This document shows, one piece after another, positions 1 through 64,000 of a DNA stretch of 64,000 nucleotides (its first letter is position 1; every line of letters starts with the position of its first letter). The translations under genes were made by a program, and so were the position numbers. Origin of the DNA: a bacterium (GTDB taxonomy: Bacteria > Auribacterota > UBA3054); contig JAFZXZ010000032.1 of the NCBI GenBank assembly GCA_017616555.1, positions 179,862 through 243,861 on the forward strand, written 5' to 3'. The notes under the pieces are model-generated. The model worked only from the letters and a program-made list of their open reading frames with translations. It had not been told where the DNA came from and ran no database searches.

Positions 1-2367
1 GCGAAGCCCGTGTCGGACGCTTCCGGGGACAACTACCGCCACATTCTGCGCCAGTACAAGGTTGGCGACAAGGTGGAAAACTGCAAAGCTTTCCTCGATC
101 AGAGCAGCAACAGCGACTTCTTCAACACCTTGCGCTTCTTCCTCTGGGGCAGCGGCACCTTCTGCCTTGACAATCTGAAAGTCGAGACCATCGTTTCCGA
201 GACCGATTACGACACCCTTGACTTCCCGGACGAGGATCCCATGGATCTCTTCTTAGGCAACGATAACGGGCGTTCGGTCGAAATCAAACTGGGATTTACG
301 GAAGCCATGGCCCAGAAGTACGACATCACCGTGGCCGCCCAGATGATGCTTCCCTCCGGTTTCAACGGAGCGCTGACTTTCGGGCAGGACGACTTCCACA
401 AGCAGTTTGCCACGGAATTCAGGCTTTTCGAGAACAAGGTCAACCTGACTTATCCGAACGTCAAAGGCGTGCAGGGCACCTTCACAGCCAACGCGGGCGA
501 CTGGTTCGTTTACGGCTACAATATTTCCACTACCGAGAAGAACCTGAGGCAGCTTTTATGGGACGGCACCTATTACAAGGAGAATCTGCCTATTACCGGT
601 GCGGACGCTACAACTGCCATTGACAAGATCAAGTTCTCCCTCAGTTCCGGCCAGGCCCGCATAGGAGCGGTGGATGCCAAGCTTACTCCGCACAAGCAGT
701 CGGTCCCCATACTTGCCCTCGATTACGACCCCATCACCTTCTCCAAGGAATACGGGACGATCACGATCACCAACGAACTGCCCGGCACCACCGCCAACTT
801 CAGCGTTTCCTTCGAGGACGATGGTCTCTTCAATGCTGAGCCAGCGAGCGGCACCTTCCAGAGATTCCAGTCCATCAAAGTGACGCCGAAGACGCTGCCA
901 GCGGAAGCGAAGTACGCCTCCACTTTGGCAACTATCGATCTCGGCGAAGCGGGCAAGGGCATTTTCAGAGTCGGCGCTCCCAACGGCACTCCGGAAAAAG
1001 GCTATGAAGTTTACAGCGCCAATTTCGCCGAGTTCCCCAAGGGCGATCCCAGATTCTTCGACCGGAACATAAAGGGCGAAGCCGACGTCAACGCCCAAAT
1101 TAAGAGCACTGCCGACTGGGAAGTTTACGACACGCTGCTTACGGAAGACTTTGAGAAATATGAAAACGGCAAGGATCTCTGCGGCGAGGACAACTGGAGC
1201 GTGGCCTACGGCGCCATCGACGTCAACGGCAGCACCATCGTCAAAGAAGAGAACGGCAACAAATATCTTAGATTGAAAGATATTACCGGCCTCTTCGGCA
1301 TCCACAAGAAACTGGACAAGACTCTGGACAACGACTGGGTCGCGGCCAGCGGCAAAGCCAAGGGCTTCTTCAAGGTCAGCTTCAAAGTTAGACTGGGCGG
1401 AACCACCGCCAAGAACCTCGGCCTCTGGACGCCGCAGTGCGTGGAAACGCAGTTCCGCTATGACGACGGATCCTACAGATTCGCCAGCAACAAGTCCGAC
1501 GAAACGCATCCGGAATTCGTTTCCGAGAACGCCATCGCAAAGGATGAGTGGACCGAGTTCAGCGCCGTCTTCAGCGCCGACACTATTACGGACAGCGAAG
1601 GACATGCCCGCCACGTCCTCAGACAGGTCAGGATCGGCAATAACGAAGAGTCCGGCGAATATCTCTGCGACCAGGAGAACGAGACGCAGACCTTCTCCAT
1701 CCTGCGCTTCTTCCAGTGGGGCGAAGGCACCTTCGACATCGACGATCTTAAAGTCGAAGCCATCGTGACCGACAAGGGAGACGCCAGCCAGACCTTCTCC
1801 GACGGCCTCGTTCTGGAATACGCCAAGACCTCCGAGAATCCCACGGCTGGCGAAGGCGGCCTCTTCTACGCCCTCGGCATCGGCGAAGGCATCGCTGACA
1901 AGTACGACCTCGAGATCGCTTACAAGCTGCTCTTCACCAAAGCTCCCGCCGGCGACCTGACGCTCACTCAGGACTCCGAGCACAGGCAGATGAAGGTCGT
2001 GGTCTCCAGAAGCGGCGACGCTTTTGTCCCCACCTTCAACGACTACTCTCCGGCCACCGCTTTGGCCACCGCCAGACCGACCGTCGGCGAAACCTTCGAC
2101 TACGCCGTCAAACTTAACACCAAGACTGGCAACAAGCAGTTCAGGGAGTTCACCTGGGCCGCTGATCCTGTCGTTGTTGACGCGCCCATAACCAGTGGTT
2201 CCGTCAAGGCGACGGAAGGCGTGGACGCTCTCAGGATGCTCCTCAGCACGGCCAACGATTCTGTCTGCGTGGAAAGCGTGAGCGTCAAGTTGACGCCCGT
2301 GGTCCCCGAACCCACCGCGCTCTTCCTGCTGGCTCTTCTCGGCATAGCCGTTCTTCGCAGAAAATAA
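1..2367 (+). CDS. PEP-CTERM sorted surface/secreted protein, 5' partial
   Basis: The reading frame is open from the first base of the window, so the N-terminus and any signal peptide lie outside. A GTG at position 10 exists but is not a convincing start. The C-terminus ends in a PEP-CTERM sorting signal: VVPEPTALFLLALLG, a hydrophobic helix, then the basic RRK. Counting from position 10, two related modules can be seen. One spans about residues 1-235 and a fuller copy about 370-765; both contain a LRFF.WG.GTF..D.LKVE.IV block and end in KLTP. Between them lies a beta-rich stretch (about 236-355) resembling a BACON/Ig-like linker. The second module opens with an EDFEKYENG...W pattern seen in carbohydrate-binding jelly rolls. 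Known for the family: such proteins are exported and processed by an exosortase. The exact function is unknown; surface glycan binding is an inference. Confidence 0.85.
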   Translation, partial: AKPVSDASGDNYRHILRQYKVGDKVENCKAFLDQSSNSDFFNTLRFFLWGSGTFCLDNLKVETIVSETDYDTLDFPDEDPMDLFLGNDNGRSVEIKLGFTEAMAQKYDITVAAQMMLPSGFNGALTFGQDDFHKQFATEFRLFENKVNLTYPNVKGVQGTFTANAGDWFVYGYNISTTEKNLRQLLWDGTYYKENLPITGADATTAIDKIKFSLSSGQARIGAVDAKLTPHKQSVPILALDYDPITFSKEYGTITITNELPGTTANFSVSFEDDGLFNAEPASGTFQRFQSIKVTPKTLPAEAKYASTLATIDLGEAGKGIFRVGAPNGTPEKGYEVYSANFAEFPKGDPRFFDRNIKGEADVNAQIKSTADWEVYDTLLTEDFEKYENGKDLCGEDNWSVAYGAIDVNGSTIVKEENGNKYLRLKDITGLFGIHKKLDKTLDNDWVAASGKAKGFFKVSFKVRLGGTTAKNLGLWTPQCVETQFRYDDGSYRFASNKSDETHPEFVSENAIAKDEWTEFSAVFSADTITDSEGHARHVLRQVRIGNNEESGEYLCDQENETQTFSILRFFQWGEGTFDIDDLKVEAIVTDKGDASQTFSDGLVLEYAKTSENPTAGEGGLFYALGIGEGIADKYDLEIAYKLLFTKAPAGDLTLTQDSEHRQMKVVVSRSGDAFVPTFNDYSPATALATARPTVGETFDYAVKLNTKTGNKQFREFTWAADPVVVDAPITSGSVKATEGVDALRMLLSTANDSVCVESVSVKLTPVVPEPTALFLLALLGIAVLRRK

Positions 2368-2390
2368 AAGCGAACGATAAGCGACAAAAA

Positions 2391-2420
2391 GGAGGGGCCG
2401 GCGAGGCCCCTCCTTTTTTT
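2391..2420 (+). terminator. Rho-independent terminator after the PEP-CTERM gene
   Basis: A perfect 9-bp stem (ggaggggcc / ggcccctcc), a 5-nt loop and a run of seven T follow the stop codon by 23 nt. It separates this gene from the thrS promoter just downstream. Confidence 0.9.
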
Positions 2421-2430
2421 GCCTTCCGTA

Positions 2431-2459
2431 TTGACTTTAAAAGCCTCTTATCGTAAAAT
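2431..2459 (+). promoter_or_regulatory. Sigma70-type promoter of the thrS operon
   Basis: TTGACT, a 17-bp spacer and TAAAAT. It lies directly downstream of the previous terminator and gives a leader of about 52 nt before thrS. This is one of the few promoters in the window without a TGN extension. Confidence 0.75.
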
Positions 2460-2517
2460 ATCAATTCCTAATAAAAATATATAACTCTCTTTCGAGCAAC
2501 TATAAAAAGGTCGTCAC

Positions 2518-4296
2518 ATGAACTTCGAAGATCCGAAATATCGTGAAACTTTCTGGCATACCGCGAGCCACTGTCTGGCTCAGGCTGTCGTTCGCCTTTA
2601 CCCTGACGTGAAGCTGGCCATCGGCCCGGCTATTGAAGAAGGTTTTTACTATGATTTCGACACGCTGACGCCGTTCTCTCCCGAAGACTTAGTTAAGATC
2701 GAAGAGGAAATGAAGAAGATCGCCGAGGCTGATTATAAGCTGGAGCGCGAAGAGTGGCCCAGGGAGAAGGCCCTGGAATATTTCAAGGAAAAAGACCAGA
2801 CCTACAAGGTCGAGATCATAGAAGATCTGGATGCTAAGGAAGTTTCCGTTTACAAGCAGGGCGAATTCTTGGATCTCTGCCGCGGTCCGCACCTTGAATC
2901 TACCGGCCCCGTGAAGGCCGTGAAACTTCTTAGCGTTGCCGGCGCCTACTGGCGCGGCGACGAGCACCGCCCGATGCTTCAGCGCATCTATGGCGTGGCT
3001 TTCCCGACGCAGGCTCAGCTTGACGAATATCTGAATTACCTCGAGGAAGCCAAGAGAAGGGACCACCGCGTCCTTCTGAAGGACATGGACCTCGGCAGCT
3101 TCCACGAAGAGCTGGGGCCGGGACTTATGGTCTGGCATCCCCGCGGCGCCTGCATCAGGAACGAGATCGAAAATTTCTGGCGCAACGAGCATCTTAAGAA
3201 CGGCTATGATCTGGTCTATTCCCCGCACGTCGGCAAATCGACGCTTTGGGAGACCAGCGGACACCTTTCCTTCTATCGCGAAAATATGTTCCCCTCCATG
3301 GATGTTCCTCTGGACAACGACCAGACTCAGGAATATTTCGTGAAGCCGATGAACTGCCCCTTCCATATTCTCATTTACAAGAACAAGACCCGCTCTTACC
3401 GCAACCTGCCAATGCGCATGGCGGAACTCGGCACGGTCTATCGTTTTGAAAGGAGCGGCGTCTTGCACGGCCTTCTGAGAGTGAGAGGATTCACGCAGGA
3501 CGACGCGCACATCTTCTGCCGCGAAGACCAGATGGAAGAGGAACTCGAAAGGACTCTGAAATTCTGCCTGCAGATGCTGCACAACTTCGGCTTCACCGAA
3601 TACCACGTCTATATCTCCACTCGCCCGGAAGGCAAGTGCGTGGGCGAGGAGAGCCGCTGGAACGCCGCGCAGACCGCCCTTGAAAAGATCGTGGCCAAGC
3701 TCGGCTTGAAGTATGACATCGACAAAGGCGGCGGCGCTTTCTACGGACCGAAGATCGACATCAAGATAAAAGACATGCTGCACCGTGAATGGCAGTGCTC
3801 GACCATACAGTTCGACTTCAATCTGCCTGAGCGCTTCAATATGACTTACGTCGGCGAAGACGGGCAGGAGCATGTGCCGTACATGATCCACAGGGCGCTT
3901 TTGGGCGCCATAGAGCGTTTCTTTGCGGTCTATCTGGAGAACTGCGGCGGCAACTTCCCCCTGTGGCTCGCCCCCGAACAGGTCAGGATCGTGCCGATCA
4001 AGGACGCGCATCTCGACTATGCCAAGGAAGTGCTCGCGGCTTTGCAGGAACGCGGGCTTAGAGCGACCGTGGACGAGACCCACCGCCCCATGGGCGCAAA
4101 GGTCAGACAGGGCAAGATGGACAAGGTCCCCTATACGCTTGTTCTGGGCGACAAGGAAGCAAATGAAAAGACCGTGTCCGTAAGGACCAGATCCGGCAAC
4201 CAGGCCAACGCCCTGCCGCTTGAAACTTTGATCAATTCCCTCTGCAAGGAGCGCGACACGCACGCCCCGAGCGGAGAGTGGGATAAAACCGAATAA
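2518..4296 (+). CDS. thrS: Threonyl-tRNA synthetase lacking the TGS domain
   Basis: This enzyme charges tRNA-Thr with threonine in the cytoplasm. The protein has 592 residues against about 640 for the usual bacterial form, because the N-terminal TGS domain is absent. It starts directly in the editing (SAD) domain, whose HTASH (14-18) and C121/H125 motifs are present. The class II core carries the zinc ligands C280, H331 and H458, motif 2 (RVRGFTQDDAH) and motif 3. The anticodon-binding domain occupies about residues 490-575. No in-frame upstream extension is available, since a promoter and terminator lie just before the ATG. First gene of the thrS-infC-rpmI-rplT operon, an order conserved in many bacteria. 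Confidence 0.96.
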   Translation: MNFEDPKYRETFWHTASHCLAQAVVRLYPDVKLAIGPAIEEGFYYDFDTLTPFSPEDLVKIEEEMKKIAEADYKLEREEWPREKALEYFKEKDQTYKVEIIEDLDAKEVSVYKQGEFLDLCRGPHLESTGPVKAVKLLSVAGAYWRGDEHRPMLQRIYGVAFPTQAQLDEYLNYLEEAKRRDHRVLLKDMDLGSFHEELGPGLMVWHPRGACIRNEIENFWRNEHLKNGYDLVYSPHVGKSTLWETSGHLSFYRENMFPSMDVPLDNDQTQEYFVKPMNCPFHILIYKNKTRSYRNLPMRMAELGTVYRFERSGVLHGLLRVRGFTQDDAHIFCREDQMEEELERTLKFCLQMLHNFGFTEYHVYISTRPEGKCVGEESRWNAAQTALEKIVAKLGLKYDIDKGGGAFYGPKIDIKIKDMLHREWQCSTIQFDFNLPERFNMTYVGEDGQEHVPYMIHRALLGAIERFFAVYLENCGGNFPLWLAPEQVRIVPIKDAHLDYAKEVLAALQERGLRATVDETHRPMGAKVRQGKMDKVPYTLVLGDKEANEKTVSVRTRSGNQANALPLETLINSLCKERDTHAPSGEWDKTE

Positions 4297-4315
4297 CTAA
4301 AAAGAGGACAAAACT

Positions 4316-4849
4316 ATTCGTAAGTACAATCAAACCGATACGACCAGGGTCAACGAGGATATCAAAGCCCCGGAAGTGCGCCTGATCGCCGACGACGGCA
4401 AACAGCTTGGCATCGTGACCCGTCAGCGCGCGCTTGAAGAGGCTGAAAAGAGAAATCTTGATCTGGTGGAAGTCGCTTCCGGCGCCCAGCCCCCCGTCTG
4501 CCGCATCATCGACTACAGCAAGTACCGCTATGAGCAGACCAGAAGGGAAAAGGACTCCCGCAAGCAGAGCCAGAAGACCCGGACCAAAGAGATCAAGTTC
4601 AGACCCGGCATCGACAGCGGCGATTTGGAAACGAAGAAGAAACACATAATGGAATTTTTGGCGGACGGTTTCCACGTAAGAGTCGTCTGTTTCCACAAGG
4701 GCCGCGAGGCGGCTCACCAGGAAATGGGCCAGGAACTCTTGGTGCGTCTGACAGAAGAACTGAAGGATTTCGGCGCGGTAGAGATACCCGTCAAGAAAAT
4801 GGGCGCGAATTACACTATCGTTTTTGGGCCTGTGAAGGCCAAGAAATGA
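4316..4849 (+). CDS. infC: Translation initiation factor IF-3, ATT start
   Basis: IF-3 binds the 30S subunit, blocks premature 50S joining and proofreads the start codon. The protein has 177 residues when begun at the ATT codon at 4316, which sits 7 nt after an AGAGGA ribosome-binding site. A GTG start at 4376 would remove the conserved N-terminal start (VNEDIKAPEVRLI) and has no ribosome-binding site. An AUU start is the well-known self-regulation device of infC in E. coli, where IF-3 discriminates against its own non-standard codon; the sequence indicates the same here. The N-domain, the lysine-rich linker and the C-domain (EIKFRPGI, VKKMGANYTIVF) are all present. It lies 19 nt after thrS. 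Confidence 0.95.
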   Translation: MRKYNQTDTTRVNEDIKAPEVRLIADDGKQLGIVTRQRALEEAEKRNLDLVEVASGAQPPVCRIIDYSKYRYEQTRREKDSRKQSQKTRTKEIKFRPGIDSGDLETKKKHIMEFLADGFHVRVVCFHKGREAAHQEMGQELLVRLTEELKDFGAVEIPVKKMGANYTIVFGPVKAKK

Positions 4850-4852
4850 AGA

Positions 4853-4887
4853 GCGTCGTGCGGGGATGACAGACTCCTCCGGGACGC
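4853..4887 (+). promoter_or_regulatory. Possible hairpin in the rpmI leader
   Basis: Between infC and rpmI, gcgtc (4853-4857) can pair with gacgc (4883-4887), with imperfect inner pairing of a G-rich and a C-rich stretch. L20 represses rpmI-rplT through a leader structure in other bacteria, so this may be an operator. The structure is weak and the role is inferred. Confidence 0.25.
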
Positions 4888-4925
4888 GCGCCTTTAATTA
4901 ACAAAACAAAAAGACAGGAGCAATT

Positions 4926-5123
4926 ATGCCAAAAGTCAAAACCAAAAAGTCTGTGAGCAAGCGCTTTTCCGTCACCAAAAGCGGCAAAGTGAAACGCACA
5001 AACACCAAGTCCCGCCACCTGATGACGGGCAAGACCAGAAAGAACAAACGTTCTTTCCGTGACACGTCCATTTGCGGCACCACCGATGCCCGCAATGTCA
5101 AAGAAATGCTGCCGTACGGTTAA
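4926..5123 (+). CDS. rpmI: Ribosomal protein bL35
   Basis: A basic 65-residue protein of the large ribosomal subunit. It starts MPKVKTKKSVSKRF and holds the typical HLMTGKTRKNKR core, at full family length. An AGGAG ribosome-binding site lies upstream. It sits between infC and rplT as in the classical operon. Confidence 0.97.
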   Translation: MPKVKTKKSVSKRFSVTKSGKVKRTNTKSRHLMTGKTRKNKRSFRDTSICGTTDARNVKEMLPYG

Positions 5124-5164
5124 GGGCCACCTGCGGTAATAACTAATCATAGGAGAATCTACTT

Positions 5165-5515
5165 ATGCCAAGAGCCACTAATAGTCCCGCCAGCAGGGAA
5201 CGCAAACGCAAAATGCAGAAACTCGCCAAGGGTTTCTTCGGTCTGCGCCGCAACGGTAACCGCAACATGCAGGAAACCGTGGTCCGCGGTCTGGTTTACC
5301 AGTATCGCGATCGCCGCAACAAAAAGCGCAGCTTCCGCGCCTTGTGGATCACCCGTATCCACATCGCCGCCAACGAAGCCGGCATTTCTTACAACGCTTT
5401 CATATCCGGTCTCGCCAAAGCCGGCGTGACGCTGAACCGCAAGGTCCTCGCTAACCTGGCCGCCACCGAGCCCAAGGCTTTCGCCGAACTCGTGAAAGTC
5501 GCCAAAGAAGCGTAA
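5165..5515 (+). CDS. rplT: Ribosomal protein bL20
   Basis: A 116-residue rRNA-binding protein needed early in 50S assembly; in other bacteria it also represses its own operon. The N-terminal basic arm (ASRERKRKMQKLAKGF) and the globular core (RRNKKRSFRALWITRI) are intact. A TAGGAGA ribosome-binding site precedes the ATG. It is the last gene of the operon, and a terminator follows the stop by under 30 nt. In E. coli pheS comes next, but here pheS lies 6 kb away on the other strand. Confidence 0.97.
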   Translation: MPRATNSPASRERKRKMQKLAKGFFGLRRNGNRNMQETVVRGLVYQYRDRRNKKRSFRALWITRIHIAANEAGISYNAFISGLAKAGVTLNRKVLANLAATEPKAFAELVKVAKEA

Positions 5516-5532
5516 AAGACGTTTTGTGCGTT

Positions 5533-5569
5533 AAAATAAAAAAGCCCTCCGCAAGGAGGGCTTTTTTTA
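5533..5569. terminator. Bidirectional terminator between rplT and the convergent gene
   Basis: An 8-bp stem (agccctcc / ggagggct) with a GCAA loop is flanked by A on the left and T on the right. It can therefore end transcripts arriving from both rplT and the minus-strand membrane protein gene. Confidence 0.9.
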
Positions 5570-6868
5570 TCACTGGAGCTCGTCGCTTGGCTGAGGTTCT
5601 TTAATTTCCGCAAGCGCTTTCTCCTCTTCGTCAGAGACGACTTTGAAAGCGCAGTAGGCCGTGAAGAGGAGGACCATTCCGGCGTAGATGAAGCAGAAGG
5701 CGGTGGTGATCTCCTCCAGGGAATTCTCGGCGATTATCCTCGCTATGCCGCCGATCACTATGAAGACGAGCCCGAATACTCTCAAGAGCAGGCGGTTCTC
5801 TTTGAAACTGACCCAGACGTTGAAGAATAGGTAAACGAACCAGATCAGGAAGAAGAGATTGGAGTAGAAAGCCTCAGGCAGGAGATACAAGGCGTCGCCG
5901 ACTTTTGTGCCCGTTCCTATATTGCAAAGGAGGAAGATGACCGTTATCGTCAAAGGAATAAGGAAGGTGATCTTCGCCCTGGCCTTGGGTCCGGTCTTCC
6001 AGAAGAATATGAAACCGTAAGCGGTAAGAGTCAGCTCCAGAACATAGAAAAGCGAGGTGAAGACCGAGTAGGGGACGTTTTTCTTAAAGACGGCCAGACT
6101 CAGATGATTGTTGAACCAGTCAGACTTCCAGCTTTCTGAAAAAGCCAAAATGTAGAGAACGACGGAAGTTTCCAGGAAGGCGATAACATAAGCGGTCTTG
6201 GAGAATTTCTCGTTGAATTTTCTCAATTGCGGAGAACAGGCCAGACCCCAGAAGACCAAGGCGTTCAGGGAGAGCTGAAGCGGCCTGAAGGGCAGGATGT
6301 CACCGAAGATGAACTGCGCCATGCCGAGCGTGGCAAGAGCAGCGGCGAAAGCCACGACGCTTTTCCTTAAGTAAGCTTCCAAGGCAAAAACACCCATGAC
6401 AAAGAAGATCCCAAGATAATAGAAACTAGTGTCTAACTCTTCAGTAGTGACGCCTCTTATGAACAGTGCGATAACCAAACAGTAAGCGAGGACGTCATGC
6501 AGCTTGTAATTCCTGATGAAGCCTATAAGCAGCGTCAGCATCAGAATGCAGCCCAGTTTCGTGTGGTCTTGCCATGCGTTTGGAAGCAGGTGCCAAAGCG
6601 CGAAACCAACGAGAGTCGTGCCCATGGCAGCTAGTATTTCCGGAAAAGCCTTGAAGATCTTCTTTGTGGAAGGCGCAAACGCCAATCCGTGCAAGGCAAT
6701 GCCGCAGCACAGAAGGAACCACTTGGAGGATAGAATGCTCTGCCAATAGTTGGCGAGAAGAAGCATTAAACCGATCCCCATGGCAACGCAGCCGAGGACC
6801 GCAATGAATTTTACGGTGTCTCTTTTCGCGTCGATCTCTTTGATCTTGTTTTTCTCAAAATTTTCCAT
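5570..6868 (-). CDS. Polytopic membrane protein, DUF2157-like (paralogue 1)
   Basis: Start placed at the ATG at 6868 because AAGGAGGTT lies 3 nt upstream; the longer frame to 6949 would run into the preceding gene. The 432-residue product has a short charged N-terminus (MENFEKNKIKEIDAKRD), then roughly a dozen hydrophobic segments. The first helix contains GCVAMGIGLMLLLANYWQ, which resembles the opening of DUF2157 integral membrane proteins. It is 34 nt downstream of a second protein of the same kind and layout. No enzymatic motif was seen, and the function is unknown. Confidence 0.7.
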   Translation of the reverse strand: MENFEKNKIKEIDAKRDTVKFIAVLGCVAMGIGLMLLLANYWQSILSSKWFLLCCGIALHGLAFAPSTKKIFKAFPEILAAMGTTLVGFALWHLLPNAWQDHTKLGCILMLTLLIGFIRNYKLHDVLAYCLVIALFIRGVTTEELDTSFYYLGIFFVMGVFALEAYLRKSVVAFAAALATLGMAQFIFGDILPFRPLQLSLNALVFWGLACSPQLRKFNEKFSKTAYVIAFLETSVVLYILAFSESWKSDWFNNHLSLAVFKKNVPYSVFTSLFYVLELTLTAYGFIFFWKTGPKARAKITFLIPLTITVIFLLCNIGTGTKVGDALYLLPEAFYSNLFFLIWFVYLFFNVWVSFKENRLLLRVFGLVFIVIGGIARIIAENSLEEITTAFCFIYAGMVLLFTAYCAFKVVSDEEEKALAEIKEPQPSDELQ

Positions 6869-6902
6869 AACAACCTCCTTTGAAAAGAGTTTATCATAAA
6901 AA

Positions 6903-8174
6903 TCAAACTGAGTCTTTGTCAGTGTTTTCAGTTTTAATCTCAAGTACATGTTCGCGGCTTTCCAATTTTTTGCAAACGAAATAGCAGATTACAGAATAGA
7001 CTATGACTAGTCCGGCGTATATGAGCCAAACCCCGTCCGGGACGTTCTGCCCGAAGTCTTTTAAAACGATATAAATTATCCCCGATATGATGGCGAAGGG
7101 AATGATGAAAATTTTCATTGACAAACTTTTTAATCTGAAACTCATGAAAATAAAATAGGCCATCGCAGCGCAGAATGCATTGAAAAAGGCATCGGCAGTA
7201 TTTCTGTATCTGTGGGTATTACAATAATAATAATAGAACAGAGGAATTAAAGCGAATAAAATGCCAGTAGAGTAAATGATCAGATCCCGCCTTTTTTGAC
7301 GTTCGAAGAAAAACTTCAGATAGCTGGTTAGAACAAATATAATTTCAGTACCGAAGAGAATATAACTAAGGATATTCTTAGTCTGGGAGTCGTATTCATG
7401 ATTAATATCTATAAAAGGAAATCCGTTGCGCCAAAAATAGTCGTCAGTAAGCATAATGTAGATTAAAGATGTACATATGACTGCAATCAAAAGCGCCGCT
7501 CTTCCCAGACCATTAGCATTTTTCCTTATGGATGGCCAGGCGGCTATCGCCCAGAATGACGCAAGAATAATGGAAACGCTGATTGTTTTAATTGGAAGAT
7601 AAGGCGATAAAATAAGATTGTTAATAAAAAGCGTGATTAAAAACACCAGAAGAAGCGATATTCTGCGGCGCTTGAGAAAAGCTAGGAAAAACAACACGCT
7701 CATAATGAAATAGCCGACTATATAGCAAACAAACTGCAAATGTTCGATGATATAGTTCTCATAGAAGAAAGAAAACATGAAGATTGCTACGGAAAGAATA
7801 TAGTGGGAGATTGAATCTAAAAGAAAACCTAGAGCGAAAATAAAAACAAGTGCATAAAAGGCTTTGAATTCTTGCGGCATATATTCTACATTCGGAAAGA
7901 AAAGCCAAAATCCGGCAATCGTAAAACCTCCCGCTAGAAGATAGAAGATTTCCCTGAGCCATTTCTTCCACCCTTTGTAGTGCAGAAAGCCGCCCGCAGC
8001 GTAAAAGATCGCACTGCAACTGACGAAGAAGCTTTTCTTCTCAAACAGTTCTCTCCAGATGTCAGAGAGCAAAAAAACAAACCCTAATCCAGCTATGAGT
8101 ATGCCAAGAATAAGGATAACCTTGGCGACTATAGGCATCCCGCTTTTTAGGTTGTTAGTAGATCCGTTTTGCAT
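6903..8174 (-). CDS. Polytopic membrane protein, DUF2157-like (paralogue 2)
   Basis: Start placed at the ATG at 8174, preceded by GGGAGG. The 423-residue product has the same architecture as its downstream neighbour: a short N-tail, a first helix ending LSDIW in place of LANYW, an FPN motif in a loop after helix 4, and a last helix followed by a charged tail. The two are probably diverged tandem duplicates. This copy is much more A+T-rich than its neighbour and uses many AAA, ATA and TTT codons. The function is unknown. Confidence 0.65.
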   Translation of the reverse strand: MQNGSTNNLKSGMPIVAKVILILGILIAGLGFVFLLSDIWRELFEKKSFFVSCSAIFYAAGGFLHYKGWKKWLREIFYLLAGGFTIAGFWLFFPNVEYMPQEFKAFYALVFIFALGFLLDSISHYILSVAIFMFSFFYENYIIEHLQFVCYIVGYFIMSVLFFLAFLKRRRISLLLVFLITLFINNLILSPYLPIKTISVSIILASFWAIAAWPSIRKNANGLGRAALLIAVICTSLIYIMLTDDYFWRNGFPFIDINHEYDSQTKNILSYILFGTEIIFVLTSYLKFFFERQKRRDLIIYSTGILFALIPLFYYYYCNTHRYRNTADAFFNAFCAAMAYFIFMSFRLKSLSMKIFIIPFAIISGIIYIVLKDFGQNVPDGVWLIYAGLVIVYSVICYFVCKKLESREHVLEIKTENTDKDSV

Positions 8175-8206
8175 AACGCCTCCCATGATTTTTGATTTCG
8201 GAAAAC

Positions 8207-8215
8207 ATTGTATCA
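8207..8215 (-). promoter_or_regulatory. Extended -10 promoter for the DUF2157-like pair
   Basis: On the minus strand TGA-TACAAT lies 33 nt before the start codon. There is no good -35 box at 17 bp, so this fits the extended -10 pattern seen elsewhere in the window. Confidence 0.55.
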
Positions 8216-8300
8216 CAAAAGAGGAAAAATTGAAAGGTAAACAATTTACTAGGAAATTATATTGAATGAATTTTGAGTTAAATAATTTGTGAGCAGATAT

Positions 8301-9815
8301 TTAAAAGAATATGCCAAGGCCTTTCAGGAAGGCCATAATTACCAAAACAGGCGAGATGAAGCGGACGACGAAAAACCAGATATTGGAAAAGAGCCATTCG
8401 AAAGCGTTGAAGCAGTTCATCTCTTCCATAGCCTTCTTCTTTCCCCAAACGAAGCTGACATATAAAAGCGTCATAAGACCGGCAAGGGGCATGAGCCAGA
8501 GACAAGTGGTGTTGTCAAGGATCGCGAAGAAGGAATCACTACGCAGCTGCAAAGTCTCGCTGAAAAACTTACCAAGCTTTGGAATGTTCGCGTAGTTCGC
8601 TGCGGAAACTGCGGTCAGGGGAACGAGCGGACCCAGGACAAGGATAAGAAGAATGACGGCCTTCGCACGGCCAAGATACAGTTTCTGCATGATGCCCTGC
8701 ACGGCGCCCTCCAGCATACTAATTGAGCTTGTGAGCGCGGCAAGGAGCAGCGTGAAGAAGAATATGGTTCCCCAAAGCGGGGACAGGGGGAGTTTACCGA
8801 AGGCAGCGGGCAGGATTTTGAAGACCAAAGAGGTCCCTTCCTGCGGTGAGAGGCCGGTGGCGAAAAGCAGAGGGAAGATGGCAAGCCCCGCCAGTATGGA
8901 GGCTATGGTGTCCATTATGACGATGGTGATCGCGGTCTTGGGAAGCGAACTGCTCTTCCCAAGGTAGGAGCCGTAGGCGATGCCTACGCCTGCTCCCAAA
9001 GAAAGCGTGAAGAAGGCCTGTCCCAAAGCCGCCATAATGCCTTCGGCGCTCATCTTGCTAAAGTCCGGCAAAAAGAGAAAGCGCAAGCCTTCCTTGGCGC
9101 CGGGAAGCGTCAACGCCCTTATGATTATCACGATGATCAGGATGAAGATGATCGGCATGAAGATCTTCGAGAAACGCTCGATGCCCTTCTGCACACCGGC
9201 CATGACGATAAAGGCGGTGGCGAGGAAGAAGGCGGCGGCCGCCGCGATTGTCACCCAGTACTGGCTGCCCGAGGCTGTGACGATATTGTCAAGAAGTTCC
9301 GCGGAAACAGTCGGCTCGCGGAAGATCTTTCCTAAAGGAGATACGATCGTATAAATGATGATCCAGCCTCCCACCACGGAATAGAAGACCGCGATCATAA
9401 GAGGAGTGAGGAACGTCACCGTGAAGCCCAGAAATCCCCAGCCGAAAAGAAGCGCGCCCAAAGCGAAAAATCCCGTGACGCCGGCGTGAAAATACATGCC
9501 CTTGAAAGCAAAAGCCGCCGCGCCTAGTGTAAGCGCAACGGCTGCAAAAAACGAAAGCGTCGTCCTTTTGGGAGCTAATTCCGTCATGGCTTCCAGAGGC
9601 CCTTTCCCGGAGGCGCGGCCAAGACTCAGTTCGCAAAGCATAATAGGAAGGCCAATGAGGAAAATGGCGGCGAGATAGACGAGCATGAAAGCCGCTCCGC
9701 CGTATTTCCCCATGATGTAGGAAAAGCGCCAAATGTTCCCAAGCCCGATGGCGGAACCCGCCATGGCGAGGACAAAACCTTTGGAGGAAGACCAGAATTC
9801 CTTATTAGGGCTCAC
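8301..9815 (-). CDS. Sodium-dependent transporter, NSS (SNF) family
   Basis: Predicted to import an amino acid or similar solute with Na+. The 504-residue protein starts at a GTG that overlaps the TGA of the upstream paralogue (GTGA), with GGGAG upstream, indicating translational coupling. The NSS signature in helix 1 (AMAGSAIGLGNIWRFSY) and the VQKGIERFSKIFMP segment are present, with about 12 hydrophobic helices. The substrate cannot be read from the sequence. It is adjacent to a similar transporter; the two share the same key motifs but differ in loops and C-terminus. Confidence 0.92.
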   Translation of the reverse strand: MSPNKEFWSSSKGFVLAMAGSAIGLGNIWRFSYIMGKYGGAAFMLVYLAAIFLIGLPIMLCELSLGRASGKGPLEAMTELAPKRTTLSFFAAVALTLGAAAFAFKGMYFHAGVTGFFALGALLFGWGFLGFTVTFLTPLMIAVFYSVVGGWIIIYTIVSPLGKIFREPTVSAELLDNIVTASGSQYWVTIAAAAAFFLATAFIVMAGVQKGIERFSKIFMPIIFILIIVIIIRALTLPGAKEGLRFLFLPDFSKMSAEGIMAALGQAFFTLSLGAGVGIAYGSYLGKSSSLPKTAITIVIMDTIASILAGLAIFPLLFATGLSPQEGTSLVFKILPAAFGKLPLSPLWGTIFFFTLLLAALTSSISMLEGAVQGIMQKLYLGRAKAVILLILVLGPLVPLTAVSAANYANIPKLGKFFSETLQLRSDSFFAILDNTTCLWLMPLAGLMTLLYVSFVWGKKKAMEEMNCFNAFEWLFSNIWFFVVRFISPVLVIMAFLKGLGIFF

Positions 9816-11398
9816 CTGAAAACTCCCAGTCCGTCCAGGAAAGCCAGGAGGACCAATATGGGTGAGATCCAGCGCACGAAGAAAGCCCACAGAACGCAGG
9901 GCGCCAGAGGAGAGGGGATGCCGGTGTCGTTCTTGTCATAGACACCGGAGACAAGGTGCCAGAGGTTCGTGTCCATGGCGCCCGTGGAGCCTGTGCGCAT
10001 TTCTTTGACGGCGCAGTGCGGTCCCCAGACCCAGCTGGCGTAAAGGAGCGTCAGGAAGCAGGCGATGGGAATGAGCCACTGGCAGGCGCCGCAGTCGAAG
10101 GCGTCAAACAAGCTGCCCTTGGAGGTGATGAAAGTCTTCTGGATGAATTCCCCAAACTGCGGGAAATTGCTCCAGTCGCCGGCGGAGAGTGCGATCACGG
10201 AGGAGACGACGCAAAGGCAGGGGACAAGGATCAAAAGGACTTTGCTGCGTTTCCACTTCAACTCTTCCACCATAAGGCAGACAGGACCTTCCATAAGGCT
10301 CACTGCGCTGGTCAGAGCGGCGATAAGGACCGCGACGAAGAAGATGACGTTCCAGAGGGCGGAAAGCGGAAGTTTCTGGAAAGCCAGGGGCAGGACTTTG
10401 AAAATGAGAGACGGTCCGCTGTCAGGCGCGAAGCCCATGGCGAAGACCACCGGGAAGATCGCCAAGCCTGCCATGACGGAGACGAGAGTGTCTAGCATGG
10501 CGACCGTGACGGTCGATCTCGGAATATTGTTGTCCGGTTTGAGGTAGGCGCCGTAGGTGATGGTAATGCCCATGCCCAGGGAAAGCGAATAGAAAGCGTG
10601 CCCCAAAGCGGCCAAAACCGAGCTTCCGGAAAGCTGCGAAAAATCAGGCACGAAAAGGAACTTCAAGCCCTTGGAAGCGTTGGGAAGCGTCAGCCCGCGG
10701 AAGATTAGCACGATGAGAAGAAGGAACAAAACGGGCATGAAGATCTTCGAGAAGCGCTCGATGCCTTTCTGCACGCCGACAAAGATGATGGCGGCGGTGG
10801 CGAGAACGAAGAGCAGAGTGGACAGGAGCGGGGCCGTCCAGGCGCCCTTGGGCGCCATAATGATGGGAGTCATGATGGCGGAGGCTTCCTCTACGGTCTG
10901 CACGTTAAGCTGCCCTAAAAGCGATTTCCAGACGTAAATGAGCGTCCAGCCGCCTACCACGCCGTAATAGGCCAGAATGAAAAGGGGAGTGACGGCGCCG
11001 TAGATGACGCCCAGCGTCACCCAGCCGAAATAGATGAAGGAAACGCCGACGATGGAAAGCAGCGCGGCGTAAAAGAAGTGCCCGAAGCTCAGGAACCCCA
11101 CGGCTATTAGAAGCGCTATGACACCCAATCCGTAGGACAGTTTCGATTTTTCCGCGCCCAGCTTGTGGAAGGTCCTGACAGGGTTAGATTGGGAAGCCCT
11201 GCCCATGGTCAGTTCACAGAGCATGATGGGAATGCCGACGAAAATTACGCAGGCAAGGTAAACGATCAAAAAAGCGCTGCCGCCGTTCTGCCCGGTTATG
11301 AAGGAGAAGCGCCAGATATTGCCAAGCCCCACGGCGGAACCGGCCATGGCCATTATGAATCCGAAAGAGGATCCCCAGTGTTCTTTCTTATTTGACAT
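9812..11398 (-). CDS. Sodium-dependent transporter, NSS (SNF) family
   Basis: A 528-residue paralogue of the next gene, with AMAGSAVGLGNIWRFSF in helix 1 and GVQKGIERFSKIFMP mid-protein. Its ATG shares one base with the ispF stop (TAATG), so it lies in one transcript with pheS and ispF. A longer hydrophilic stretch before the last helix (about 475-505) distinguishes it from its neighbour. Likely role: Na+-coupled amino acid uptake; the substrate is unknown. Confidence 0.92.
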   Translation of the reverse strand: MSNKKEHWGSSFGFIMAMAGSAVGLGNIWRFSFITGQNGGSAFLIVYLACVIFVGIPIMLCELTMGRASQSNPVRTFHKLGAEKSKLSYGLGVIALLIAVGFLSFGHFFYAALLSIVGVSFIYFGWVTLGVIYGAVTPLFILAYYGVVGGWTLIYVWKSLLGQLNVQTVEEASAIMTPIIMAPKGAWTAPLLSTLLFVLATAAIIFVGVQKGIERFSKIFMPVLFLLLIVLIFRGLTLPNASKGLKFLFVPDFSQLSGSSVLAALGHAFYSLSLGMGITITYGAYLKPDNNIPRSTVTVAMLDTLVSVMAGLAIFPVVFAMGFAPDSGPSLIFKVLPLAFQKLPLSALWNVIFFVAVLIAALTSAVSLMEGPVCLMVEELKWKRSKVLLILVPCLCVVSSVIALSAGDWSNFPQFGEFIQKTFITSKGSLFDAFDCGACQWLIPIACFLTLLYASWVWGPHCAVKEMRTGSTGAMDTNLWHLVSGVYDKNDTGIPSPLAPCVLWAFFVRWISPILVLLAFLDGLGVFR

Positions 11399-11874
11399 TA
11401 ATTCTTCTCGATAAGAGCGCAGGCTAGGGCGGCAATGCCTTCCTTTCTTCCCGTAAAGCCGAGTTTTTCCGTAGTGGTCGCTTTTACGCTGACACAGTCA
11501 ATGGGTATGCCGCAGCTGGACGCCAAAATAGCCCGCATTGATCCAACGTAAGGGCTGATCTTCGGTTCCTGCGCAATGATGGTTATGTCGAAATTTATGA
11601 TCGTAAAACTTTTCTCTTTCAGGAGCGCGGCGACTTCCCTTAAAAGCGTGGTGCTGTCCGCACCGGCGTATTTGGGATCGGTGTCAGGGAAGAGTTTTCC
11701 GATGTCGCCCAACGCTGCGGCGCCAAGAAGAGCGTCCATCAAGGCATGCGTCGCCACGTCCGCGTCGGAATGGCCGAGCAGCCCCAGTTCATAGGGAACA
11801 GTGACGCCGCAAAGTTTGAGAGGTCTTCCCGGCGCGAAAGCGTGAACGTCGAATCCCTGGCCAACTCTTATCAT
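11398..11874 (-). CDS. ispF: 2-C-methyl-D-erythritol 2,4-cyclodiphosphate synthase
   Basis: Fifth step of the MEP isoprenoid pathway: it cyclises CDP-ME 2-phosphate to MEcPP with release of CMP. The 158-residue length is normal. The zinc ligands D9, H11 (GFDVH) and H43 are visible, along with the [12 protein letters not shown] motif and the C-terminal [16 protein letters not shown]. It begins 3 nt after the pheS stop. Confidence 0.97.
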
Positions 11875-11877
11875 GAC

Positions 11878-12939
11878 TTAGATGAACTGCTCCAGAAAGC
11901 GGATGTCGTTATCGTAGAAGAGGCGGATGTCGTCGATGCGGTACTTTAGGATCGCGAGGCGCTCGACGCCCAATCCGAAGGCGTAGCCCGTGATGTCGGG
12001 ATCTGTGTAGCCGGCGGCTTTGAAGACGTTGGGATGGACCATGCCGGCGCCCAAAACTTCCACCCAGCCCGTGCCTTTGCAGACGCTGCAGCCTTTGCCG
12101 CCGCAGACAGTGCAGGTGATGTCGACTTCAGCGCTGGGTTCCGTGAAGGGGAAGAAGCCCGGGCGTAATCTAATGGAAGCCTGCGGACCGTAGTAGATCT
12201 TCGCGAAGTTCATCAGCGTTCCCTTAAGCTGAGCGAAGGTCACGTTTTTGTCCACATACAATCCTTCGATCTGATGGAAGATCGTGTAGTGGGAGGCGTC
12301 GATCCTTTCGTTGCGGTAAACTCTGCCCGGCGCTATGAAGCGGATGGGAGGCTGTTGCTTTTCCATCGTCCTCGCCTGCACGGGCGAAGTGTGGGTGCGC
12401 ATCAGGATCTTGTTGCCGGACTCGGCGACTTCCTTGGGGGACTTCACGAAGAAAGTGTCCTGCACGTCGCGGGCCGGGTGGGTGTCGGGAATATTGAGGG
12501 CGTCGAAGTTGTGCCATTCATCCTCCACGTCCGGGCCTTCCTCAATTGTGAAGCCCAATCTCAGGAAGATATCCGAGATCTCTTTCAAAGCCGCGGAGGT
12601 CGGATGAATGGAGCCCACCGAGGCGAAGCGCCCGGGCAGCGTCACGTCGATCCTGTCCTTTTTCAGTTTGGCGGTGTCTTCCGCCACTAAAAGGGCGATG
12701 CGGCGGTCGGAAAGAGCCGCGGATACGGCGGTCTTGGCTTCGTTCACGATCTTGCCGAAACTGGGCCTTTCCTCATTGGAAAGGTCTTTCATGCGGGACA
12801 TGTAGGCGGCAAAAGAGCCCTTGCGTCCCAAATATTTGATGTCGAGCTCCGCCAGCTCGGAAGTGCTTTTCGCCGCTTCAATGGCCGAAGTCGCTTCGTT
12901 CTTAAGATTTTCCAGTTCGTTAGCGATTTGTTCCAGCAT
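11878..12939 (-). CDS. pheS: Phenylalanyl-tRNA synthetase alpha subunit
   Basis: Catalytic subunit of the alpha2-beta2 PheRS. The 353 residues comprise an N-terminal coiled coil (about 1-85) and the class II core with motif 2 (GRVYRNERIDASHYTIFHQ) and motif 3 (GLGVERLAILKY). A CxxC-x-GxGC-like loop (TCTVCGGKGCSVCKGTGW, about 275-292) is present, as in many PheS proteins. pheT is not in the window and does not follow; ispF does. First gene of the pheS-ispF-NSS-NSS transcript. Confidence 0.97.
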   Translation of the reverse strand: MLEQIANELENLKNEATSAIEAAKSTSELAELDIKYLGRKGSFAAYMSRMKDLSNEERPSFGKIVNEAKTAVSAALSDRRIALLVAEDTAKLKKDRIDVTLPGRFASVGSIHPTSAALKEISDIFLRLGFTIEEGPDVEDEWHNFDALNIPDTHPARDVQDTFFVKSPKEVAESGNKILMRTHTSPVQARTMEKQQPPIRFIAPGRVYRNERIDASHYTIFHQIEGLYVDKNVTFAQLKGTLMNFAKIYYGPQASIRLRPGFFPFTEPSAEVDITCTVCGGKGCSVCKGTGWVEVLGAGMVHPNVFKAAGYTDPDITGYAFGLGVERLAILKYRIDDIRLFYDNDIRFLEQFI

Positions 12940-12966
12940 AAAATATTCCTTAATTTAATTTTATTT

Positions 12967-12975
12967 ATTATATCA
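12967..12975 (-). promoter_or_regulatory. Extended -10 promoter of pheS
   Basis: On the minus strand TGA-TATAAT lies 27 nt before the pheS ATG. The -35 position holds no recognisable hexamer, so the perfect -10 and TG extension would have to compensate. Confidence 0.6.
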
Positions 12976-13034
12976 GAAAGTCCCGCGCTTTTGGGTCATA
13001 TAAGGACGCCTGCCGAAAAACACTGCATTTTTTT

Positions 13035-13043
13035 TGCTATAAT
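13035..13043 (+). promoter_or_regulatory. Extended -10 promoter of the secreted-protein operon
   Basis: TGC-TATAAT follows a run of T and lies 48 nt before the first gene. It is divergent from the pheS promoter. No clear -35 box. Confidence 0.6.
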
Positions 13044-13091
13044 AAACTTAAAGTTGCTAAAGTCCATTTAATAAAGCAAGGAGCGTGAAAC

Positions 13092-14447
13092 ATGAAATTC
13101 TCCAAACTTATTTTTCTTTTTTTAGCAGCGGTTTTCGTACTTTCCCTTGATGCTAGGGGAGCGGGGGCGGCTGAGTGGAAAAAGGCTTTTGAAGGCGACA
13201 AATTCAAAAGCCACGAATTCACTTACTTTGATTTTTTCTATCCTGAAAAATGCACGGTGCCCGGCGCCGGTGCACAGGCATCAAGCGACCGTTCCTACGA
13301 TACGGAAGACAAGGTCGACAGATACAAAGCTGATCTCAGGGCCGCTGAAGAGGAAAAACTTGACATAGAGTCTCAGATCGCCTGGCTTGACGACGAGGAA
13401 GAGGAGGCGCTGAAGGTGGCAAAAGAGAAATTGGCTGCTGCCGAAGAAAAAGTCAAAAGATTAAAAGTCATAGTTGCGTCACTAGACCCTGCGTTTGCGG
13501 AAAAAGAGGGGATAGACGCGAAAAAACTGGCGGCCGAGGTCAAGAAGGAGGATACCAGTAAAAAAACCAAGCAAGCCAAAGAGTTTCATGAGGAGGACAC
13601 GTTCAAATATTATAAAATGGAAGAATTGAACGAGGGGTTGGAAAATGTTTTCCGCGACACTGTTTCCAGGCTTAATTGCAACGATGCGGCTAACTATAAT
13701 GTTTCCCATGCCAAGATCTACTTCGTAACTAATCCGAAAGAGTTTGCCAGGCTTAAAGGCAAGGACCGTCTTACCCCTGTCAAGGTAGTTTACACAGACA
13801 GGAAAGCCCGCTCCATTTTGGTCTTTATAAGCCCCAAGCTTAGCAAACGTTTGGTCGAATATGTTGGCTTCGCGGTCTCGAGCATGATTTTAGAAGATCA
13901 CATGGCCCTTTCCAATCCCAAAGGCGAGCTTTGCGACGCTTTCAAGATCGGTTTTGCGGCCTGGTGTTCTGGCCTCAACGCTGTTGTTGAACCCAATAAG
14001 ATCATAGAGCCGGAAGATCTATTGGAAAACAAACTGCTCCTGCCTTCGGAACTATTCCTGCCTTCCAAACTGGAAGACCCGGAAAGGAGGCTGTATTTCA
14101 CAAGGCAGTCCAGGGCTGTGGTCGAGTATGTCTTCGGCGCCAGCAAAGATAAATTTCTGAAATATGTTGAGACTGTATCCGGTGGAAATTCCGGTTTCCG
14201 CAACAGCTTTCAGAATCTTTACGTTTCCAAGATCTGGGCCAACAATTACGATGATTTCTGCAACGACCTGAGTTTCAGGCTCTTCTTCCCTCTGACCAAG
14301 GAAGCCAAGGATCCCGAGGCGTTGGCTGAATGGAACAAAGCCATCGCCGAGGATGACGCCAATTATTCAGGCGGCACGGAAAAGCACAAAGGCCCGAGAA
14401 GGCAAATCAAAATTAGGCACGGCGTCAAATACTATGAGTACAAATAA
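13092..14447 (+). CDS. Secreted protein of unknown function with coiled coil
   Basis: Not recognised. The 451-residue product has a clear signal peptide (about 1-26, ending GAGA before AEWKK). A charged coiled-coil segment occupies about 74-130, rich in Glu, Lys and Ala. A folded domain spans about 190-420, with the pattern IYFVTNPKEFARLKG and later VGFAVSSMILEDHMAL. The last element sits where a peptidase MA-like family would carry HExxH, but the histidine-glutamate pair is missing, so any relation would be to an inactive form; this is speculative. An AAGGAG ribosome-binding site is present. First gene of a four-gene run of exported proteins. Confidence 0.8.
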   Translation: MKFSKLIFLFLAAVFVLSLDARGAGAAEWKKAFEGDKFKSHEFTYFDFFYPEKCTVPGAGAQASSDRSYDTEDKVDRYKADLRAAEEEKLDIESQIAWLDDEEEEALKVAKEKLAAAEEKVKRLKVIVASLDPAFAEKEGIDAKKLAAEVKKEDTSKKTKQAKEFHEEDTFKYYKMEELNEGLENVFRDTVSRLNCNDAANYNVSHAKIYFVTNPKEFARLKGKDRLTPVKVVYTDRKARSILVFISPKLSKRLVEYVGFAVSSMILEDHMALSNPKGELCDAFKIGFAAWCSGLNAVVEPNKIIEPEDLLENKLLLPSELFLPSKLEDPERRLYFTRQSRAVVEYVFGASKDKFLKYVETVSGGNSGFRNSFQNLYVSKIWANNYDDFCNDLSFRLFFPLTKEAKDPEALAEWNKAIAEDDANYSGGTEKHKGPRRQIKIRHGVKYYEYK

Positions 14448-14467
14448 TTATAGTTAGGATCAGACGA

Positions 14468-16087
14468 ATGACAATGAAAATTATTGCTTCAGTCGCGGCG
14501 CTTGCGGGCGCACTAGTTTGCACAGCAGCGGAGTCTCAGCCAGAAGGGGCGGGTATCAAGAAGCTCGGTGCGATGCTTGACGTCTCGCGCGGACGCGTCT
14601 ATAAAGTCTCTTATTTGAAGCGCTGCTTCGAGCGCATGTCAAAAATGGGCTACAACAGCGTCATGCTCTACACCGAGGACACCTACCGCCTGGAAGGCGT
14701 GCCTAAGTGGGGCTTAACGCGCGGCGGCTACACTATAGAAGACGTGAAGGAGATCAAGTCGGCCGCGGATGCGAACGGGCTGGAACTTGTTCCCTGCATC
14801 CAGACGCTTGGGCATCTTGAAAAGTGGCTGCGCTGGAGCGATTCGGCGGACGTGCGCTGCAACGACTCCACGATCCTGGTAGGCGAGCCGAAGACCTACG
14901 AGCTCATCGATAAGATGGTCGCGTTCTGGCAGGAGGGCGCGGGCGGCAGCCGCATCCACGTCGGTATGGACGAGGCCTGGGGCTTCGCGGACGGCGAATA
15001 CGCCAAGCGCTACGGCAATCGTCCGAAATTCGATGTCTTTCTCGAGCATCTTAAGAAAGTCTGCGAGATCTGCAATCGCCACGGCTACAAGGAAATTCTT
15101 ATCTGGAGCGACATGTTCTACGGCCTGTACCGCGACAACAAAGATTTGTCCGCTGAGGAGATCTCGAAAAAGATCCCCGCCGGCGTGCGCCTCGTTTTCT
15201 GGGATTACTACAATCTTGATACTGATCATTATCGCAGGACGATCGACGGACACACTGAATTAAACGGCAAGCCGGTTTTGGCGGGAGGAGCCCTGGTGTG
15301 GGACCGCTTCATTCACTTCCGTGAATATACGCTCAAAGCATTGGGCGCCTTTCTTACCGCCGCAAAGGAGAAGGAGTGCCCTGAAATGTGGATCACTCTC
15401 TGGGGCGACAACGGCGCCTACCATATTCCCGAGACCATCGACGAGGCCATGTTCACCTGCGCCGAACTTGCCGCTGGACGCCCAGTGGAGCCAAACGACG
15501 ACAATTGCGCGCGCTTTAAGGCGATAACGGGCATGGACTTCAAAACCCTATCCAAGATCTCCGACATCCAGAGCCACCCGAACTTCAACCTTGGGACCCA
15601 CGATACGACATTCTTCTATGACGATCCGCTTTATATGCTCGAAATAAGGAACGCCATTGCGAAGTGGGACGGCGACGGCCTCAATCGCCTCCTTGCGTGG
15701 CGCGACGCCCTTAGCGACGCGGAAGCAGGATTTGATGGGTCGGGCGCTCCCGTCTCCTGCGCTTACAGCCGCGCGACGCTGACAAAATTAGACTATTCTT
15801 TAGCGATGCTGGACGCCTGGAAGAAAAAAGACGCCGATAAGATCAAGGAAGCTGCGGCAAAACTCGACAAGGCGGTAACTGCCATGCGCGAGTTCTGCGA
15901 GATCTACCGTGACAACTGGAACGAGACATCCCAGCCCTTCGGCTTCGATACTATCCAAAAGCGCAATTCAAGTGTATTGGCGCGCATGGAGGAGGCCAAG
16001 CGCCGTGTGGATGAGTATCTCGCCGGCAAGGCTGCGACGATCCCCGAATTCGACGAAGCGGTGAAGCCCTTCGGCAATACGTGGTAA
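14468..16087 (+). CDS. Secreted glycoside hydrolase, GH20-like (beta-hexosaminidase type)
   Basis: Likely removes N-acetylhexosamines from glycans outside the cytoplasm. The 539-residue product has a signal peptide of about 21 residues. The (beta/alpha)8 core begins around residue 33 (KKLGAMLDVSRGR), and the GH20 catalytic pair is D168-E169 in HVGMDEAWG. Downstream, IWSDM and ITLWGDNG match the active-site tryptophan regions. There is no separate N-terminal GH20b domain, so it resembles the compact hexosaminidase-D-like group. Its arginine codons are almost all CGN, whereas flanking genes mix in many AGG/AGA, a possible sign of a different origin. It shares a transcript with the GH36-like enzyme. 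Confidence 0.82.
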   Translation: MTMKIIASVAALAGALVCTAAESQPEGAGIKKLGAMLDVSRGRVYKVSYLKRCFERMSKMGYNSVMLYTEDTYRLEGVPKWGLTRGGYTIEDVKEIKSAADANGLELVPCIQTLGHLEKWLRWSDSADVRCNDSTILVGEPKTYELIDKMVAFWQEGAGGSRIHVGMDEAWGFADGEYAKRYGNRPKFDVFLEHLKKVCEICNRHGYKEILIWSDMFYGLYRDNKDLSAEEISKKIPAGVRLVFWDYYNLDTDHYRRTIDGHTELNGKPVLAGGALVWDRFIHFREYTLKALGAFLTAAKEKECPEMWITLWGDNGAYHIPETIDEAMFTCAELAAGRPVEPNDDNCARFKAITGMDFKTLSKISDIQSHPNFNLGTHDTTFFYDDPLYMLEIRNAIAKWDGDGLNRLLAWRDALSDAEAGFDGSGAPVSCAYSRATLTKLDYSLAMLDAWKKKDADKIKEAAAKLDKAVTAMREFCEIYRDNWNETSQPFGFDTIQKRNSSVLARMEEAKRRVDEYLAGKAATIPEFDEAVKPFGNTW

Positions 16088-16102
16088 TTAAGGAATGAAA
16101 GC

Positions 16103-17749
16103 ATGAAAAACATTTTTTCGATCTTATCTGTTTTTGGTATGATAACGTTTGTGACAGGATTATGCTTCGCTGCAGATGCGCCCGCTGCCGCGCAGGACGC
16201 GGCGAAATGCACTGATATGCCGTTTGTCGACATCACTAAGCCCGACAAGATCCTTGTGGACGGCGCGGAGGATTCCGCCAATCGTGTGAAACTATCGCCT
16301 TGCTCCGACCCGCGTCAAGGGGTATCGATCACCGTTTCAGGCGAAGCTCCCATCTCCAAGGTCGAGCTTATATGGAACGTCTCGCTCCCCATTAACGCCC
16401 TCGTTTACGGCGGCGACTGGGAACGCACCTATGGTGACTCGGGATGGTTTAGTATCGAAGGATCCTCCGCTCCGCACGACGGCTGGAAGCCGTGGTACTG
16501 CCTAGTGAACGACGGAAAGCGTACGGACGGCTACGGCCTCATGGTCCAGCCGAATGCCTTCGGTTCCTGGAAAGTCGATCCGGAGCGTCTCTTGCTATCA
16601 ATTGACGTTCGCGCCGGTTCGCGCCCCTTGGAACTCAAAGGCCGCGAGCTTCCGGCCTGCACCCTCGTCTCCCGGCGCGGCAATGATAACGAGACGCCCT
16701 TCAAAGCGGGGCAGGCGTTCTGCCGGATGATGTGTCCGAAACCGCGTCTCCCGAAGGAACCCGTATATGGCTACAACGACTGGTACTGCGCCTACGGCAA
16801 TAACACGGCGACGAACTTCCTTGCGGACGCCGAGTTCATAGTTTCGCTCGTCAAGGGCGAGAAGGTACGACCCTATGTCGTCGTGGACGACGGCTGGCAG
16901 CGCGGCAAGCAGGGGTGCGCCGAGACGACGGCCGACAAGCGCTGGGCGGGAGTAAACGAAAAATGGGGGATGGAGATGGACGAAGTGGCTAAACGCGTCA
17001 AGGCGATGGACGCCAAGCCTGGGCTCTGGTACCGCCCGTTCCTCCCTGACGACGGGCTGCCGAATGAAGGCCTTCCCATGGACCCGACCGATCCGGCCTT
17101 AGAAACGCGCATCCGCACCGACATGGAGCGCTTTGCCGATTGGGGATTTGAGCTAATCAAGATAGACTACATCACTTTCGACTGGTGCGTATCCTGGGGC
17201 GGAGGGCTCGCCCCCATTAACCGCGACCTTCCCGAGTGGAGCGACAGGAGCCGTACGACGGCGGAAGTCGTGAAGGGACTCTACACGGCGCTTCGCGAAG
17301 CCGCGGGCGACAAAATGGTCATCATAGGCTGCAACGCGATCGATCACTTCGCCGCCGGGCTCTTTGAGATCCAGCGCACGGGCGACGATACGAGCGGAAA
17401 CGACTGGGGCAGGACGCGCAAAATGGGTCCGAACACGGTCGGCATGCGCACGATCCATCATGGGACGTTCTATTTTGCGGATGGCGACTGCTTCGGGCTT
17501 TCGGATAAGGACGCCGTTCCGTGGAGGCTGAATTCGCAGTGGCTCGACCTTGTCTCGCGTTCCGGTACGGCGCTGTTCGTCTCGTGGAAGCGCAATTTTA
17601 CGACGCCTGAGATCCGTACGGCGCTGGAGAAGGCTTTGCGCCGCTCGGCCAAGGTTCAGCCTACCGGCGAACCGCTGGATTGGCAAGAAAATCTTCGCCC
17701 CGCGCGCTGGCGCTTTGGCAGCGAGATACATAACTACAATTGGGAATGA
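16103..17749 (+). CDS. Secreted alpha-galactosidase-like glycosidase (clan GH-D, GH36-like)
   Basis: Predicted alpha-galactosidase or related alpha-glycosidase. A signal peptide (about 1-24) and a beta-rich N-domain (about 30-210) precede a TIM barrel with PYVVVDDGWQ. The likely nucleophile is D355 (LIKIDYITFDW) and the acid/base lies in RTGDDTSGND (D428/D429). The usual C-terminal beta domain of GH36 is short or missing, since the protein ends at 548. An AAGGA ribosome-binding site lies 15 nt after the GH20 gene's stop. Substrate specificity cannot be set from the sequence; host or plant glycans are plausible given the GH20 neighbour. Confidence 0.8.
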   Translation: MKNIFSILSVFGMITFVTGLCFAADAPAAAQDAAKCTDMPFVDITKPDKILVDGAEDSANRVKLSPCSDPRQGVSITVSGEAPISKVELIWNVSLPINALVYGGDWERTYGDSGWFSIEGSSAPHDGWKPWYCLVNDGKRTDGYGLMVQPNAFGSWKVDPERLLLSIDVRAGSRPLELKGRELPACTLVSRRGNDNETPFKAGQAFCRMMCPKPRLPKEPVYGYNDWYCAYGNNTATNFLADAEFIVSLVKGEKVRPYVVVDDGWQRGKQGCAETTADKRWAGVNEKWGMEMDEVAKRVKAMDAKPGLWYRPFLPDDGLPNEGLPMDPTDPALETRIRTDMERFADWGFELIKIDYITFDWCVSWGGGLAPINRDLPEWSDRSRTTAEVVKGLYTALREAAGDKMVIIGCNAIDHFAAGLFEIQRTGDDTSGNDWGRTRKMGPNTVGMRTIHHGTFYFADGDCFGLSDKDAVPWRLNSQWLDLVSRSGTALFVSWKRNFTTPEIRTALEKALRRSAKVQPTGEPLDWQENLRPARWRFGSEIHNYNWE

Positions 17750-17794
17750 TCCAAGAAAAATAATCAAAACAATCGACTTATAAACGGAGACAAA

Positions 17795-18592
17795 ATGAAG
17801 AACTACGACAGAAACTGGTTAATGTTAATGATGGCCTGCTTTTTTGTGCTGCCTACGATTTCCCTGCATGCGGCGGAGAACGGAAAGGGAAACAGCAATT
17901 CCAACAAATTTGAAGTCGCGACAAGCGTTTCAAAGCTCGTATTCGACACATCAAACGCCCCTGACCTGAACAAGTGGACGAAGGAAAAGTTCGCGCCCGC
18001 CATTAAAGAGTGGGTCGTGAAGTTGACCGACGTAATGGCATCCGACGGCTGGAAGCCGCCGAAAAAAATCAACTTCCAGTTCGTAGTCGTAAAACTAAAG
18101 TCCGCCGATGGCGCGCCGGCCTGGGCCTTGCCGAGTGAGAATCAGGTCTGCCTTCGCGTCGATTGGTTCAGGGAGAATCTTGATGGTGAGGCGCTTGGTT
18201 CTACCATACACGAACTCACCCACGTCCTGCAGAACTATTGGACAGAGGGGTGCGACGAAAAAAACTGCCCCGAATGGGCGAGCGAGGGCTACGCGGACTA
18301 CATCAGGTGGGTCCTTTTCGAACCGGAGTCCAAAGGCTGCGATTTCGTGCTCAGGGAACCTGAGAAATACCACTACAACGACTCCTACCGCGTCACCGCG
18401 CATTTCTTCGGTTTCGTAGAGAGCCGTTTCCCCGGGACGATGAAGAAGCTCAACGCCGCGCTCCGCGACCATTCTTTCGATGACGGCAAGTTCTGGAAGA
18501 AAACGACCGGAAAAACGGCGAAGGAGCTGGAAGCGGACTGGAGGGCCGCCAACAAAGAAGCCGCTGCCAAAAGCAAGGCGAAGGCCGAATAG
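17795..18592 (+). CDS. Secreted BSP-family (basic secretory protein) metallopeptidase
   Basis: A 265-residue exported zinc peptidase candidate. A signal peptide (about 1-27, ending LHAAE) is followed by the catalytic motif HELTHVLQNYW with H139, E140 and H143. The third ligand region PEWASEGYADYIRW matches the BSP family (PF04450) pattern. The C-terminus is a lysine/alanine-rich tail. GGAGA ribosome-binding site. Last gene before a strong terminator, so it probably acts with the two glycosidases on glycoprotein material. Confidence 0.85.
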   Translation: MKNYDRNWLMLMMACFFVLPTISLHAAENGKGNSNSNKFEVATSVSKLVFDTSNAPDLNKWTKEKFAPAIKEWVVKLTDVMASDGWKPPKKINFQFVVVKLKSADGAPAWALPSENQVCLRVDWFRENLDGEALGSTIHELTHVLQNYWTEGCDEKNCPEWASEGYADYIRWVLFEPESKGCDFVLREPEKYHYNDSYRVTAHFFGFVESRFPGTMKKLNAALRDHSFDDGKFWKKTTGKTAKELEADWRAANKEAAAKSKAKAE

Positions 18593-18624
18593 CCGGTCAT
18601 CCCGCCTTTCATCAGCGCCATGCG

Positions 18625-18667
18625 ACGCGCCCGTGTCCTTTGTGGAGAACACGGGCGCGTTTTTGTT
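18625..18667 (+). terminator. Rho-independent terminator of the secreted-protein operon
   Basis: A perfect 12-bp G+C-rich stem (acgcgcccgtgt / acacgggcgcgt) with a 12-nt loop, followed by a T-rich run. It has no A-tract on the left, so it acts only on plus-strand transcripts. Confidence 0.9.
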
Positions 18668-18682
18668 TGTAAACTTTAAAAT

Positions 18683-18700
18683 GATCGCGAATTGGCGATC
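18683..18700 (-). repeat. Short inverted repeat beyond the exchanger gene
   Basis: GATCGC and GCGATC flank a 6-nt loop. On the minus strand it is followed by ATTTTAAAG, so it could be a weak terminator for the long minus-strand operon. Confidence 0.3.
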
Positions 18701-18705
18701 AAACG

Positions 18706-18756
18706 TTATTTCGCGGCATAAAAGATGAAGGCCGCGTAGGCAACGAGGAACAAAAA
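18706..18756 (-). pseudogene. Remnant or duplicate of an exchanger C-terminus
   Basis: Directly after the TAA of the cation exchanger, in the same frame, 16 codons and a second TAA read FLFLVAYAAFIFYAAK. The exchanger itself ends TFLIAYAAYTTYTYLAAK. The two tails match at most positions (FL.AYAA....AAK), so this is a degenerate copy of the gene's end. It may be the leftover of a second tandem exchanger gene. Readthrough of the first TAA would add 16 residues, which I consider unlikely. Confidence 0.7.
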
Positions 18757-19725
18757 TTATTTGGCGGCCAAATACGTGTATGTTGTATATGCGGCGTAAG
18801 CAATAAGGAACGTCACGCCGGCAATGCGGCCGATGCGGCGCTTATAGGCGAAGGCAATGAAAACTAACGTAACAACGGCCATAATGCCCAAATCGGTGAG
18901 TAACGTATTATCTTTTATTTCTACAAATTTGTTGACGTTAGCATCTTTTAAGAAATATGCTATCGCTGTGATGCCAGGAATCAAAAGAATATTGAAAATG
19001 TTTGAGCCGATTATGTTGCCCACGGCCATATCGGAGCGTTTGTGAAGGGCAGACATTATGGAAGCTGTCAATTCCGGAAGACTGGTGCCAACCGCAACGA
19101 TCGTTAGCCCGATGAAGGTGTTGCTGACACCCATAAATTGGGCCATCTTAACGGCGCTTTCAACCATAAGCTTGGCGCTGCCTATCATAATTGCGATGCC
19201 AATGACGGTGACAAAAAGGCTAAAGTAAAAATTATTAAATAATCCGCTGAGTTCCGGTATCTCGTCATCGTTGCCTTCCGGCTTTTTTAATCTCCAAACA
19301 ATATAGGCAATCATGGCAAACGCCATTATTGCTCCGTACCACCAGAAGATTTTTCCTTTCAAGAAACCAATACCTAAAAGGACCAAACTTAAAACAAGGA
19401 AAGCAATATCTCTTTTTGAAGGTTTGGCCGGAAAGATTATTGGATTGATAACAGCAGTTAATCCAAGGATCAGAAGTATGTTGGCTATGTTGGAACCGAT
19501 GATATTGCCGAAGTGCAATTCGGGAGAATTGGCATTTCCCAACACAGCGAATAGGCTGGCCATAAGTTCCGGAACGGACGTCCCGAAGCCAACTATGACG
19601 ATGCCTATCACCATGGCGGACAAGGAGAGTATCTTCGAGAGCGCCACGGCGCCTCTTACCATCAACTCTCCGCCTCCTATGAGGAAAACTAATCCTAATA
19701 TGAACAATAAAATTTCTTTAATCAT
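18757..19725 (-). CDS. Calcium/sodium (cation) exchanger, CaCA family, YrbG-like
   Basis: Inner-membrane antiporter of 322 residues with about ten helices. The two alpha-repeats typical of the family are present: GFGTSVPEL with GNIIGSNIANILLILG in the first half, and VAVGTSLPEL with GNIIGSNIFNILLIPG in the second. A charged cytoplasmic loop (about 148-160) separates them. It starts 3 nt after the pepF stop and is the last gene of the long minus-strand operon. The transported ion is inferred from the family. Confidence 0.92.
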   Translation of the reverse strand: MIKEILLFILGLVFLIGGGELMVRGAVALSKILSLSAMVIGIVIVGFGTSVPELMASLFAVLGNANSPELHFGNIIGSNIANILLILGLTAVINPIIFPAKPSKRDIAFLVLSLVLLGIGFLKGKIFWWYGAIMAFAMIAYIVWRLKKPEGNDDEIPELSGLFNNFYFSLFVTVIGIAIMIGSAKLMVESAVKMAQFMGVSNTFIGLTIVAVGTSLPELTASIMSALHKRSDMAVGNIIGSNIFNILLIPGITAIAYFLKDANVNKFVEIKDNTLLTDLGIMAVVTLVFIAFAYKRRIGRIAGVTFLIAYAAYTTYTYLAAK

Positions 19726-19728
19726 CGA

Positions 19729-21519
19729 TCAAAGTTCTTCGTATCTGTTTATCCAACCTTCAATAACTGAAAGGGAATTGTCCCAAAATTCTTTCTTGGT
19801 TATATTATACCCAAAACGCGCGGCCAGGCCTCTGGGCGAATCTTGTCCTGCGGAGCGCAGGAAGCCCATGTACTTGGGAATGAAGGTCTGTCCTTCCTTT
19901 TTGTAAAGCGAATAGAGCGCCAGGGCGAAAAGCTGGCCGAAGGCGTAAGGGTAGTTGTAGAAGTTGAAGCCGGAGAAATAATAGTGCGGCTTCCAGGTCC
20001 ACATGTAGGGACCGCGGCAGTTTTCGTCCAGGGCGTCGCCGAAGGTCGCATTCTGGGCCTCTTCCATGATGGCGCAGAGTTCCTTGGCCGTAAGCTCGTT
20101 TTCCTCCCGGCGTTTCATGACTTCTTTTTCGAAGAGGAAGCGGGAGGCGATGTCAACGATGACGCCGCTGGCGCTGGTGAGCATATTTTCCAGGATGTAG
20201 AGTTCCTCTTCCTTACTTTCCGCTTCTTTGATGGCGGAGCTGGAGACCACGACCTCGTTCATGATGGAGGCGGTCTCAGCCAAAGTCATGGGGCACTTGC
20301 GCTGCTTAGCGGGAAGGCCCCGCATACAGTAGTTGTGGAAGGCGTGTCCCAGTTCGTGGGCCAGGCAGTTGACGGAATCGAAGTTGTAGCCGTAGTTGGC
20401 CATTACGCGCGATTCCTCAAGTTTTCTAACCGGCATGCAGAAAGCGCCGCCGCGTTTGCCGTCTCTCGGTTCGGCGTCGATCCAGTTGTTGTCGAAAGCC
20501 CTTTTGGCCAGGTCGTGCATTTCCGGGGTGAAATTCGCGAAATGCCTGAGCAGGAAAGATTGGCAATCCTCGAAGGAATAACGTTTCGTGCTGCTTCCAA
20601 CAGGAGCGTCAAGGTCGCACCAGCGCAGTTTCGGAAGCCCGAGTTTCTTGGCTTTGCTCTTGAAGTAGCGCCTGAAAAGAGGGAAAGAGCGCTGCATGGC
20701 GTCCCAAAGTGCGGAGAAAGTCTCGTCGTCAAGGCGGGAGATCCTAAGGCTCTGCTCGAGAGCGGAAGAGTATCCTCTGGCTTTCGCCATGGTGTTGGCG
20801 CTGCCTTTGACGCCGTTTAAGCAGGCGGCGATCTGATCCTCAATAGTCTTCCAGGCGGCTTCCTCGGTCTTCTGCGCTCTTAATCTTACCTCGGGGTCGC
20901 TGTTGGTCTGGTAAGCCCTGATAGCGGTCAGCGGCATTCTTTTCGTTTCGCCGTCAACGGTGAAGTCGGCGGTCGCCCTGGATGTGATAAGACCCTGCAT
21001 CTTGGCCCAGGCTTGCGTCCCGCACTGCTCCAGTTTGGCGGCCAGTTCTTCTTCCTTTTCGCTCAGAAGGTGAGCGGCGTTGTAGCGCTCTTCCTGCAGG
21101 GCGAAACGGAAATCTTTCAATTCTTCGGAAGCGGAGGACGACCAGAAATCATCCCAAAGTTTTTGAGGAATGGAGGCCAGCCATTTGAGATAGCGGACTT
21201 GCAGAAGACTAAGGGCGATCTTGGCGCCGTCCAAAGAAGAGTCGATCCTCACGGCTTCGCCGTTGTAGGAATCGGTCGTTATGATGGAATGGCAGTAAAC
21301 GCCGATCGCTTCCACGGGATCTATGAGTTCTTCTTCCAGCTTGATCATTTTTGAAAGATCACTAGCTAGTTCCTCAACGCTCTTCGGACAGGGAGGAAAT
21401 TCGTATTCTTTCAGAGCGGCGACGTTGTTTTTGATCTTCAATAGATCAGCCTTCAGTTCCGGGGAATCCAAGGAAGGATAAAGTTCCTTTAATTGCCAAT
21501 GGGGAAGATCTCTAGACAT
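19729..21519 (-). CDS. pepF: Oligoendopeptidase F (M3 metallopeptidase)
   Basis: A 596-residue cytoplasmic zinc peptidase that degrades short peptides. The active-site motif is LAHELGHAFHNYCM, followed by the downstream third ligand region (LAETASIMNEVVV). An N-terminal helical lobe precedes the catalytic lobe, and the length is normal for the family. No signal peptide. It lies between the sugar kinase and the exchanger with gaps of a few bases. Confidence 0.95.
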   Translation of the reverse strand: MSRDLPHWQLKELYPSLDSPELKADLLKIKNNVAALKEYEFPPCPKSVEELASDLSKMIKLEEELIDPVEAIGVYCHSIITTDSYNGEAVRIDSSLDGAKIALSLLQVRYLKWLASIPQKLWDDFWSSSASEELKDFRFALQEERYNAAHLLSEKEEELAAKLEQCGTQAWAKMQGLITSRATADFTVDGETKRMPLTAIRAYQTNSDPEVRLRAQKTEEAAWKTIEDQIAACLNGVKGSANTMAKARGYSSALEQSLRISRLDDETFSALWDAMQRSFPLFRRYFKSKAKKLGLPKLRWCDLDAPVGSSTKRYSFEDCQSFLLRHFANFTPEMHDLAKRAFDNNWIDAEPRDGKRGGAFCMPVRKLEESRVMANYGYNFDSVNCLAHELGHAFHNYCMRGLPAKQRKCPMTLAETASIMNEVVVSSSAIKEAESKEEELYILENMLTSASGVIVDIASRFLFEKEVMKRREENELTAKELCAIMEEAQNATFGDALDENCRGPYMWTWKPHYYFSGFNFYNYPYAFGQLFALALYSLYKKEGQTFIPKYMGFLRSAGQDSPRGLAARFGYNITKKEFWDNSLSVIEGWINRYEEL

Positions 21520-21527
21520 AATGGTTC

Positions 21528-22424
21528 CTAAAATTTGTAATGCAAGACTTCTTTGAGATTTGGAATGGAGGGGGCCGCGCCTGGCCTCGTTACGGAAATA
21601 GCGGAAGCTTTGGAGGCGAGATCGAGGGCGTCCTTGGGCGCCAGGCCGTTAATGATTGAAGCGAAGAAGTAGCCTGAGAAAGTGTCGCCGGCGCCCACGG
21701 TATCGACGGCTTTGACTTTGTAGGCGTCCTGCTTTATCACTTCTTCTCCGTCGTCGTAAAAAGCGCCGTTTTCTCCCAGGGTCAAAATCGTTTTTGTGTT
21801 CGGGAATTTTTCCCGCATCACCTTTAAGATCTCTTCCGGGCGGTCGGAAGGGACGCCGGAAATGGCCGCGCCTTCCACTTCGTTGACGATGAGGAAGGAG
21901 GTTTTTTCCAGGGGAAGATCGTTTATCGAATCGTCGCAAGGGGAGGGGTTGAAAGCGATCACAACGCCTTTTTCCGACAAAGCGTCCATTATTTCCGGCA
22001 GAAGGTTCACTTCGTTCTGGGCTATGAACCAGTCGCCTTCGGAAAAGAAGTTCTTAAGGTCGCCTATAAGCTTTTCGGGCACGCAGTGGTTTGAGCCGCC
22101 GAAGTGCACGATGGCGTTTTGCCCCGAGGGGATCACCTGAATGACGGCGTGCCCCTGAGGTACGGAGACAGGATAAACAAAGTCTGTGGCTACGCCTTCC
22201 TTTTCCAGATACTCCAGGAAATCATATCCGTCCGGTCCGTAGCTCCCGGCCTGAAACACGTCCGAAAGACCGGCTTTTTTCAGCGCAATGGATTGATTGA
22301 AGCCCTTGCCACCGTAAAAAACGTTGCGGTCTTCGGCGGGCAGAGTTTCCCCGGGTTTTACGAAGTGGGGGACGTGATAGATGATGTCGCGGACAAGAGA
22401 TCCGTAGCAGACGACCTTCGGCAT
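21528..22424 (-). CDS. PfkB-family sugar kinase, ribokinase-like
   Basis: An ATP-dependent kinase of 298 residues. The N-terminal motif GGKGFNQSIALKKAG corresponds to the ribokinase substrate/fold signature (GGKGxNQ). The C-terminal DTVGAGDTFSGYF supplies the catalytic aspartate and anion hole. Ribose is the closest match by motif, but other pentoses or nucleosides are possible. It begins within 2 nt of the ruvA stop. Confidence 0.88.
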   Translation of the reverse strand: MPKVVCYGSLVRDIIYHVPHFVKPGETLPAEDRNVFYGGKGFNQSIALKKAGLSDVFQAGSYGPDGYDFLEYLEKEGVATDFVYPVSVPQGHAVIQVIPSGQNAIVHFGGSNHCVPEKLIGDLKNFFSEGDWFIAQNEVNLLPEIMDALSEKGVVIAFNPSPCDDSINDLPLEKTSFLIVNEVEGAAISGVPSDRPEEILKVMREKFPNTKTILTLGENGAFYDDGEEVIKQDAYKVKAVDTVGAGDTFSGYFFASIINGLAPKDALDLASKASAISVTRPGAAPSIPNLKEVLHYKF

Positions 22425-22425
22425 A

Positions 22426-23007
22426 TCAGCTCCGGTTCTGTATGACGTATCTTACGAGCTGGTCCGTGGAGGCGTCCGGGTCTTTCTGCAAAGCTTTCTG
22501 GACGGCTTCCTGAACTTCCGTCTGGCGGAATCCAAGGGCGACGAGCGCCATGACGGCGTCGGCGGCGTTTTTGGAGATGCCACTTGGCGCGGTCTTGCCG
22601 GCCAGGTGCGTCAGCTTGTCCTTAAGTTCCACGATGATTCTTTCGGCGGTCTTTTTGCCGATGCCTTTGATGGAGGAGAGGGCCTTGACGTCTTCGCAAG
22701 CGATCGTATGGCAGAGAGTCCCTATCGGCTGGCTGCTAAGGATAAGGAGCGCCGAGGCCGGCCCTATGCCGGACACTTCGATAAGTTTCAAAAAGACTTC
22801 TCTTTCTTCTCTGCTTGAAAAGCCGAAAAGTTTCTCCTCGTTTTCCCTGAGGTGATGGAAGATCAGGATCCTGACCTTGTCGCCGGCGGGAGGGAGAGCT
22901 TCGTAAGTGTTGAGAGAAATGCTGACTTCATAGCCGACGCCGCCTACGTTTAGAACGACAAAGGTCGGTTCTTTCTCATCTATGATGCCTTCCAGAAACG
23001 TGATCAT
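22426..23007 (-). CDS. ruvA: Holliday junction branch migration protein RuvA
   Basis: A 193-residue tetrameric junction-binding subunit. The N-terminal OB fold (MITFLEGIIDEKEP), two helix-hairpin-helix motifs (VSGIGPASALLIL and IKGIGKKTAERIIVEL) and the C-terminal RuvB-contact domain (about 145-193) are visible. It overlaps ruvC by 4 bp (ATGA). Its motor partner ruvB is not here but about 10 kb away in another minus-strand operon. Confidence 0.96.
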   Translation of the reverse strand: MITFLEGIIDEKEPTFVVLNVGGVGYEVSISLNTYEALPPAGDKVRILIFHHLRENEEKLFGFSSREEREVFLKLIEVSGIGPASALLILSSQPIGTLCHTIACEDVKALSSIKGIGKKTAERIIVELKDKLTHLAGKTAPSGISKNAADAVMALVALGFRQTEVQEAVQKALQKDPDASTDQLVRYVIQNRS

Positions 23008-23507
23008 TTTTCCTCCGCGTCGGTTATGGTCTGCCCGTACTTGAGGGCGTGAATATGGGTTATTGCGATCGCCAGAGCGTCCGAGGCGTCCGGCAGCATG
23101 CGGGTGTCCTTGATCCTGAGCATGTTCGTGACCATGGCCTGCACCTGGTCTTTCGTGGCGGCGCCTATTCCCACCACGGCCTTTTTCACTCTGGTGGGGG
23201 AGTATTCCATCACGGGAATTCTCCTCAAGGCTGCGGGAAGAACGGCGGCGCTTCTGGCTTCGCCGATCTTCAAGGCGCTCCTTGCGTTCTTGTAGAAGAA
23301 CTGGCTTTCGACCGCGACCGTCGTCACGTCGTAGTTTTTCAAAAGCTCATCGATCCCTTCAAAGATCCTGGCGTAGCATTCCACCAAGGGAAGCGAGGCG
23401 GAATTCTTTATGACACCGAATTCCGCGCACTCCATTTTTCCGCTTTCAGAGCGGACCAGGCCGTAGCCTGTAACGCGCGTGCCGGGATCGATGCCGAGGA
23501 TTAGCAT
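23004..23507 (-). CDS. ruvC: Holliday junction resolvase RuvC
   Basis: A 167-residue endonuclease that cuts junctions symmetrically. The catalytic acids match the family: D7 (GIDPGTRVTGYG), E67 (VAVESQFF), D140 and D143 (LPDASDALAIAITH). The start shares one base with the upstream foldase gene's stop, and the stop overlaps ruvA. Confidence 0.97.
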   Translation of the reverse strand: MLILGIDPGTRVTGYGLVRSESGKMECAEFGVIKNSASLPLVECYARIFEGIDELLKNYDVTTVAVESQFFYKNARSALKIGEARSAAVLPAALRRIPVMEYSPTRVKKAVVGIGAATKDQVQAMVTNMLRIKDTRMLPDASDALAIAITHIHALKYGQTITDAEEK

Positions 23508-24952
23508 TATTTCACCTCGACTTCCTGCATCTCGAAGACCGGCGCTTCATGGCTGGGTTTGGCGCCGGGCAGATTCTGGTCGGCGGCGGAAGCGTCCAGC
23601 TGCGCGTCGAGTTCTTTCAGAGGATCAACTTTTTCGGGTTTGCTTTCAGGCACGTCGAAGGCCGTTTCTTTGACTTCGACTGTTTCAACAGTTTCGGTTA
23701 CTGCGGGAGTGTCGAAGGCAGAGCCAGTCTCTTCGACTTTTTCTTCAGCTTTCTCCTCGACCTTCTCTTCAGCTTTTTCTTCGATCTTCTCTTCCGTCTT
23801 TTCCGTTAATTCAATCGGTTTGCTTTCCACGGATTCAACGGTTGTTTCGCTGACAACGGGAACCGTCACGACGGTCTCCTCGGCGGTTTCTTTGACTGTT
23901 GCGGGTTTCGTCATGAAGTCGCCGACCTTTTTTCCGGGCCTGGTAGAGGGTTTGGCGTCCATGAGTTCCGGATCGAAGATCTCGATGCTGCAGGAGCGTC
24001 TGAGGCCGTTCATATAGGGCTCGTAGACAGAGGCGCTCTTGGATTCGGCAACCCTGCGGTAGATGTCGTCGTAGGCTTCCCTTTCCGTCTGCACGTGGGC
24101 GTCCTGTTTGGCGCTGACATAGACGATGTGGTAGCCGAAGCGGGTTTTTATAATGTCGCTGAATTGTCCGGGAGCGAGGTTGAAGGCGGCTCTTTCAACG
24201 TCGGCCATTTCTTCGCCGAAGTGGCCTTTTTCAATGAGTCCCCAGTCGCCGCCACTGTCTTTCATCGGGCCTTCTGAATACATGAGGGCCAGTCTCTGGA
24301 AGTTGGCGCCCTGCACCAGCTGCGACCTGATGTCTTTGATCCTGGCCTCAGGATCCTGTTTCCCTTCCTCGGCGTTGTCCTTTATTAGGATCTGATAGAG
24401 GTGGACGCTTGGCTGGCGCGAGTAGATCAGGTCTTTGTTCTCAGTATAGAACTTGTGCACTTCGTGGGGAAGCACCCTGACTCTTTTGAAGACTTTCTCC
24501 TGAAGGACCGCCTGGGCTTTGATAGCGTCGGAAAGATGTTCCCTGAATTCCAAAAGCGTCATTTTGTTTTCCCTGAGGAAAGCCTGGAATTCTTCTTCCG
24601 AAGCGTAGCGCTCCCTTTCCTTGTTGAGTTGCTTGTCGATCTCTATGGGAGGGATCTTGACTTCGAGTTTGTCGGCTTCCCTCACGAGCAGCTTGGAGTC
24701 GATTATGCTCTTGAGGGCGTCAACTCTTTCTTTCCTATATTCGCTTTTGATCTCTTCGTCGTTCGGCATCATTTTGGCGTACGACTTGAGGGCGGGGTTG
24801 ACGTAACGGTCAAGCTCGACCGCGGTCACTGAAGCGTCGCCGACTTTGGCTACGATGCTGTTCACTTCTTCAGCGCACAGAGGGGCGCAGAAAAGAAGAA
24901 GGACGGCAAGAAGCTTAATACTGTTCGACCAATTTTCTGATGAGGCTTTCAT
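23507..24952 (-). CDS. SurA-like periplasmic foldase (parvulin PPIase) with acidic repeat tail
   Basis: A 481-residue exported protein predicted to assist folding of envelope proteins. The N-terminal signal helix is about 12-27. A SurA-N-like helical chaperone domain (about 30-170) is followed by one parvulin domain (about 182-283) with YQILI, GGDWGLIEKG and FGYHIVYV. From about 345 the protein is low complexity: valine/threonine-rich, then a run of EEK(V/A)EEK repeats, then a conserved-looking tail. The ATG lies 37 nt inside the upstream gene, giving a 38-bp overlap in another frame; no better start with a signal peptide exists. Confidence 0.85.
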   Translation of the reverse strand: MKASSENWSNSIKLLAVLLLFCAPLCAEEVNSIVAKVGDASVTAVELDRYVNPALKSYAKMMPNDEEIKSEYRKERVDALKSIIDSKLLVREADKLEVKIPPIEIDKQLNKERERYASEEEFQAFLRENKMTLLEFREHLSDAIKAQAVLQEKVFKRVRVLPHEVHKFYTENKDLIYSRQPSVHLYQILIKDNAEEGKQDPEARIKDIRSQLVQGANFQRLALMYSEGPMKDSGGDWGLIEKGHFGEEMADVERAAFNLAPGQFSDIIKTRFGYHIVYVSAKQDAHVQTEREAYDDIYRRVAESKSASVYEPYMNGLRRSCSIEIFDPELMDAKPSTRPGKKVGDFMTKPATVKETAEETVVTVPVVSETTVESVESKPIELTEKTEEKIEEKAEEKVEEKAEEKVEETGSAFDTPAVTETVETVEVKETAFDVPESKPEKVDPLKELDAQLDASAADQNLPGAKPSHEAPVFEMQEVEVK

Positions 24953-26015
24953 TGCGGATCACCTTGTATTTGTTGGTTAGGGACTGCAAGACCGTTTCGT
25001 AGGCTTCACCGGTCTTTCGCAGAGCCAGCTGATTTTTCAATTCGTCTTTTATTTCCTCATATGCGAGCGTCCTTTCCGGGACTCTGTCCGTAAGTTTGAT
25101 CACATGATATCCCTGGGAGGTCTCAACGACAGGGGAGATGTCGCCGATCTTCATTCTTTCTACCGCCTTTTCAAAAGAAGGATGCGTCTGGCCTTTGGTG
25201 AAGAAATCAAGGTCGCCGCCCTTTACTTTGGAAGGGCAGTCCGAGTAGGCCGAGGCCAGCTGCCCGAAATCTTCGCCCTCCAGGGCGCGGCGCCTGAGTT
25301 CTGAAGCCCTGGTGTAAGCGTTGCTGACTTCCGCTCTGTAGGCGTTTGGCGCGACTTTTACGAGGATGTGCGAGGCTCTGAACTGGGCCGGTTTGGTGTA
25401 TTCGGCTTTGTGCGCCTCGTAGTAATCTTTCACTTCTTGGTCGCTGACATCAGACTTTAGATTGATGTAGCGGTCGTAGAAATACTCGAGGTTTACTTTG
25501 TGCACGGCGTCTTCTATCGCTTCCGCATAGCCTTTCTCATTGCTGAAATCCTCGTGGGCTGCGGCGTATTCGAAGACCTTGTTGTTGATGAGCTGGGTGA
25601 TGAATTCGCTTCTTTTTTTGTCGAAATCCCTTCTCAAATAACTCGGGATAGTGTCGAGGTTAGGCTGGGCGAAGAGCTGGTAGAATTCGGTCGTCGGAAC
25701 AGGAATGCCGCCGACCAGGGCCAGATCGTTGCTGGTGCAGCGATCCTGCGGCGTATGGATGGGCAGGGATATGAGCTGGCTTCCTGTTTTCACGGAAGGC
25801 TGCTGGGCGCTGGCCTGGAAGACCGTGACTGTCACGACCGTAGCATTGGCAAGCTTATTAACGGTTTTTTCTTTGGCAACGGTCGTCTTGGCGCCGGTCT
25901 CCCTCAGGACGACAGGCACGACTTGCAGATTTTCCTCAGCTTTTTCGTCAAAGGCTTTCTTGTCGCAGCCGAAGAGAAATACTAGCGCGCCGAAAACTAA
26001 AAGTGATCTTTTCAT
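24915..26015 (-). CDS. PrsA-like parvulin foldase, predicted lipoprotein
   Basis: A 366-residue protein with a signal peptide and lipobox (LVFLFGC, acylated Cys at 17), so probably membrane-anchored on the periplasmic side. A low-complexity linker (about 20-90) leads into a SurA-N-like helical region and one parvulin domain (about 210-310) with [20 protein letters not shown] and QGYHVIKL. It pairs with the next gene, a second parvulin. The 4-bp overlap with prfA (ATGA) suggests coupled translation. Confidence 0.86.
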
Positions 26016-27088
26016 AATGAGATGCTTTCTTTGAGCATTTCCTCAGTGTCATGCTCAATAAGGGGCAAGATAAGACGGTCGAGGTCGCCGTCCATTATTT
26101 CTCCCAGGGCGTGGACCGTCAACCCTATGCGGTGATCTGTCACGCGGTTCTGGGGGAAGTTGTAAGTTCTGTTCTTGTCGCTGCGGTCGCCGCTGCCCAC
26201 CATCGTTTTCCTCTGGTCGGAGCGTTCCTTCGCGGCGTCCTGTCTTTCTTTTTCCAAAAGGCGGGCCTGCAGAACGCGCATGGCTTTCGCCTTGTTCTTG
26301 TACTGGCTTCTTTCATCCTGGCAGGTCACCACCAGCCCTGTGGGCAGATGCGTGATCCTGATGGCGGAGTCGGTCGTGTTGACGTGCTGACCGCCGGCGC
26401 CGGTCGAGCGGTAGATGTCAATTCGCAAATCTTCCGGCTTGATGTCCACTGTCACTTCCTCCTGCTCCGGCAGGACGACTACGGAGGCGGCGGAGGTGTG
26501 GATCCTGCCCTGCGTCTCTGTTTCCGGCACGCGCTGGACTCTGTGCACTCCGGCCTCGTACTTCATGTGCGAGTAAACGGCGTCGCCCTGGATGCTGAAG
26601 ATGATTTCCTTAAGCCCGCCGGCCGCGGCAGGGGAGGTGTTCATCGTCTCGATCTTCCAGCCCTGTCTTTCTGCATAGCGGGAATACATCCTGAAGAGTT
26701 CGGAAGCGAACAAAGCCGCTTCTTCACCGCCGGTTCCCGCCCTTATCTCCATAATGGTGTTCGCTTCGTCGTAAGGATCCTTCGGCAGCAGCAGGACCAT
26801 CATGGCTTTCTCAAGCTCCTCCGCTTTAGCCGTCATCTCCGAAAGCTCGCTCTTGGCCAGCTCGACCAGCTCGTGATCCTCGTTGTCTGAAATGATCTTC
26901 TCGCAGTCCTCCACCGCCGACTGAGCGTCACGCAAGGCGCGCCCTGTCTCCACCACATCTTTCAGATGTTTGTGGCGGCGGGTCAGTTCGCGCAGCTTTT
27001 TGGCGTCGGAGGCGGTCTCGGGCAGACCGAGTTCTTCCTCGATCCTGGCGACCTCAGCTTCCTGAGCGGTTATGTCGAAAACTTTCAT
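26012..27088 (-). CDS. prfA: Peptide chain release factor 1
   Basis: RF1 recognises UAA and UAG and triggers peptide release. The 358 residues hold the GGQ motif (G232-Q234) and the RF1-type PxT codon-recognition tripeptide within [17 protein letters not shown]2 would show SPF. The N-terminal domain is complete. It follows rpmE but is separated by a terminator hairpin, then leads the long foldase/ruv operon. Confidence 0.97.
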
Positions 27089-27103
27089 GCCTTAAGCGAA
27101 GAG

Positions 27104-27157
27104 CAAAAAAAACGAAGCCCACAGCCCGTCAAAAATAACGCGCGTCGTGAGCTTCGT
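27104..27157 (-). terminator. Terminator between rpmE and prfA
   Basis: On the minus strand an 11-bp stem (one G-T pair) with a 24-nt loop is followed by eight T. It directly precedes prfA, so prfA expression needs readthrough or a promoter hidden in this segment. Confidence 0.75.
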
Positions 27158-27179
27158 GTGACAGGGGAAAAAAGACCTC

Positions 27180-27383
27180 TTAGTCTTTTTTGCCGTAACG
27201 ACGGTTGAACTTCTCGACGCGGCCAGCCGTGTCGACGAATTTCTGCTTACCCGTGAAGAAGGGGTGACATTCGGAGCAAATACCGATATGCATGTCCTTT
27301 ACTGTGGCGCCGACTTTGAAAACATGGCCGCAGGCACAGGTGATGGTCGTCTGTTCGTAGTTAGGATGGATCTTTTCTTTCAT
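27180..27383 (-). CDS. rpmE: Ribosomal protein bL31, zinc-binding form
   Basis: A 67-residue large-subunit protein. Four cysteines (C16, C18, C36, C39) form the zinc site of the C+ type, and the [24 protein letters not shown] block is typical. The presence of the C+ form means zinc limitation would call for a cysteine-free paralogue, which is not in this window. It has its own promoter upstream and a terminator downstream. Confidence 0.97.
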
Positions 27384-27425
27384 ACTTTAACCTGATTCAG
27401 TTATAGTTATTTAATGGTAGAGGAT

Positions 27426-27454
27426 ATTATACTGAAACAAGGTCTCAAAAGCAA
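27426..27454 (-). promoter_or_regulatory. Promoter of rpmE
   Basis: On the minus strand TTGCTT, 17 bp, TATAAT. It starts just after the agmatinase stop codon and gives a leader of about 35 nt. No TGN extension. Confidence 0.65.
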
Positions 27455-27464
27455 GGGAGGCAGG

Positions 27465-28301
27465 CTATATCAGCGACATCATCTCGTAGGCCAGGGTGGC
27501 GGCGGTGAAGTCGTAGGCGTGGAAGCCTTTTATGGGAGCGTATTCCACGAGATCCATGCCGATTATAGTTCGGCCTTTGGTGAGTTCAGTAAGAAGGCTT
27601 AAGGTCTGGTACCAGAGGAGGCCGCCTGGAACTGGTGTTCCGGTGGCGGGCATGATGGAGGAGTCGAGTCCGTCGATGTCGAAAGAGATATAGATCTTCT
27701 TTGGGAAGTTTGCGGGAAGAAGTTTTGTTTTTTTATTTTCTTTGAAGCGAAGGAAGAGTTCCTCGGCGTCGTGGAAAGTCACCTTGTTTTTCCTGTCCGA
27801 TCTGTAGGCTTGCTCTTCTTCGCAGTAGGAGCGGGTGCCGAATTGGGCGATCGCGATCCCAAGCTCGCTTATGCGGCGCATGACGGAGGCGTGGGAAAGG
27901 GGATTGCCTTCGTAGGCATAGCGGAGGTCGGCGTGGGCGTCGAACTGTATAAGGCCAATTTCAGAGCCTAGGCTCGCTTTTAAGGCGCGTATGGCGCCGA
28001 GGGTGACTGTGTGTTCGCCTCCTAGGGTAAAGGGCAGGGAATGGCATTTGATGGCGTAGGAGACGGCTTTCTCGATTGCCTTGAGAGTGGGGGCGGGGTG
28101 AGCGGTGTAGATGCCTTGTGCTCCTGGCTTCTTGCCGCGCTGAATCTTTTCAAGCTGCTGGGAAGATTCTATGATGGTCTTGGGGCCAAATTTCGTGCCT
28201 GAGCCGTAGGAAACGCTTTTCTCGTAGGGTGCGGGAATGATGTGGAAAGCCGCTTTGTCTGGTTTGGCGGGCGTGAATTCGGATTCCAGAAAATTCAGCA
28301 T
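27465..28301 (-). CDS. speB: Agmatinase (ureohydrolase family)
   Basis: Predicted to hydrolyse agmatine to putrescine and urea. The 278-residue protein shows the dinuclear Mn2+ motifs GGEHT, QFDAHADLR and SFDIDGLDSS, and the loop ATGTPVPGG. It overlaps the upstream decarboxylase gene by 7 bp. Placement beside carboxyspermidine dehydrogenase and decarboxylase supports agmatinase over arginase or formiminoglutamase. No arginine decarboxylase is in the window. Confidence 0.9.
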   Translation of the reverse strand: MLNFLESEFTPAKPDKAAFHIIPAPYEKSVSYGSGTKFGPKTIIESSQQLEKIQRGKKPGAQGIYTAHPAPTLKAIEKAVSYAIKCHSLPFTLGGEHTVTLGAIRALKASLGSEIGLIQFDAHADLRYAYEGNPLSHASVMRRISELGIAIAQFGTRSYCEEEQAYRSDRKNKVTFHDAEELFLRFKENKKTKLLPANFPKKIYISFDIDGLDSSIMPATGTPVPGGLLWYQTLSLLTELTKGRTIIGMDLVEYAPIKGFHAYDFTAATLAYEMMSLI

Positions 28302-29461
28302 AGTTTTTCTCCCAATCTGCCGGCATAGTCTTCGTAGGTGAATTCCCGGATTAGTTTTATTTCGCCGTTTTCTTTTTGGTAGGCAAGTGAAGGAAGATTG
28401 ATGCCGTTGAACATGCAGGTCTTGACGAAGGAATAGATCGCCATGTCGGTGAAGACGAGGCGGTCGCCAACTTTCAGCGGTTTTTTGAAGGAGTAGTCGC
28501 CGATATAGTCGCCGGCCAGGCAGGTCAGGGCGCCTAAGCGGTAGGTGTAGGGGAATTCCTTCGGTTCGCCGGAACCCACTATGTAGGGGCGGTAAGGCAT
28601 TTCCAAAACGTCCGGCATATGGTTGGCGGCGGAGGTGTCAAGAATAGCTATGGGCATGCCGTTTTCGATGATATCCAGGACGCTTGTCACGAGATATCCC
28701 GCATCAACGGCTACGGCCTCGCCGGGCTCGAGATAGATCGTCTTAAGGCCGAAAGCGGTCTTGAACTCACTGATGAGTTTTATGAGATGTTCCCGGTCGT
28801 AGTCAGGCTTTGTGATCAATTGTCCGCCGCCCATGTTGAGCCATTCCAGATCGCGGATGAACTTGCCGAACTTTTTGGCGACGACGTCAAGCGTTCTTTC
28901 CAGCACGTCGCTTTTTTGTTCGCACATGGTGTGGAAATGGAGCCCAGAGATCTCAGCTACGCCTTCTTTTTCCAAGTCTTTTTCGCTGACGCCGAAACGG
29001 GAGTAGGGGGCGCAGGGGTTGTAGATCATGGTCTCGACTTCCGAATAGCCGGGATTGATCCTGAGGCCGACTTTTATTTCTTTTCCGGATGCTTCAATTG
29101 TTTTGCTGTGATGCCTTAGTTGGGAGAAGGAATTGAAGGAGATGTGGTCGGCGTACTTTACGATCTCAGCCATATCCTCGTCGGAAAAGGCCGGGGCGTA
29201 AACGTGGTTTTCGCCGCCGAAATTCTCTTTTCCGAATCTGGCTTCGAAAAGGCCGCTGGCGCAGGTGCCGGCTAGATAGGGCTTCAAGGCCTTAGCGGCC
29301 TCCGGCATGGCGAAGCACTTCAGGGCCCAGAGTATTTTGCATCCGGCTTTTTCCTGAACGTCCAGGAGGATCCGGCCGTTTTTGATTAGGTCGGATTCCG
29401 TGATGACGAAAGCCGGAGTTTTAAGTTCCGGAAAGCAGTTCAGAAGCGCTTGATTTGCCAC
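28295..29461 (-). CDS. nspC: Carboxynorspermidine/carboxyspermidine decarboxylase
   Basis: A PLP-dependent fold III decarboxylase of 388 residues that makes spermidine or norspermidine. The PLP lysine is K48 (WALKCFAMPE). GLHFHTMCEQ, NMGGGQ and the EPGEAV loop match the family, and the second active-site cysteine lies near the C-terminal CMFNGINLPSLAY. It overlaps the upstream dehydrogenase by 22 bp and agmatinase by 7 bp. Confidence 0.94.
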   Translation of the reverse strand: MANQALLNCFPELKTPAFVITESDLIKNGRILLDVQEKAGCKILWALKCFAMPEAAKALKPYLAGTCASGLFEARFGKENFGGENHVYAPAFSDEDMAEIVKYADHISFNSFSQLRHHSKTIEASGKEIKVGLRINPGYSEVETMIYNPCAPYSRFGVSEKDLEKEGVAEISGLHFHTMCEQKSDVLERTLDVVAKKFGKFIRDLEWLNMGGGQLITKPDYDREHLIKLISEFKTAFGLKTIYLEPGEAVAVDAGYLVTSVLDIIENGMPIAILDTSAANHMPDVLEMPYRPYIVGSGEPKEFPYTYRLGALTCLAGDYIGDYSFKKPLKVGDRLVFTDMAIYSFVKTCMFNGINLPSLAYQKENGEIKLIREFTYEDYAGRLGEKLC

Positions 29462-30630
29462 GGCAGACCGTAGAGATTAAGGTCGTTCATGAAGGGATCG
29501 GGATCGAACTCTTCCATGTTGAAGACGCCAGGGCCCTGCCATTTCTTCTCAACGATCATTTTCGTGCCGATCATGGCGGGAACGCCGGTGGTGTAGGAGA
29601 CGGCCTGGGCTTCCACTTCCTTGAAGCACTGGGCGTGGTCGCAGACGTTGTAGATGAAGACGGTTTTGGGCTTGCCGTCCTTGGTTCCTTCCAGGATGCA
29701 GCCAATGCAGGTCTTGCCGGTGTAGTTGACGCCCAGGGTGCCGGGGTCGGGAAGGAGGGCTTTCAGGAACTTCAGTGGTACGATCTTGTGGCCTTCGTAT
29801 TCCACTTCGTCGATCCTCGTCATGCCGACGTTTTGGAGGACGCGGAGATGGTTGAGATAGTTTTCCGAGAAGGTCATCCAGAAGCGGGCTCTCTTGATGG
29901 TCGGGATATGTTTGGTGAGGGACTCCAGCTCCTCGTGGTACATAAGGTACATTTCCTTGTCGCCGATCGAGGGGAAGTCGAAGGTCTTGTGCACGGAAAG
30001 GGGATCGGTCTCCTTCCACTGCCCGTCTTCCCAATATTTGCCGCGCTGGGTGATCTCGCGGATGTTAATTTCGGGATTGAAGTTGGTGGCGAAAGGATGC
30101 CCGTGGTCGCCGGCGTTGGCGTCCACGATGTCGAGGTAAGTTATCTCGTCGAGTTCGTGCTTAAGGGCGTAGGCTGTGAAAACGCTGGTGACGCCCGGGT
30201 CGAAGCCGCTGCCCAAGAGGGCTGTCAATCCGGCCTTCTTGAAATCATCCTGCATGTCCCACTGCCACTTGTAGCAGAACTTCGCCTCTTCGGGCGGCTC
30301 GTAGTTGGCGGTGTCAACGTAGTTGGCGCCAGCCATGAGGCAGCCTTTCATGACGGAAAGATCCTGGTAGGGGAGGGCGACGTTCAAAACAGTGTCGACG
30401 TTGTGCTTTTTGATCATGGCGGCGACCTGGTTGGGGTCGTCGGCGTCGATCTGTTCAGTCACGATGTCGTCTCTTCCGACGTTGCGTTTGATCTTTTCTT
30501 TGATCTGTTCGCATTTCGATTGGGTGCGGCTGGCAATGCAGATGTAGTCGAAAACTTCTTTTCTGGCCGCGCACTTGTGGGCGGCCACGTTGGCCACGCC
30601 GCCGGCGCCGATTATCAATATCCTGCCCAT
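29440..30630 (-). CDS. Carboxynorspermidine/carboxyspermidine dehydrogenase
   Basis: A saccharopine-dehydrogenase-like enzyme (396 residues) that reductively condenses aspartate semialdehyde with putrescine or diaminopropane. The N-terminal Rossmann motif is IIGAGGVANVAAHKCA; GSGFDPGVTSVFTAYA and DANAGDHGHPFATNFNPEINIRE are family hallmarks. AGAGGT ribosome-binding site. With nspC and agmatinase downstream it gives a route from agmatine to spermidine that does not need S-adenosylmethionine decarboxylase. Confidence 0.95.
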   Translation of the reverse strand: MGRILIIGAGGVANVAAHKCAARKEVFDYICIASRTQSKCEQIKEKIKRNVGRDDIVTEQIDADDPNQVAAMIKKHNVDTVLNVALPYQDLSVMKGCLMAGANYVDTANYEPPEEAKFCYKWQWDMQDDFKKAGLTALLGSGFDPGVTSVFTAYALKHELDEITYLDIVDANAGDHGHPFATNFNPEINIREITQRGKYWEDGQWKETDPLSVHKTFDFPSIGDKEMYLMYHEELESLTKHIPTIKRARFWMTFSENYLNHLRVLQNVGMTRIDEVEYEGHKIVPLKFLKALLPDPGTLGVNYTGKTCIGCILEGTKDGKPKTVFIYNVCDHAQCFKEVEAQAVSYTTGVPAMIGTKMIVEKKWQGPGVFNMEEFDPDPFMNDLNLYGLPWQIKRF

Positions 30631-30656
30631 TTTTACCTCTGTGATTGATTGTTGGT

Positions 30657-31604
30657 TTAGAATTTCGCTTCCTGTTCCTCTTTCAGGACTTCCGGACTCT
30701 TGCTGTCCATGATGCGGTCTTTTATGGCCCTTATGTCCGAGGCGCTGCGCCTTCTGTTGCCGTAGCGGCGCTTTTTCTTAGGTTTCCTTTGTGTTTCGTC
30801 GATCGGTTTGACGATAGGCTTCGAGCTTTCTTCGGCCAGTTTTCTGGCGGCCTTCTTCTCTTTTTTCTCCAGATCGGGATTGGGAGTGAAAAGGATGAAG
30901 AGCGACATGTAGAGGCTCTGCTTGAAGTCTCTTCTGGCCCTGGCAGGTTTGGTCACATAGTTGTGGCCAACGGTGACGGCCAGATGCCCCACTCTCAGTT
31001 TCAATCCGTAAGCGTGGCGCAGTATGTGGGCGGTAAGAAGATAATTGTGCTTGCAGGGAGGAAGGCTAGATATGACCTTTTTGCTCAGCATGCGGTAATT
31101 GCACAAGGGATCGTTCAGCCGATATCCGTACTTGAACTTGATGCACCAGTCCGCAAGGTTGTTCGCCCACTTTGTGAGGGTTGGTATGCTCCTTCTGTTT
31201 TTTTCGCGGCTTCCGCAGATGATGTCGGCGTTTCTTATCTGCGCCATTCTGACGAAGCGGTGCATGTCGCCCGGTTCGTGCTGGCCGCTGGCAGACAGGA
31301 AGATCGCGTATTTGAAATCGCAGTTCCTAAGGTAGGCCACCGCCGTGTTGAAAGAGGCGATCATGCCTCTCGTGCTGACGTGCGTGATCACCTCAGCCCT
31401 GGATTGCTGGGCCAATTCCACTGTGCGGTCGGATGAACCGTCGTCCACGACGATGCAGCGGTCGCATTTGCGAATGGATTTCTTGACCACGTTCTGGATG
31501 GTCTTCTCGTCGTTGTACGCCAGGATGACCGCTACCAGCCCGTCGGAGAGGGGCTGCTTTTTTCCGGCAGAGCCGCTTTCGTATTCGTCCGGGAAAGTGA
31601 TCAT
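30657..31604 (-). CDS. GT2-family glycosyltransferase with altered DXD motif
   Basis: A 315-residue protein with a GT-A fold (about 22-235): AVILAYNDEKTIQNVV, VVDDGSSDRT (52-61) and NYRMLSKKV are typical of polyprenyl-phosphate sugar transferases. Where the family has D-A-D-G-Q-H, this protein has S104-A105-S106-G-Q-H, so the metal-binding aspartates are lost. The last 60 residues are very basic (KPKKKRRYGNRRR) and unlike a membrane anchor. It may be inactive, use other ligands, or have a new role. It directly follows the lipoyl protein gene. Confidence 0.8.
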   Translation of the reverse strand: MITFPDEYESGSAGKKQPLSDGLVAVILAYNDEKTIQNVVKKSIRKCDRCIVVDDGSSDRTVELAQQSRAEVITHVSTRGMIASFNTAVAYLRNCDFKYAIFLSASGQHEPGDMHRFVRMAQIRNADIICGSREKNRRSIPTLTKWANNLADWCIKFKYGYRLNDPLCNYRMLSKKVISSLPPCKHNYLLTAHILRHAYGLKLRVGHLAVTVGHNYVTKPARARRDFKQSLYMSLFILFTPNPDLEKKEKKAARKLAEESSKPIVKPIDETQRKPKKKRRYGNRRRSASDIRAIKDRIMDSKSPEVLKEEQEAKF

Positions 31605-31844
31605 CTACGCTTCCATGCTTAGGAGGACCGTGTCGTTTTCAAGGCGGTCGTCTTTTTTGGCAAACAATGAGACGATTCTGCCGTCGCAGGGGACGGAGAG
31701 GACCAAAGAGGCCTTGTCAGTCACGATCTCGCAGAGATCGTCGCCTTCCTTTACGGCGTCGCCAACTTTGACGAGCCAGGCGACGAAGGAAGCGTCTTTC
31801 AGTTCATCGGCCAGGAAGGAAAGAGTGAATTCTTTGATCGCCAT
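31605..31844 (-). CDS. Stand-alone lipoyl (biotinyl/lipoyl-attachment) domain protein
   Basis: The 79-residue product is a single lipoyl domain as found at the N-terminus of 2-oxoacid dehydrogenase E2 subunits. The modified lysine is K44 in EIVTDKASL. There is no E3-binding or catalytic part, and the downstream gene starts immediately. Free lipoyl domains act as carriers in glycine cleavage and related systems, but no partner enzyme is nearby. Lipoylation fits the DKA motif better than biotinylation (MKM). Confidence 0.85.
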   Translation of the reverse strand: MAIKEFTLSFLADELKDASFVAWLVKVGDAVKEGDDLCEIVTDKASLVLSVPCDGRIVSLFAKKDDRLENDTVLLSMEA

Positions 31845-31845
31845 C

Positions 31846-32730
31846 TTAGGGAATGACCTTGCTTAAGGGATACTCGATGATGTCCTGGGCGCCCAGGGCT
31901 TTCAATTGCGGGATGAGGTCCCTGGAGGTTATTTCGTCCAAGACCACCTCCATGGCTACCCAGTCTTTGTCCTTCAGGGGAGAAATGGTGGGCTCCCTCA
32001 TGCAGGGAAGCTTGGCGGAGATCTCCTCCAGTTTGGAGAGGGGAGCGTTGAGTTTCAATCCGACTTTGTCCCTGGCTCTCAGGGCGCCTTGCAATAATGT
32101 GGCCAGATTCTCGATCTTCTCGCGCTTGAAAGGATCTTTCATCGCTTCCTTGTTGGCGATGAAGCGAGTGGTGGAAGTTGTCAGGGTGTCGATGATCCTA
32201 AGATTGTTGGCTCGGAGCGAGGAGCCGGTCTCGGTCAATTCCACGATGGCGTCCACTAGGTTCGGACACTTCACTTCCGTGGCGCCCCAGCTGAATTCGA
32301 TGTTTACTTTGATGCCTTTTTCCGCAAAATATTTCTTCGTCATGTTGACGGCTTCCGTGGCGATCAGTTTGCCTTCCAAATCTTCCGGCTTCTGATAAGG
32401 GCTGTCGTTGTGGACGCAGAGCACCCATCTGACGGGGTTGGCGGTGGCCTTGGAATACATCATCTCGCAGATCTCGACGACGTCGCTCTGGTTCTCGACG
32501 ATCCAGTCGTGTCCGCAGATGCCGCAGTCAAGGTGGCCTGCTTCAACATAGCGGGACATTTCCTGGGAGCGGATAAGTATCGGTTTGATGTCGGGGTCGT
32601 TGATGGTGGGGTAGTAGGAGCGGCTGCTGATATTGATGGTGTAGCCGGCCTTGCGGAATATCTCGCAGGTGGCGGCTTCCAGGCTGCCCTTTGGTAGTCC
32701 AAGCACCAGTTTGCCTTCAAAAGTTTCCAT
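31846..32730 (-). CDS. hisG: ATP phosphoribosyltransferase, long form
   Basis: First enzyme of histidine biosynthesis; it joins ATP and PRPP. The 294 residues correspond to the long form: a periplasmic-binding-like catalytic part (about 1-215, with GLPKGSLE, DCGICGHDW and the PRPP-binding VELTETGSSLRANNL) plus a C-terminal ACT-like regulatory domain (about 220-294) for histidine feedback. Other his genes are absent from the window. It begins 5 nt after the ruvB stop. Confidence 0.95.
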   Translation of the reverse strand: METFEGKLVLGLPKGSLEAATCEIFRKAGYTINISSRSYYPTINDPDIKPILIRSQEMSRYVEAGHLDCGICGHDWIVENQSDVVEICEMMYSKATANPVRWVLCVHNDSPYQKPEDLEGKLIATEAVNMTKKYFAEKGIKVNIEFSWGATEVKCPNLVDAIVELTETGSSLRANNLRIIDTLTTSTTRFIANKEAMKDPFKREKIENLATLLQGALRARDKVGLKLNAPLSKLEEISAKLPCMREPTISPLKDKDWVAMEVVLDEITSRDLIPQLKALGAQDIIEYPLSKVIP

Positions 32731-32735
32731 TATTT

Positions 32736-33767
32736 TTACTGATTGTTGTTGAAATTGAAAAGTTCGTCCACAATGGGACCGTCGTAATTCAGATGAAGAT
32801 GATCGTAAGCTTTTTTCATGGGGACGCGGCCTTTCTGAGTACGCATGATGAAGCCTTGCTGGATGAGGTACGGCTCTATCACTTCCTCGATAGTCGAGAC
32901 TTCCTCGCTTATCGTTACGGCGATGTTGTTGACGCCGGTGGGGCGGCCGCCGAATTTTTCGATAAGCGTTTTGAGATAGGCGTGGTCCATGTCGTCGAGG
33001 CCCATTTCATCGATCCTCAGCATGTCGAGCGCCTCTTTCGCGAGCTTAGGCGTGATGACGCCGTCGCCCTTGACCTGGGCGTAGTCGCGAACTCTGCGGA
33101 CCAAAAAGTTCGCGATCCTGGGCGTACCACGGGACCTTCCCGCGATCTCAGCGAGCGCATCCTCTTCGATGCCGGTCTTCAGGATCTTGGCGGAGCGCCT
33201 GACGATCTCGCAGAGTTCCTTTACGCTGTAAAATTCCAGCCTCAGGGAGATGCCGAAACGTTCCCTCAAGGGAGCCGTGAGATTGCCCATTCTGGTCGTG
33301 GCGCCGATGAGCGTGAAGTTCTTGAGTTCAAGCCTCACCGAACGCGCCTGTGGTCCCTGGTCGATCATGATGTCGATGAAGAAGTCCTCCATGGCGGAGT
33401 AGAGATATTCCTCCACGGAAGAATCGAGGCGGTGGATCTCGTCGATGAAGAGGATGTCGCCGTTCTCCAGGTTCGTCAGAAGACCGGCCAGATCGCCGGG
33501 CTTCTCGATGATCGGGCCGGAAGTCGTCTTGATGTTGACGCCTCTTTCCTGAGCGATAATGTTGGCCAGCGTCGTCTTGCCAAGCCCCGGAGGGCCGTAG
33601 AGCAGGATGTGATCCACAGCCTCGTCGCGTCTCCTGGCGGCCTCCACCGCGATGTGCAGCTGTTCTTTTATCCTCTCCTGGCCGGTGAAGTCACAAAAGC
33701 GCTGCGGCCTGAGCGTGAGGTCGATGGCGTCGTCGCGTTCGGGAATGTTTCGTATAAGGGAACTCAT
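32736..33767 (-). CDS. ruvB: Holliday junction branch migration motor RuvB
   Basis: An AAA+ ATPase of 343 residues with Walker A ([15 protein letters not shown]), Walker B ([16 protein letters not shown]), sensor 1 (GATTRMGNL) and the C-terminal winged helix. Start placed at the ATG at 33767 ([10 protein letters not shown]), which gives normal length. A TTG 60 nt further up (33827) would read through the promoter and lies in a palindrome arm. The chosen ATG has no ribosome-binding site and lies only about 2 nt after the predicted transcription start, so the mRNA may be leaderless. First gene of a seven-gene run. Confidence 0.94.
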
Positions 33768-33775
33768 AATGTGAT

Positions 33776-33784
33776 ATTTTACCA
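33776..33784 (-). promoter_or_regulatory. Extended -10 promoter of ruvB
   Basis: On the minus strand TGG-TAAAAT. The distance from its 3' end to the ruvB ATG is only 8 nt, which predicts a leaderless or nearly leaderless transcript. No good -35. Confidence 0.5.
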
Positions 33785-33817
33785 AAAACTCTTCTCGCAA
33801 TGGGGCGCACATCTTAC

Positions 33818-33925
33818 GCTGAGACAAAAAAGGATACCTCCCCAGCTCACGGACTACGCGCTCAATTTTCGAGGAACTCCTCCTCCGTGAGTTCGCTTTG
33901 GGAGGTATCCTTCTTTTGTCTCAGC
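33818..33925. repeat. Long nested palindrome between rho and ruvB
   Basis: The left arm (33818-33842) and right arm (33900-33925) are inverted copies differing by a single-base indel: gctgagacaaaa...ggatacctccc against its complement. Inside, ctcacgga (33846-33853) pairs with tccgtgag (33884-33891). The whole could fold as a stem of about 25 bp capped by a second 8-bp stem. No target-site duplication was seen at the borders. It contains no gene. Confidence 0.85.
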
Positions 33926-33942
33926 ATTGTTCTTGCTTCTTC

Positions 33943-33968
33943 GCAAGGGGATATATGCGGCCCCTTGC
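33943..33968 (-). terminator. Hairpin directly after the rho stop codon
   Basis: A perfect 8-bp stem (gcaagggg / ccccttgc) with a 10-nt loop abuts the TGA of rho. On the minus strand no T-run follows, so it is a candidate 3'-end stabiliser rather than a classical terminator. Confidence 0.45.
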
Positions 33969-35210
33969 TCATCCTCGGAGCGAAGACAGCAGCTCCTTGT
34001 TGGTCTTGTAGCGGGCGATGAGTTCCTTCAAAGTTATCGCGGCGTCTTTGACGTTCTCGTCCGCCAGGATGCGGCGGAGCGTCACGATCTTGGCGTATTC
34101 CTTTTCGGAGTAGAGCAGCTCTTCGCGGCGGGTGCCGGACTGATAGACGTTGACGGCCGGGAAGATCCTCGCTTCCGCCAGAACGCGGTCGAGGACGATC
34201 TCGCAGTTGCCGGTTCCTTTGAATTCCTGGAAGATCAGTTCGTCCATGCGGGAGCCGGTGTCTATCAGGGCGGTGGCGATGATGGTAAGCGAGCCGCCGT
34301 TCTCTATTTTCCTCGCCATGCCGAAGAAACGCCTCGGGATCTCCATGGAGCCTGGCGCCAGGCCGCCGGACATGAGCTTATTAGAGTAAACGTTGTTCAG
34401 GTTGAAAGCGCGCCCGGTCCTCGTTATGCTGTCAAGCAATACGACGACGTCTTTTCCGCATTCCAACTCCACTTTGATCATGTCCATTGTGGCTCTGACG
34501 AGTTCCACGTGCTCTTTGGGAGTCTGGTCGTTGCAGGAGGCGAGAACGTCCACGCCTTCAAGGACGCGCTTGAACTGGGTGACTTCCTCAGGTCTCTCGT
34601 CGACCAGAAGAACGATTACATGACTTTCAGGTGATACTTGTTTTATGGAGGCGGCCAGCTTTTCCAAAATGGTAGTCTTGCCAGCTTTCGGGGGAGAGAC
34701 GATCAAGGCTCTCGTGCCTTTGCCAATAGGCGTCACGAGGTCTATTATGCGCATGGTCTCATCGCCGGTAGAAGCGAGATCAAAACGTTCGTCAGGAGCG
34801 ACGGCCGGGAGTTCCGTAAGCTGCGGCCTGAAGCGGAAAACTTCCGGCAAGAGTCCGTTTACAGAATCGATCTCATAGACCCATTTTTTGCCGTCTATTT
34901 CGGCCATGCGGCCTTCTATGTAAGCGCCCTGAATGAGGCCGTAACGGCGGCAAAGCTCCTGGCGGATGTAAACTTCGTCGCCTTCAGGCTTGAAGGATCT
35001 CTCGGGTTTCCTCAGAATAGGGCCTTTGTCGTTGCGCCTGACTACGCCGCAAACGGGAGTGAATTCAGAAGGCGGTTCTTCCAGAATGGGATCTTTGTGG
35101 AATCTGTTGTCGAAATAACGTCTGCGGCCGCCGAAATTTCGGAACTTGCCGTTGTTGCTCTTGTTCTTGTAAAAACGACCTTTGCGCTGTCTGTTATTAT
35201 AGTTAGCCAT
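33969..35210 (-). CDS. rho: Transcription termination factor Rho
   Basis: A hexameric RNA helicase of 413 residues. The ATPase core is complete: Walker A (SPPKAGKTT), DERPEEVT, Walker B (VVVLLDSITR), the Q-loop region (GGLAPGSMEIPRRFFGMARK) and the R-loop (GTGNCEIVLDR). The N-terminus is unusual. Instead of the normal helical bundle there are about 42 residues rich in Asn, Arg, Gly and Tyr (MANYNNRQRKGRFYKN), probably disordered and RNA-binding. The primary RNA-binding OB region (about 50-110) is divergent. No clear ribosome-binding site is seen; the leader is about 130 nt. Confidence 0.96.
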   Translation of the reverse strand: MANYNNRQRKGRFYKNKSNNGKFRNFGGRRRYFDNRFHKDPILEEPPSEFTPVCGVVRRNDKGPILRKPERSFKPEGDEVYIRQELCRRYGLIQGAYIEGRMAEIDGKKWVYEIDSVNGLLPEVFRFRPQLTELPAVAPDERFDLASTGDETMRIIDLVTPIGKGTRALIVSPPKAGKTTILEKLAASIKQVSPESHVIVLLVDERPEEVTQFKRVLEGVDVLASCNDQTPKEHVELVRATMDMIKVELECGKDVVVLLDSITRTGRAFNLNNVYSNKLMSGGLAPGSMEIPRRFFGMARKIENGGSLTIIATALIDTGSRMDELIFQEFKGTGNCEIVLDRVLAEARIFPAVNVYQSGTRREELLYSEKEYAKIVTLRRILADENVKDAAITLKELIARYKTNKELLSSLRG

Positions 35211-35348
35211 GTAAATGCAAAAATTGATTAAAAACTGCTTGCATGAGGGAGGGAGAGCTGTCGCAAAAGCGACAAAAAAAGAAACGATCAGTCTGAAAAA
35301 CTTTGAGGCGCGTTTAAGAAAAAGAGAGCGCCATGATCATTCGGGTAA

Positions 35349-35377
35349 ATGGTAGCATAGCGCCCTTTCGTTGTCAA
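35349..35377 (-). promoter_or_regulatory. Promoter of rho
   Basis: On the minus strand TTGACA, a 17-bp spacer ending in TGC, then TACCAT. It lies just after the stop of the upstream protease gene. The leader (about 35211-35342) contains an A+T-rich stretch and a tgtcgc/gcgaca hairpin at 35263-35278, which may allow self-regulation by Rho. Confidence 0.75.
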
Positions 35378-35381
35378 GGTC

Positions 35382-36272
35382 TTACCAGAGGTAATAATTG
35401 CCAGTCGCCACGACGTAAAGGCCTAAAAGAAGATTGGAAACGCCGTGTGCGAAGATGCACAGCGGGATGCTTTTCTTGTAGTAGTAAAGGAGGAAAATGA
35501 GGCCGCCCCAGATGAGCGCCACGAACCACCATGGGTGGGAGAGAATGAAAAAGCCCATGGCGATGAGGAAACTCTTCTTAGTGTAGAAACCGATAGGGAC
35601 TTCCTTGTATTTTTCAGCCACGCAGAACCTGGTCAGGGCGGAACGGCTGAAAAGCTCCTCGAAGAAGGGGACCATCAGCGAAGCCCCTGCGATCCTGATG
35701 GCAAGAAGAATGTTGGCCAGGACGCCGGCATCCATATTAAGATGCAGGAAATCTTTCATCTGAGCGGCGCCAACCTGAAGGATCTGGGCGGAATAGGAGG
35801 ATTTCGGCAGTTCGGAGGGAAGAAGTATCAGCGCGCCCTGCGCTTTATGGAAAGCGTCCTCGGCGAACTCGAAGCCGTAGGTCAGTGAGAGGTAGATGTT
35901 CTCGTTGCCGAAAACCGGTATCCTTGCGAACATAACTTTCCAGGCGAAGTGATAGGGAAGTATCCAGAGCACTATGCCCACAACGCCTATGGCAAAGGCC
36001 AGGAGCCAGTCGCCAAGTTTCAACCCTTTAAGCGTGAATTCCGGATAATCGCCTTTCGCAAAATAGACGCCCACGGTAAGAAGCGTCAGGACAAAGGCGA
36101 ATATGTAGGCCTGGTAAGGGTTGATTATCTTGGCCAGCACGGCCGTGCATATGCCGTAAACCACATACGGCATGATATGCGGCTGAGCGTAGGCAAGCAG
36201 TTTGCCGGTCGGCATCACTAATCGTTCTTTGGGCGGCTCGTAATCGAGTCCGCGGTTCAAGAAAGAGAACAT
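35382..36272 (-). CDS. CPBP-family intramembrane protease homologue, PEP-CTERM-type
   Basis: A 296-residue polytopic membrane protein. The CPBP (CAAX protease/bacteriocin-processing) motifs are present: E205-E206 in FFEELFSRSALTR, a histidine in FILSHPWWF, and HGVSN in the penultimate helix. The end, NLLLGLYVVATGNYYLW, resembles the subgroup of CAAX-protease-related proteins that occur with exosortase/PEP-CTERM systems. With the PEP-CTERM protein at 1-2367 this suggests a role in protein sorting, but no exosortase gene is in the window. The subgroup call is from memory of the family and is moderate. Confidence 0.75.
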   Translation of the reverse strand: MFSFLNRGLDYEPPKERLVMPTGKLLAYAQPHIMPYVVYGICTAVLAKIINPYQAYIFAFVLTLLTVGVYFAKGDYPEFTLKGLKLGDWLLAFAIGVVGIVLWILPYHFAWKVMFARIPVFGNENIYLSLTYGFEFAEDAFHKAQGALILLPSELPKSSYSAQILQVGAAQMKDFLHLNMDAGVLANILLAIRIAGASLMVPFFEELFSRSALTRFCVAEKYKEVPIGFYTKKSFLIAMGFFILSHPWWFVALIWGGLIFLLYYYKKSIPLCIFAHGVSNLLLGLYVVATGNYYLW

Positions 36273-36293
36273 CGCTGAAAAGAAAAAGAGGTT

Positions 36294-36316
36294 AAAAAAA
36301 GCCGCTTGTAGCGGCT
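36294..36316 (-). terminator. Terminator after tRNA-Ser
   Basis: On the minus strand AGCCGCT, a 3-nt loop, AGCGGCT and then seven T. It lies 11 nt after the tRNA and upstream of the CPBP gene, which would need readthrough because no other promoter is visible. Confidence 0.85.
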
Positions 36317-36326
36317 CTTTAGTTAG

Positions 36327-36419
36327 TGGCGGAGAGAGAGGGATTCGAACCCTCGATACGGTTAAACACCGTATGACGGCTTAGCAAGCCGTTGCTATCG
36401 TCCACTCAGCCATCTCTCC
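36327..36419 (-). tRNA. tRNA-Ser (anticodon GCU)
   Basis: A 93-nt gene including an encoded CCA end. The acceptor stem GGAGAGA pairs with TCTCTCC. The anticodon loop TTGCTAA gives GCU, decoding AGC and AGU. A long variable arm (catacggtgtttaaccgtat) identifies serine, and the T arm GAGGGTTCGAATCCCTC is canonical. Confidence 0.97.
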
Positions 36420-36434
36420 ACGAACTGTGAGGAA

Positions 36435-36463
36435 AGTCTATCAAAAGACCGAATCTTTTGCAA
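36435..36463 (-). promoter_or_regulatory. Promoter of tRNA-Ser
   Basis: On the minus strand TTGCAA, a 17-bp spacer ending in TGA, then TAGACT, about 16 nt before the tRNA. Divergent from the promoter of the GtrA fusion gene. Confidence 0.65.
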
Positions 36464-36472
36464 TAGCGCCTC

Positions 36473-36502
36473 TTGGTAGGCGGGCGGTTTTTTTGCTAGA
36501 AT
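36473..36502 (+). promoter_or_regulatory. Promoter of the GtrA fusion gene
   Basis: TTGGTA, an 18-bp spacer with a T-run ending in TGC, then TAGAAT. The start codon follows 28 nt later. Confidence 0.6.
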
Positions 36503-36529
36503 ATGTTCGATTTAAGGTAATCGTTACCT

Positions 36530-39500
36530 ATGGCGGAAAAAGCAAAGAAGAAAAGCACGGCCAAAGAGGTCATAGCGTACCTTGTGTGCGGCGTCCTGAC
36601 AACCGTTGTCAACGTGGCGGTTTACCACATCCTTTACAAGTTGGGATGCGGGGTGACGACTTCTGGCGTCATCTCAGTGATCTGCGCCAAGATCTTCGCC
36701 TATCTTTCCAACAAGCTTTTCGTTTTCAATTCCAAATGCGAAAACAAAAAGGAGCTCGGGAAAGAAGTCTGGCGCTTCGTACTGGCCAGAGGCCTTTCCG
36801 GCGTCCTGGACGTAGGGCTCACCACATTTTTCGCCTGGATAATCCCTAAGAATTACGAACTGGCGCTTTCTCTGGGCGGCTGCTTCTTTGTGTTCAGGAT
36901 CGTGTCGCCCGGCGTGGCGGCGAAATACATAACCCAGCCCATAGTGATAGTAGTCAATTATGTTCTGGGCAAGAGCTACGTTTTCAAGGGAAAGGAAGCA
37001 AAGACGGAGAATGCCGAAGCTTCTGAGGAAGTTCAGGAAGAGGAAATCGGAATAGAGGACAAAGAGAGCAGGCCTTTCCATACTTTCCTGATGTTAACGA
37101 TGGATTTCTTCCAGGAACAATTTTCCCGCCTTTATTCTTTCCTTTTCTCTTCCGACGAGGAGGATGGTGAGGACGCCGGCATCAACAAAGAGACTTTCTG
37201 GGAAAAATTCCTTTCTTTTATTGGCTTCTTCAGAGTTTTTGAGATCATAGATTGGGTGGCTTCACTTTTTGGAAAGAAAAAGTCCGAGGAGTATTATGAC
37301 GGTTCCTCCGGTATTTATAGCGAATCCGGACATGATGACGGTCAGGACGACACGTTTGCAGGCTCTTCTCTGAAGAGGGAGGCTATCAGTGCGAAGGGAC
37401 GAATGATCGTCAAAGTCTCAACTTACGCTCTGACTTTTTTGGTGACTATAGTTTTGATCGTTGCGTTCTGGAAGATCTCCAAGGGAATGTACCGCAGCTT
37501 CAATATGAACCAGGATCATATTTTCCGTCAGGCCCATATGTTCGAAAGTTGGCGCGACCTATTCTTCGACGAGTCCGGCGCGCGCTACGGTTCGCTTTTC
37601 GGAGCGGCCCAGATAGCCTACGCCTGGGTCTGCTCAAAGATAAATTACGCCAGGCTGGTTTCTCCCAACCAGTATGCCATGATGTCCTGCCTGGTCTCCG
37701 CAATATGCCTCTTTATCCTGGCTTTTTCCCAGACCGTGATCAGGATGCTGACAGCTTCGACGCTCATGACGTTGGGGCTTGTCTTCCTGTTGGCCGGCAG
37801 AAATCTTCTGCAGCTGGACGGCGGGCTTTTTGCGCTTCAGCTTTTGCTTCTGCTCCTGATCCTAACCACCTACCGGGCGACTGTCAGCGGCTACAGGGGA
37901 GGCTATAAATATTTTCTTATCCGCTGTCTTCTCATTTCGCTTCTGGCCGGGATGCCGGGGACGATGCCTGTCTTTGCTTTCATTTGCCTGGTCATGATCA
38001 CGCTGACTCAAGCAGTTGGCATTATCTGGAACGCTAGGAAAAAAGGATTTGGCGATTTTGTTTTCCTTGCGCTAAGCCGTTTCCTGCCACTTGCCCTGCC
38101 GATTGCCTTGCTTTGGTTTTTCTGCGGCGGGCTGGATCCTCTGAAGTATGACATTGGGGGCGATTTCTGGATCATATCATCGCCCAACCCCATAACTGTT
38201 TCGCCTTTCCTTGCGCGCACGGGTCTTCTCTGCACTGCAGCTTGTATTCTTGGCGCTCTTTTAATGTTTTTGTCGGATCTCAAACGCTGCGGGCTTTACT
38301 GCGTCCTGACAAGCGTCTTTTTCTATTTCTATCTGAGGATAGTCAAACTCGATCCCGGAACGATTGGCTACGCTTCGACGGTCTTTCTTTCAATGATCAT
38401 AGGTGCAGGCGGCATGCTTTGCGGCCAACTCCTTTCTTTGCTTTCAAGATTTTTGTGCCGCTTGTTATCCGCACCCAGGCTGCGGCCTCTGTTTGCCTCG
38501 CTGATAGTTCTGCCATTCATACTATATTTGCTAACAGCCAAAAGTTCCGGCTTTGAATCCGAGGCAAGCGATCTTTCCGAGATCACTGACAGGATCTGCA
38601 AATGCTTGGACGATTCTGTGAACGGTTTCAAAGAAGGTGATGTGCTTATTTTTCCCAAGTTGTCAAAAACCGAGGAGGTTGGCACGCCCCTTTATGATGT
38701 TCTGAATTATGAAAACAGAAGAAAAGCGGCGCGCAATTGGAAGATTCTGGAAGATTATGATTTTTCTTCGGTCAATGCAAAAGGTTATGCCTGGTGGGTA
38801 ATTGGGCTTGACAGTTCCGCAGAATTTGGCCCTGTCGGAGACATCTGCGACATCAAGGTCGCCAATGAACGGATTGCCCTGATAAAATCTAGCGTTCTGA
38901 TCCATTCAGCTCAGCAGCTGGCCGCAATGTATCTTGCGGTTTTAAACTGCGTGGATAGTCCATGGAGTCGGGAGGGCAGAGACGAAATTTGTTCGCAGCT
39001 TGCGCTTCTGCCGTTTGTTTCGCCAGACGATCTTTCATACGCAAGCTTGTTGAGGTCATACCGTCAGGGACTGATCAAAGGCTGTAAGCTCATGGAGACT
39101 GACGAACTGATGAAAAGCGGCAACTTTGCCGCCAGATGGGCCTGCGCTGCCAGAAAAAAAGATTTGAAGAGCGCTCAGCGCTATATGGATCTCACGGTCA
39201 AAGAACTTCCAGATATTGTCTTCCTATTAGAAGCTTACCGCAATTTTGGCGGAGATTTGAAGTTCATTCCGCCTTTGGAACTCGTAAACCGTTATGGGCT
39301 TTCGGAAGCAAATTTCAAGATCTTTACCGCGCTGTTTGACAAGATCTATCGCGATAGTCCCGCAAACGTTGTGTATTTTAACGAATGGGCCAATATCAAA
39401 CGCGGTTTGGCCGACGAAAGCGAAAAGGATCTCAATGAAGCTTACAAAGAGCGCTTCGCTGTCAAAAAGGAACTGGCAACGACAATAACCAATGATCTTC

Positions 39501-40129
39501 CTAGGGAAGCGGTTTATGAAGAGCCCGGAGAATGCTTGCAGAACCGCTATTTTGAGAAAGGGTTGGGTGTTTGGCGCTCGGAATCTGTAAAGGGCGAAAA
39601 ATTGCCTTCTACCTTCCTCTCCACTCCGGATCTTTGGCTGCTGGCTCAAGGCGAACCGGGAGGCCGGGCCGGAGTGGCGCAGCGTATTGAATTGGACAAA
39701 GGAATATATTTAGGGCAGGCTTATGCCAGAATCCCGGAGGGCAGGGAAGCTCCGGATGAGATCTCACTGAAATTCCGCGCTCAAAGTCTCGACGCGCCGA
39801 CCTATGCCGTCAAATGGAGAGCAGGGAGTCAATGGACTCTGGGCTATATCGTGGTGACCAACGAAGCCGATTGCCGTGCGATCTTCTACTGCGGGAGCGA
39901 AAATGTTGCGAGTCCAGGCTCCGTAGAATTTACGGATATTAGTTTCCATCGTATCGACGGGGAGCTCGAAGAGTACTTCAAGAATTCTCCAATCGGCTGG
40001 AGACTACGCCGCGAGAACGATGCTGTGGCCCTTCAGCTTGAAGAAAACGAGCTTGAACTCTTACGGCAAAAGGTTCTTACGCCGGAAGAGAGTCAGGGCG
40101 AAGAGGGGACTATTGACACTGAACACTAG
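36530..40129 (+). CDS. GtrA-domain fusion: large polytopic membrane protein with GT-C-like part
   Basis: A 1199-residue protein with an unusual layout. Residues about 12-155 form a GtrA domain (four helices, YLVCGVLTTVVNVAVYHIL), a family linked to flipping of lipid-linked sugars. An acidic linker (about 155-290) follows, then about ten helices (about 296-680). The first large loop of that part holds NMNQDHIFRQ (D329), reminiscent of the catalytic acidic loop of GT-C glycosyltransferases. A soluble helical region (about 690-1010) and a beta-rich, carbohydrate-binding-like C-domain (about 1015-1160) complete it. This suggests one polypeptide that presents and transfers a sugar in envelope glycan synthesis; that is inference. 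Confidence 0.8.
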   Translation: MAEKAKKKSTAKEVIAYLVCGVLTTVVNVAVYHILYKLGCGVTTSGVISVICAKIFAYLSNKLFVFNSKCENKKELGKEVWRFVLARGLSGVLDVGLTTFFAWIIPKNYELALSLGGCFFVFRIVSPGVAAKYITQPIVIVVNYVLGKSYVFKGKEAKTENAEASEEVQEEEIGIEDKESRPFHTFLMLTMDFFQEQFSRLYSFLFSSDEEDGEDAGINKETFWEKFLSFIGFFRVFEIIDWVASLFGKKKSEEYYDGSSGIYSESGHDDGQDDTFAGSSLKREAISAKGRMIVKVSTYALTFLVTIVLIVAFWKISKGMYRSFNMNQDHIFRQAHMFESWRDLFFDESGARYGSLFGAAQIAYAWVCSKINYARLVSPNQYAMMSCLVSAICLFILAFSQTVIRMLTASTLMTLGLVFLLAGRNLLQLDGGLFALQLLLLLLILTTYRATVSGYRGGYKYFLIRCLLISLLAGMPGTMPVFAFICLVMITLTQAVGIIWNARKKGFGDFVFLALSRFLPLALPIALLWFFCGGLDPLKYDIGGDFWIISSPNPITVSPFLARTGLLCTAACILGALLMFLSDLKRCGLYCVLTSVFFYFYLRIVKLDPGTIGYASTVFLSMIIGAGGMLCGQLLSLLSRFLCRLLSAPRLRPLFASLIVLPFILYLLTAKSSGFESEASDLSEITDRICKCLDDSVNGFKEGDVLIFPKLSKTEEVGTPLYDVLNYENRRKAARNWKILEDYDFSSVNAKGYAWWVIGLDSSAEFGPVGDICDIKVANERIALIKSSVLIHSAQQLAAMYLAVLNCVDSPWSREGRDEICSQLALLPFVSPDDLSYASLLRSYRQGLIKGCKLMETDELMKSGNFAARWACAARKKDLKSAQRYMDLTVKELPDIVFLLEAYRNFGGDLKFIPPLELVNRYGLSEANFKIFTALFDKIYRDSPANVVYFNEWANIKRGLADESEKDLNEAYKERFAVKKELATTITNDLPREAVYEEPGECLQNRYFEKGLGVWRSESVKGEKLPSTFLSTPDLWLLAQGEPGGRAGVAQRIELDKGIYLGQAYARIPEGREAPDEISLKFRAQSLDAPTYAVKWRAGSQWTLGYIVVTNEADCRAIFYCGSENVASPGSVEFTDISFHRIDGELEEYFKNSPIGWRLRRENDAVALQLEENELELLRQKVLTPEESQGEEGTIDTEH

Positions 40130-40141
40130 TTCTGGTACAAT
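40113..40141 (+). promoter_or_regulatory. Strong promoter of the structured leader and small secreted protein
   Basis: TTGACA, a 17-bp spacer ending in TGG, then TACAAT: the best promoter in the window. It overlaps the 3' end of the GtrA fusion gene. The predicted start is near 40148. Confidence 0.85.
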
Positions 40142-40147
40142 TGCCTC

Positions 40148-40345
40148 GAAAAATACTGCAGAAACAATGCAGAGTGAAAGGCCGGATAACAGCTTCGAGC
40201 GTTAAGGCCTTCAATACAGGGAAACGAGCCCTTTATCTTAGTCCGGAAGGTTCCGGGCGGGGAAACGTCCCACCGGAGGGGAGTCACAATAGTTGATTCC
40301 GTTTGGGAGACATTGTTTAAAATACCACATTTATGGAGACATAAA
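40148..40345 (+). ncRNA. Structured untranslated leader of unknown class
   Basis: About 200 nt between a strong promoter and the next ATG carry several inverted repeats. They are ctcgaa/ttcgag (40145-40150 with 40194-40199), ctgca/tgcag (40157-40161 with 40169-40173), aaggcc/ggcctt, aggg/ccct around a GAAAC, ccggaa-gg-ttccgg, and ggg/ccc around a second GAAAC. It did not match any riboswitch class I could recall. It could be a cis-regulatory leader, an mRNA-stabilising structure or an independent small RNA. Confidence 0.5.
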
Positions 40346-40987
40346 ATGAAAGCTACTAAAATCATCGTTGCTTCTTTACTCGTCATCGCTGCTATCGCTT
40401 ACGCTGCCAAGACCCCGCAGGTCTTCTGCGAAGGTTTGGAAGGTTTCTCTAAACCCGTCGTGACCCCGGTCGTCACCGTCGATGAAACCGGCTGCACCAT
40501 CGTTGACTTCGGCACCCAGCTGGGTGACAAAGGCCAGGTCCAGTTCACCACCGCCAACGGCAACATCTTCGTGAAAGCCGCTGCTGGTAAAGCCATCGCC
40601 CAGAAAGGCGGCAAGGTCACCGGCACGATCAACGGCGTGGAAGCTGGCTTCAACGGCGTCGCTCTTAAGCTGAAAGGCATCACCGTCGGCACCGTCGTCG
40701 CCGCTGGTTTGAAGTCCGCTCAGGTTGCCAATATCACCGGCAGCGTCGATGCTGGTAACTTCGCCAAGGGCACGGCCGTCAAGGCCACCACGAAGGTCGA
40801 AGGCACCTTCAAAGGCGTCTTCAAGAGCATCCAGGCTGGTCAGTTCGGCGAAGTCGAAGGCACTGGCATCACGACCCCCAAGAAGGTCGCCTTCAAAGCC
40901 AAACAGGCTGGCGGCACCATCGTTGTCACTCCTGGTCTGGTCTACACCGCCAAGAACGTGAACGTGGTCAACCCCGTGACCGAATAA
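40346..40987 (+). CDS. Small secreted protein of unknown function, probably abundant
   Basis: Start placed at the ATG at 40346 (MKATKIIVASLLVIAAIAYA) because GGAGA lies upstream and a signal peptide follows. The 213-residue product is rich in Gly, Ala, Val, Thr and Lys, with a repeating pattern of short beta segments and G-turns (GTINGVEAGFNGV, GSVDAGNFAKG, GTFKGVFKSIQAG), suggesting a beta-helix or beta-roll. Codon use is strongly biased to GTC, ACC, GGC and AAG, like the ribosomal protein genes, implying high expression. It has its own strong promoter and terminator and stands alone. A surface, structural or stress role is possible, but none is shown. Confidence 0.85.
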   Translation: MKATKIIVASLLVIAAIAYAAKTPQVFCEGLEGFSKPVVTPVVTVDETGCTIVDFGTQLGDKGQVQFTTANGNIFVKAAAGKAIAQKGGKVTGTINGVEAGFNGVALKLKGITVGTVVAAGLKSAQVANITGSVDAGNFAKGTAVKATTKVEGTFKGVFKSIQAGQFGEVEGTGITTPKKVAFKAKQAGGTIVVTPGLVYTAKNVNVVNPVTE

Positions 40988-41014
40988 GAAGCTAATTTCT
41001 AGCATTCTTTGTGG

Positions 41015-41046
41015 AAGAGACCCGCGCAAGCGGGTCTCTTTTTTTA
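41015..41046 (+). terminator. Terminator of the small secreted protein gene
   Basis: An 11-bp stem (aagagacccgc / gcgggtctctt) with a GCAA loop and a T-run. Confidence 0.92.
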
Positions 41047-41070
41047 CCTACAAAAAAAGGCCTTGGGATT

Positions 41071-41079
41071 TGCTACAAT
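41071..41079 (+). promoter_or_regulatory. Extended -10 promoter of the QueE-like gene and radA
   Basis: TGC-TACAAT, 25 nt before the start codon, with no clear -35 box. Confidence 0.6.
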
Positions 41080-41104
41080 AGAATAAAATAAAAGAGAGTT
41101 TCCT

Positions 41105-41683
41105 ATGAAAATAAAAGATATAAAGGAAGGGCTAATCGACTCCGGAACGCTCATCGGAATGCCGGCGCTTTTCCTCGCTTTGTCGGGAACTGACGATGAG
41201 GGAATGGAAAAAGGCGTGGATGAGCTCTTGGAAGCCGTTAAAAACAGTTTTAAGCGTTACGTTGTCATAGCTGGCGGGGATATAGCTGGCCAAGAGGGGG
41301 AGCTGAAGGTCCTTTTGTCCGGCATAGAGGATCTCTACTGCCATACCGTAATTGAAAGCGACGGATCCGAAATGCTCGATCTTGACGCCGACCTTTATTC
41401 TCTTTCTCTGAAGCCGCGCGACATTTGGCCGGTTGAAAACATAAACGCTTATGTTTCCGCCGGAAGAATAGTGGAACTGAAAATATACCTTGAGGATGAG
41501 ATAGACCTTAGGGAAACGCTCATAGCTCTTTCCAATCACAATGTGCCGCGCTCGGCGATCTTTTTTCTGCCGGCCGGAGACGATCTGGAAAGCTATCGCG
41601 AGAACGCGGTCTTCCTTTCTGAAGAATGCCTGAAATACGGATTCCGTCTGGGCGAACGCTTAAGATTTACTTTGGGAAAATAA
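41105..41683 (+). CDS. QueE-like radical-SAM pseudoenzyme lacking Fe-S cysteines
   Basis: A 192-residue protein that follows the layout of 7-carboxy-7-deazaguanine synthase (QueE) from end to end. EGLIDSGTLIGMPALFLALSG (from about residue 8) matches QueE's opening up to the point where QueE has the CxxxCxxC cluster motif. Here the residues are G28-T29-D30-D31-E32-G33 with no cysteine. VVIAGGD (53-59) matches the SAM-binding GGE motif, LYSLSLKP the SPK region, and the C-terminus (LPAGDDLESY...CLKYGFRLGERLRFTLG) the family end. Without the cluster it cannot do radical chemistry, so a regulatory or structural role is likely. It ends one base before radA. Confidence 0.7.
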   Translation: MKIKDIKEGLIDSGTLIGMPALFLALSGTDDEGMEKGVDELLEAVKNSFKRYVVIAGGDIAGQEGELKVLLSGIEDLYCHTVIESDGSEMLDLDADLYSLSLKPRDIWPVENINAYVSAGRIVELKIYLEDEIDLRETLIALSNHNVPRSAIFFLPAGDDLESYRENAVFLSEECLKYGFRLGERLRFTLGK

Positions 41684-41684
41684 G

Positions 41685-43094
41685 ATGGCGAAAGCGCAAA
41701 AAATATACGTCTGCCAGGAGTGCGGAGCGAAAAGCCCAAAATGGCTTGGTCAGTGCCCAAGTTGCGAAGCCTGGAACACTTTTGTTGAGGAAAAAGTTGA
41801 AGAGAACGCGACTACCCCCAATATTGTGATCTCCAGCCCGGCCCAGCCTCTTATGTCCGTTGTGTCTGCGGGTGACAAAAGGCTTCCCACCGAGATAAGC
41901 GAATTCGACCGCATCTGCGGAGGCGGCCTGGTGGCCGGACAAGTGCTGTTGGTGGGCGGCGACCCGGGAATCGGCAAGTCGACGCTGCTTCTGCAGATCG
42001 CGGAAGCCTTGGCCAAACCGGGCAGGGAAGTGCTCTACGTTTCCGGCGAGGAATCCCAGGCGCAGGCCAAGATGAGGGCCGAGCGCCTCAACATCAAGAA
42101 TCCCGACATCTGGATCATGGCGGAGACGAACCTGGCGGCTTTCCTGCAGGAAGCCAAGAACCGCAAACCGGCCATACTGCTGGTGGACTCCATACAGGTC
42201 ATGTACGATCAGGAGATAGGCAGCGCGCCGGGAAGTGTGGCGCAGGTGAGGGAATGCACGGCCGCGCTCGTCAGGTTCGCCAAGAAGGAAATGATAACGA
42301 CCATAATCGTCGGCCACGTGACGAAATCGGGCGCCATTGCGGGACCCAGGGTAATGGAGCACCTTGTCGATACGGTATTGTATTTTGAAGGCGAACGGCA
42401 CAATATTTACCGCATCTTGAGAAGCGTCAAGAACCGCTATGGCTCGACCGACGAGATAGGCGTTTTCGAGATGACGGGAAAGGGCCTGGTGGAAGTAAAG
42501 AACCCATCTGCGATATTCCTGGCGCAAAGATTGAGCAAGAACAGCGGTTCGGCCGTCGGCACGTCGCTGGAAGGCACCCGCCCAATACTTATGGAAGTCC
42601 AGGCGCTCTGCGCCAAGGCGCCCTATGGAACTCCGGCCAGGAAAGCCCTGGGCTGCGATCCAATGAGGCTTCTTTTGCTTCTGGCGGTCCTGGAAAAACG
42701 CATAGGAATCCCGATCAGCGCACATGACGTTTACGTCAACATCGCCGGCGGTCTGAAGATCGATGAGCCCGGGATGGATCTTGCGCTCCTGGCCGCTGTC
42801 GCATCCTCTTATTTCGACGTCTGCGTGGCGGACGACACCGTTCTGATCGGCGAAGTCGGCTTGGGCGGGGAAGTCCGCGCCGTAAGCCAGATCGAGCGCC
42901 GCGTCATGGAAGCCATAAGACTCGGTTTCAAGCGCTGCGTGATGCCGGCGCACAATCTGAAGAGTTTCAGGGAAAAAGGCAAGTCTGAAGTGGAGTGGAA
43001 CGGCATGACTTTAGTGGGCTGCGCCGACGCGGCCCAGGCCATAAGAGCCGCACTCCCCAATCTTGTTGACAAGCGGGGAAATCATCCCGAATAG
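41685..43094 (+). CDS. radA: DNA repair protein RadA
   Basis: A RecA-like branch-migration helicase of 469 residues. The N-terminal zinc finger uses C10, C13, C24 and C27. Walker A is GDPGIGKSTLLLQ, and the RadA-specific motif appears as KNRYGSTDEIG. The C-terminal Lon-like domain (about 290-460) is complete. It starts one base after the pseudoenzyme gene, which suggests coupled expression. Confidence 0.96.
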   Translation: MAKAQKIYVCQECGAKSPKWLGQCPSCEAWNTFVEEKVEENATTPNIVISSPAQPLMSVVSAGDKRLPTEISEFDRICGGGLVAGQVLLVGGDPGIGKSTLLLQIAEALAKPGREVLYVSGEESQAQAKMRAERLNIKNPDIWIMAETNLAAFLQEAKNRKPAILLVDSIQVMYDQEIGSAPGSVAQVRECTAALVRFAKKEMITTIIVGHVTKSGAIAGPRVMEHLVDTVLYFEGERHNIYRILRSVKNRYGSTDEIGVFEMTGKGLVEVKNPSAIFLAQRLSKNSGSAVGTSLEGTRPILMEVQALCAKAPYGTPARKALGCDPMRLLLLLAVLEKRIGIPISAHDVYVNIAGGLKIDEPGMDLALLAAVASSYFDVCVADDTVLIGEVGLGGEVRAVSQIERRVMEAIRLGFKRCVMPAHNLKSFREKGKSEVEWNGMTLVGCADAAQAIRAALPNLVDKRGNHPE

Positions 43095-43119
43095 CTGGCG
43101 CTTAGTCCGCGGCGTAATA

Positions 43120-43128
43120 TGGTATAAT
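43120..43128 (+). promoter_or_regulatory. Extended -10 promoter upstream of the recN run
   Basis: TGG-TATAAT, 48 nt before the next start codon. The -35 region has no clear match. Confidence 0.6.
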
Positions 43129-43176
43129 GAAACAATATAACTGAAAAACTAATTATCCCAACACCAAGGACGAAAA

Positions 43177-43635
43177 ATGAAAAAACTTTTTCTGTTTGTC
43201 GGTATCGCCGCTTTGATCTTCTCCGGCGCCGTTTTGGCTGAAGAGAACACCTCCACCAACCAGTGGACTTGCAAGAATCTTGTTTACGGCCCTGCCAACA
43301 TTGGTTATTCCATTGCGCTTCCGCTTGGAATGGGCATAACCAGTTCCGCCATGAATTACCAGATCGCCGACGACGATTGGCGTTCCGCCATTACGCTTCC
43401 TTATTCTATGCCGGCTGGCTTTGTATGCGGAGCAGTCTACGGGACATTCCTGACGCCTATTTATTTGCTGGAAGGCATTTTCGACACTCTTACGCTCGGC
43501 TACTTCTATCCTGAGCATTCCGACTGGATGGCCAATTACTTGAACCACACTTACGCCGCGGTCGGGAAATTCATCAGCAAAGAAGAGCCGCCTGAGGCTA
43601 AAGTAGTCGAAGAAGAGAAAGAAGAAACAAAGTAA
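43177..43635 (+). CDS. Small exported protein of unknown function
   Basis: A 152-residue product with a signal peptide (about 1-21). Two hydrophobic, glycine-rich stretches (about 38-60 and 78-110: YSMPAGFVCGAVYGTFLTPIYLLEGIFDTLTLG) are followed by an acidic Glu/Lys tail. The pattern of an N-terminal KNL..G.ANIG segment and a late G..YG...TLGYF block is faintly like the small exosortase-associated family TIGR04073, but I am not confident. It shares a transcript with recN. Confidence 0.7.
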   Translation: MKKLFLFVGIAALIFSGAVLAEENTSTNQWTCKNLVYGPANIGYSIALPLGMGITSSAMNYQIADDDWRSAITLPYSMPAGFVCGAVYGTFLTPIYLLEGIFDTLTLGYFYPEHSDWMANYLNHTYAAVGKFISKEEPPEAKVVEEEKEETK

Positions 43636-43641
43636 AAGGGA

Positions 43642-45315
43642 ATGTTCCTCACGCGCCTGCGCATAAAAGATCTCGCCCTGGTCAAGTCCCTTGACGTCGA
43701 GTTCCCGAAGGGGATAATCGCGGTGACCGGCGAGACCGGAGCCGGCAAATCAACGATCCTTGGCTCTATCCAGCTTCTTTTGGGAGAGAGGGCTGATTCT
43801 TCGCTCGTCCGCCACGGCTGCGAAAAAGCTTTCGTGGAGGGCGTTTTTGAATTTGAATCCGGCGATGCCAAAAGGATAGAGCGTTACAGGGAGGAAGGCT
43901 TCGAAGCAGGGAGCGAGCCTCTTATCGTGAGAAGAGAAGTCTCAGCGAACGGACGCGCCGCGGCTTTTTTCGCCGACCAGATGGTGACGGTAAAACACCT
44001 TGGTGAGCTTATGGCCGAGACCATCGACATACATTCGCAGAATGCTCAGCAGTCTCTGACCAAGAAGAACTGGCAGAGGATGTCGCTGGACAATTTCGCC
44101 GGAGCGTCGTCTTTGTCAAAGGATGTCTCGGAACTTTACGCCGCTTATGAAGGCATAAAAAAGCTTTTGGCGGAGTATATCGAGAACGAAAGGGAAACGA
44201 GGCGCAGGGAAGACTTATGGCGCTTCCAGATAAAGGAAGTTTCCGAGGCGAATTTAAAGCCGGGAGAAGAGGAAGATCTTCTGGAAATGGAAAAGACTCT
44301 GTCGAACGCCGAGGAGATCAGCGAACTTCTCGCCTCCTTGGAAAGCGGGCTTTCCGGCGAAGAAGACAGCCCCGCTCAGGGACTCCGGAAGATCAACAGG
44401 CTGATAAAGCAGCTGAAGAGCCTTTATACGCCGGCTGTTGTATGGGAAGAGAATATGGAGAACGCGCTCGCCGTTCTTGACGATCTCTTGGCCGAAGTCT
44501 CCAGGGCCCAGGATAAGCTGAAAGTCGATCCGGAAGAATTGGTGAGGGTGCAGGAACGCCTCGCTCTCATAGACCGCCTGAAAAAGAAATACGGCCCGAC
44601 TGTCGAAGCCGTAATAGAGGAAACTAAAGTCCTTGAGGAGAAACTCAGGGAGAGCGGCTCCTTCGACGAGAGAAGAAGCGAACTGGAAAAGGAGACGGCT
44701 GAAAAATTAGCGGAACTAAAGCTTGCCGCCGGACGTTTGACAAAAAAGCGCGCAGCCGCGGCCCCAAAGTTTTCCAAGGCTGTGGAAGACGAGATCGCTC
44801 CGCTCGGCATGGGCGGTATGAGATTCGGGGTGGATCTGGAACAGCTTCCGGAAATAGCTTCCTGCGGTGCCGAGAACGTGGAGTTCACGATCGCCAACGT
44901 GGGACAGCCGATGATGCCGCTTAGCAGAATAGCTTCGGGCGGCGAACTGTCGAGGCTTACGCTTGCCCTTAAATGCCTGTCTCTGGGCGGCAACGCGGTG
45001 CAGATACTTTTCTTCGACGAGATCGACGCCGGAATAAGCGCGACCGTCGCCGGAGCGATAGCGGAAAGGCTCGGTCTTCTGGGCCATGACCATCAGGTCT
45101 TCGTTATAACGCACATGCCGGTCATCGCGGCTGCCGCCGACACGCATTACCTGGTCGAGAAGAAAGTCAAAGGAAACGATACGGTCGTTGCGATAACGCC
45201 GGTTGAAGGCGAGAGGCGCAAAGAGGAACTCTCCCGCATGCTTGGCGGAAAAGAACAGGAAGCGCGCGATTACGCGGAAAAACTTTTGAAAACCAAAGGA
45301 AGGACAAATAAATGA
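43642..45315 (+). CDS. recN: DNA repair protein RecN
   Basis: An SMC-like ATPase of 557 residues acting in double-strand break repair. The N-terminal Walker A is VTGETGAGKSTIL, a long coiled coil spans about 150-370, and the C-terminal ABC signature (SRIASGGELSRLTLALK) and Walker B (ILFFDEIDAGIS) are present. The stop overlaps the next start (ATGA). Confidence 0.96.
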   Translation: MFLTRLRIKDLALVKSLDVEFPKGIIAVTGETGAGKSTILGSIQLLLGERADSSLVRHGCEKAFVEGVFEFESGDAKRIERYREEGFEAGSEPLIVRREVSANGRAAAFFADQMVTVKHLGELMAETIDIHSQNAQQSLTKKNWQRMSLDNFAGASSLSKDVSELYAAYEGIKKLLAEYIENERETRRREDLWRFQIKEVSEANLKPGEEEDLLEMEKTLSNAEEISELLASLESGLSGEEDSPAQGLRKINRLIKQLKSLYTPAVVWEENMENALAVLDDLLAEVSRAQDKLKVDPEELVRVQERLALIDRLKKKYGPTVEAVIEETKVLEEKLRESGSFDERRSELEKETAEKLAELKLAAGRLTKKRAAAAPKFSKAVEDEIAPLGMGGMRFGVDLEQLPEIASCGAENVEFTIANVGQPMMPLSRIASGGELSRLTLALKCLSLGGNAVQILFFDEIDAGISATVAGAIAERLGLLGHDHQVFVITHMPVIAAAADTHYLVEKKVKGNDTVVAITPVEGERRKEELSRMLGGKEQEARDYAEKLLKTKGRTNK

Positions 45316-45869
45316 AAAAATCATTCATCTTTTCAATATTCGTTCTCGGCCTGGCGCTCTGCGCCTGCCAGAGCGGGAAACAAGGAGAGGAACAAGTGAG
45401 CAATGACAACGTGACGACCGCCGTCATAGAGTTTGAGAACGGCGACGTGGTGGAGTTCGAATTCTTGAAAGACAAGGCCCCCAATACCTGCGAGAATTTC
45501 ATTAAGCTCGCCCAAAAAGGTTTCTACGACGGTCTTATCTTCCACAGAGTGATCGACGGTTTCATGATCCAGGGCGGCTGCCCCTTGGGCAACGGCACCG
45601 GCGGACCGGGGTATACGATCAAGGCCGAATTCAACGACACCAAGCATCTGCCCGGCATCGTCTCCATGGCCAGGTCCAGCGATCCTGACAGCGCCGGAAG
45701 CCAGTTTTTCATCTGCGTGGCCGACGACACCTACCTCGACAACAAGTACACGGCCTTCGGCCGCGTGACAAAAGGCTACGACGTGGTCGAGAAGATCAGC
45801 AAAGTGAAGGTCAACCTTCAGGACCGTCCCCTCGAGCCGGTCGTCATGAAAAAAGTTTACGTCAAGTAA
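45312..45869 (+). CDS. Cyclophilin-type peptidyl-prolyl isomerase, lipoprotein
   Basis: A 185-residue exported isomerase. A lipobox (LALCAC, acylated Cys at 19 or so) suggests membrane anchoring. The cyclophilin core carries FHRVIDGFMIQGG and ARSSDPDSAGSQFFIC, with the catalytic arginine in FHRV. The 4-bp overlap with recN suggests coupling. It is the third periplasmic foldase in the window. Confidence 0.93.
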   Translation: MKKSFIFSIFVLGLALCACQSGKQGEEQVSNDNVTTAVIEFENGDVVEFEFLKDKAPNTCENFIKLAQKGFYDGLIFHRVIDGFMIQGGCPLGNGTGGPGYTIKAEFNDTKHLPGIVSMARSSDPDSAGSQFFICVADDTYLDNKYTAFGRVTKGYDVVEKISKVKVNLQDRPLEPVVMKKVYVK

Positions 45870-45871
45870 AA

Positions 45872-46702
45872 ATGGCTGAAAATTCAATGGGTCTGATTGC
45901 CGGCGGCGGAGTGCTGCCGCTGGAATTTCTGCGCGCCAAAGAGAGGAACGGTCTCGCGAGGATCGTGACGGTCGGTATCAAGAACTGCAACGTCCTCGAC
46001 GAAGTCAAATCTCTTTCCGACCATTATGAGGAAGTCTCCGTCACGCAGCTTGGGAAGCTTATCAAGATCTTCCACAAGCAGGGTGTCGGGAAGGCAGTGA
46101 TGCTTGGCAACGTGGCGCCCAAAATGACTATTGCGGATCTTCGTCTCGACTGGCGGCTCATGAAGCTCGCCATGAAGGTGAAGGACAGAAGGGCTGACGG
46201 CGTCCTGGGCGCCATTTCCGATGAACTGGGAAGCGAAGGAATAACGATAGAGAAGACTACGGATTATCTTCCCCAGATCCTTTTGCCGGAGGGCGTCCTT
46301 TGCGGTCCTCCTCCCGATGAAAAGCAAATGTCAGACATCGCCTTGGGCGTAAAGCTCGCGCTTGTGTCGGGCGGACACGACATAGGGCAGAGCGTGGTCA
46401 TCAAAAACCAGGCGGTGGTCTGCGTGGAAGCCATGGAAGGCACCGACCGCTGCATCAGGAGAGCCGGCGAATACACCAAAGACGCCGTGGTCGTGAAAAT
46501 GGCCAAGCCCAATCAGGACCTCAGGTTCGACGTGCCCTGTTTGGGGCCTGGCACCATAGAGTCCATGCAGGCGGCAAACGCCAGGATAGTGGCGGCGGAA
46601 GCCGGCAAAACTTTCCTTCTGGAGCCGCAGAAAACTCTGGAAGCGGCCATGAAATGCCAAATAACTATTCTGGGAGTGAATCGCTCCTTGGGAGAAAAAT
46701 AA
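45872..46702 (+). CDS. lpxI: UDP-2,3-diacylglucosamine pyrophosphatase LpxI
   Basis: Fourth step of lipid A synthesis, hydrolysing UDP-diacylglucosamine to lipid X; LpxI replaces LpxH in some phyla. The 276 residues start with GLIAGGGVLPLEF and include GNVAPKMT and the C-terminal AVVCVEAMEGTDRCIRRAG and FDVPCLGPGTIESM, all typical. This shows the organism makes lipid A and hence has an outer membrane. Confidence 0.95.
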   Translation: MAENSMGLIAGGGVLPLEFLRAKERNGLARIVTVGIKNCNVLDEVKSLSDHYEEVSVTQLGKLIKIFHKQGVGKAVMLGNVAPKMTIADLRLDWRLMKLAMKVKDRRADGVLGAISDELGSEGITIEKTTDYLPQILLPEGVLCGPPPDEKQMSDIALGVKLALVSGGHDIGQSVVIKNQAVVCVEAMEGTDRCIRRAGEYTKDAVVVKMAKPNQDLRFDVPCLGPGTIESMQAANARIVAAEAGKTFLLEPQKTLEAAMKCQITILGVNRSLGEK

Positions 46703-46705
46703 AAC

Positions 46706-47662
46706 ATGAAAACAGCAGTCATAGGCGTGGGGCACCTTGGAAAGATCCACGCCAGGATCGTCAACGAAAACGCAAATGTTGAACTTGCGGCGGTGGTGGA
46801 CGCCAGGGCTGAATCAGCGAAAGAGACCGGCGAACTTTACAACGTTCCTTATTTCACGAACGTTGAGGACGTCATCCAATTGATCGACGCGGCGCACGTG
46901 GTCGTGCCTACTCCCTTGCATTACGAAGTGACGAAAAAGCTTCTTTTGGCCGGCAAGCACGTGCTTTTGGAAAAGCCCATCACGACGACTGTCGCGGAAG
47001 CCGACGAACTTTTGAAACTGGCTAAGGAAAGAAACCTCATATTGCAGGTCGGACATGTCGAAAGGTTCAATCCCGCCATCATCGGCATACAGAAAATATT
47101 AAAAGATCCCATCTTCATCGAAGTTCACCGCCTTTCGCCCTTCAATATCCGCGGAACGGAAGTGAGCGTGGTCTTCGACCTCATGATCCACGACATCGAC
47201 ATCATTTTGCACTTGGTCAGGTCGGAAGTCGTGGACGTCCAGGCGGTGGGCGTTCCTGTCCTGACGAAGACAAGTGACATCGCCAACGCGAGATTGACTT
47301 TCAAAAACGGCTGCGTGGCGAACGTCACGACTTCGAGGATCAGCGCCGACAGGATGAGGAAGATCCGCTTCTTCCAGGACGACGCCTACATTTCCCTCGA
47401 CTATGTTGAGCAGAAAGCCAAATTGAAACACAGGAAAGAATGGCAGATCGTGGAAGAGGAGATCAATTTCTCCGGCGACCAACCCTTGCAGAGCGAGATA
47501 CAAAGCTTCATAGACTGCGTAAAGGAGGGCAAGTCCCCGCAAGTAACGGGCGAGGACGGCCGAAATGCGCTGAAGGTTGCTACTATGGTCGAAGAGGCGA
47601 TAAAGAAACATTTGGCTGAACTAAAATCTTTGCGTCCGGGAGCGAAACTGCCCGGGGAATAA
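46706..47662 (+). CDS. Gfo/Idh/MocA-family oxidoreductase
   Basis: An NAD(P)-dependent sugar dehydrogenase of 318 residues. The Rossmann start is AVIGVGHLGKIHARI; the catalytic EKP motif appears as LLEKPI, followed by GHVERFNPA and IHDIDIILHL. It lies 3 nt after lpxI, and similar genes accompany lpx genes in other phyla. GnnA (UDP-GlcNAc 3-dehydrogenase, for amide-linked lipid A) is possible, but its partner aminotransferase GnnB is absent here. Confidence 0.88.
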   Translation: MKTAVIGVGHLGKIHARIVNENANVELAAVVDARAESAKETGELYNVPYFTNVEDVIQLIDAAHVVVPTPLHYEVTKKLLLAGKHVLLEKPITTTVAEADELLKLAKERNLILQVGHVERFNPAIIGIQKILKDPIFIEVHRLSPFNIRGTEVSVVFDLMIHDIDIILHLVRSEVVDVQAVGVPVLTKTSDIANARLTFKNGCVANVTTSRISADRMRKIRFFQDDAYISLDYVEQKAKLKHRKEWQIVEEEINFSGDQPLQSEIQSFIDCVKEGKSPQVTGEDGRNALKVATMVEEAIKKHLAELKSLRPGAKLPGE

Positions 47663-48445
47663 ATGGCGGAAGGATCCATAAGACTAGATCAGGCGCTGAC
47701 GAATCTTGGCTACTTCGCCTCCAGGGAACAGACGAGACGTTCTCTCTTGGCCGGGGAAGTGGAAGTCAACGGCGTCAGGACGGCGAAGCCCGGGCTTCCC
47801 GTTTCTCTTCGCTACAACGAGAGCGGGGAGGCCATGCTCTTTTCCAAAGGCAAGGAGCTCAAGATCAACGTCAGGGAAAAGATGCCTTACGTTAGCCGGG
47901 GCGGCTACAAGCTGGCGGCCGGACTTGACTGCGCTAAGATAGATCCAACAGGCATGGTCTGCATGGATATCGGCGCCAGTACGGGCGGTTTTACGGATGT
48001 ATTGCTGCAAAGGGGAGCGAAGCACGTTTTCGCCATCGACTGCGGGCACGGACAATTGCACGACAAGATAAGGAACGACGAGAGAGTGACGGTCATGGAA
48101 AAAACCAACGCCCGTTTCCTGAAGCCGGAGGATCTTTCCCTTGTTCCGGAGCTGGCCGTGGCGGACGTCTCCTTCATCTCGCTGAAACTGATCATCCCCG
48201 TTATTAAGGACTGCCTTAAAGGAAAGGGACTTGCCGTGGTGCTTGTTAAACCGCAGTTCGAGGTCGGGCCGGAGAAACTCTCCAAAGGCGGAGTGGTGAA
48301 AGACGAGAATACGCGCCTTGAGGCGCTGAAAGACATAAAAAACTTTTTCCTTGAGCAGGGTTTCGAGATCGTATCGGAATGCGAAAGCCCGATCATAGGC
48401 CCTGCCGGCAACCATGAATTTCTTCTGGCAGCGCGAAAATTATGA
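47663..48445 (+). CDS. TlyA-family rRNA 2'-O-methyltransferase
   Basis: A 260-residue protein with an N-terminal S4 RNA-binding domain (about 5-65) and a FtsJ-like methyltransferase domain (CMDIGASTGGFTDVLLQRGAKHVFAID as the SAM-binding site; LVKPQFEVG). Members methylate cytidines in 16S and/or 23S rRNA; the name haemolysin A is historical. It begins directly after the oxidoreductase stop. Confidence 0.93.
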   Translation: MAEGSIRLDQALTNLGYFASREQTRRSLLAGEVEVNGVRTAKPGLPVSLRYNESGEAMLFSKGKELKINVREKMPYVSRGGYKLAAGLDCAKIDPTGMVCMDIGASTGGFTDVLLQRGAKHVFAIDCGHGQLHDKIRNDERVTVMEKTNARFLKPEDLSLVPELAVADVSFISLKLIIPVIKDCLKGKGLAVVLVKPQFEVGPEKLSKGGVVKDENTRLEALKDIKNFFLEQGFEIVSECESPIIGPAGNHEFLLAARKL

Positions 48446-49326
48446 AGAACGATCTTAAAGGAACGATGCCCGGCGTCATTATAAACACTGGAAAGCCGCA
48501 TGCGGTGAAAGCCCTCGAGGCCCTTATCTCGGAGATGAAAAAGCGGAAGATGAATTTCCTGCTTGAATCTGCGAGCGCCATGTCTATCGGCAGGGAGGGA
48601 ACGACCATTTCAGAGCTGAATTCCCGCTGCCAGTGGCTAATAGTCATAGGCGGCGACGGCACGATCCTTTCCGCTGTCAGGGAAATGACAGATCTGAACG
48701 TCCCCATCCTCGGCATCAATCCGGGCGAATCCTTCGGCTTTCTGGCGGAGATCCCCAAAGCGGAGATCGCCCAGACTCTGGACGCCATATTGGACGGACG
48801 CTGCGAAATAGAGGAGCGCTCGCTTATCGAAGCTTCGTACGTTAGCGAAGGCGGTCTTGAGAGAAAGGAACGTGCGCTTAACGACCTGGCCTTCGTCAGG
48901 GGCCTGGACGCCCGCATAATCGAACTCAAGATCTCCGTGAACGGCGAAACGTTGACGACCTACGGACTGGACGGCCTTATCATGAGCACCGCCACAGGCA
49001 GCACGGCCTATTCGCTCTCCGCTGGCGGGCCTGTCATGTACCCGGGGCTCGAGGCCTTTTTGATGACGCCGGTCTGCCCCCATTCCTTCACCAACCGTCC
49101 CATGCTTTTCCCTAGGGGAACGAAAGTGGAAATAGAGAACGTGACACTGGGGCGCCCGGTGCACATCTCGGCGGACGGAAGACAGGCTCTGACGATTTCC
49201 TCGGGAGAAAAAGTTACCGTGGCGTTAGGGGAGAGAGTGAAATTTCTGACTTGCAAAAACCATTCCTTCGTGCAGAAACTGAGAGGGAAGATGGGCTGGC
49301 AGGGAAGCCTAAGGGAAAATGAATAA
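48442..49326 (+). CDS. nadK: NAD kinase
   Basis: Phosphorylates NAD to NADP. The 294 residues hold the GGDGT motif (VIGGDGTILSAV), the conserved NPGESFGFL-type loop and STATGSTAYSLSAGGP. It overlaps tlyA by 4 bp (ATGA), a common pairing of tlyA-nadK-recN found in many bacteria, though recN here lies five genes upstream. Confidence 0.96.
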   Translation: MKNDLKGTMPGVIINTGKPHAVKALEALISEMKKRKMNFLLESASAMSIGREGTTISELNSRCQWLIVIGGDGTILSAVREMTDLNVPILGINPGESFGFLAEIPKAEIAQTLDAILDGRCEIEERSLIEASYVSEGGLERKERALNDLAFVRGLDARIIELKISVNGETLTTYGLDGLIMSTATGSTAYSLSAGGPVMYPGLEAFLMTPVCPHSFTNRPMLFPRGTKVEIENVTLGRPVHISADGRQALTISSGEKVTVALGERVKFLTCKNHSFVQKLRGKMGWQGSLRENE

Positions 49327-49364
49327 ACGTTAAAAATAAAAATATCAAGGAGAAGAGTAAAGCA

Positions 49365-50243
49365 ATGCGCAGTATTTTCAAGGGATCAATCGTAGCCCTC
49401 ATCACGCCTTTCAGGAAGAACGGCTCAATCGACCACGGACTTGTCCGCGAATTAGTGGAGTGGCACATCGCTTCCGGAACGAACGCTATCGTGCCTTGCG
49501 CCACGACGGGCGAGAGCCCGACCTTAAGCCACGACGAGCATGACGAAGTCATCGCCACAGTCGTCAAAGCGGTCAACAAACGCATCCCGGTCCTGGCCGG
49601 CTGCGGCAGCAACTGCACGGAAGAATCCCTGAGACTGATAAAGCACGCCGAAAGCGTGGGAGCGGACGGCGCCCTGGTCATTACGCCTTACTACAACAAA
49701 CCTACGCAGGAAGGCATGGCGGCGCATTACGAGAGCCTTGCTAATTCTACGAAGCTTCCAATCGTGATCTACAACGTCCCCGGCCGCACCGGCGTCAATC
49801 TGAAGCCGGAAACGTTAGCCAAGCTTGCGAAGATAGATAACATCGTCGGCGTCAAGGAAGCTAGCGGCAACATGGACCAGGCTTCCGAGATCATGAATCT
49901 TACCGACCTGGACGTCTTGTCCGGCGAAGACTCCCTGAATTTCCCCCTGATGGCGGCGGGCGCCGTGGGCGTCATTTCCGTCGTGGCTAACGTCGTGCCC
50001 AATCTGGTGGCTCAGTTGGCTGACGCCGCCCTGAGGGGCGACATGGCAGAGGGGCGCAGGCTGCACAAGCTGCTCTTCCCGATCTCCAAGGCGCTCTTTG
50101 CGGAAACGAATCCCTGCCCCGTGAAAGCCGCTTTGTCCATGATGGGCAAGTGCGAGAACGTTTTGCGCCTGCCCTTAGTTCCGGTCAGGAAAGAAACCGA
50201 AGAATTAATCAGAGCTACGCTTTCAAAGCTCGGCGTGCTCTAA
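49365..50243 (+). CDS. dapA: 4-hydroxy-tetrahydrodipicolinate synthase
   Basis: First committed step of lysine and diaminopimelate synthesis: pyruvate plus aspartate semialdehyde. The 292-residue TIM barrel shows the Schiff-base lysine in VGVKEASGN, the catalytic tyrosine motif VITPYYNKPTQEG and NVPGRTGVN. AAGGAGAA ribosome-binding site. Aspartate semialdehyde is also the substrate of the carboxyspermidine dehydrogenase at 29440-30630. Confidence 0.96.
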   Translation: MRSIFKGSIVALITPFRKNGSIDHGLVRELVEWHIASGTNAIVPCATTGESPTLSHDEHDEVIATVVKAVNKRIPVLAGCGSNCTEESLRLIKHAESVGADGALVITPYYNKPTQEGMAAHYESLANSTKLPIVIYNVPGRTGVNLKPETLAKLAKIDNIVGVKEASGNMDQASEIMNLTDLDVLSGEDSLNFPLMAAGAVGVISVVANVVPNLVAQLADAALRGDMAEGRRLHKLLFPISKALFAETNPCPVKAALSMMGKCENVLRLPLVPVRKETEELIRATLSKLGVL

Positions 50244-50254
50244 GGGAGAAAGCT

Positions 50255-50869
50255 ATGATCAGACTTGGCGTTTTGGGTTCCGGACACGGAACGAATTTTG
50301 AAGAGATAGCGAAGTGTATTAATGACGGCAGGATCAAGGGAGCCGAGATCGCAGTCGTCATCAGCGACGTGAAAGACGCGCCCATACTTGAAAAAGCCGA
50401 GCGTTTGGGGCTCAAGGCCATGTATCTTTCCGCCGATGATTTTAAGACGAAACTCGAGGGGCCGCAGGAGGAAAAATACATCGAGGTCCTTAAAGAGAAC
50501 GAGGTCGACTACGTCATATTGGCCGGCTTCATGCGGATGATCAAGTCGAAGTTGCTTGAAGCGTTCCCCATGAAAGTCGTGAACATTCATCCCGCGTTGC
50601 TGCCGGCTTTCCCGGGACTGGAGTCCTGGAAGCAGGCTCTCGATTACGGCGCAAAGTTAGCCGGCTGCACGATCCATTTCGTGGACGCCGGCATGGACAG
50701 CGGCCCCATAATCGCCCAGGCCGCAGTGCACGTTATGGACGACGACACGCCTGCAACGTTGCACGCCAGGATCCAGGAGCAGGAACACATCTGGTTCCCG
50801 AAAGTCATAAACCTGCTGGCATCCGGAAAGGTCACCGTAGAGGGGCGGAGAGTAAAGATCAAAGGTTAA
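50255..50869 (+). CDS. purN: Phosphoribosylglycinamide formyltransferase
   Basis: Third step of purine synthesis using 10-formyl-THF. Start placed at the ATG at 50255 (MIRLGVLGSGHGTNF) with GGGAG upstream; a longer frame would begin inside dapA. The 204 residues carry the catalytic Asn-His-Asp set: NIHPALLPAFPG and HFVDAGMDSGPII. It lies between dapA and recG with short gaps. Confidence 0.95.
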   Translation: MIRLGVLGSGHGTNFEEIAKCINDGRIKGAEIAVVISDVKDAPILEKAERLGLKAMYLSADDFKTKLEGPQEEKYIEVLKENEVDYVILAGFMRMIKSKLLEAFPMKVVNIHPALLPAFPGLESWKQALDYGAKLAGCTIHFVDAGMDSGPIIAQAAVHVMDDDTPATLHARIQEQEHIWFPKVINLLASGKVTVEGRRVKIKG

Positions 50870-50872
50870 GGC

Positions 50873-53017
50873 ATGCCCGAAACGAAAGAGTACGAACTCC
50901 TGCAAAGACCAATCAGCGTCGTGAAGGGCGTGACAGCCCGCCGCACGGCGCTTTTATCACGTTGCGGAGTAGCGACTCTCTGGGACGCCCTGACTTTCTT
51001 CCCTTACCGTTACGAGGATTATTCCAAAATAGTGCGGCCGGACCAGGCGAAAGAAGGGAGCGAAGCGCTCGTTTACGGCAAAGTTCTTTCGGTGAAGGCG
51101 GAAAAAACTTTCAAGAAACGCCTGAAACTCGTCAAGGTCCTTATAGAAAATTCCGGCAGCACGGCCCTGGGCGTCTGGTTCAACCAGCCTTGGATAGCCG
51201 ACAAATTCGAAGTCGGAAAGAAGGTGCTTTTCCACGGCGTCTGCCACGGCTCTTTGGGGTGTGTACAGATGACGAATCCGGACGTCATCTATCTTGAGGA
51301 CGATTTCCACCCCGACAATTACGAGGGCAAAAGGCTGCCCGTTTATCACACGACGGAGAGCCTTTCCCAAAACGTCTTGCGCGGCATTATGGCAAGCCTT
51401 GTAAAGGAGGCGCTGCCGAGTTTCAAAGAGTATCTGACTAGCGAGGAACTTAGGAAAAACGGGCTTTCGAATATTTCCGAAGCGGTAGCTTTGCTGCACT
51501 CGCCGAACCGCGCGGGCGAAGAGGAGATCGCCAGGGCCAAAAGGCGCCTTATAGTCGATGAATTCTTCGCGCTGCAGGTTGGGAATGTTCTGACCAAAAA
51601 AGTCATGCAGAAGGAGAATTACGAAGCGCACCATCTTGTGCCGGGAAAACTGATCGTCGATTTTTTGAACACGCTGCCTTTCAAACTTACCAAGGACCAG
51701 CTCAGCGTTCTCAGCGAGATAAAGAACGACATGCTCTCGCCCCGCCCGATGCACCGCCTTTTGCAGGGCGACGTCGGAAGCGGCAAGACGGTCGTGGCGG
51801 CCACCGCCATGCTGATGGCTGTGGAGAGCGGCTATAACGCCGCCATCATGGCTCCTACCGAGATCCTGGCCAGACAGCATTACGAGACTTTGAAAAAGTG
51901 GTGCGACAAGATCGGCGTGGACGTGCTTTTTTCCTACGGCGGCATGAAGGCCAAAGAAAAGAAAGAGCTTCTCAAACGTTTTGAGGAGGAGAAGAATTTC
52001 CTCCTGGTCGGAACGCACTCGCTTCTGCATGTCAGGGAAGCCGTTCCAAATTTAGGGCTCGTCGTCATCGACGAGCAGCACAAGTTCGGCGTCGCCCAGA
52101 GAGCGATGCTAAGGGTTGCCAAAAGCGTTCCCGACACCCTGATCATGACGGCCACTCCCATTCCTAGAAGCCTGGCCATGACGCTCTACGGACATCTCGA
52201 CATCTCGGTCATAAAAGCTCCTCCCGAAGGACGCATTCCCGTAAAGACCTACGTGGTGACGCCGGAAAGACTGCCTTCCGTCTGGAACTTCATCAAAAAA
52301 GAGGCTTCCTTAGGACACCAGGCTTACATCGTTTATCCCCAGATCGACGAATCTGACAAGAGGGAAGCGAAAGCCGCCGCGGAAATGTATGAAGTGCTTT
52401 CCAAGAAAGTTTTCCCGGATCTTAAGCTTGGTCTCGTCCACGGGCGATTGGAAAAAGAAGAGAAAGAGGAGACCATGCGAAAGTTCAGGGACGGCGAGAT
52501 CTCCGTTCTCATCTGCACGACGGTCATAGAAGTGGGCGTGGACGTTCCCAACGCCAGCGTTATGGTCATCGAGGACGCCCAGCGCTTCGGACTCGCCCAG
52601 CTGCACCAGCTGAGGGGGCGCATAGGCCGCGGAAAACTTCAGTCCTACTGCGTCCTCGTCGACAACACGCCTTTGGAAAAAGGGAATGAGGAATTTTCCC
52701 AGCCTCTTTTGACCGGCATGACGGAGAACAGGAGGCTGGAAGTCATGGCCAAGACTTGCGACGGCTTTGAGATCGCGGAGGCCGATATGGAACTTAGAGG
52801 CCCGGGCGAGTTCTTCGGGGAAAAGCAGTCCGGACACCCGACGCTTTATCTTGCGAACCCCAACCGCGACAAGCGTGAATTGGTCCTCGCGAAAGAGCTG
52901 GCGGAAAAGATGATCGAAGCGTACGAAAGGGGAGAGCTGGCGCCTGAAGTTAAGGAGGCTTTTTTGACCAGGGTGGCGCTGCGTTACGGCGCGGAATTTA
53001 CCATGCCGGGCTTCTGA
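50873..53017 (+). CDS. recG: ATP-dependent DNA helicase RecG
   Basis: A 714-residue fork-reversal helicase. The N-terminal wedge/OB domain (about 25-160) is followed by the helicase core with Walker A (GDVGSGKTVVA), a DEQH box (VVIDEQHKFGV), ATPIPRS and the C-terminal lobe (QLRGRIGRG). The final TRG-like region is present. Last gene of the recN-to-recG run; no hairpin terminator is seen, and the next promoter follows 18 nt after the stop. Confidence 0.97.
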   Translation: MPETKEYELLQRPISVVKGVTARRTALLSRCGVATLWDALTFFPYRYEDYSKIVRPDQAKEGSEALVYGKVLSVKAEKTFKKRLKLVKVLIENSGSTALGVWFNQPWIADKFEVGKKVLFHGVCHGSLGCVQMTNPDVIYLEDDFHPDNYEGKRLPVYHTTESLSQNVLRGIMASLVKEALPSFKEYLTSEELRKNGLSNISEAVALLHSPNRAGEEEIARAKRRLIVDEFFALQVGNVLTKKVMQKENYEAHHLVPGKLIVDFLNTLPFKLTKDQLSVLSEIKNDMLSPRPMHRLLQGDVGSGKTVVAATAMLMAVESGYNAAIMAPTEILARQHYETLKKWCDKIGVDVLFSYGGMKAKEKKELLKRFEEEKNFLLVGTHSLLHVREAVPNLGLVVIDEQHKFGVAQRAMLRVAKSVPDTLIMTATPIPRSLAMTLYGHLDISVIKAPPEGRIPVKTYVVTPERLPSVWNFIKKEASLGHQAYIVYPQIDESDKREAKAAAEMYEVLSKKVFPDLKLGLVHGRLEKEEKEETMRKFRDGEISVLICTTVIEVGVDVPNASVMVIEDAQRFGLAQLHQLRGRIGRGKLQSYCVLVDNTPLEKGNEEFSQPLLTGMTENRRLEVMAKTCDGFEIAEADMELRGPGEFFGEKQSGHPTLYLANPNRDKRELVLAKELAEKMIEAYERGELAPEVKEAFLTRVALRYGAEFTMPGF

Positions 53018-53035
53018 TCCTGCAAATTGGTTTTT

Positions 53036-53044
53036 TGATATAAT
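53036..53044 (+). promoter_or_regulatory. Extended -10 promoter of the acyl-CoA dehydrogenase/Etf operon
   Basis: A T-run, then TGA-TATAAT, 37 nt before the start codon. The -35 position lacks a clear hexamer. Confidence 0.6.
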
Positions 53045-53081
53045 ATTCACTAGTAAACAATAACAACCAAAAGGAAATATT

Positions 53082-54251
<1,170 letters not shown>

Positions 54252-54265
54252 TCATTGATTAAGCT

Positions 54266-55051
54266 ATGAACATAATCGTAACCATAAAGCAGGTCCCTGA
54301 CGCGGCCAACGTCCGCATCAACCCTGAGACTAAGACCCTTGTTAGGGAAGGCGTGGAGTCCATGATGAATCCTCTGGACGCTTACGCTCTCGAAGAGGCT
54401 GTCAGATTGAAAGAAAAATTAGGGGGCAAAGTGACCGTCGTCTGCATGGGACCTCCCATGGCGGAAGCCGTCCTTAGGGAAGCCATAAGCTTAGGCGCCG
54501 ACGAGGCTGTCCTTCTTTCCGACAGAGCGGTGGCGGGCTCCGACACACTGGCGACTTCCTACGCGCTTTCCCAGACCATCAAAAAGATAGGCGACTATGA
54601 CCTCATCTTAGGCGGCAAGCAGGCCATCGACGGCGACACCGCCCAGGTAGGCCCCGGGATCGCCGTGAACCTGGACATCCCGCAGGTCACCTGCGTCAGG
54701 AAAGTAAGGGAATGCCAGGGCGGCAAGATGATTGTTGAGCGCATGACGGAAGAAGGCTACGACGTGGTGGAAGTGACGCTTCCCGCGGTCGTGACCGTCG
54801 TGAAAGAGATAAACGAGCCCAGGATCGCCAGCCTTAAAGGCAAGATGGCGGCCAAGAGGGCGCAAATAAAAGTGATGACTGCCGCCGACATCGAGGCCGA
54901 CCTCACCAGGCTCGGCTTGAAAGGCTCTCCCACCAACGTGGTGGAGATCTTTTCACCGGACGCCAGACAAGGCGGAGTGAAAATCGAGGGCGCGCCTGAA
55001 GAGCAGGCCAAATCGCTCGTCACGGCTTTGAAAGAAGCCCAGCTTTTGTAA
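54266..55051 (+). CDS. etfB: Electron transfer flavoprotein beta subunit
   Basis: A 261-residue flavoprotein subunit. The N-terminal IIVTIKQVPDAANVRINPET, the central GKQAIDGDTAQVGPGIA and the final ASLKGKMAAKRA block are typical. In bifurcating complexes EtfB binds the bifurcating FAD and NADH. It follows the dehydrogenase by 14 nt. Confidence 0.96.
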   Translation: MNIIVTIKQVPDAANVRINPETKTLVREGVESMMNPLDAYALEEAVRLKEKLGGKVTVVCMGPPMAEAVLREAISLGADEAVLLSDRAVAGSDTLATSYALSQTIKKIGDYDLILGGKQAIDGDTAQVGPGIAVNLDIPQVTCVRKVRECQGGKMIVERMTEEGYDVVEVTLPAVVTVVKEINEPRIASLKGKMAAKRAQIKVMTAADIEADLTRLGLKGSPTNVVEIFSPDARQGGVKIEGAPEEQAKSLVTALKEAQLL

Positions 55052-55060
55052 GGAGTCATC

Positions 55061-56251
55061 ATGCCGATAAAGATCAATAAAGAAACCTGCGTGGGATGCG
55101 GAGCGTGCGTCGCTCAGTGTCCTTTCGGCGCTTTAAGTCTGGTTGACAATTGCGCCTTTGTGGAAGAAACGAAATGCAAATTCTGCGGAAAATGCGCCAC
55201 CGTTTGCCCCTGCGAAGCGATCACCGTCGTGAAAGAGGAGATGGAAGCCAAGGACGACCTTACTAGCTACAAGGACATCTGGGTCTTCGCGGAACAGAAG
55301 AAAGGCCAGGTGGCAGGCGTCAGCTTCGAACTTCTGGCGAAAGCTAGGGAGCTGGCTTCCCAAAAGCCAAGTACAGTTTGGGCGGTCGTTCTGCACGACG
55401 GCAGCAACGCTTCTATCTGCAATGAACTTATCCAAAAAGGCGCCGATAAAGTTCTTTCCGTTTGCGCTCCTGAATTGAAGGATTTCGACGACCTTACTTA
55501 TTCCAACGTATTGTACCGCCTTGCGAAGGAACGCAAGCCAGAAATAATTCTCTGCGGCGCCACGACGATCGGCCGCGCGCTGATGCCGAGGGTGGCCGTC
55601 ATGCTGAAGACCGGCCTTACGGCTGACTGCACGCAGCTGCACATCGATCCCGAGACCGGGCTGCTCATCCAGACCAGGCCCGCCTTCGGCGGCAACATCA
55701 TGGCACGCATCCGCTGCCAGAACACCAGGCCGCAGATGGCGACCGTGAGGCACAAAGTCTTTGCGGAAATGGAGCCCGATCCTTCCCGCAGCGGCGAAAC
55801 AGAAGAAGTCGCCTTCAATAAGGAAGACCTTTCCCTAAGAAGCAAAGTCCTGGAAGTGGTGGAAAACATCGGCGAACAGGTGAAGCTGACCGACGCCAAC
55901 ATAATAGTCAGCGGCGGCCGCGGCATGAAAGGCCCGGAGAATTTCGCACTGCTGAAAGAACTGGCAGAGGCCTTAGGAGGCGCTGTGGGTGCCAGCAGGG
56001 CGGCTGTGGACGCCGGCTGGATACCTTACGCCCACCAGGTGGGGCAGACGGGCAAAACGGTCTGCCCGAAAGTCTATATCGCCTGCGGCATCTCCGGCCA
56101 GATCCAGCACCTTGTCGGCATGCAGAGTTCCGACGTCATCGTCGCCATCAACAAGGATCCGGAATGCCCCATGATGAAGATCGCCAATTACGCGATCTGC
56201 GGCGACCTCTTTGAGATCATTCCCCTCATCATAAAGGAACTGAAAAAGTAA
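55061..56251 (+). CDS. etfA: Electron transfer flavoprotein alpha subunit with N-terminal ferredoxin domain
   Basis: The 396 residues comprise a two-cluster ferredoxin domain (about 1-65) and the normal EtfA (about 70-396). Cysteines 10, 13, 16, 20 and 39, 42, 45, 49 form two [4Fe-4S] motifs. The FAD-binding C-terminus has [26 protein letters not shown] and [13 protein letters not shown]. Such fused EtfA subunits are known from CarE and from lactate dehydrogenase/Etf complexes, where electrons exit to ferredoxin. This is strong evidence for anaerobic, bifurcating metabolism. Confidence 0.96.
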
Positions 56252-57598
56252 GTGCCTCCTTACGTCGTCATACTCGGCGGCGGCGGACACGCCGCGATCG
56301 TTGAATCCGCACTGAAGCAAACAGGCTGCGGAGTGGCGGCTGTTTTGGACGATTCGCTCGCTCCGGGAACCAAGATCATAGAAGCGGAAGTTTCGGGCAA
56401 GATCTCGGACCTTGACGCTTTCAAATCTCAAACAGATCTTGTCCACATCGCCATCGGCTCCTGCGAGGCCAGATTTGTTCTCGCGAGGCTGGCGAAGGAA
56501 AAAGGCTTCAAGCTGAAGACCGTCGTTCATCCCACCGCCTTCGTCGATCCTTCGGCCAAACTAGGCGAGGGCGTTTTCGTGGCGGCCGGCGCATTCATAG
56601 GCCCGCGGGCGGAAGTGGGGGACTGCGTCATAGTGAACACTCATGCCAGTATTGACCACGACTGCGTAATTGGAGCTTTTTCCCATATTTGTCCGGGCAC
56701 GGTCTTAACGGGAGCAGTGAAGGTTGGCGCTCTGACAACGGTTGGAGCACTCAGCGTCGTGAAGCCGCTTGTTCTTATCGGCGCCAACGATCTTATCGGC
56801 TCAGGCTCCGTGGTGGTGAAAGACATCGGAAACAACACAGTCTCTTTTGGAAACCCCGCCGAGCCCATGAAATCCAATCCCAAACCAAAGGACAAAGAGG
56901 CCGCCAACTTATCAAAAGGCATGAGCGATTTTTCCAAAAAAACGCTCGTGACAGCCGTTGTCATCTTTGCGATCGGTCTTGCTCTGACGCTTCTTGCCAT
57001 TCATTTCTGCGACCGCGATCTTGCGCTTTACCTGCATAGGCTTCCCCAGGACAAATTGGAAAACGCGAAGCTTATCGGCCAGATATCATACCTTTGCAAA
57101 AAGCCCTATGTCACGATAGTCGTGGCGGCCTTCTTCCTATTCTTCGCTTTCATAAAGCCTATGAAGGAATGGTTCGAAAAGTTGGGGTTTTTCCTCATAT
57201 GCATGGGAGTGTGCGGAATAGTTTCCAGCTTCATGAAGGAGCTTTTCCACCGCGCCAGGCCTTACCAGCTTTTCAAGGATCCCTCTTATTACGGCTTCTT
57301 CTTCTTCGAACAAACCAAGAACGCTTTCAAGAGTTTTCCCTCCGGACATTCTCTGGAAATTGCGACGATGGCGACAGCCTTCTGGTTCATTTTCCCGAAA
57401 CTGAGGCCAATTTGGGCCGTTGCGGTTCTTTGGATGATGAGCGACCGGATGCTGATGGAGAAACACTTTTTATCCGACACCATAATGGGAGCGACTTTGG
57501 GCATCGTTATCGTGCTTCTCGTGAGAGCTTTTCTCGCTCCTCCCGTTATCCGGCTGGTTGAAAAGATCCCCGGAGTCCTCTGGAAGAAGAAATCCTGA
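56252..57598 (+). CDS. Fusion of NeuD/PglD-like acetyltransferase and PAP2 phosphatase
   Basis: Starts at a GTG directly after the etfA stop. Residues about 1-208 are a sugar O/N-acetyltransferase of the NeuD/PglD type: Rossmann start VILGGGGHAAIVESAL, then left-handed beta-helix hexapeptides (GVFVAAGAFIGPRAEVGD, SIDHDCVIG). Residues about 230-448 are a membrane PAP2 phosphatase with KELFHRARP, FPSGHS and DRMLMEKHFLSD, i.e. all three phosphatase motifs with S-to-D before the arginine. The combination suggests modification and dephosphorylation steps in envelope glycan or lipid synthesis. I know of no standard protein with this fusion. Confidence 0.85.
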   Translation: MPPYVVILGGGGHAAIVESALKQTGCGVAAVLDDSLAPGTKIIEAEVSGKISDLDAFKSQTDLVHIAIGSCEARFVLARLAKEKGFKLKTVVHPTAFVDPSAKLGEGVFVAAGAFIGPRAEVGDCVIVNTHASIDHDCVIGAFSHICPGTVLTGAVKVGALTTVGALSVVKPLVLIGANDLIGSGSVVVKDIGNNTVSFGNPAEPMKSNPKPKDKEAANLSKGMSDFSKKTLVTAVVIFAIGLALTLLAIHFCDRDLALYLHRLPQDKLENAKLIGQISYLCKKPYVTIVVAAFFLFFAFIKPMKEWFEKLGFFLICMGVCGIVSSFMKELFHRARPYQLFKDPSYYGFFFFEQTKNAFKSFPSGHSLEIATMATAFWFIFPKLRPIWAVAVLWMMSDRMLMEKHFLSDTIMGATLGIVIVLLVRAFLAPPVIRLVEKIPGVLWKKKS

Positions 57599-57620
57599 CA
57601 AGCCGCTGAAATTCAGGCAG

Positions 57621-57651
57621 AAAAGAGCGCCCTACGGGCGCTCTTTTTTTA
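57621..57651 (+). terminator. Terminator of the acyl-CoA dehydrogenase operon
   Basis: Stem aaaagagcgccc / gggcgctctttt with a TAC loop and a T-run. The A-tract on the left could make it work in both directions. Confidence 0.92.
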
Positions 57652-57676
57652 TGTTTATTTAAAAACACAAAAAGGG

Positions 57677-57682
57677 TATAAT
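57677..57682 (+). promoter_or_regulatory. Likely promoter of the HAD/pseudopilus operon
   Basis: A perfect TATAAT preceded by GGG, 41 nt before the start codon. No TGN extension and no clear -35. Confidence 0.5.
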
Positions 57683-57723
57683 GAAAAGATATAGAAGAAT
57701 AACTACATATTTCGGAGCAAGAC

Positions 57724-58311
57724 ATGTATCTTTTCGATCTGGGAAAGGTGGTCCTCAGTTACGACCAGGAAGCGACCATGAAAAAGCTGGCGGGTTCCCT
57801 CAACCCGCTGACGGCTCTTTTGATCTTCGCCAAGAAGGACGAATTCATGGCGGAGTTCAAACGCGACACGGAACTGCTTGAAACGGGCCGCATGACAATG
57901 AGCCAGTTTTTCCTAAGATTGAAAGGAAAGACCGGCCTCGACCTGACGGAGGAGAAGTTCATGGAGATCTGGCAGTCCGGCTACGAATATTATTCCGACG
58001 CGCTTGCTAAGGTATCGGAACTTGCGAAGAAGGATAAGTGCGGCGTGGCGGCGAACCTTTCCGAAGCCCAGGAGGAGATATTGAGAAAAAGGGAAGACTT
58101 CGCTCCTTTTACGGACTGGGCCTGCTCCTGGAAACTTGGGATCTTGAGAAACAGCAAGGAATTCTTCCTGAAGGCCGCGGAGCTTCTGAACGTTCCGCCG
58201 ACGGAGTGCACCTATATCGACGACCGCGAGGAGAACCTCGTCTTCGCCAAAGAAGCCGGCATGAAGACGCTCCTTTACACAGCTCCAACCGATCTGGATA
58301 AACTTTTCTGA
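57724..58311 (+). CDS. HAD-superfamily hydrolase (subfamily IA, YihX-like)
   Basis: A 195-residue predicted phosphatase. Motif I is FDLGKVVLSYD, with the DLG form common in this subgroup. A helical cap (about 15-95) follows, a lysine in WKLGILRNSKEFF is motif III, and TYIDDREENL is motif IV. The substrate is unknown. Its stop is one base from the gspJ start, so it is co-transcribed with the pseudopilus genes. Confidence 0.88.
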   Translation: MYLFDLGKVVLSYDQEATMKKLAGSLNPLTALLIFAKKDEFMAEFKRDTELLETGRMTMSQFFLRLKGKTGLDLTEEKFMEIWQSGYEYYSDALAKVSELAKKDKCGVAANLSEAQEEILRKREDFAPFTDWACSWKLGILRNSKEFFLKAAELLNVPPTECTYIDDREENLVFAKEAGMKTLLYTAPTDLDKLF

Positions 58312-58312
58312 G

Positions 58313-59128
58313 ATGAAACATAAAGGCTTTACTATTTTGGAACTGCTTCTGACGATGTCGATCATGGTCATGGTCATGACTATGATCCAGTCTGCTCTGG
58401 CCATTTCCAGTAAAGTCTGCACCGGCGGCCGCGACAGGGCTCAGCTTTTCCACGGAGCGAGGCTTGCCATGGATGAGATGCTCAACGCCTTCGCCAACAT
58501 GGAGTACGCTTCGACCGGCAAATACGAATTCGTAGCTTCGACAGGCGACGTTGAGGGATACCCTATGGACAGCATAGATATGGTCACGCTTGCTCCCCCT
58601 ATGCAGCTTGATTCCCGCTGGCTAGCCGGGGAAGTGAGAGTCCGCTATTCCGTCGCTACGGGCGAGGACGGTGTTAGCGTTCTGCAAAAGGAGCTGTCTT
58701 ATCCGACCGATGACGACACTAACGCTGATATTCCGTCCGTCGTTCCTTTGGTGGAAGGTGTCGTGGGCATGGAGATCTCCTTTTACGACGAGGACGGCAA
58801 CCTTTCCAGAGGATGGGACACTTCAATCGCTGAACAGGATGGGTCGAAACCCTACGAAGTCGTTATAACGCTTTTTCTGGATCTCGGAAAGACAGTTCAG
58901 CCTCTCTGCAGCGCCGCCATGCTCCCTACGATGAAAGTTAAGAACGGACAGAATGATAATGTGAGCGGTTCCGGCAGCGGGAGAAACAACAACGGCGACG
59001 TTCCTGAAAGGGAAGAAATGCCGGAAGATGATTTCGGCGGCGGAAGATCAGGAGGGCGAGGACGCGGCGGGTCCGGCGGCCCTGGCGGCGGCAGCGGACG
59101 TCCTTCTTCCGGCCCTTCTCCTAATTAA
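58313..59128 (+). CDS. Minor pseudopilin, GspJ-like, with glycine-rich tail
   Basis: A 271-residue type II secretion/pilus subunit. The prepilin signal is MKHKG, cleaved before F6 (FTILELLL, with E10 as the conserved Glu5). A globular domain (about 40-205) resembles GspJ. The last 60 residues are low complexity, very rich in Gly, Arg, Ser and Pro (GGGRSGGRGRGG), which is unusual for this family. It precedes the assembly ATPase. Confidence 0.8.
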   Translation: MKHKGFTILELLLTMSIMVMVMTMIQSALAISSKVCTGGRDRAQLFHGARLAMDEMLNAFANMEYASTGKYEFVASTGDVEGYPMDSIDMVTLAPPMQLDSRWLAGEVRVRYSVATGEDGVSVLQKELSYPTDDDTNADIPSVVPLVEGVVGMEISFYDEDGNLSRGWDTSIAEQDGSKPYEVVITLFLDLGKTVQPLCSAAMLPTMKVKNGQNDNVSGSGSGRNNNGDVPEREEMPEDDFGGGRSGGRGRGGSGGPGGGSGRPSSGPSPN

Positions 59129-59168
59129 GAGAAAAATAAACTGACAATAAATCTCAAAGGACAAATAA

Positions 59169-60701
59169 ATGAGTGAGGAAAGCTTCAATCTGTCAACGGC
59201 CAAAATAGACCAGCAGCTCTTTTACAAGCTGCCCTACGCCTTTTTGGAGAAGCATCAGCTTATTCCCATCTGCGAACCGCAGCCCGGCGTGACGCAGGTC
59301 GCCATGGCTGATCCCGACGACATCGAGACTCTGGATGAATTGCAGCGCGTCATAAACACCAAGCTTGAGATAGTCAAAGCGACTCCGGAGGAGATCGCGG
59401 AAGCTATAGAGCGCTGCAACAGCGGCAACGCCCAGTCCGTGGAGAAAGTCATTCAGGATCTTACTGAAGACGACCTCGAGATCATCGGCAACATCAGGGA
59501 AGACCAGGACGGAGTGGACGTGGCGAACGAGGCGCCGATCATCAAGCTCGTGAACTTGATCATTTGGAACGCCCTGCAGATGAGAGCCTCCGATATTCAC
59601 ATCGAGCCTTTCGAGAACCAGCTTCTGGTGAGGTACAGAGTGGACGGCGTACTGCATGAGATGAGTTCGCCTCCGCATAATCTGCACGCCGCCATTCTTT
59701 CCCGTATCAAGATCATGTCAGACCTCGACATCTCCGAGCGCAGGACTACTCAGGACGGCCGCATCCAGATGAAGCTTGGCTCAAAGGAGATCGACATCCG
59801 TGTCTCCATCATGCCGACCGTCTGGGGCGAGAACGTTGTCATGCGTCTTCTTGACAAGAGCGGGCTTATGCTCGATCTTACGGAACTGGGCTTCGATGAG
59901 CATCACCTGAAACTCTACGATTCAATGCTAAGAGTTTCGCACGGCATCGTATTGGTGACAGGACCTACCGGCAGCGGTAAAACTACGACGCTCTACAGTT
60001 CGCTGAAAGTTCTCAACAAACCCGACGTCAAGATCATTACGATCGAAGACCCGGTCGAATACCAGATCAAAGGCATCAACCAGATACACGTCAACGCCAA
60101 GGTGGGCCTTACTTTTGCGCAGGGGCTTCGCTCAATTCTGCGTCAGGACCCCGACATCGTGATGGTCGGTGAAATTCGTGACGTTGAGACCGCGGAGACC
60201 GCCGTGCAGGCATCTCTGACCGGCCACCTTGTCTTCTCAACGCTGCACACAAACGACGCGCCATCCGCCATCACGCGTCTCATCGACATGGGCGTGGAGC
60301 CGTACCTTATCACGTCTTCCGTCATAGGCGTGCTGGCCCAGCGACTTGTCAGAGTCTTGTGCCCTTATTGCAAGGAAGAGACTGAAGAGGATGTGACGGA
60401 GGCACTCGACAGGCTCATGATACCCGAGGAAATAGCCCCGAGAGGCAAACACAAGATCTTTAAGGCCAAAGGCTGCGAGAAGTGCCGCGACACCGGCTTC
60501 AAAGGCAGGATATCGCTTTTCGAGATCATGCAGATGTCCGAAGAGATCAAGGCGCTGACTCTTAAGAGAGCGGCGGCCTATGAAATAAAGAAGCAGGCCA
60601 TAAAAGAAGGCATGGTGACCTTGCAGCATTCCGGATGGCAGAAAGTCCTGGCCGGCATTACGACGCTGGAGGAAGTCCTGAGCGTCACCGAGGAAGTGTA
60701 A
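59169..60701 (+). CDS. gspE: Type II secretion/pilus assembly ATPase GspE
   Basis: A cytoplasmic hexameric motor of 510 residues. Domain N1E-like (about 1-110) is followed by N2 and the ATPase core: Walker A at 265-272 (GPTGSGKT), an Asp box, Walker B (IVMVGEIRD) and the His box. The GspE/PilB tetracysteine zinc motif is present: CPYC at 398-401 and CEKC at 436-439. It lies between gspJ and gspG. Confidence 0.95.
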   Translation: MSEESFNLSTAKIDQQLFYKLPYAFLEKHQLIPICEPQPGVTQVAMADPDDIETLDELQRVINTKLEIVKATPEEIAEAIERCNSGNAQSVEKVIQDLTEDDLEIIGNIREDQDGVDVANEAPIIKLVNLIIWNALQMRASDIHIEPFENQLLVRYRVDGVLHEMSSPPHNLHAAILSRIKIMSDLDISERRTTQDGRIQMKLGSKEIDIRVSIMPTVWGENVVMRLLDKSGLMLDLTELGFDEHHLKLYDSMLRVSHGIVLVTGPTGSGKTTTLYSSLKVLNKPDVKIITIEDPVEYQIKGINQIHVNAKVGLTFAQGLRSILRQDPDIVMVGEIRDVETAETAVQASLTGHLVFSTLHTNDAPSAITRLIDMGVEPYLITSSVIGVLAQRLVRVLCPYCKEETEEDVTEALDRLMIPEEIAPRGKHKIFKAKGCEKCRDTGFKGRISLFEIMQMSEEIKALTLKRAAAYEIKKQAIKEGMVTLQHSGWQKVLAGITTLEEVLSVTEEV

Positions 60702-60727
60702 ACAATCCCAAATAATTGGAGGCAAAT

Positions 60728-61129
60728 ATGAACAATACGAGTCAGAAGAACAAACGCCGCATCATTGAACGCGGCTTCACCCTGGTCGAAATGATGGTCG
60801 TGGTCGCGGTCATCGGCATCTTAGGCTCCGTAGTCGGCGGCAAACTTATCGGCAACACCGAAAAGGCCCGCAAAGCCAAAGCAATCATGGAGATCAAGGA
60901 ATTCGAGACTCAGGCCGAGCTCTATCAGCTGAACAACGGCAAACCGATCACGGCGCTCTCGGATCTTTATCCGGAATACTTGAAAGAGGCGCCAGGCCCC
61001 GATCCCTGGGGGAACGAGTATGTTTTGACCGTTGAAAGCGATGGTACGGTCCGCGTGACTTCTTCCGGCGTTACCAACGATGAAACGGAAGGAAAAGCAG
61101 GCGGCCAGACTGCCGATTGGGGCAAATGA
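60728..61129 (+). CDS. gspG: Major pseudopilin GspG
   Basis: Start placed at the ATG at 60728 with GGAGG 5 nt upstream; a TTG at 60716 would include the ribosome-binding site. The 133-residue product has a 16-residue prepilin leader cut after G16, F17 as first mature residue and E21 as Glu5. ITALSDLYPEYLKEAPGPDPWGNEY is the typical GspG calcium-site loop region. It is the main pilus-like subunit of the secretion machine. Confidence 0.93.
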   Translation: MNNTSQKNKRRIIERGFTLVEMMVVVAVIGILGSVVGGKLIGNTEKARKAKAIMEIKEFETQAELYQLNNGKPITALSDLYPEYLKEAPGPDPWGNEYVLTVESDGTVRVTSSGVTNDETEGKAGGQTADWGK

Positions 61130-61155
61130 TCTTAAATCTTATTTTTTGAACCGCT

Positions 61156-63426
61156 ATGGCTCAGACCAAAAAGAAAAAAAGCATAACCAACCTTTTGTCA
61201 GGCGGCGACAAAACAGTCGCTCTTGACATCGGTTCGCGTTACGTCAAGCTGGCAGTCCTGCAGCGCAGAAAAAACGGTATCGCGGCGAAGCAGCTTGATC
61301 AAATGGCGATCCCCTTCACAAGCAGTAGGGGAGACGTGACGCCCGAGGCGGTGAAAGACACCGTCAAGCAGCTTTTGCAGCGCAACAAGATCAAGGACAC
61401 AGGCGTTCTTTCCGTGATGTCGCGAGATTTCGTCACGGTAAGTCACCTGGAACTCCCCAGCACGGACAGGGAGCAGATCAAGCAGATGCTGGTCTTCGAG
61501 GCCGAGAGCCATCTGCCTTTCGCTATGGAGCGCGCCATAACGGCTTTCGATTTCAAGCCGATAGAACAGCCGAAAGCGGAGCCAAAGGAAGGCGAAGAAA
61601 CTCCTGCTGAACCTGCGCCGGTCATGTCAAAGGTAGTCTTTGCGGCCGTCAGGCAGGCCCTTATTCCGAAATTTTTGGAGCTGCATTCCCAAAAGGGTCT
61701 TAAGCAGACGGCTATCCAGGTCTCCTCTTTCACGATCTTCAATCTCTACGATTATCTGAAGAGAGAGGGAAAGATCCCGGAGACCGAGGGTGACACGCTC
61801 ATCATCGAGATGGGTGCTCGCAGGACAGAATTTATCCTGGTCAACGCAAAGGGAGAATTAGTCTTCACAAGGAACGTGGAGAAGGGCGGCGACGACCTTA
61901 CAATGTTCCTTGCCGGAGAAGAGGGCGTCTCTTTCGAGGAAGCCGAACAAAGAAAAATCAAAAATTGGGAAGAGACCAAGCTGAACGATCCCGGTGAGCT
62001 TCTGCGCGCCATGGAAGGCTTAAATTCAGAACTCGACAAGACCATACGGTTTCTTAAAAATCGCGGTTTGTCTGAGAACATAACGCAGGTCTGCGTGTCC
62101 GGCGGCGGAGCTGCCAGGCCGGAGGTCTGCCGTGCGCTCTCGGCGCCGCTTGGCATCGACGCGCCCTTGTATCTTAACGGACTTGAGGCAATAGAGGCGA
62201 AAGGCAAAGATCTTTTCGGTCCGTCTTTCTCGGCCGTCCTGGGCGCCGCCCTGGCCCAGGTCGACGAAGCGTCCATCTATATCGACCTTCTGCCGGTTGA
62301 CGTAGTCAAGCTTCAGCTTCTGGCCATGCGTCGGAAGATGCTGATCAAGCTTGCCATAGGCGTGGCCGCCGTTGCTTTGATAGCGCTTCTGATACTTGGC
62401 ATAGCGGTTCTCATTAGCAACGCCAAGGTCGAGGCGAAGAACAAGGAATTGAAGAGCAAGCTTACCGAGACCAAGAAGGTTGACGCCCTTGAGAAGCGCA
62501 ACCAGCAGCTGCAGAAAGCAGTCAATGACATTGAGGGCGTCATTTCAAGAAAGACTTCCTGGAACTCAGTTTTGGCAGGCATTTCCTCCTGCATGACGAC
62601 CAATCTCTGGATAACGTCCATAGGCGTCGATAAGAACAACACCATGACTGTCGAGGGCTACTCGAGGAACGCCGATTATTTGCTCTTCGAGGAAAACATG
62701 CAGAAGCAGCTGCGCTTCGAGAACGTGATAGTTCCTTCTGAGAAGACCATGTACCAGTACGGGCTGCAAGTACACTATTTCAAGCTTACCTGCGACATCC
62801 TGCCGGATTACAAATACAATGAGAAGCTGAGAAATCTTCTAAGCCAGCCGGTTTCCGAACAGGAAGAGAAAGCGCAGGATCCGGCCGCCGACGAAGCTCC
62901 TAAGGTAGATACGGCTCCACTTGAGAAAAAAGAGGAGAATCCTGTGGAGTTCATGGAAGCTCCGATGCAGGGACAGCCGCTTCGCTTGGGAACGCCGGCG
63001 GGAGGCACCGTGAGGGGAAGCTCAAGAGTGGCTGAAGAGGCGCCGAAAGTTGAAGGCGGCTCTGAAGTGAAAACGGCTCCCAAACCGGCCCGCTCCGCTA
63101 GGCTTATGACGAAGAAAAAGGAAGACGAAACCGTGACGGAAGCGTTGCCCAAAACTATTGAAACCGCGTCAACTGCCGGCGAAGCCAAGGAAGAGGCTGC
63201 GGTAGAAAACGATTCAGCCGAACCTGAAAGCAAGGAGCAGGGGGAAGAACTGAAGGAAAGTGAGAATGCCGCGCCCAGGACCGAATTGAACGGTGAAGCG
63301 GCCGTCGATGACGCGGCTCTTGAAAAGGCGGCGGATGAAGCGGAGGAAGAGAGTGGCGGCGACAATGAGGAAACGGCTGACTTGGAAGAGACTTCCCTTG
63401 ACGACAACACGGAGGACGACAAATGA
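61156..63426 (+). CDS. GspL-like assembly protein (PilM + PilN architecture) with long acidic tail
   Basis: A 756-residue inner-membrane platform protein. The cytoplasmic part (about 15-375) is a PilM/actin-like fold (VALDIGSRYVKLAVLQ, EMGARRTEFILV, VCVSGGGAARPEV). One helix (about 397-420) leads to a coiled coil and a PilN-like periplasmic domain (about 425-560). This PilM-PilN fusion is the layout of GspL. The remaining 190 residues are an acidic, Glu/Ala-rich, probably disordered periplasmic tail without counterpart in standard GspL. The stop overlaps the next start (ATGA). Confidence 0.87.
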   Translation: MAQTKKKKSITNLLSGGDKTVALDIGSRYVKLAVLQRRKNGIAAKQLDQMAIPFTSSRGDVTPEAVKDTVKQLLQRNKIKDTGVLSVMSRDFVTVSHLELPSTDREQIKQMLVFEAESHLPFAMERAITAFDFKPIEQPKAEPKEGEETPAEPAPVMSKVVFAAVRQALIPKFLELHSQKGLKQTAIQVSSFTIFNLYDYLKREGKIPETEGDTLIIEMGARRTEFILVNAKGELVFTRNVEKGGDDLTMFLAGEEGVSFEEAEQRKIKNWEETKLNDPGELLRAMEGLNSELDKTIRFLKNRGLSENITQVCVSGGGAARPEVCRALSAPLGIDAPLYLNGLEAIEAKGKDLFGPSFSAVLGAALAQVDEASIYIDLLPVDVVKLQLLAMRRKMLIKLAIGVAAVALIALLILGIAVLISNAKVEAKNKELKSKLTETKKVDALEKRNQQLQKAVNDIEGVISRKTSWNSVLAGISSCMTTNLWITSIGVDKNNTMTVEGYSRNADYLLFEENMQKQLRFENVIVPSEKTMYQYGLQVHYFKLTCDILPDYKYNEKLRNLLSQPVSEQEEKAQDPAADEAPKVDTAPLEKKEENPVEFMEAPMQGQPLRLGTPAGGTVRGSSRVAEEAPKVEGGSEVKTAPKPARSARLMTKKKEDETVTEALPKTIETASTAGEAKEEAAVENDSAEPESKEQGEELKESENAAPRTELNGEAAVDDAALEKAADEAEEESGGDNEETADLEETSLDDNTEDDK

Positions 63427-64000
63427 GAGCGCTAACCACTAGAGAATGGATGACCGTCGGCATTGGCGGAGCCCTCGTAGTAATCGTTCTGGTCTGGACT
63501 CAGCTTATCTCTCCCGGTACCGATAAACTGGAGTCGAATTCCAAACGTCTGGCCGACCTTAACAAGAACATCGCTACTGCTGACAAAAAGATCAGCCAAG
63601 GCGCCAATCTTGCCAAGGATTACAAGAACTTGACTGAACGGTATAGCAACGCTTTGGAGACGATCACTGCCCAGAAAATGCCGGACAATCTGGCGCGCAC
63701 TTTGCGAGAGGAGTTTGCCAAGCTGGACGGCAAGTACGGATCATCCATCACGTCCACGGCTGTGAAGCAGCCGCAGACGAACGAAATGTACAGCGACTTC
63801 TCATACAATTTGAAAGACGTCAGGTGCGACTGGAAGAGTCTGAACGCTGCGCTGGGCCTTATAGAGAGCGCCGGGCAGCTCGTCGGCTTCGACGCCATGA
63901 AGATCAAAAGCAACCTGAAGGATCCCAACAATCCCCAGGCCGTTGTTGATATGTCTGTCAGATCTTTCGTTTTTAACGACAGCCAGGATCAGGATCTGCC
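63423..64000 (+). CDS. GspM/PilO-like assembly protein, 3' partial
   Basis: The frame starts at an ATG overlapping the previous stop and runs off the window end. The visible 192 residues show a short cytoplasmic N-tail (MRALTTREWM), one membrane helix (about 12-28), a coiled coil (about 35-75) and the start of a ferredoxin-like periplasmic domain, the usual GspM/PilO order. It is the expected partner of the GspL-like protein. Confidence 0.75.
   Translation, partial: MRALTTREWMTVGIGGALVVIVLVWTQLISPGTDKLESNSKRLADLNKNIATADKKISQGANLAKDYKNLTERYSNALETITAQKMPDNLARTLREEFAKLDGKYGSSITSTAVKQPQTNEMYSDFSYNLKDVRCDWKSLNAALGLIESAGQLVGFDAMKIKSNLKDPNNPQAVVDMSVRSFVFNDSQDQDL

Follow-up and report, generated by a model that had tools for sequence, protein, structure and literature searches.

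A QueE-derived pseudoenzyme without iron-sulfur cysteines is retained upstream of radA in a genus of rumen bacteria

Within a 64,000-nucleotide stretch of an Auribacterota genome (contig JAFZXZ010000032.1; hereafter the window), the forward strand at positions 41105–41683 encodes a 192-residue protein that almost certainly descends from QueE with loss of its iron-sulfur cluster. This protein, which we call pseudo-QueE, is found genus-wide, has a QueE-like predicted fold and contains no Fe-S cysteines. The host bacteria are a rumen group in which the genes for making preQ0, a precursor of a tRNA base, have been lost while pseudo-QueE is retained under strong selection. We consider it rather probable, on the sequence evidence below, that pseudo-QueE is a non-catalytic scaffold or regulator, probably acting via protein–protein contacts, that persisted after the route to preQ1 was lost. 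We infer further that the protein is produced, that contacts with other proteins are how it acts and that its role is older than the loss.

Standard searches do not readily reveal the origin of the protein. No Pfam match was obtained with the 192-residue sequence, NCBIfam returned two weak QueE matches (E = 0.014 and 0.21), a single-sequence search of the PDB returned nothing, and a profile built from pseudo-QueEs only matched no PDB chain. Comparison with genomes of the same order was informative: each of seven genomes, from three other families, yielded one match (E = 3e-5 to 4.5e-14), which was always the QueE gene. These seven genes match TIGR03365 at E values of 1e-15 to 1e-22, with CxxxCxxC, GGEP and SPK all intact. 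When the pseudo-only profile was aligned to 12 true QueEs with hhalign, the probability was 99.6% over 188 columns, in agreement with the relationship to QueE proposed in the initial annotation. Homology at this level lies well outside what chance would give.

Structure prediction points the same way. An AlphaFold2 model computed from a deeper alignment (pseudo-QueEs, the QueEs of the order and phylum, and 50 QueEs from viral contigs) reached a pLDDT of 95.6 and a pTM of 0.90, although this alignment is dominated by true QueEs, which biases the model towards the QueE fold and makes it non-independent evidence. Among solved structures, Foldseek matched this model best to QueE from B. subtilis, E. 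coli and Burkholderia (TM 0.67–0.82), with pyruvate formate-lyase activase also ranking among the top matches, before the Burkholderia QueE (TM 0.66–0.82 for the set). Prediction from the seven pseudo-QueEs alone gave a pLDDT of only 58, and the three best structural matches of that model are all B. subtilis QueE (E = 0.03–0.06). An unrelated fold had been named as the result that would speak against QueE ancestry; the fold predicted here is QueE-like.

In a maximum-likelihood tree, the pseudo-QueEs form one clade (support 100/100) that is sister to the QueEs of the order (98/91). The stem of the clade is long, at 1.44 changes per column, and change is slower within it. Because the clade is sister to the order's QueEs and the genes occupy the same position relative to radA, the tree and gene order indicate that pseudo-queE is the orthologue, changed in place at the ancestral site upstream of radA, and no stray paralogue.

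The gene is present in seven of the eight genomes of the genus, at 53–100% identity; in the eighth (G004), the contig begins inside radA, so that the gene would fall in the gap and its presence cannot be assessed. No match to pseudo-QueE was found in any other order of the phylum, and no independent cysteine-free QueE was matched among the 44 genomes of the phylum that were searched, or among plasmids or phages. A contig scan of genomes matched only the same ruminant-gut group (MAGs from sheep, yak and water buffalo gut). No report of a cysteine-free QueE was found in a literature search that lacked most subscription journals. We regard pseudo-QueE as a member of a known family that became a pseudoenzyme and was fixed in the genus after pathway loss.

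Alignment with true QueEs defines what was lost from the active site. The 14-residue segment RVAGCNLxCxWCDT of the order's true QueEs is missing from all seven pseudo-QueEs (the window protein and six homologues), leaving a junction between residues 24 and 25 (41171–41182, forward strand) at which every pseudo-QueE row has a gap. E. coli residues R27, C31, C35, C38 and T40 all map inside the missing loop. The disappearance of CxxxCxxC that was first noted in the window therefore applies to all seven sequences, and since it is common to the whole genus it is old, not a recent decay. In E. coli QueE, Q13, E15 and R27 contact the substrate and T40 the Mg ion (PMC11142719). The columns of Q13 and E15 contain I and S/K in the pseudo-QueEs, and the window protein has IDSG in place of QGEG (41135–41146, forward strand). 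The SAM motif, GGEP in QueE, is degenerate (41273–41284, forward strand): it is GGDI in the window, as the earlier reading of GGD for GGE had it, but the relatives, to which that reading does not extend, have GG-M, GG-L, GG-V or GE-L. Neither SPK nor the C-terminal QTLLWN remains, and the ribose-motif glutamate E84 is retained. With the [4Fe-4S] loop, the substrate arginine, the Mg site and the SAM and substrate motifs lost, pseudo-QueE is, as judged from the alignment, incapable of radical-SAM chemistry.

These losses also bear on the possibility that pseudo-QueE kept only the binding capacity of QueE and serves as a sensor of SAM, of a pterin or of a 7-deazaguanine. Retention of the barrel and of E84 would suit such a sensor, but Q13, E15 and R27 are gone and the degenerate GGEP varies between species, and we regard this reading as very unlikely. 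The nucleobase or SAM sensor suggested in the initial annotation is not upheld for the same reason, the residues that contact the substrate and the SAM-binding GGE being lost or variable.

The gene nevertheless behaves as a functional coding sequence. Pairwise dN/dS is about 0.13–0.2 in most pairs with unsaturated dS, rising to 0.3 for G002 versus the G005–G007 group; the corresponding values are 0.09–0.24 for recN, which is thus similar, 0.04–0.11 for radA (a range that leaves out G006) and 0.09–0.12 for true QueE in genus g3. The frame is open in all seven genomes, with no breaks. Pseudo-queE is thus, by these substitution patterns, under purifying selection and not decaying. We also considered that it might be a leader frame for radA transcription or translation, or a slowly decaying remnant, since it is the first gene past a conserved promoter-like element and lies directly 5' of radA. 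The seven open frames, the conserved amino acids and the near-saturated synonymous sites, together with a dN/dS of about 0.13–0.2, disfavor decay, a leader-only role and an RNA element alike, and we give this explanation very little weight.

The promoter-like element is a putative extended -10 sequence, TTTGCTACAAT (41069–41079, forward strand), which has its sole exact match in the whole window at this site and is kept in six of seven genus members. A strict sigma-70 scan found no promoter upstream of pseudo-queE. The promoter of its own that had been attributed to the gene is plausible, with conservation of the extended -10 element in its favor and the empty scan against it. Further upstream, GAGACCCGCGCAAGCGGGTCTC followed by a T run (41017–41046, forward strand) is, as read from the sequence, a likely intrinsic terminator of the preceding gene; the hairpin is also kept in G001, G002 and G003, and a simple terminator scan of the window did not list it. 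In these three genomes, the ATG of pseudo-queE lies 7 nt past the TACAAT hexamer (the region corresponding to 41069–41107 in the window), and their pseudo-queE transcripts may be leaderless. The window has extra bases between TACAAT and the ATG, giving a short 5' leader.

Two genes upstream were also noted. The open reading frame at 40346–40987 encodes a predicted secreted protein of ~213 residues with a repetitive, low-complexity composition and no Pfam match; it is kept upstream of pseudo-queE in G001, G002 and G003 and not in G005–G007. A predicted membrane protein of 1199 residues (36530–40129), whose N-terminus resembles a GtrA-type domain by eye, shows 73–78% identity in close relatives. 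Separately, positions 2500–10500 of L062 (G005) share ~8 kb, pseudo-queE included, with L063 (G007) at 98–100% identity, and the flanks of this tract are 72–93% identical between the two species. The pattern indicates recent recombination, with an end just inside radA.

The pathway to which QueE belongs is missing as well. No QueE, QueC or QueF proper was found in the eight genus genomes, some of which are incomplete, so the search for a normal QueE that the initial annotation had called for produced none. Genus matches to the QueC and QueF profiles are only weak (E about 1e-4 to 1e-7) and apparently represent other ATP pyrophosphatases and FolE; sister families match QueC at 1e-71 to 1e-78, and four of their genomes match QueF at 1e-23 to 1e-26. 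TGT and QueA are present in all eight genus genomes, QueH in seven and the QPTR/COG1738 transporter in five; among the relatives tested, QPTR/COG1738 was absent save for one weak match in G010. Under published gene-content rules for salvage profiles (PMC11130926, PMC11570991), this content corresponds to preQ1 salvage. The genus appears, as far as the gene content of partly incomplete genomes indicates, to have switched from synthesis to preQ1 salvage.

PTPS-family genes remain in the genus, and those read (L062–L064, L055–L057) encode E..HGH where QueD has a cysteine. Assignment of these genes as QueD is doubtful given this replacement. A second set of PTPS genes adjoins a FolE-like gene, which suggests a role in the folate pathway.

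Because pseudo-QueE is kept under strong selection although the catalytic loop and the pathway are gone, we infer that it has a non-catalytic job, and whatever selection keeps it must concern a function other than queuosine synthesis. The distribution of conserved residues offers some indication of what kind. The pseudo-QueEs have 72 invariant positions, and their longest invariant block, EDEIDLRET (41492–41518, forward strand), is not conserved in QueE; an invariant run of at least nine arose in 115 of 10,000 shuffles and is thus improbable by chance. The block runs from the last part of predicted strand 5 into the helix that follows, and in the predicted model it begins on the old active-site face, where it is the one strong block. 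True QueE has 13 of 30 positions invariant at the barrel mouth and 5 of 30 on the opposite face; in the pseudo-QueEs the counts are 9 of 30 and 16 of 30, a shift (Fisher p = 0.03) based on 6–7 sequences and on strand ends taken from a model. This shift of the conserved face gives modest support, on the modeled structure, to a protein-binding scaffold over a ligand pocket. Another reading of the same block is that pseudo-QueE took up a new enzymatic or ligand-binding activity in a cluster-free barrel, the acidic EDEIDLRE forming its new ligand or metal site. Nine consecutive invariant residues that begin where strand 5 ends, on the side of the former active site in the model, would fit, but elsewhere on that side the loops show no special conservation (9/30 with the block counted) and no known family was matched; we judge this reading improbable.

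The next gene, radA (41685–43094, forward strand), follows after a gap of 1 nt, as the initial annotation correctly described for an intact frame ending one base before it, and the two genes are probably cotranscribed. The gap is 1–3 nt in the other genus members where it can be read. This tight adjacency and the probable shared transcript raise the possibility that pseudo-QueE partners or regulates RadA, its QueE fold binding either RadA or a signal for RadA. Five genomes from other families in the order, however, show the same arrangement with an intact queE: G008, G010, G011, G012 and G013, with gaps of 113, 248, 1, 464 and 485 nt; in G014 radA lies elsewhere, and in G009 queE is the last gene before the contig stops. 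Elsewhere in the phylum, in other orders, the neighbor of queE is queC or a queD-like gene instead of radA. Since these five genomes combine the adjacency with an intact queE, it was inherited from before the cluster loss, and the radA neighbor is no evidence of a new function with RadA; adjacency is indeed conserved in the genus members read, but it is not specific to the pseudoenzyme. Nor is the 1-nt spacing special: G011 has it beside an intact queE, and the window contains several further gene pairs that are equally tight. A RadA partner is accordingly an unlikely explanation. Of the original suggestion of a repurposed protein, the QueE-derived pseudoenzyme is supported, and the tie to RadA and the nucleobase or SAM sensing are not.

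A second function of QueE is already known. In E. coli, the QueE R27A variant makes no Q and still blocks division (PMC11142719), a precedent for pseudo-QueE blocking cell division in the same way after Q synthesis was lost. The E. coli activity requires the E45–W67 insert together with C31 and C35 (PMC11142719); pseudo-QueE has no such cysteines, and only ~11 residues are available where the insert would sit, the predicted model leaving no room for it between strand 20–26 and helix 38–48. We find this alternative barely credible.

Our preferred reading, a non-catalytic QueE scaffold or regulator, is as follows. In the family, the route to preQ1 (QueC, QueF and QueE activity) was, by gene content, dropped and replaced by preQ1 import (QPTR, TGT, QueA, QueH); QueE lost its Fe-S loop and its SAM and substrate motifs, the barrel fold being kept under purifying selection. 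The retained role could be a second function already present in true QueE that outlived catalysis. More tentatively, and with slightly less confidence than an even chance, we propose that the ancestor's QueE had an important non-catalytic function and that loss of precursor synthesis stripped the enzyme, genus-wide, to a cluster-free radical-SAM scaffold. The cluster is what defines radical-SAM proteins; here the cluster loop is gone and the rest has been maintained throughout the history of the genus. A second role of QueE would be directly testable in this genus without interference from Q synthesis. Genome surveys that rely on fold or domain could also mistakenly attribute preQ0 synthesis to these bacteria.

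Compared with QueE, 7-carboxy-7-deazaguanine synthase (PDB 6nhl, 5tgs/5th5 and 4njg), pseudo-QueE has the same predicted fold and a full-length profile alignment, but it lacks the [4Fe-4S] cysteines, the Mg site and the arginine that contacts the substrate, and its SAM motif is degenerate. The QueE genes of sister families lie in the same position upstream of radA; in genomes with pseudo-QueE, neither QueC nor QueF proper was found. The E. coli moonlighting regulator (PMC11142719) resembles our proposal in being a QueE fold with a role besides Q synthesis, as proposed for pseudo-QueE, whereas the E. coli protein is still an enzyme and exerts its division role via an insert and cysteines, both absent here. 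The repurposed QueC scaffolds QatC and Cap9 (PMC13329287) likewise represent a protein of the 7-deazaguanine pathway put to another use; these are catalytic members of the QueC family, whereas pseudo-QueE belongs to the QueE family and is apparently without catalysis.
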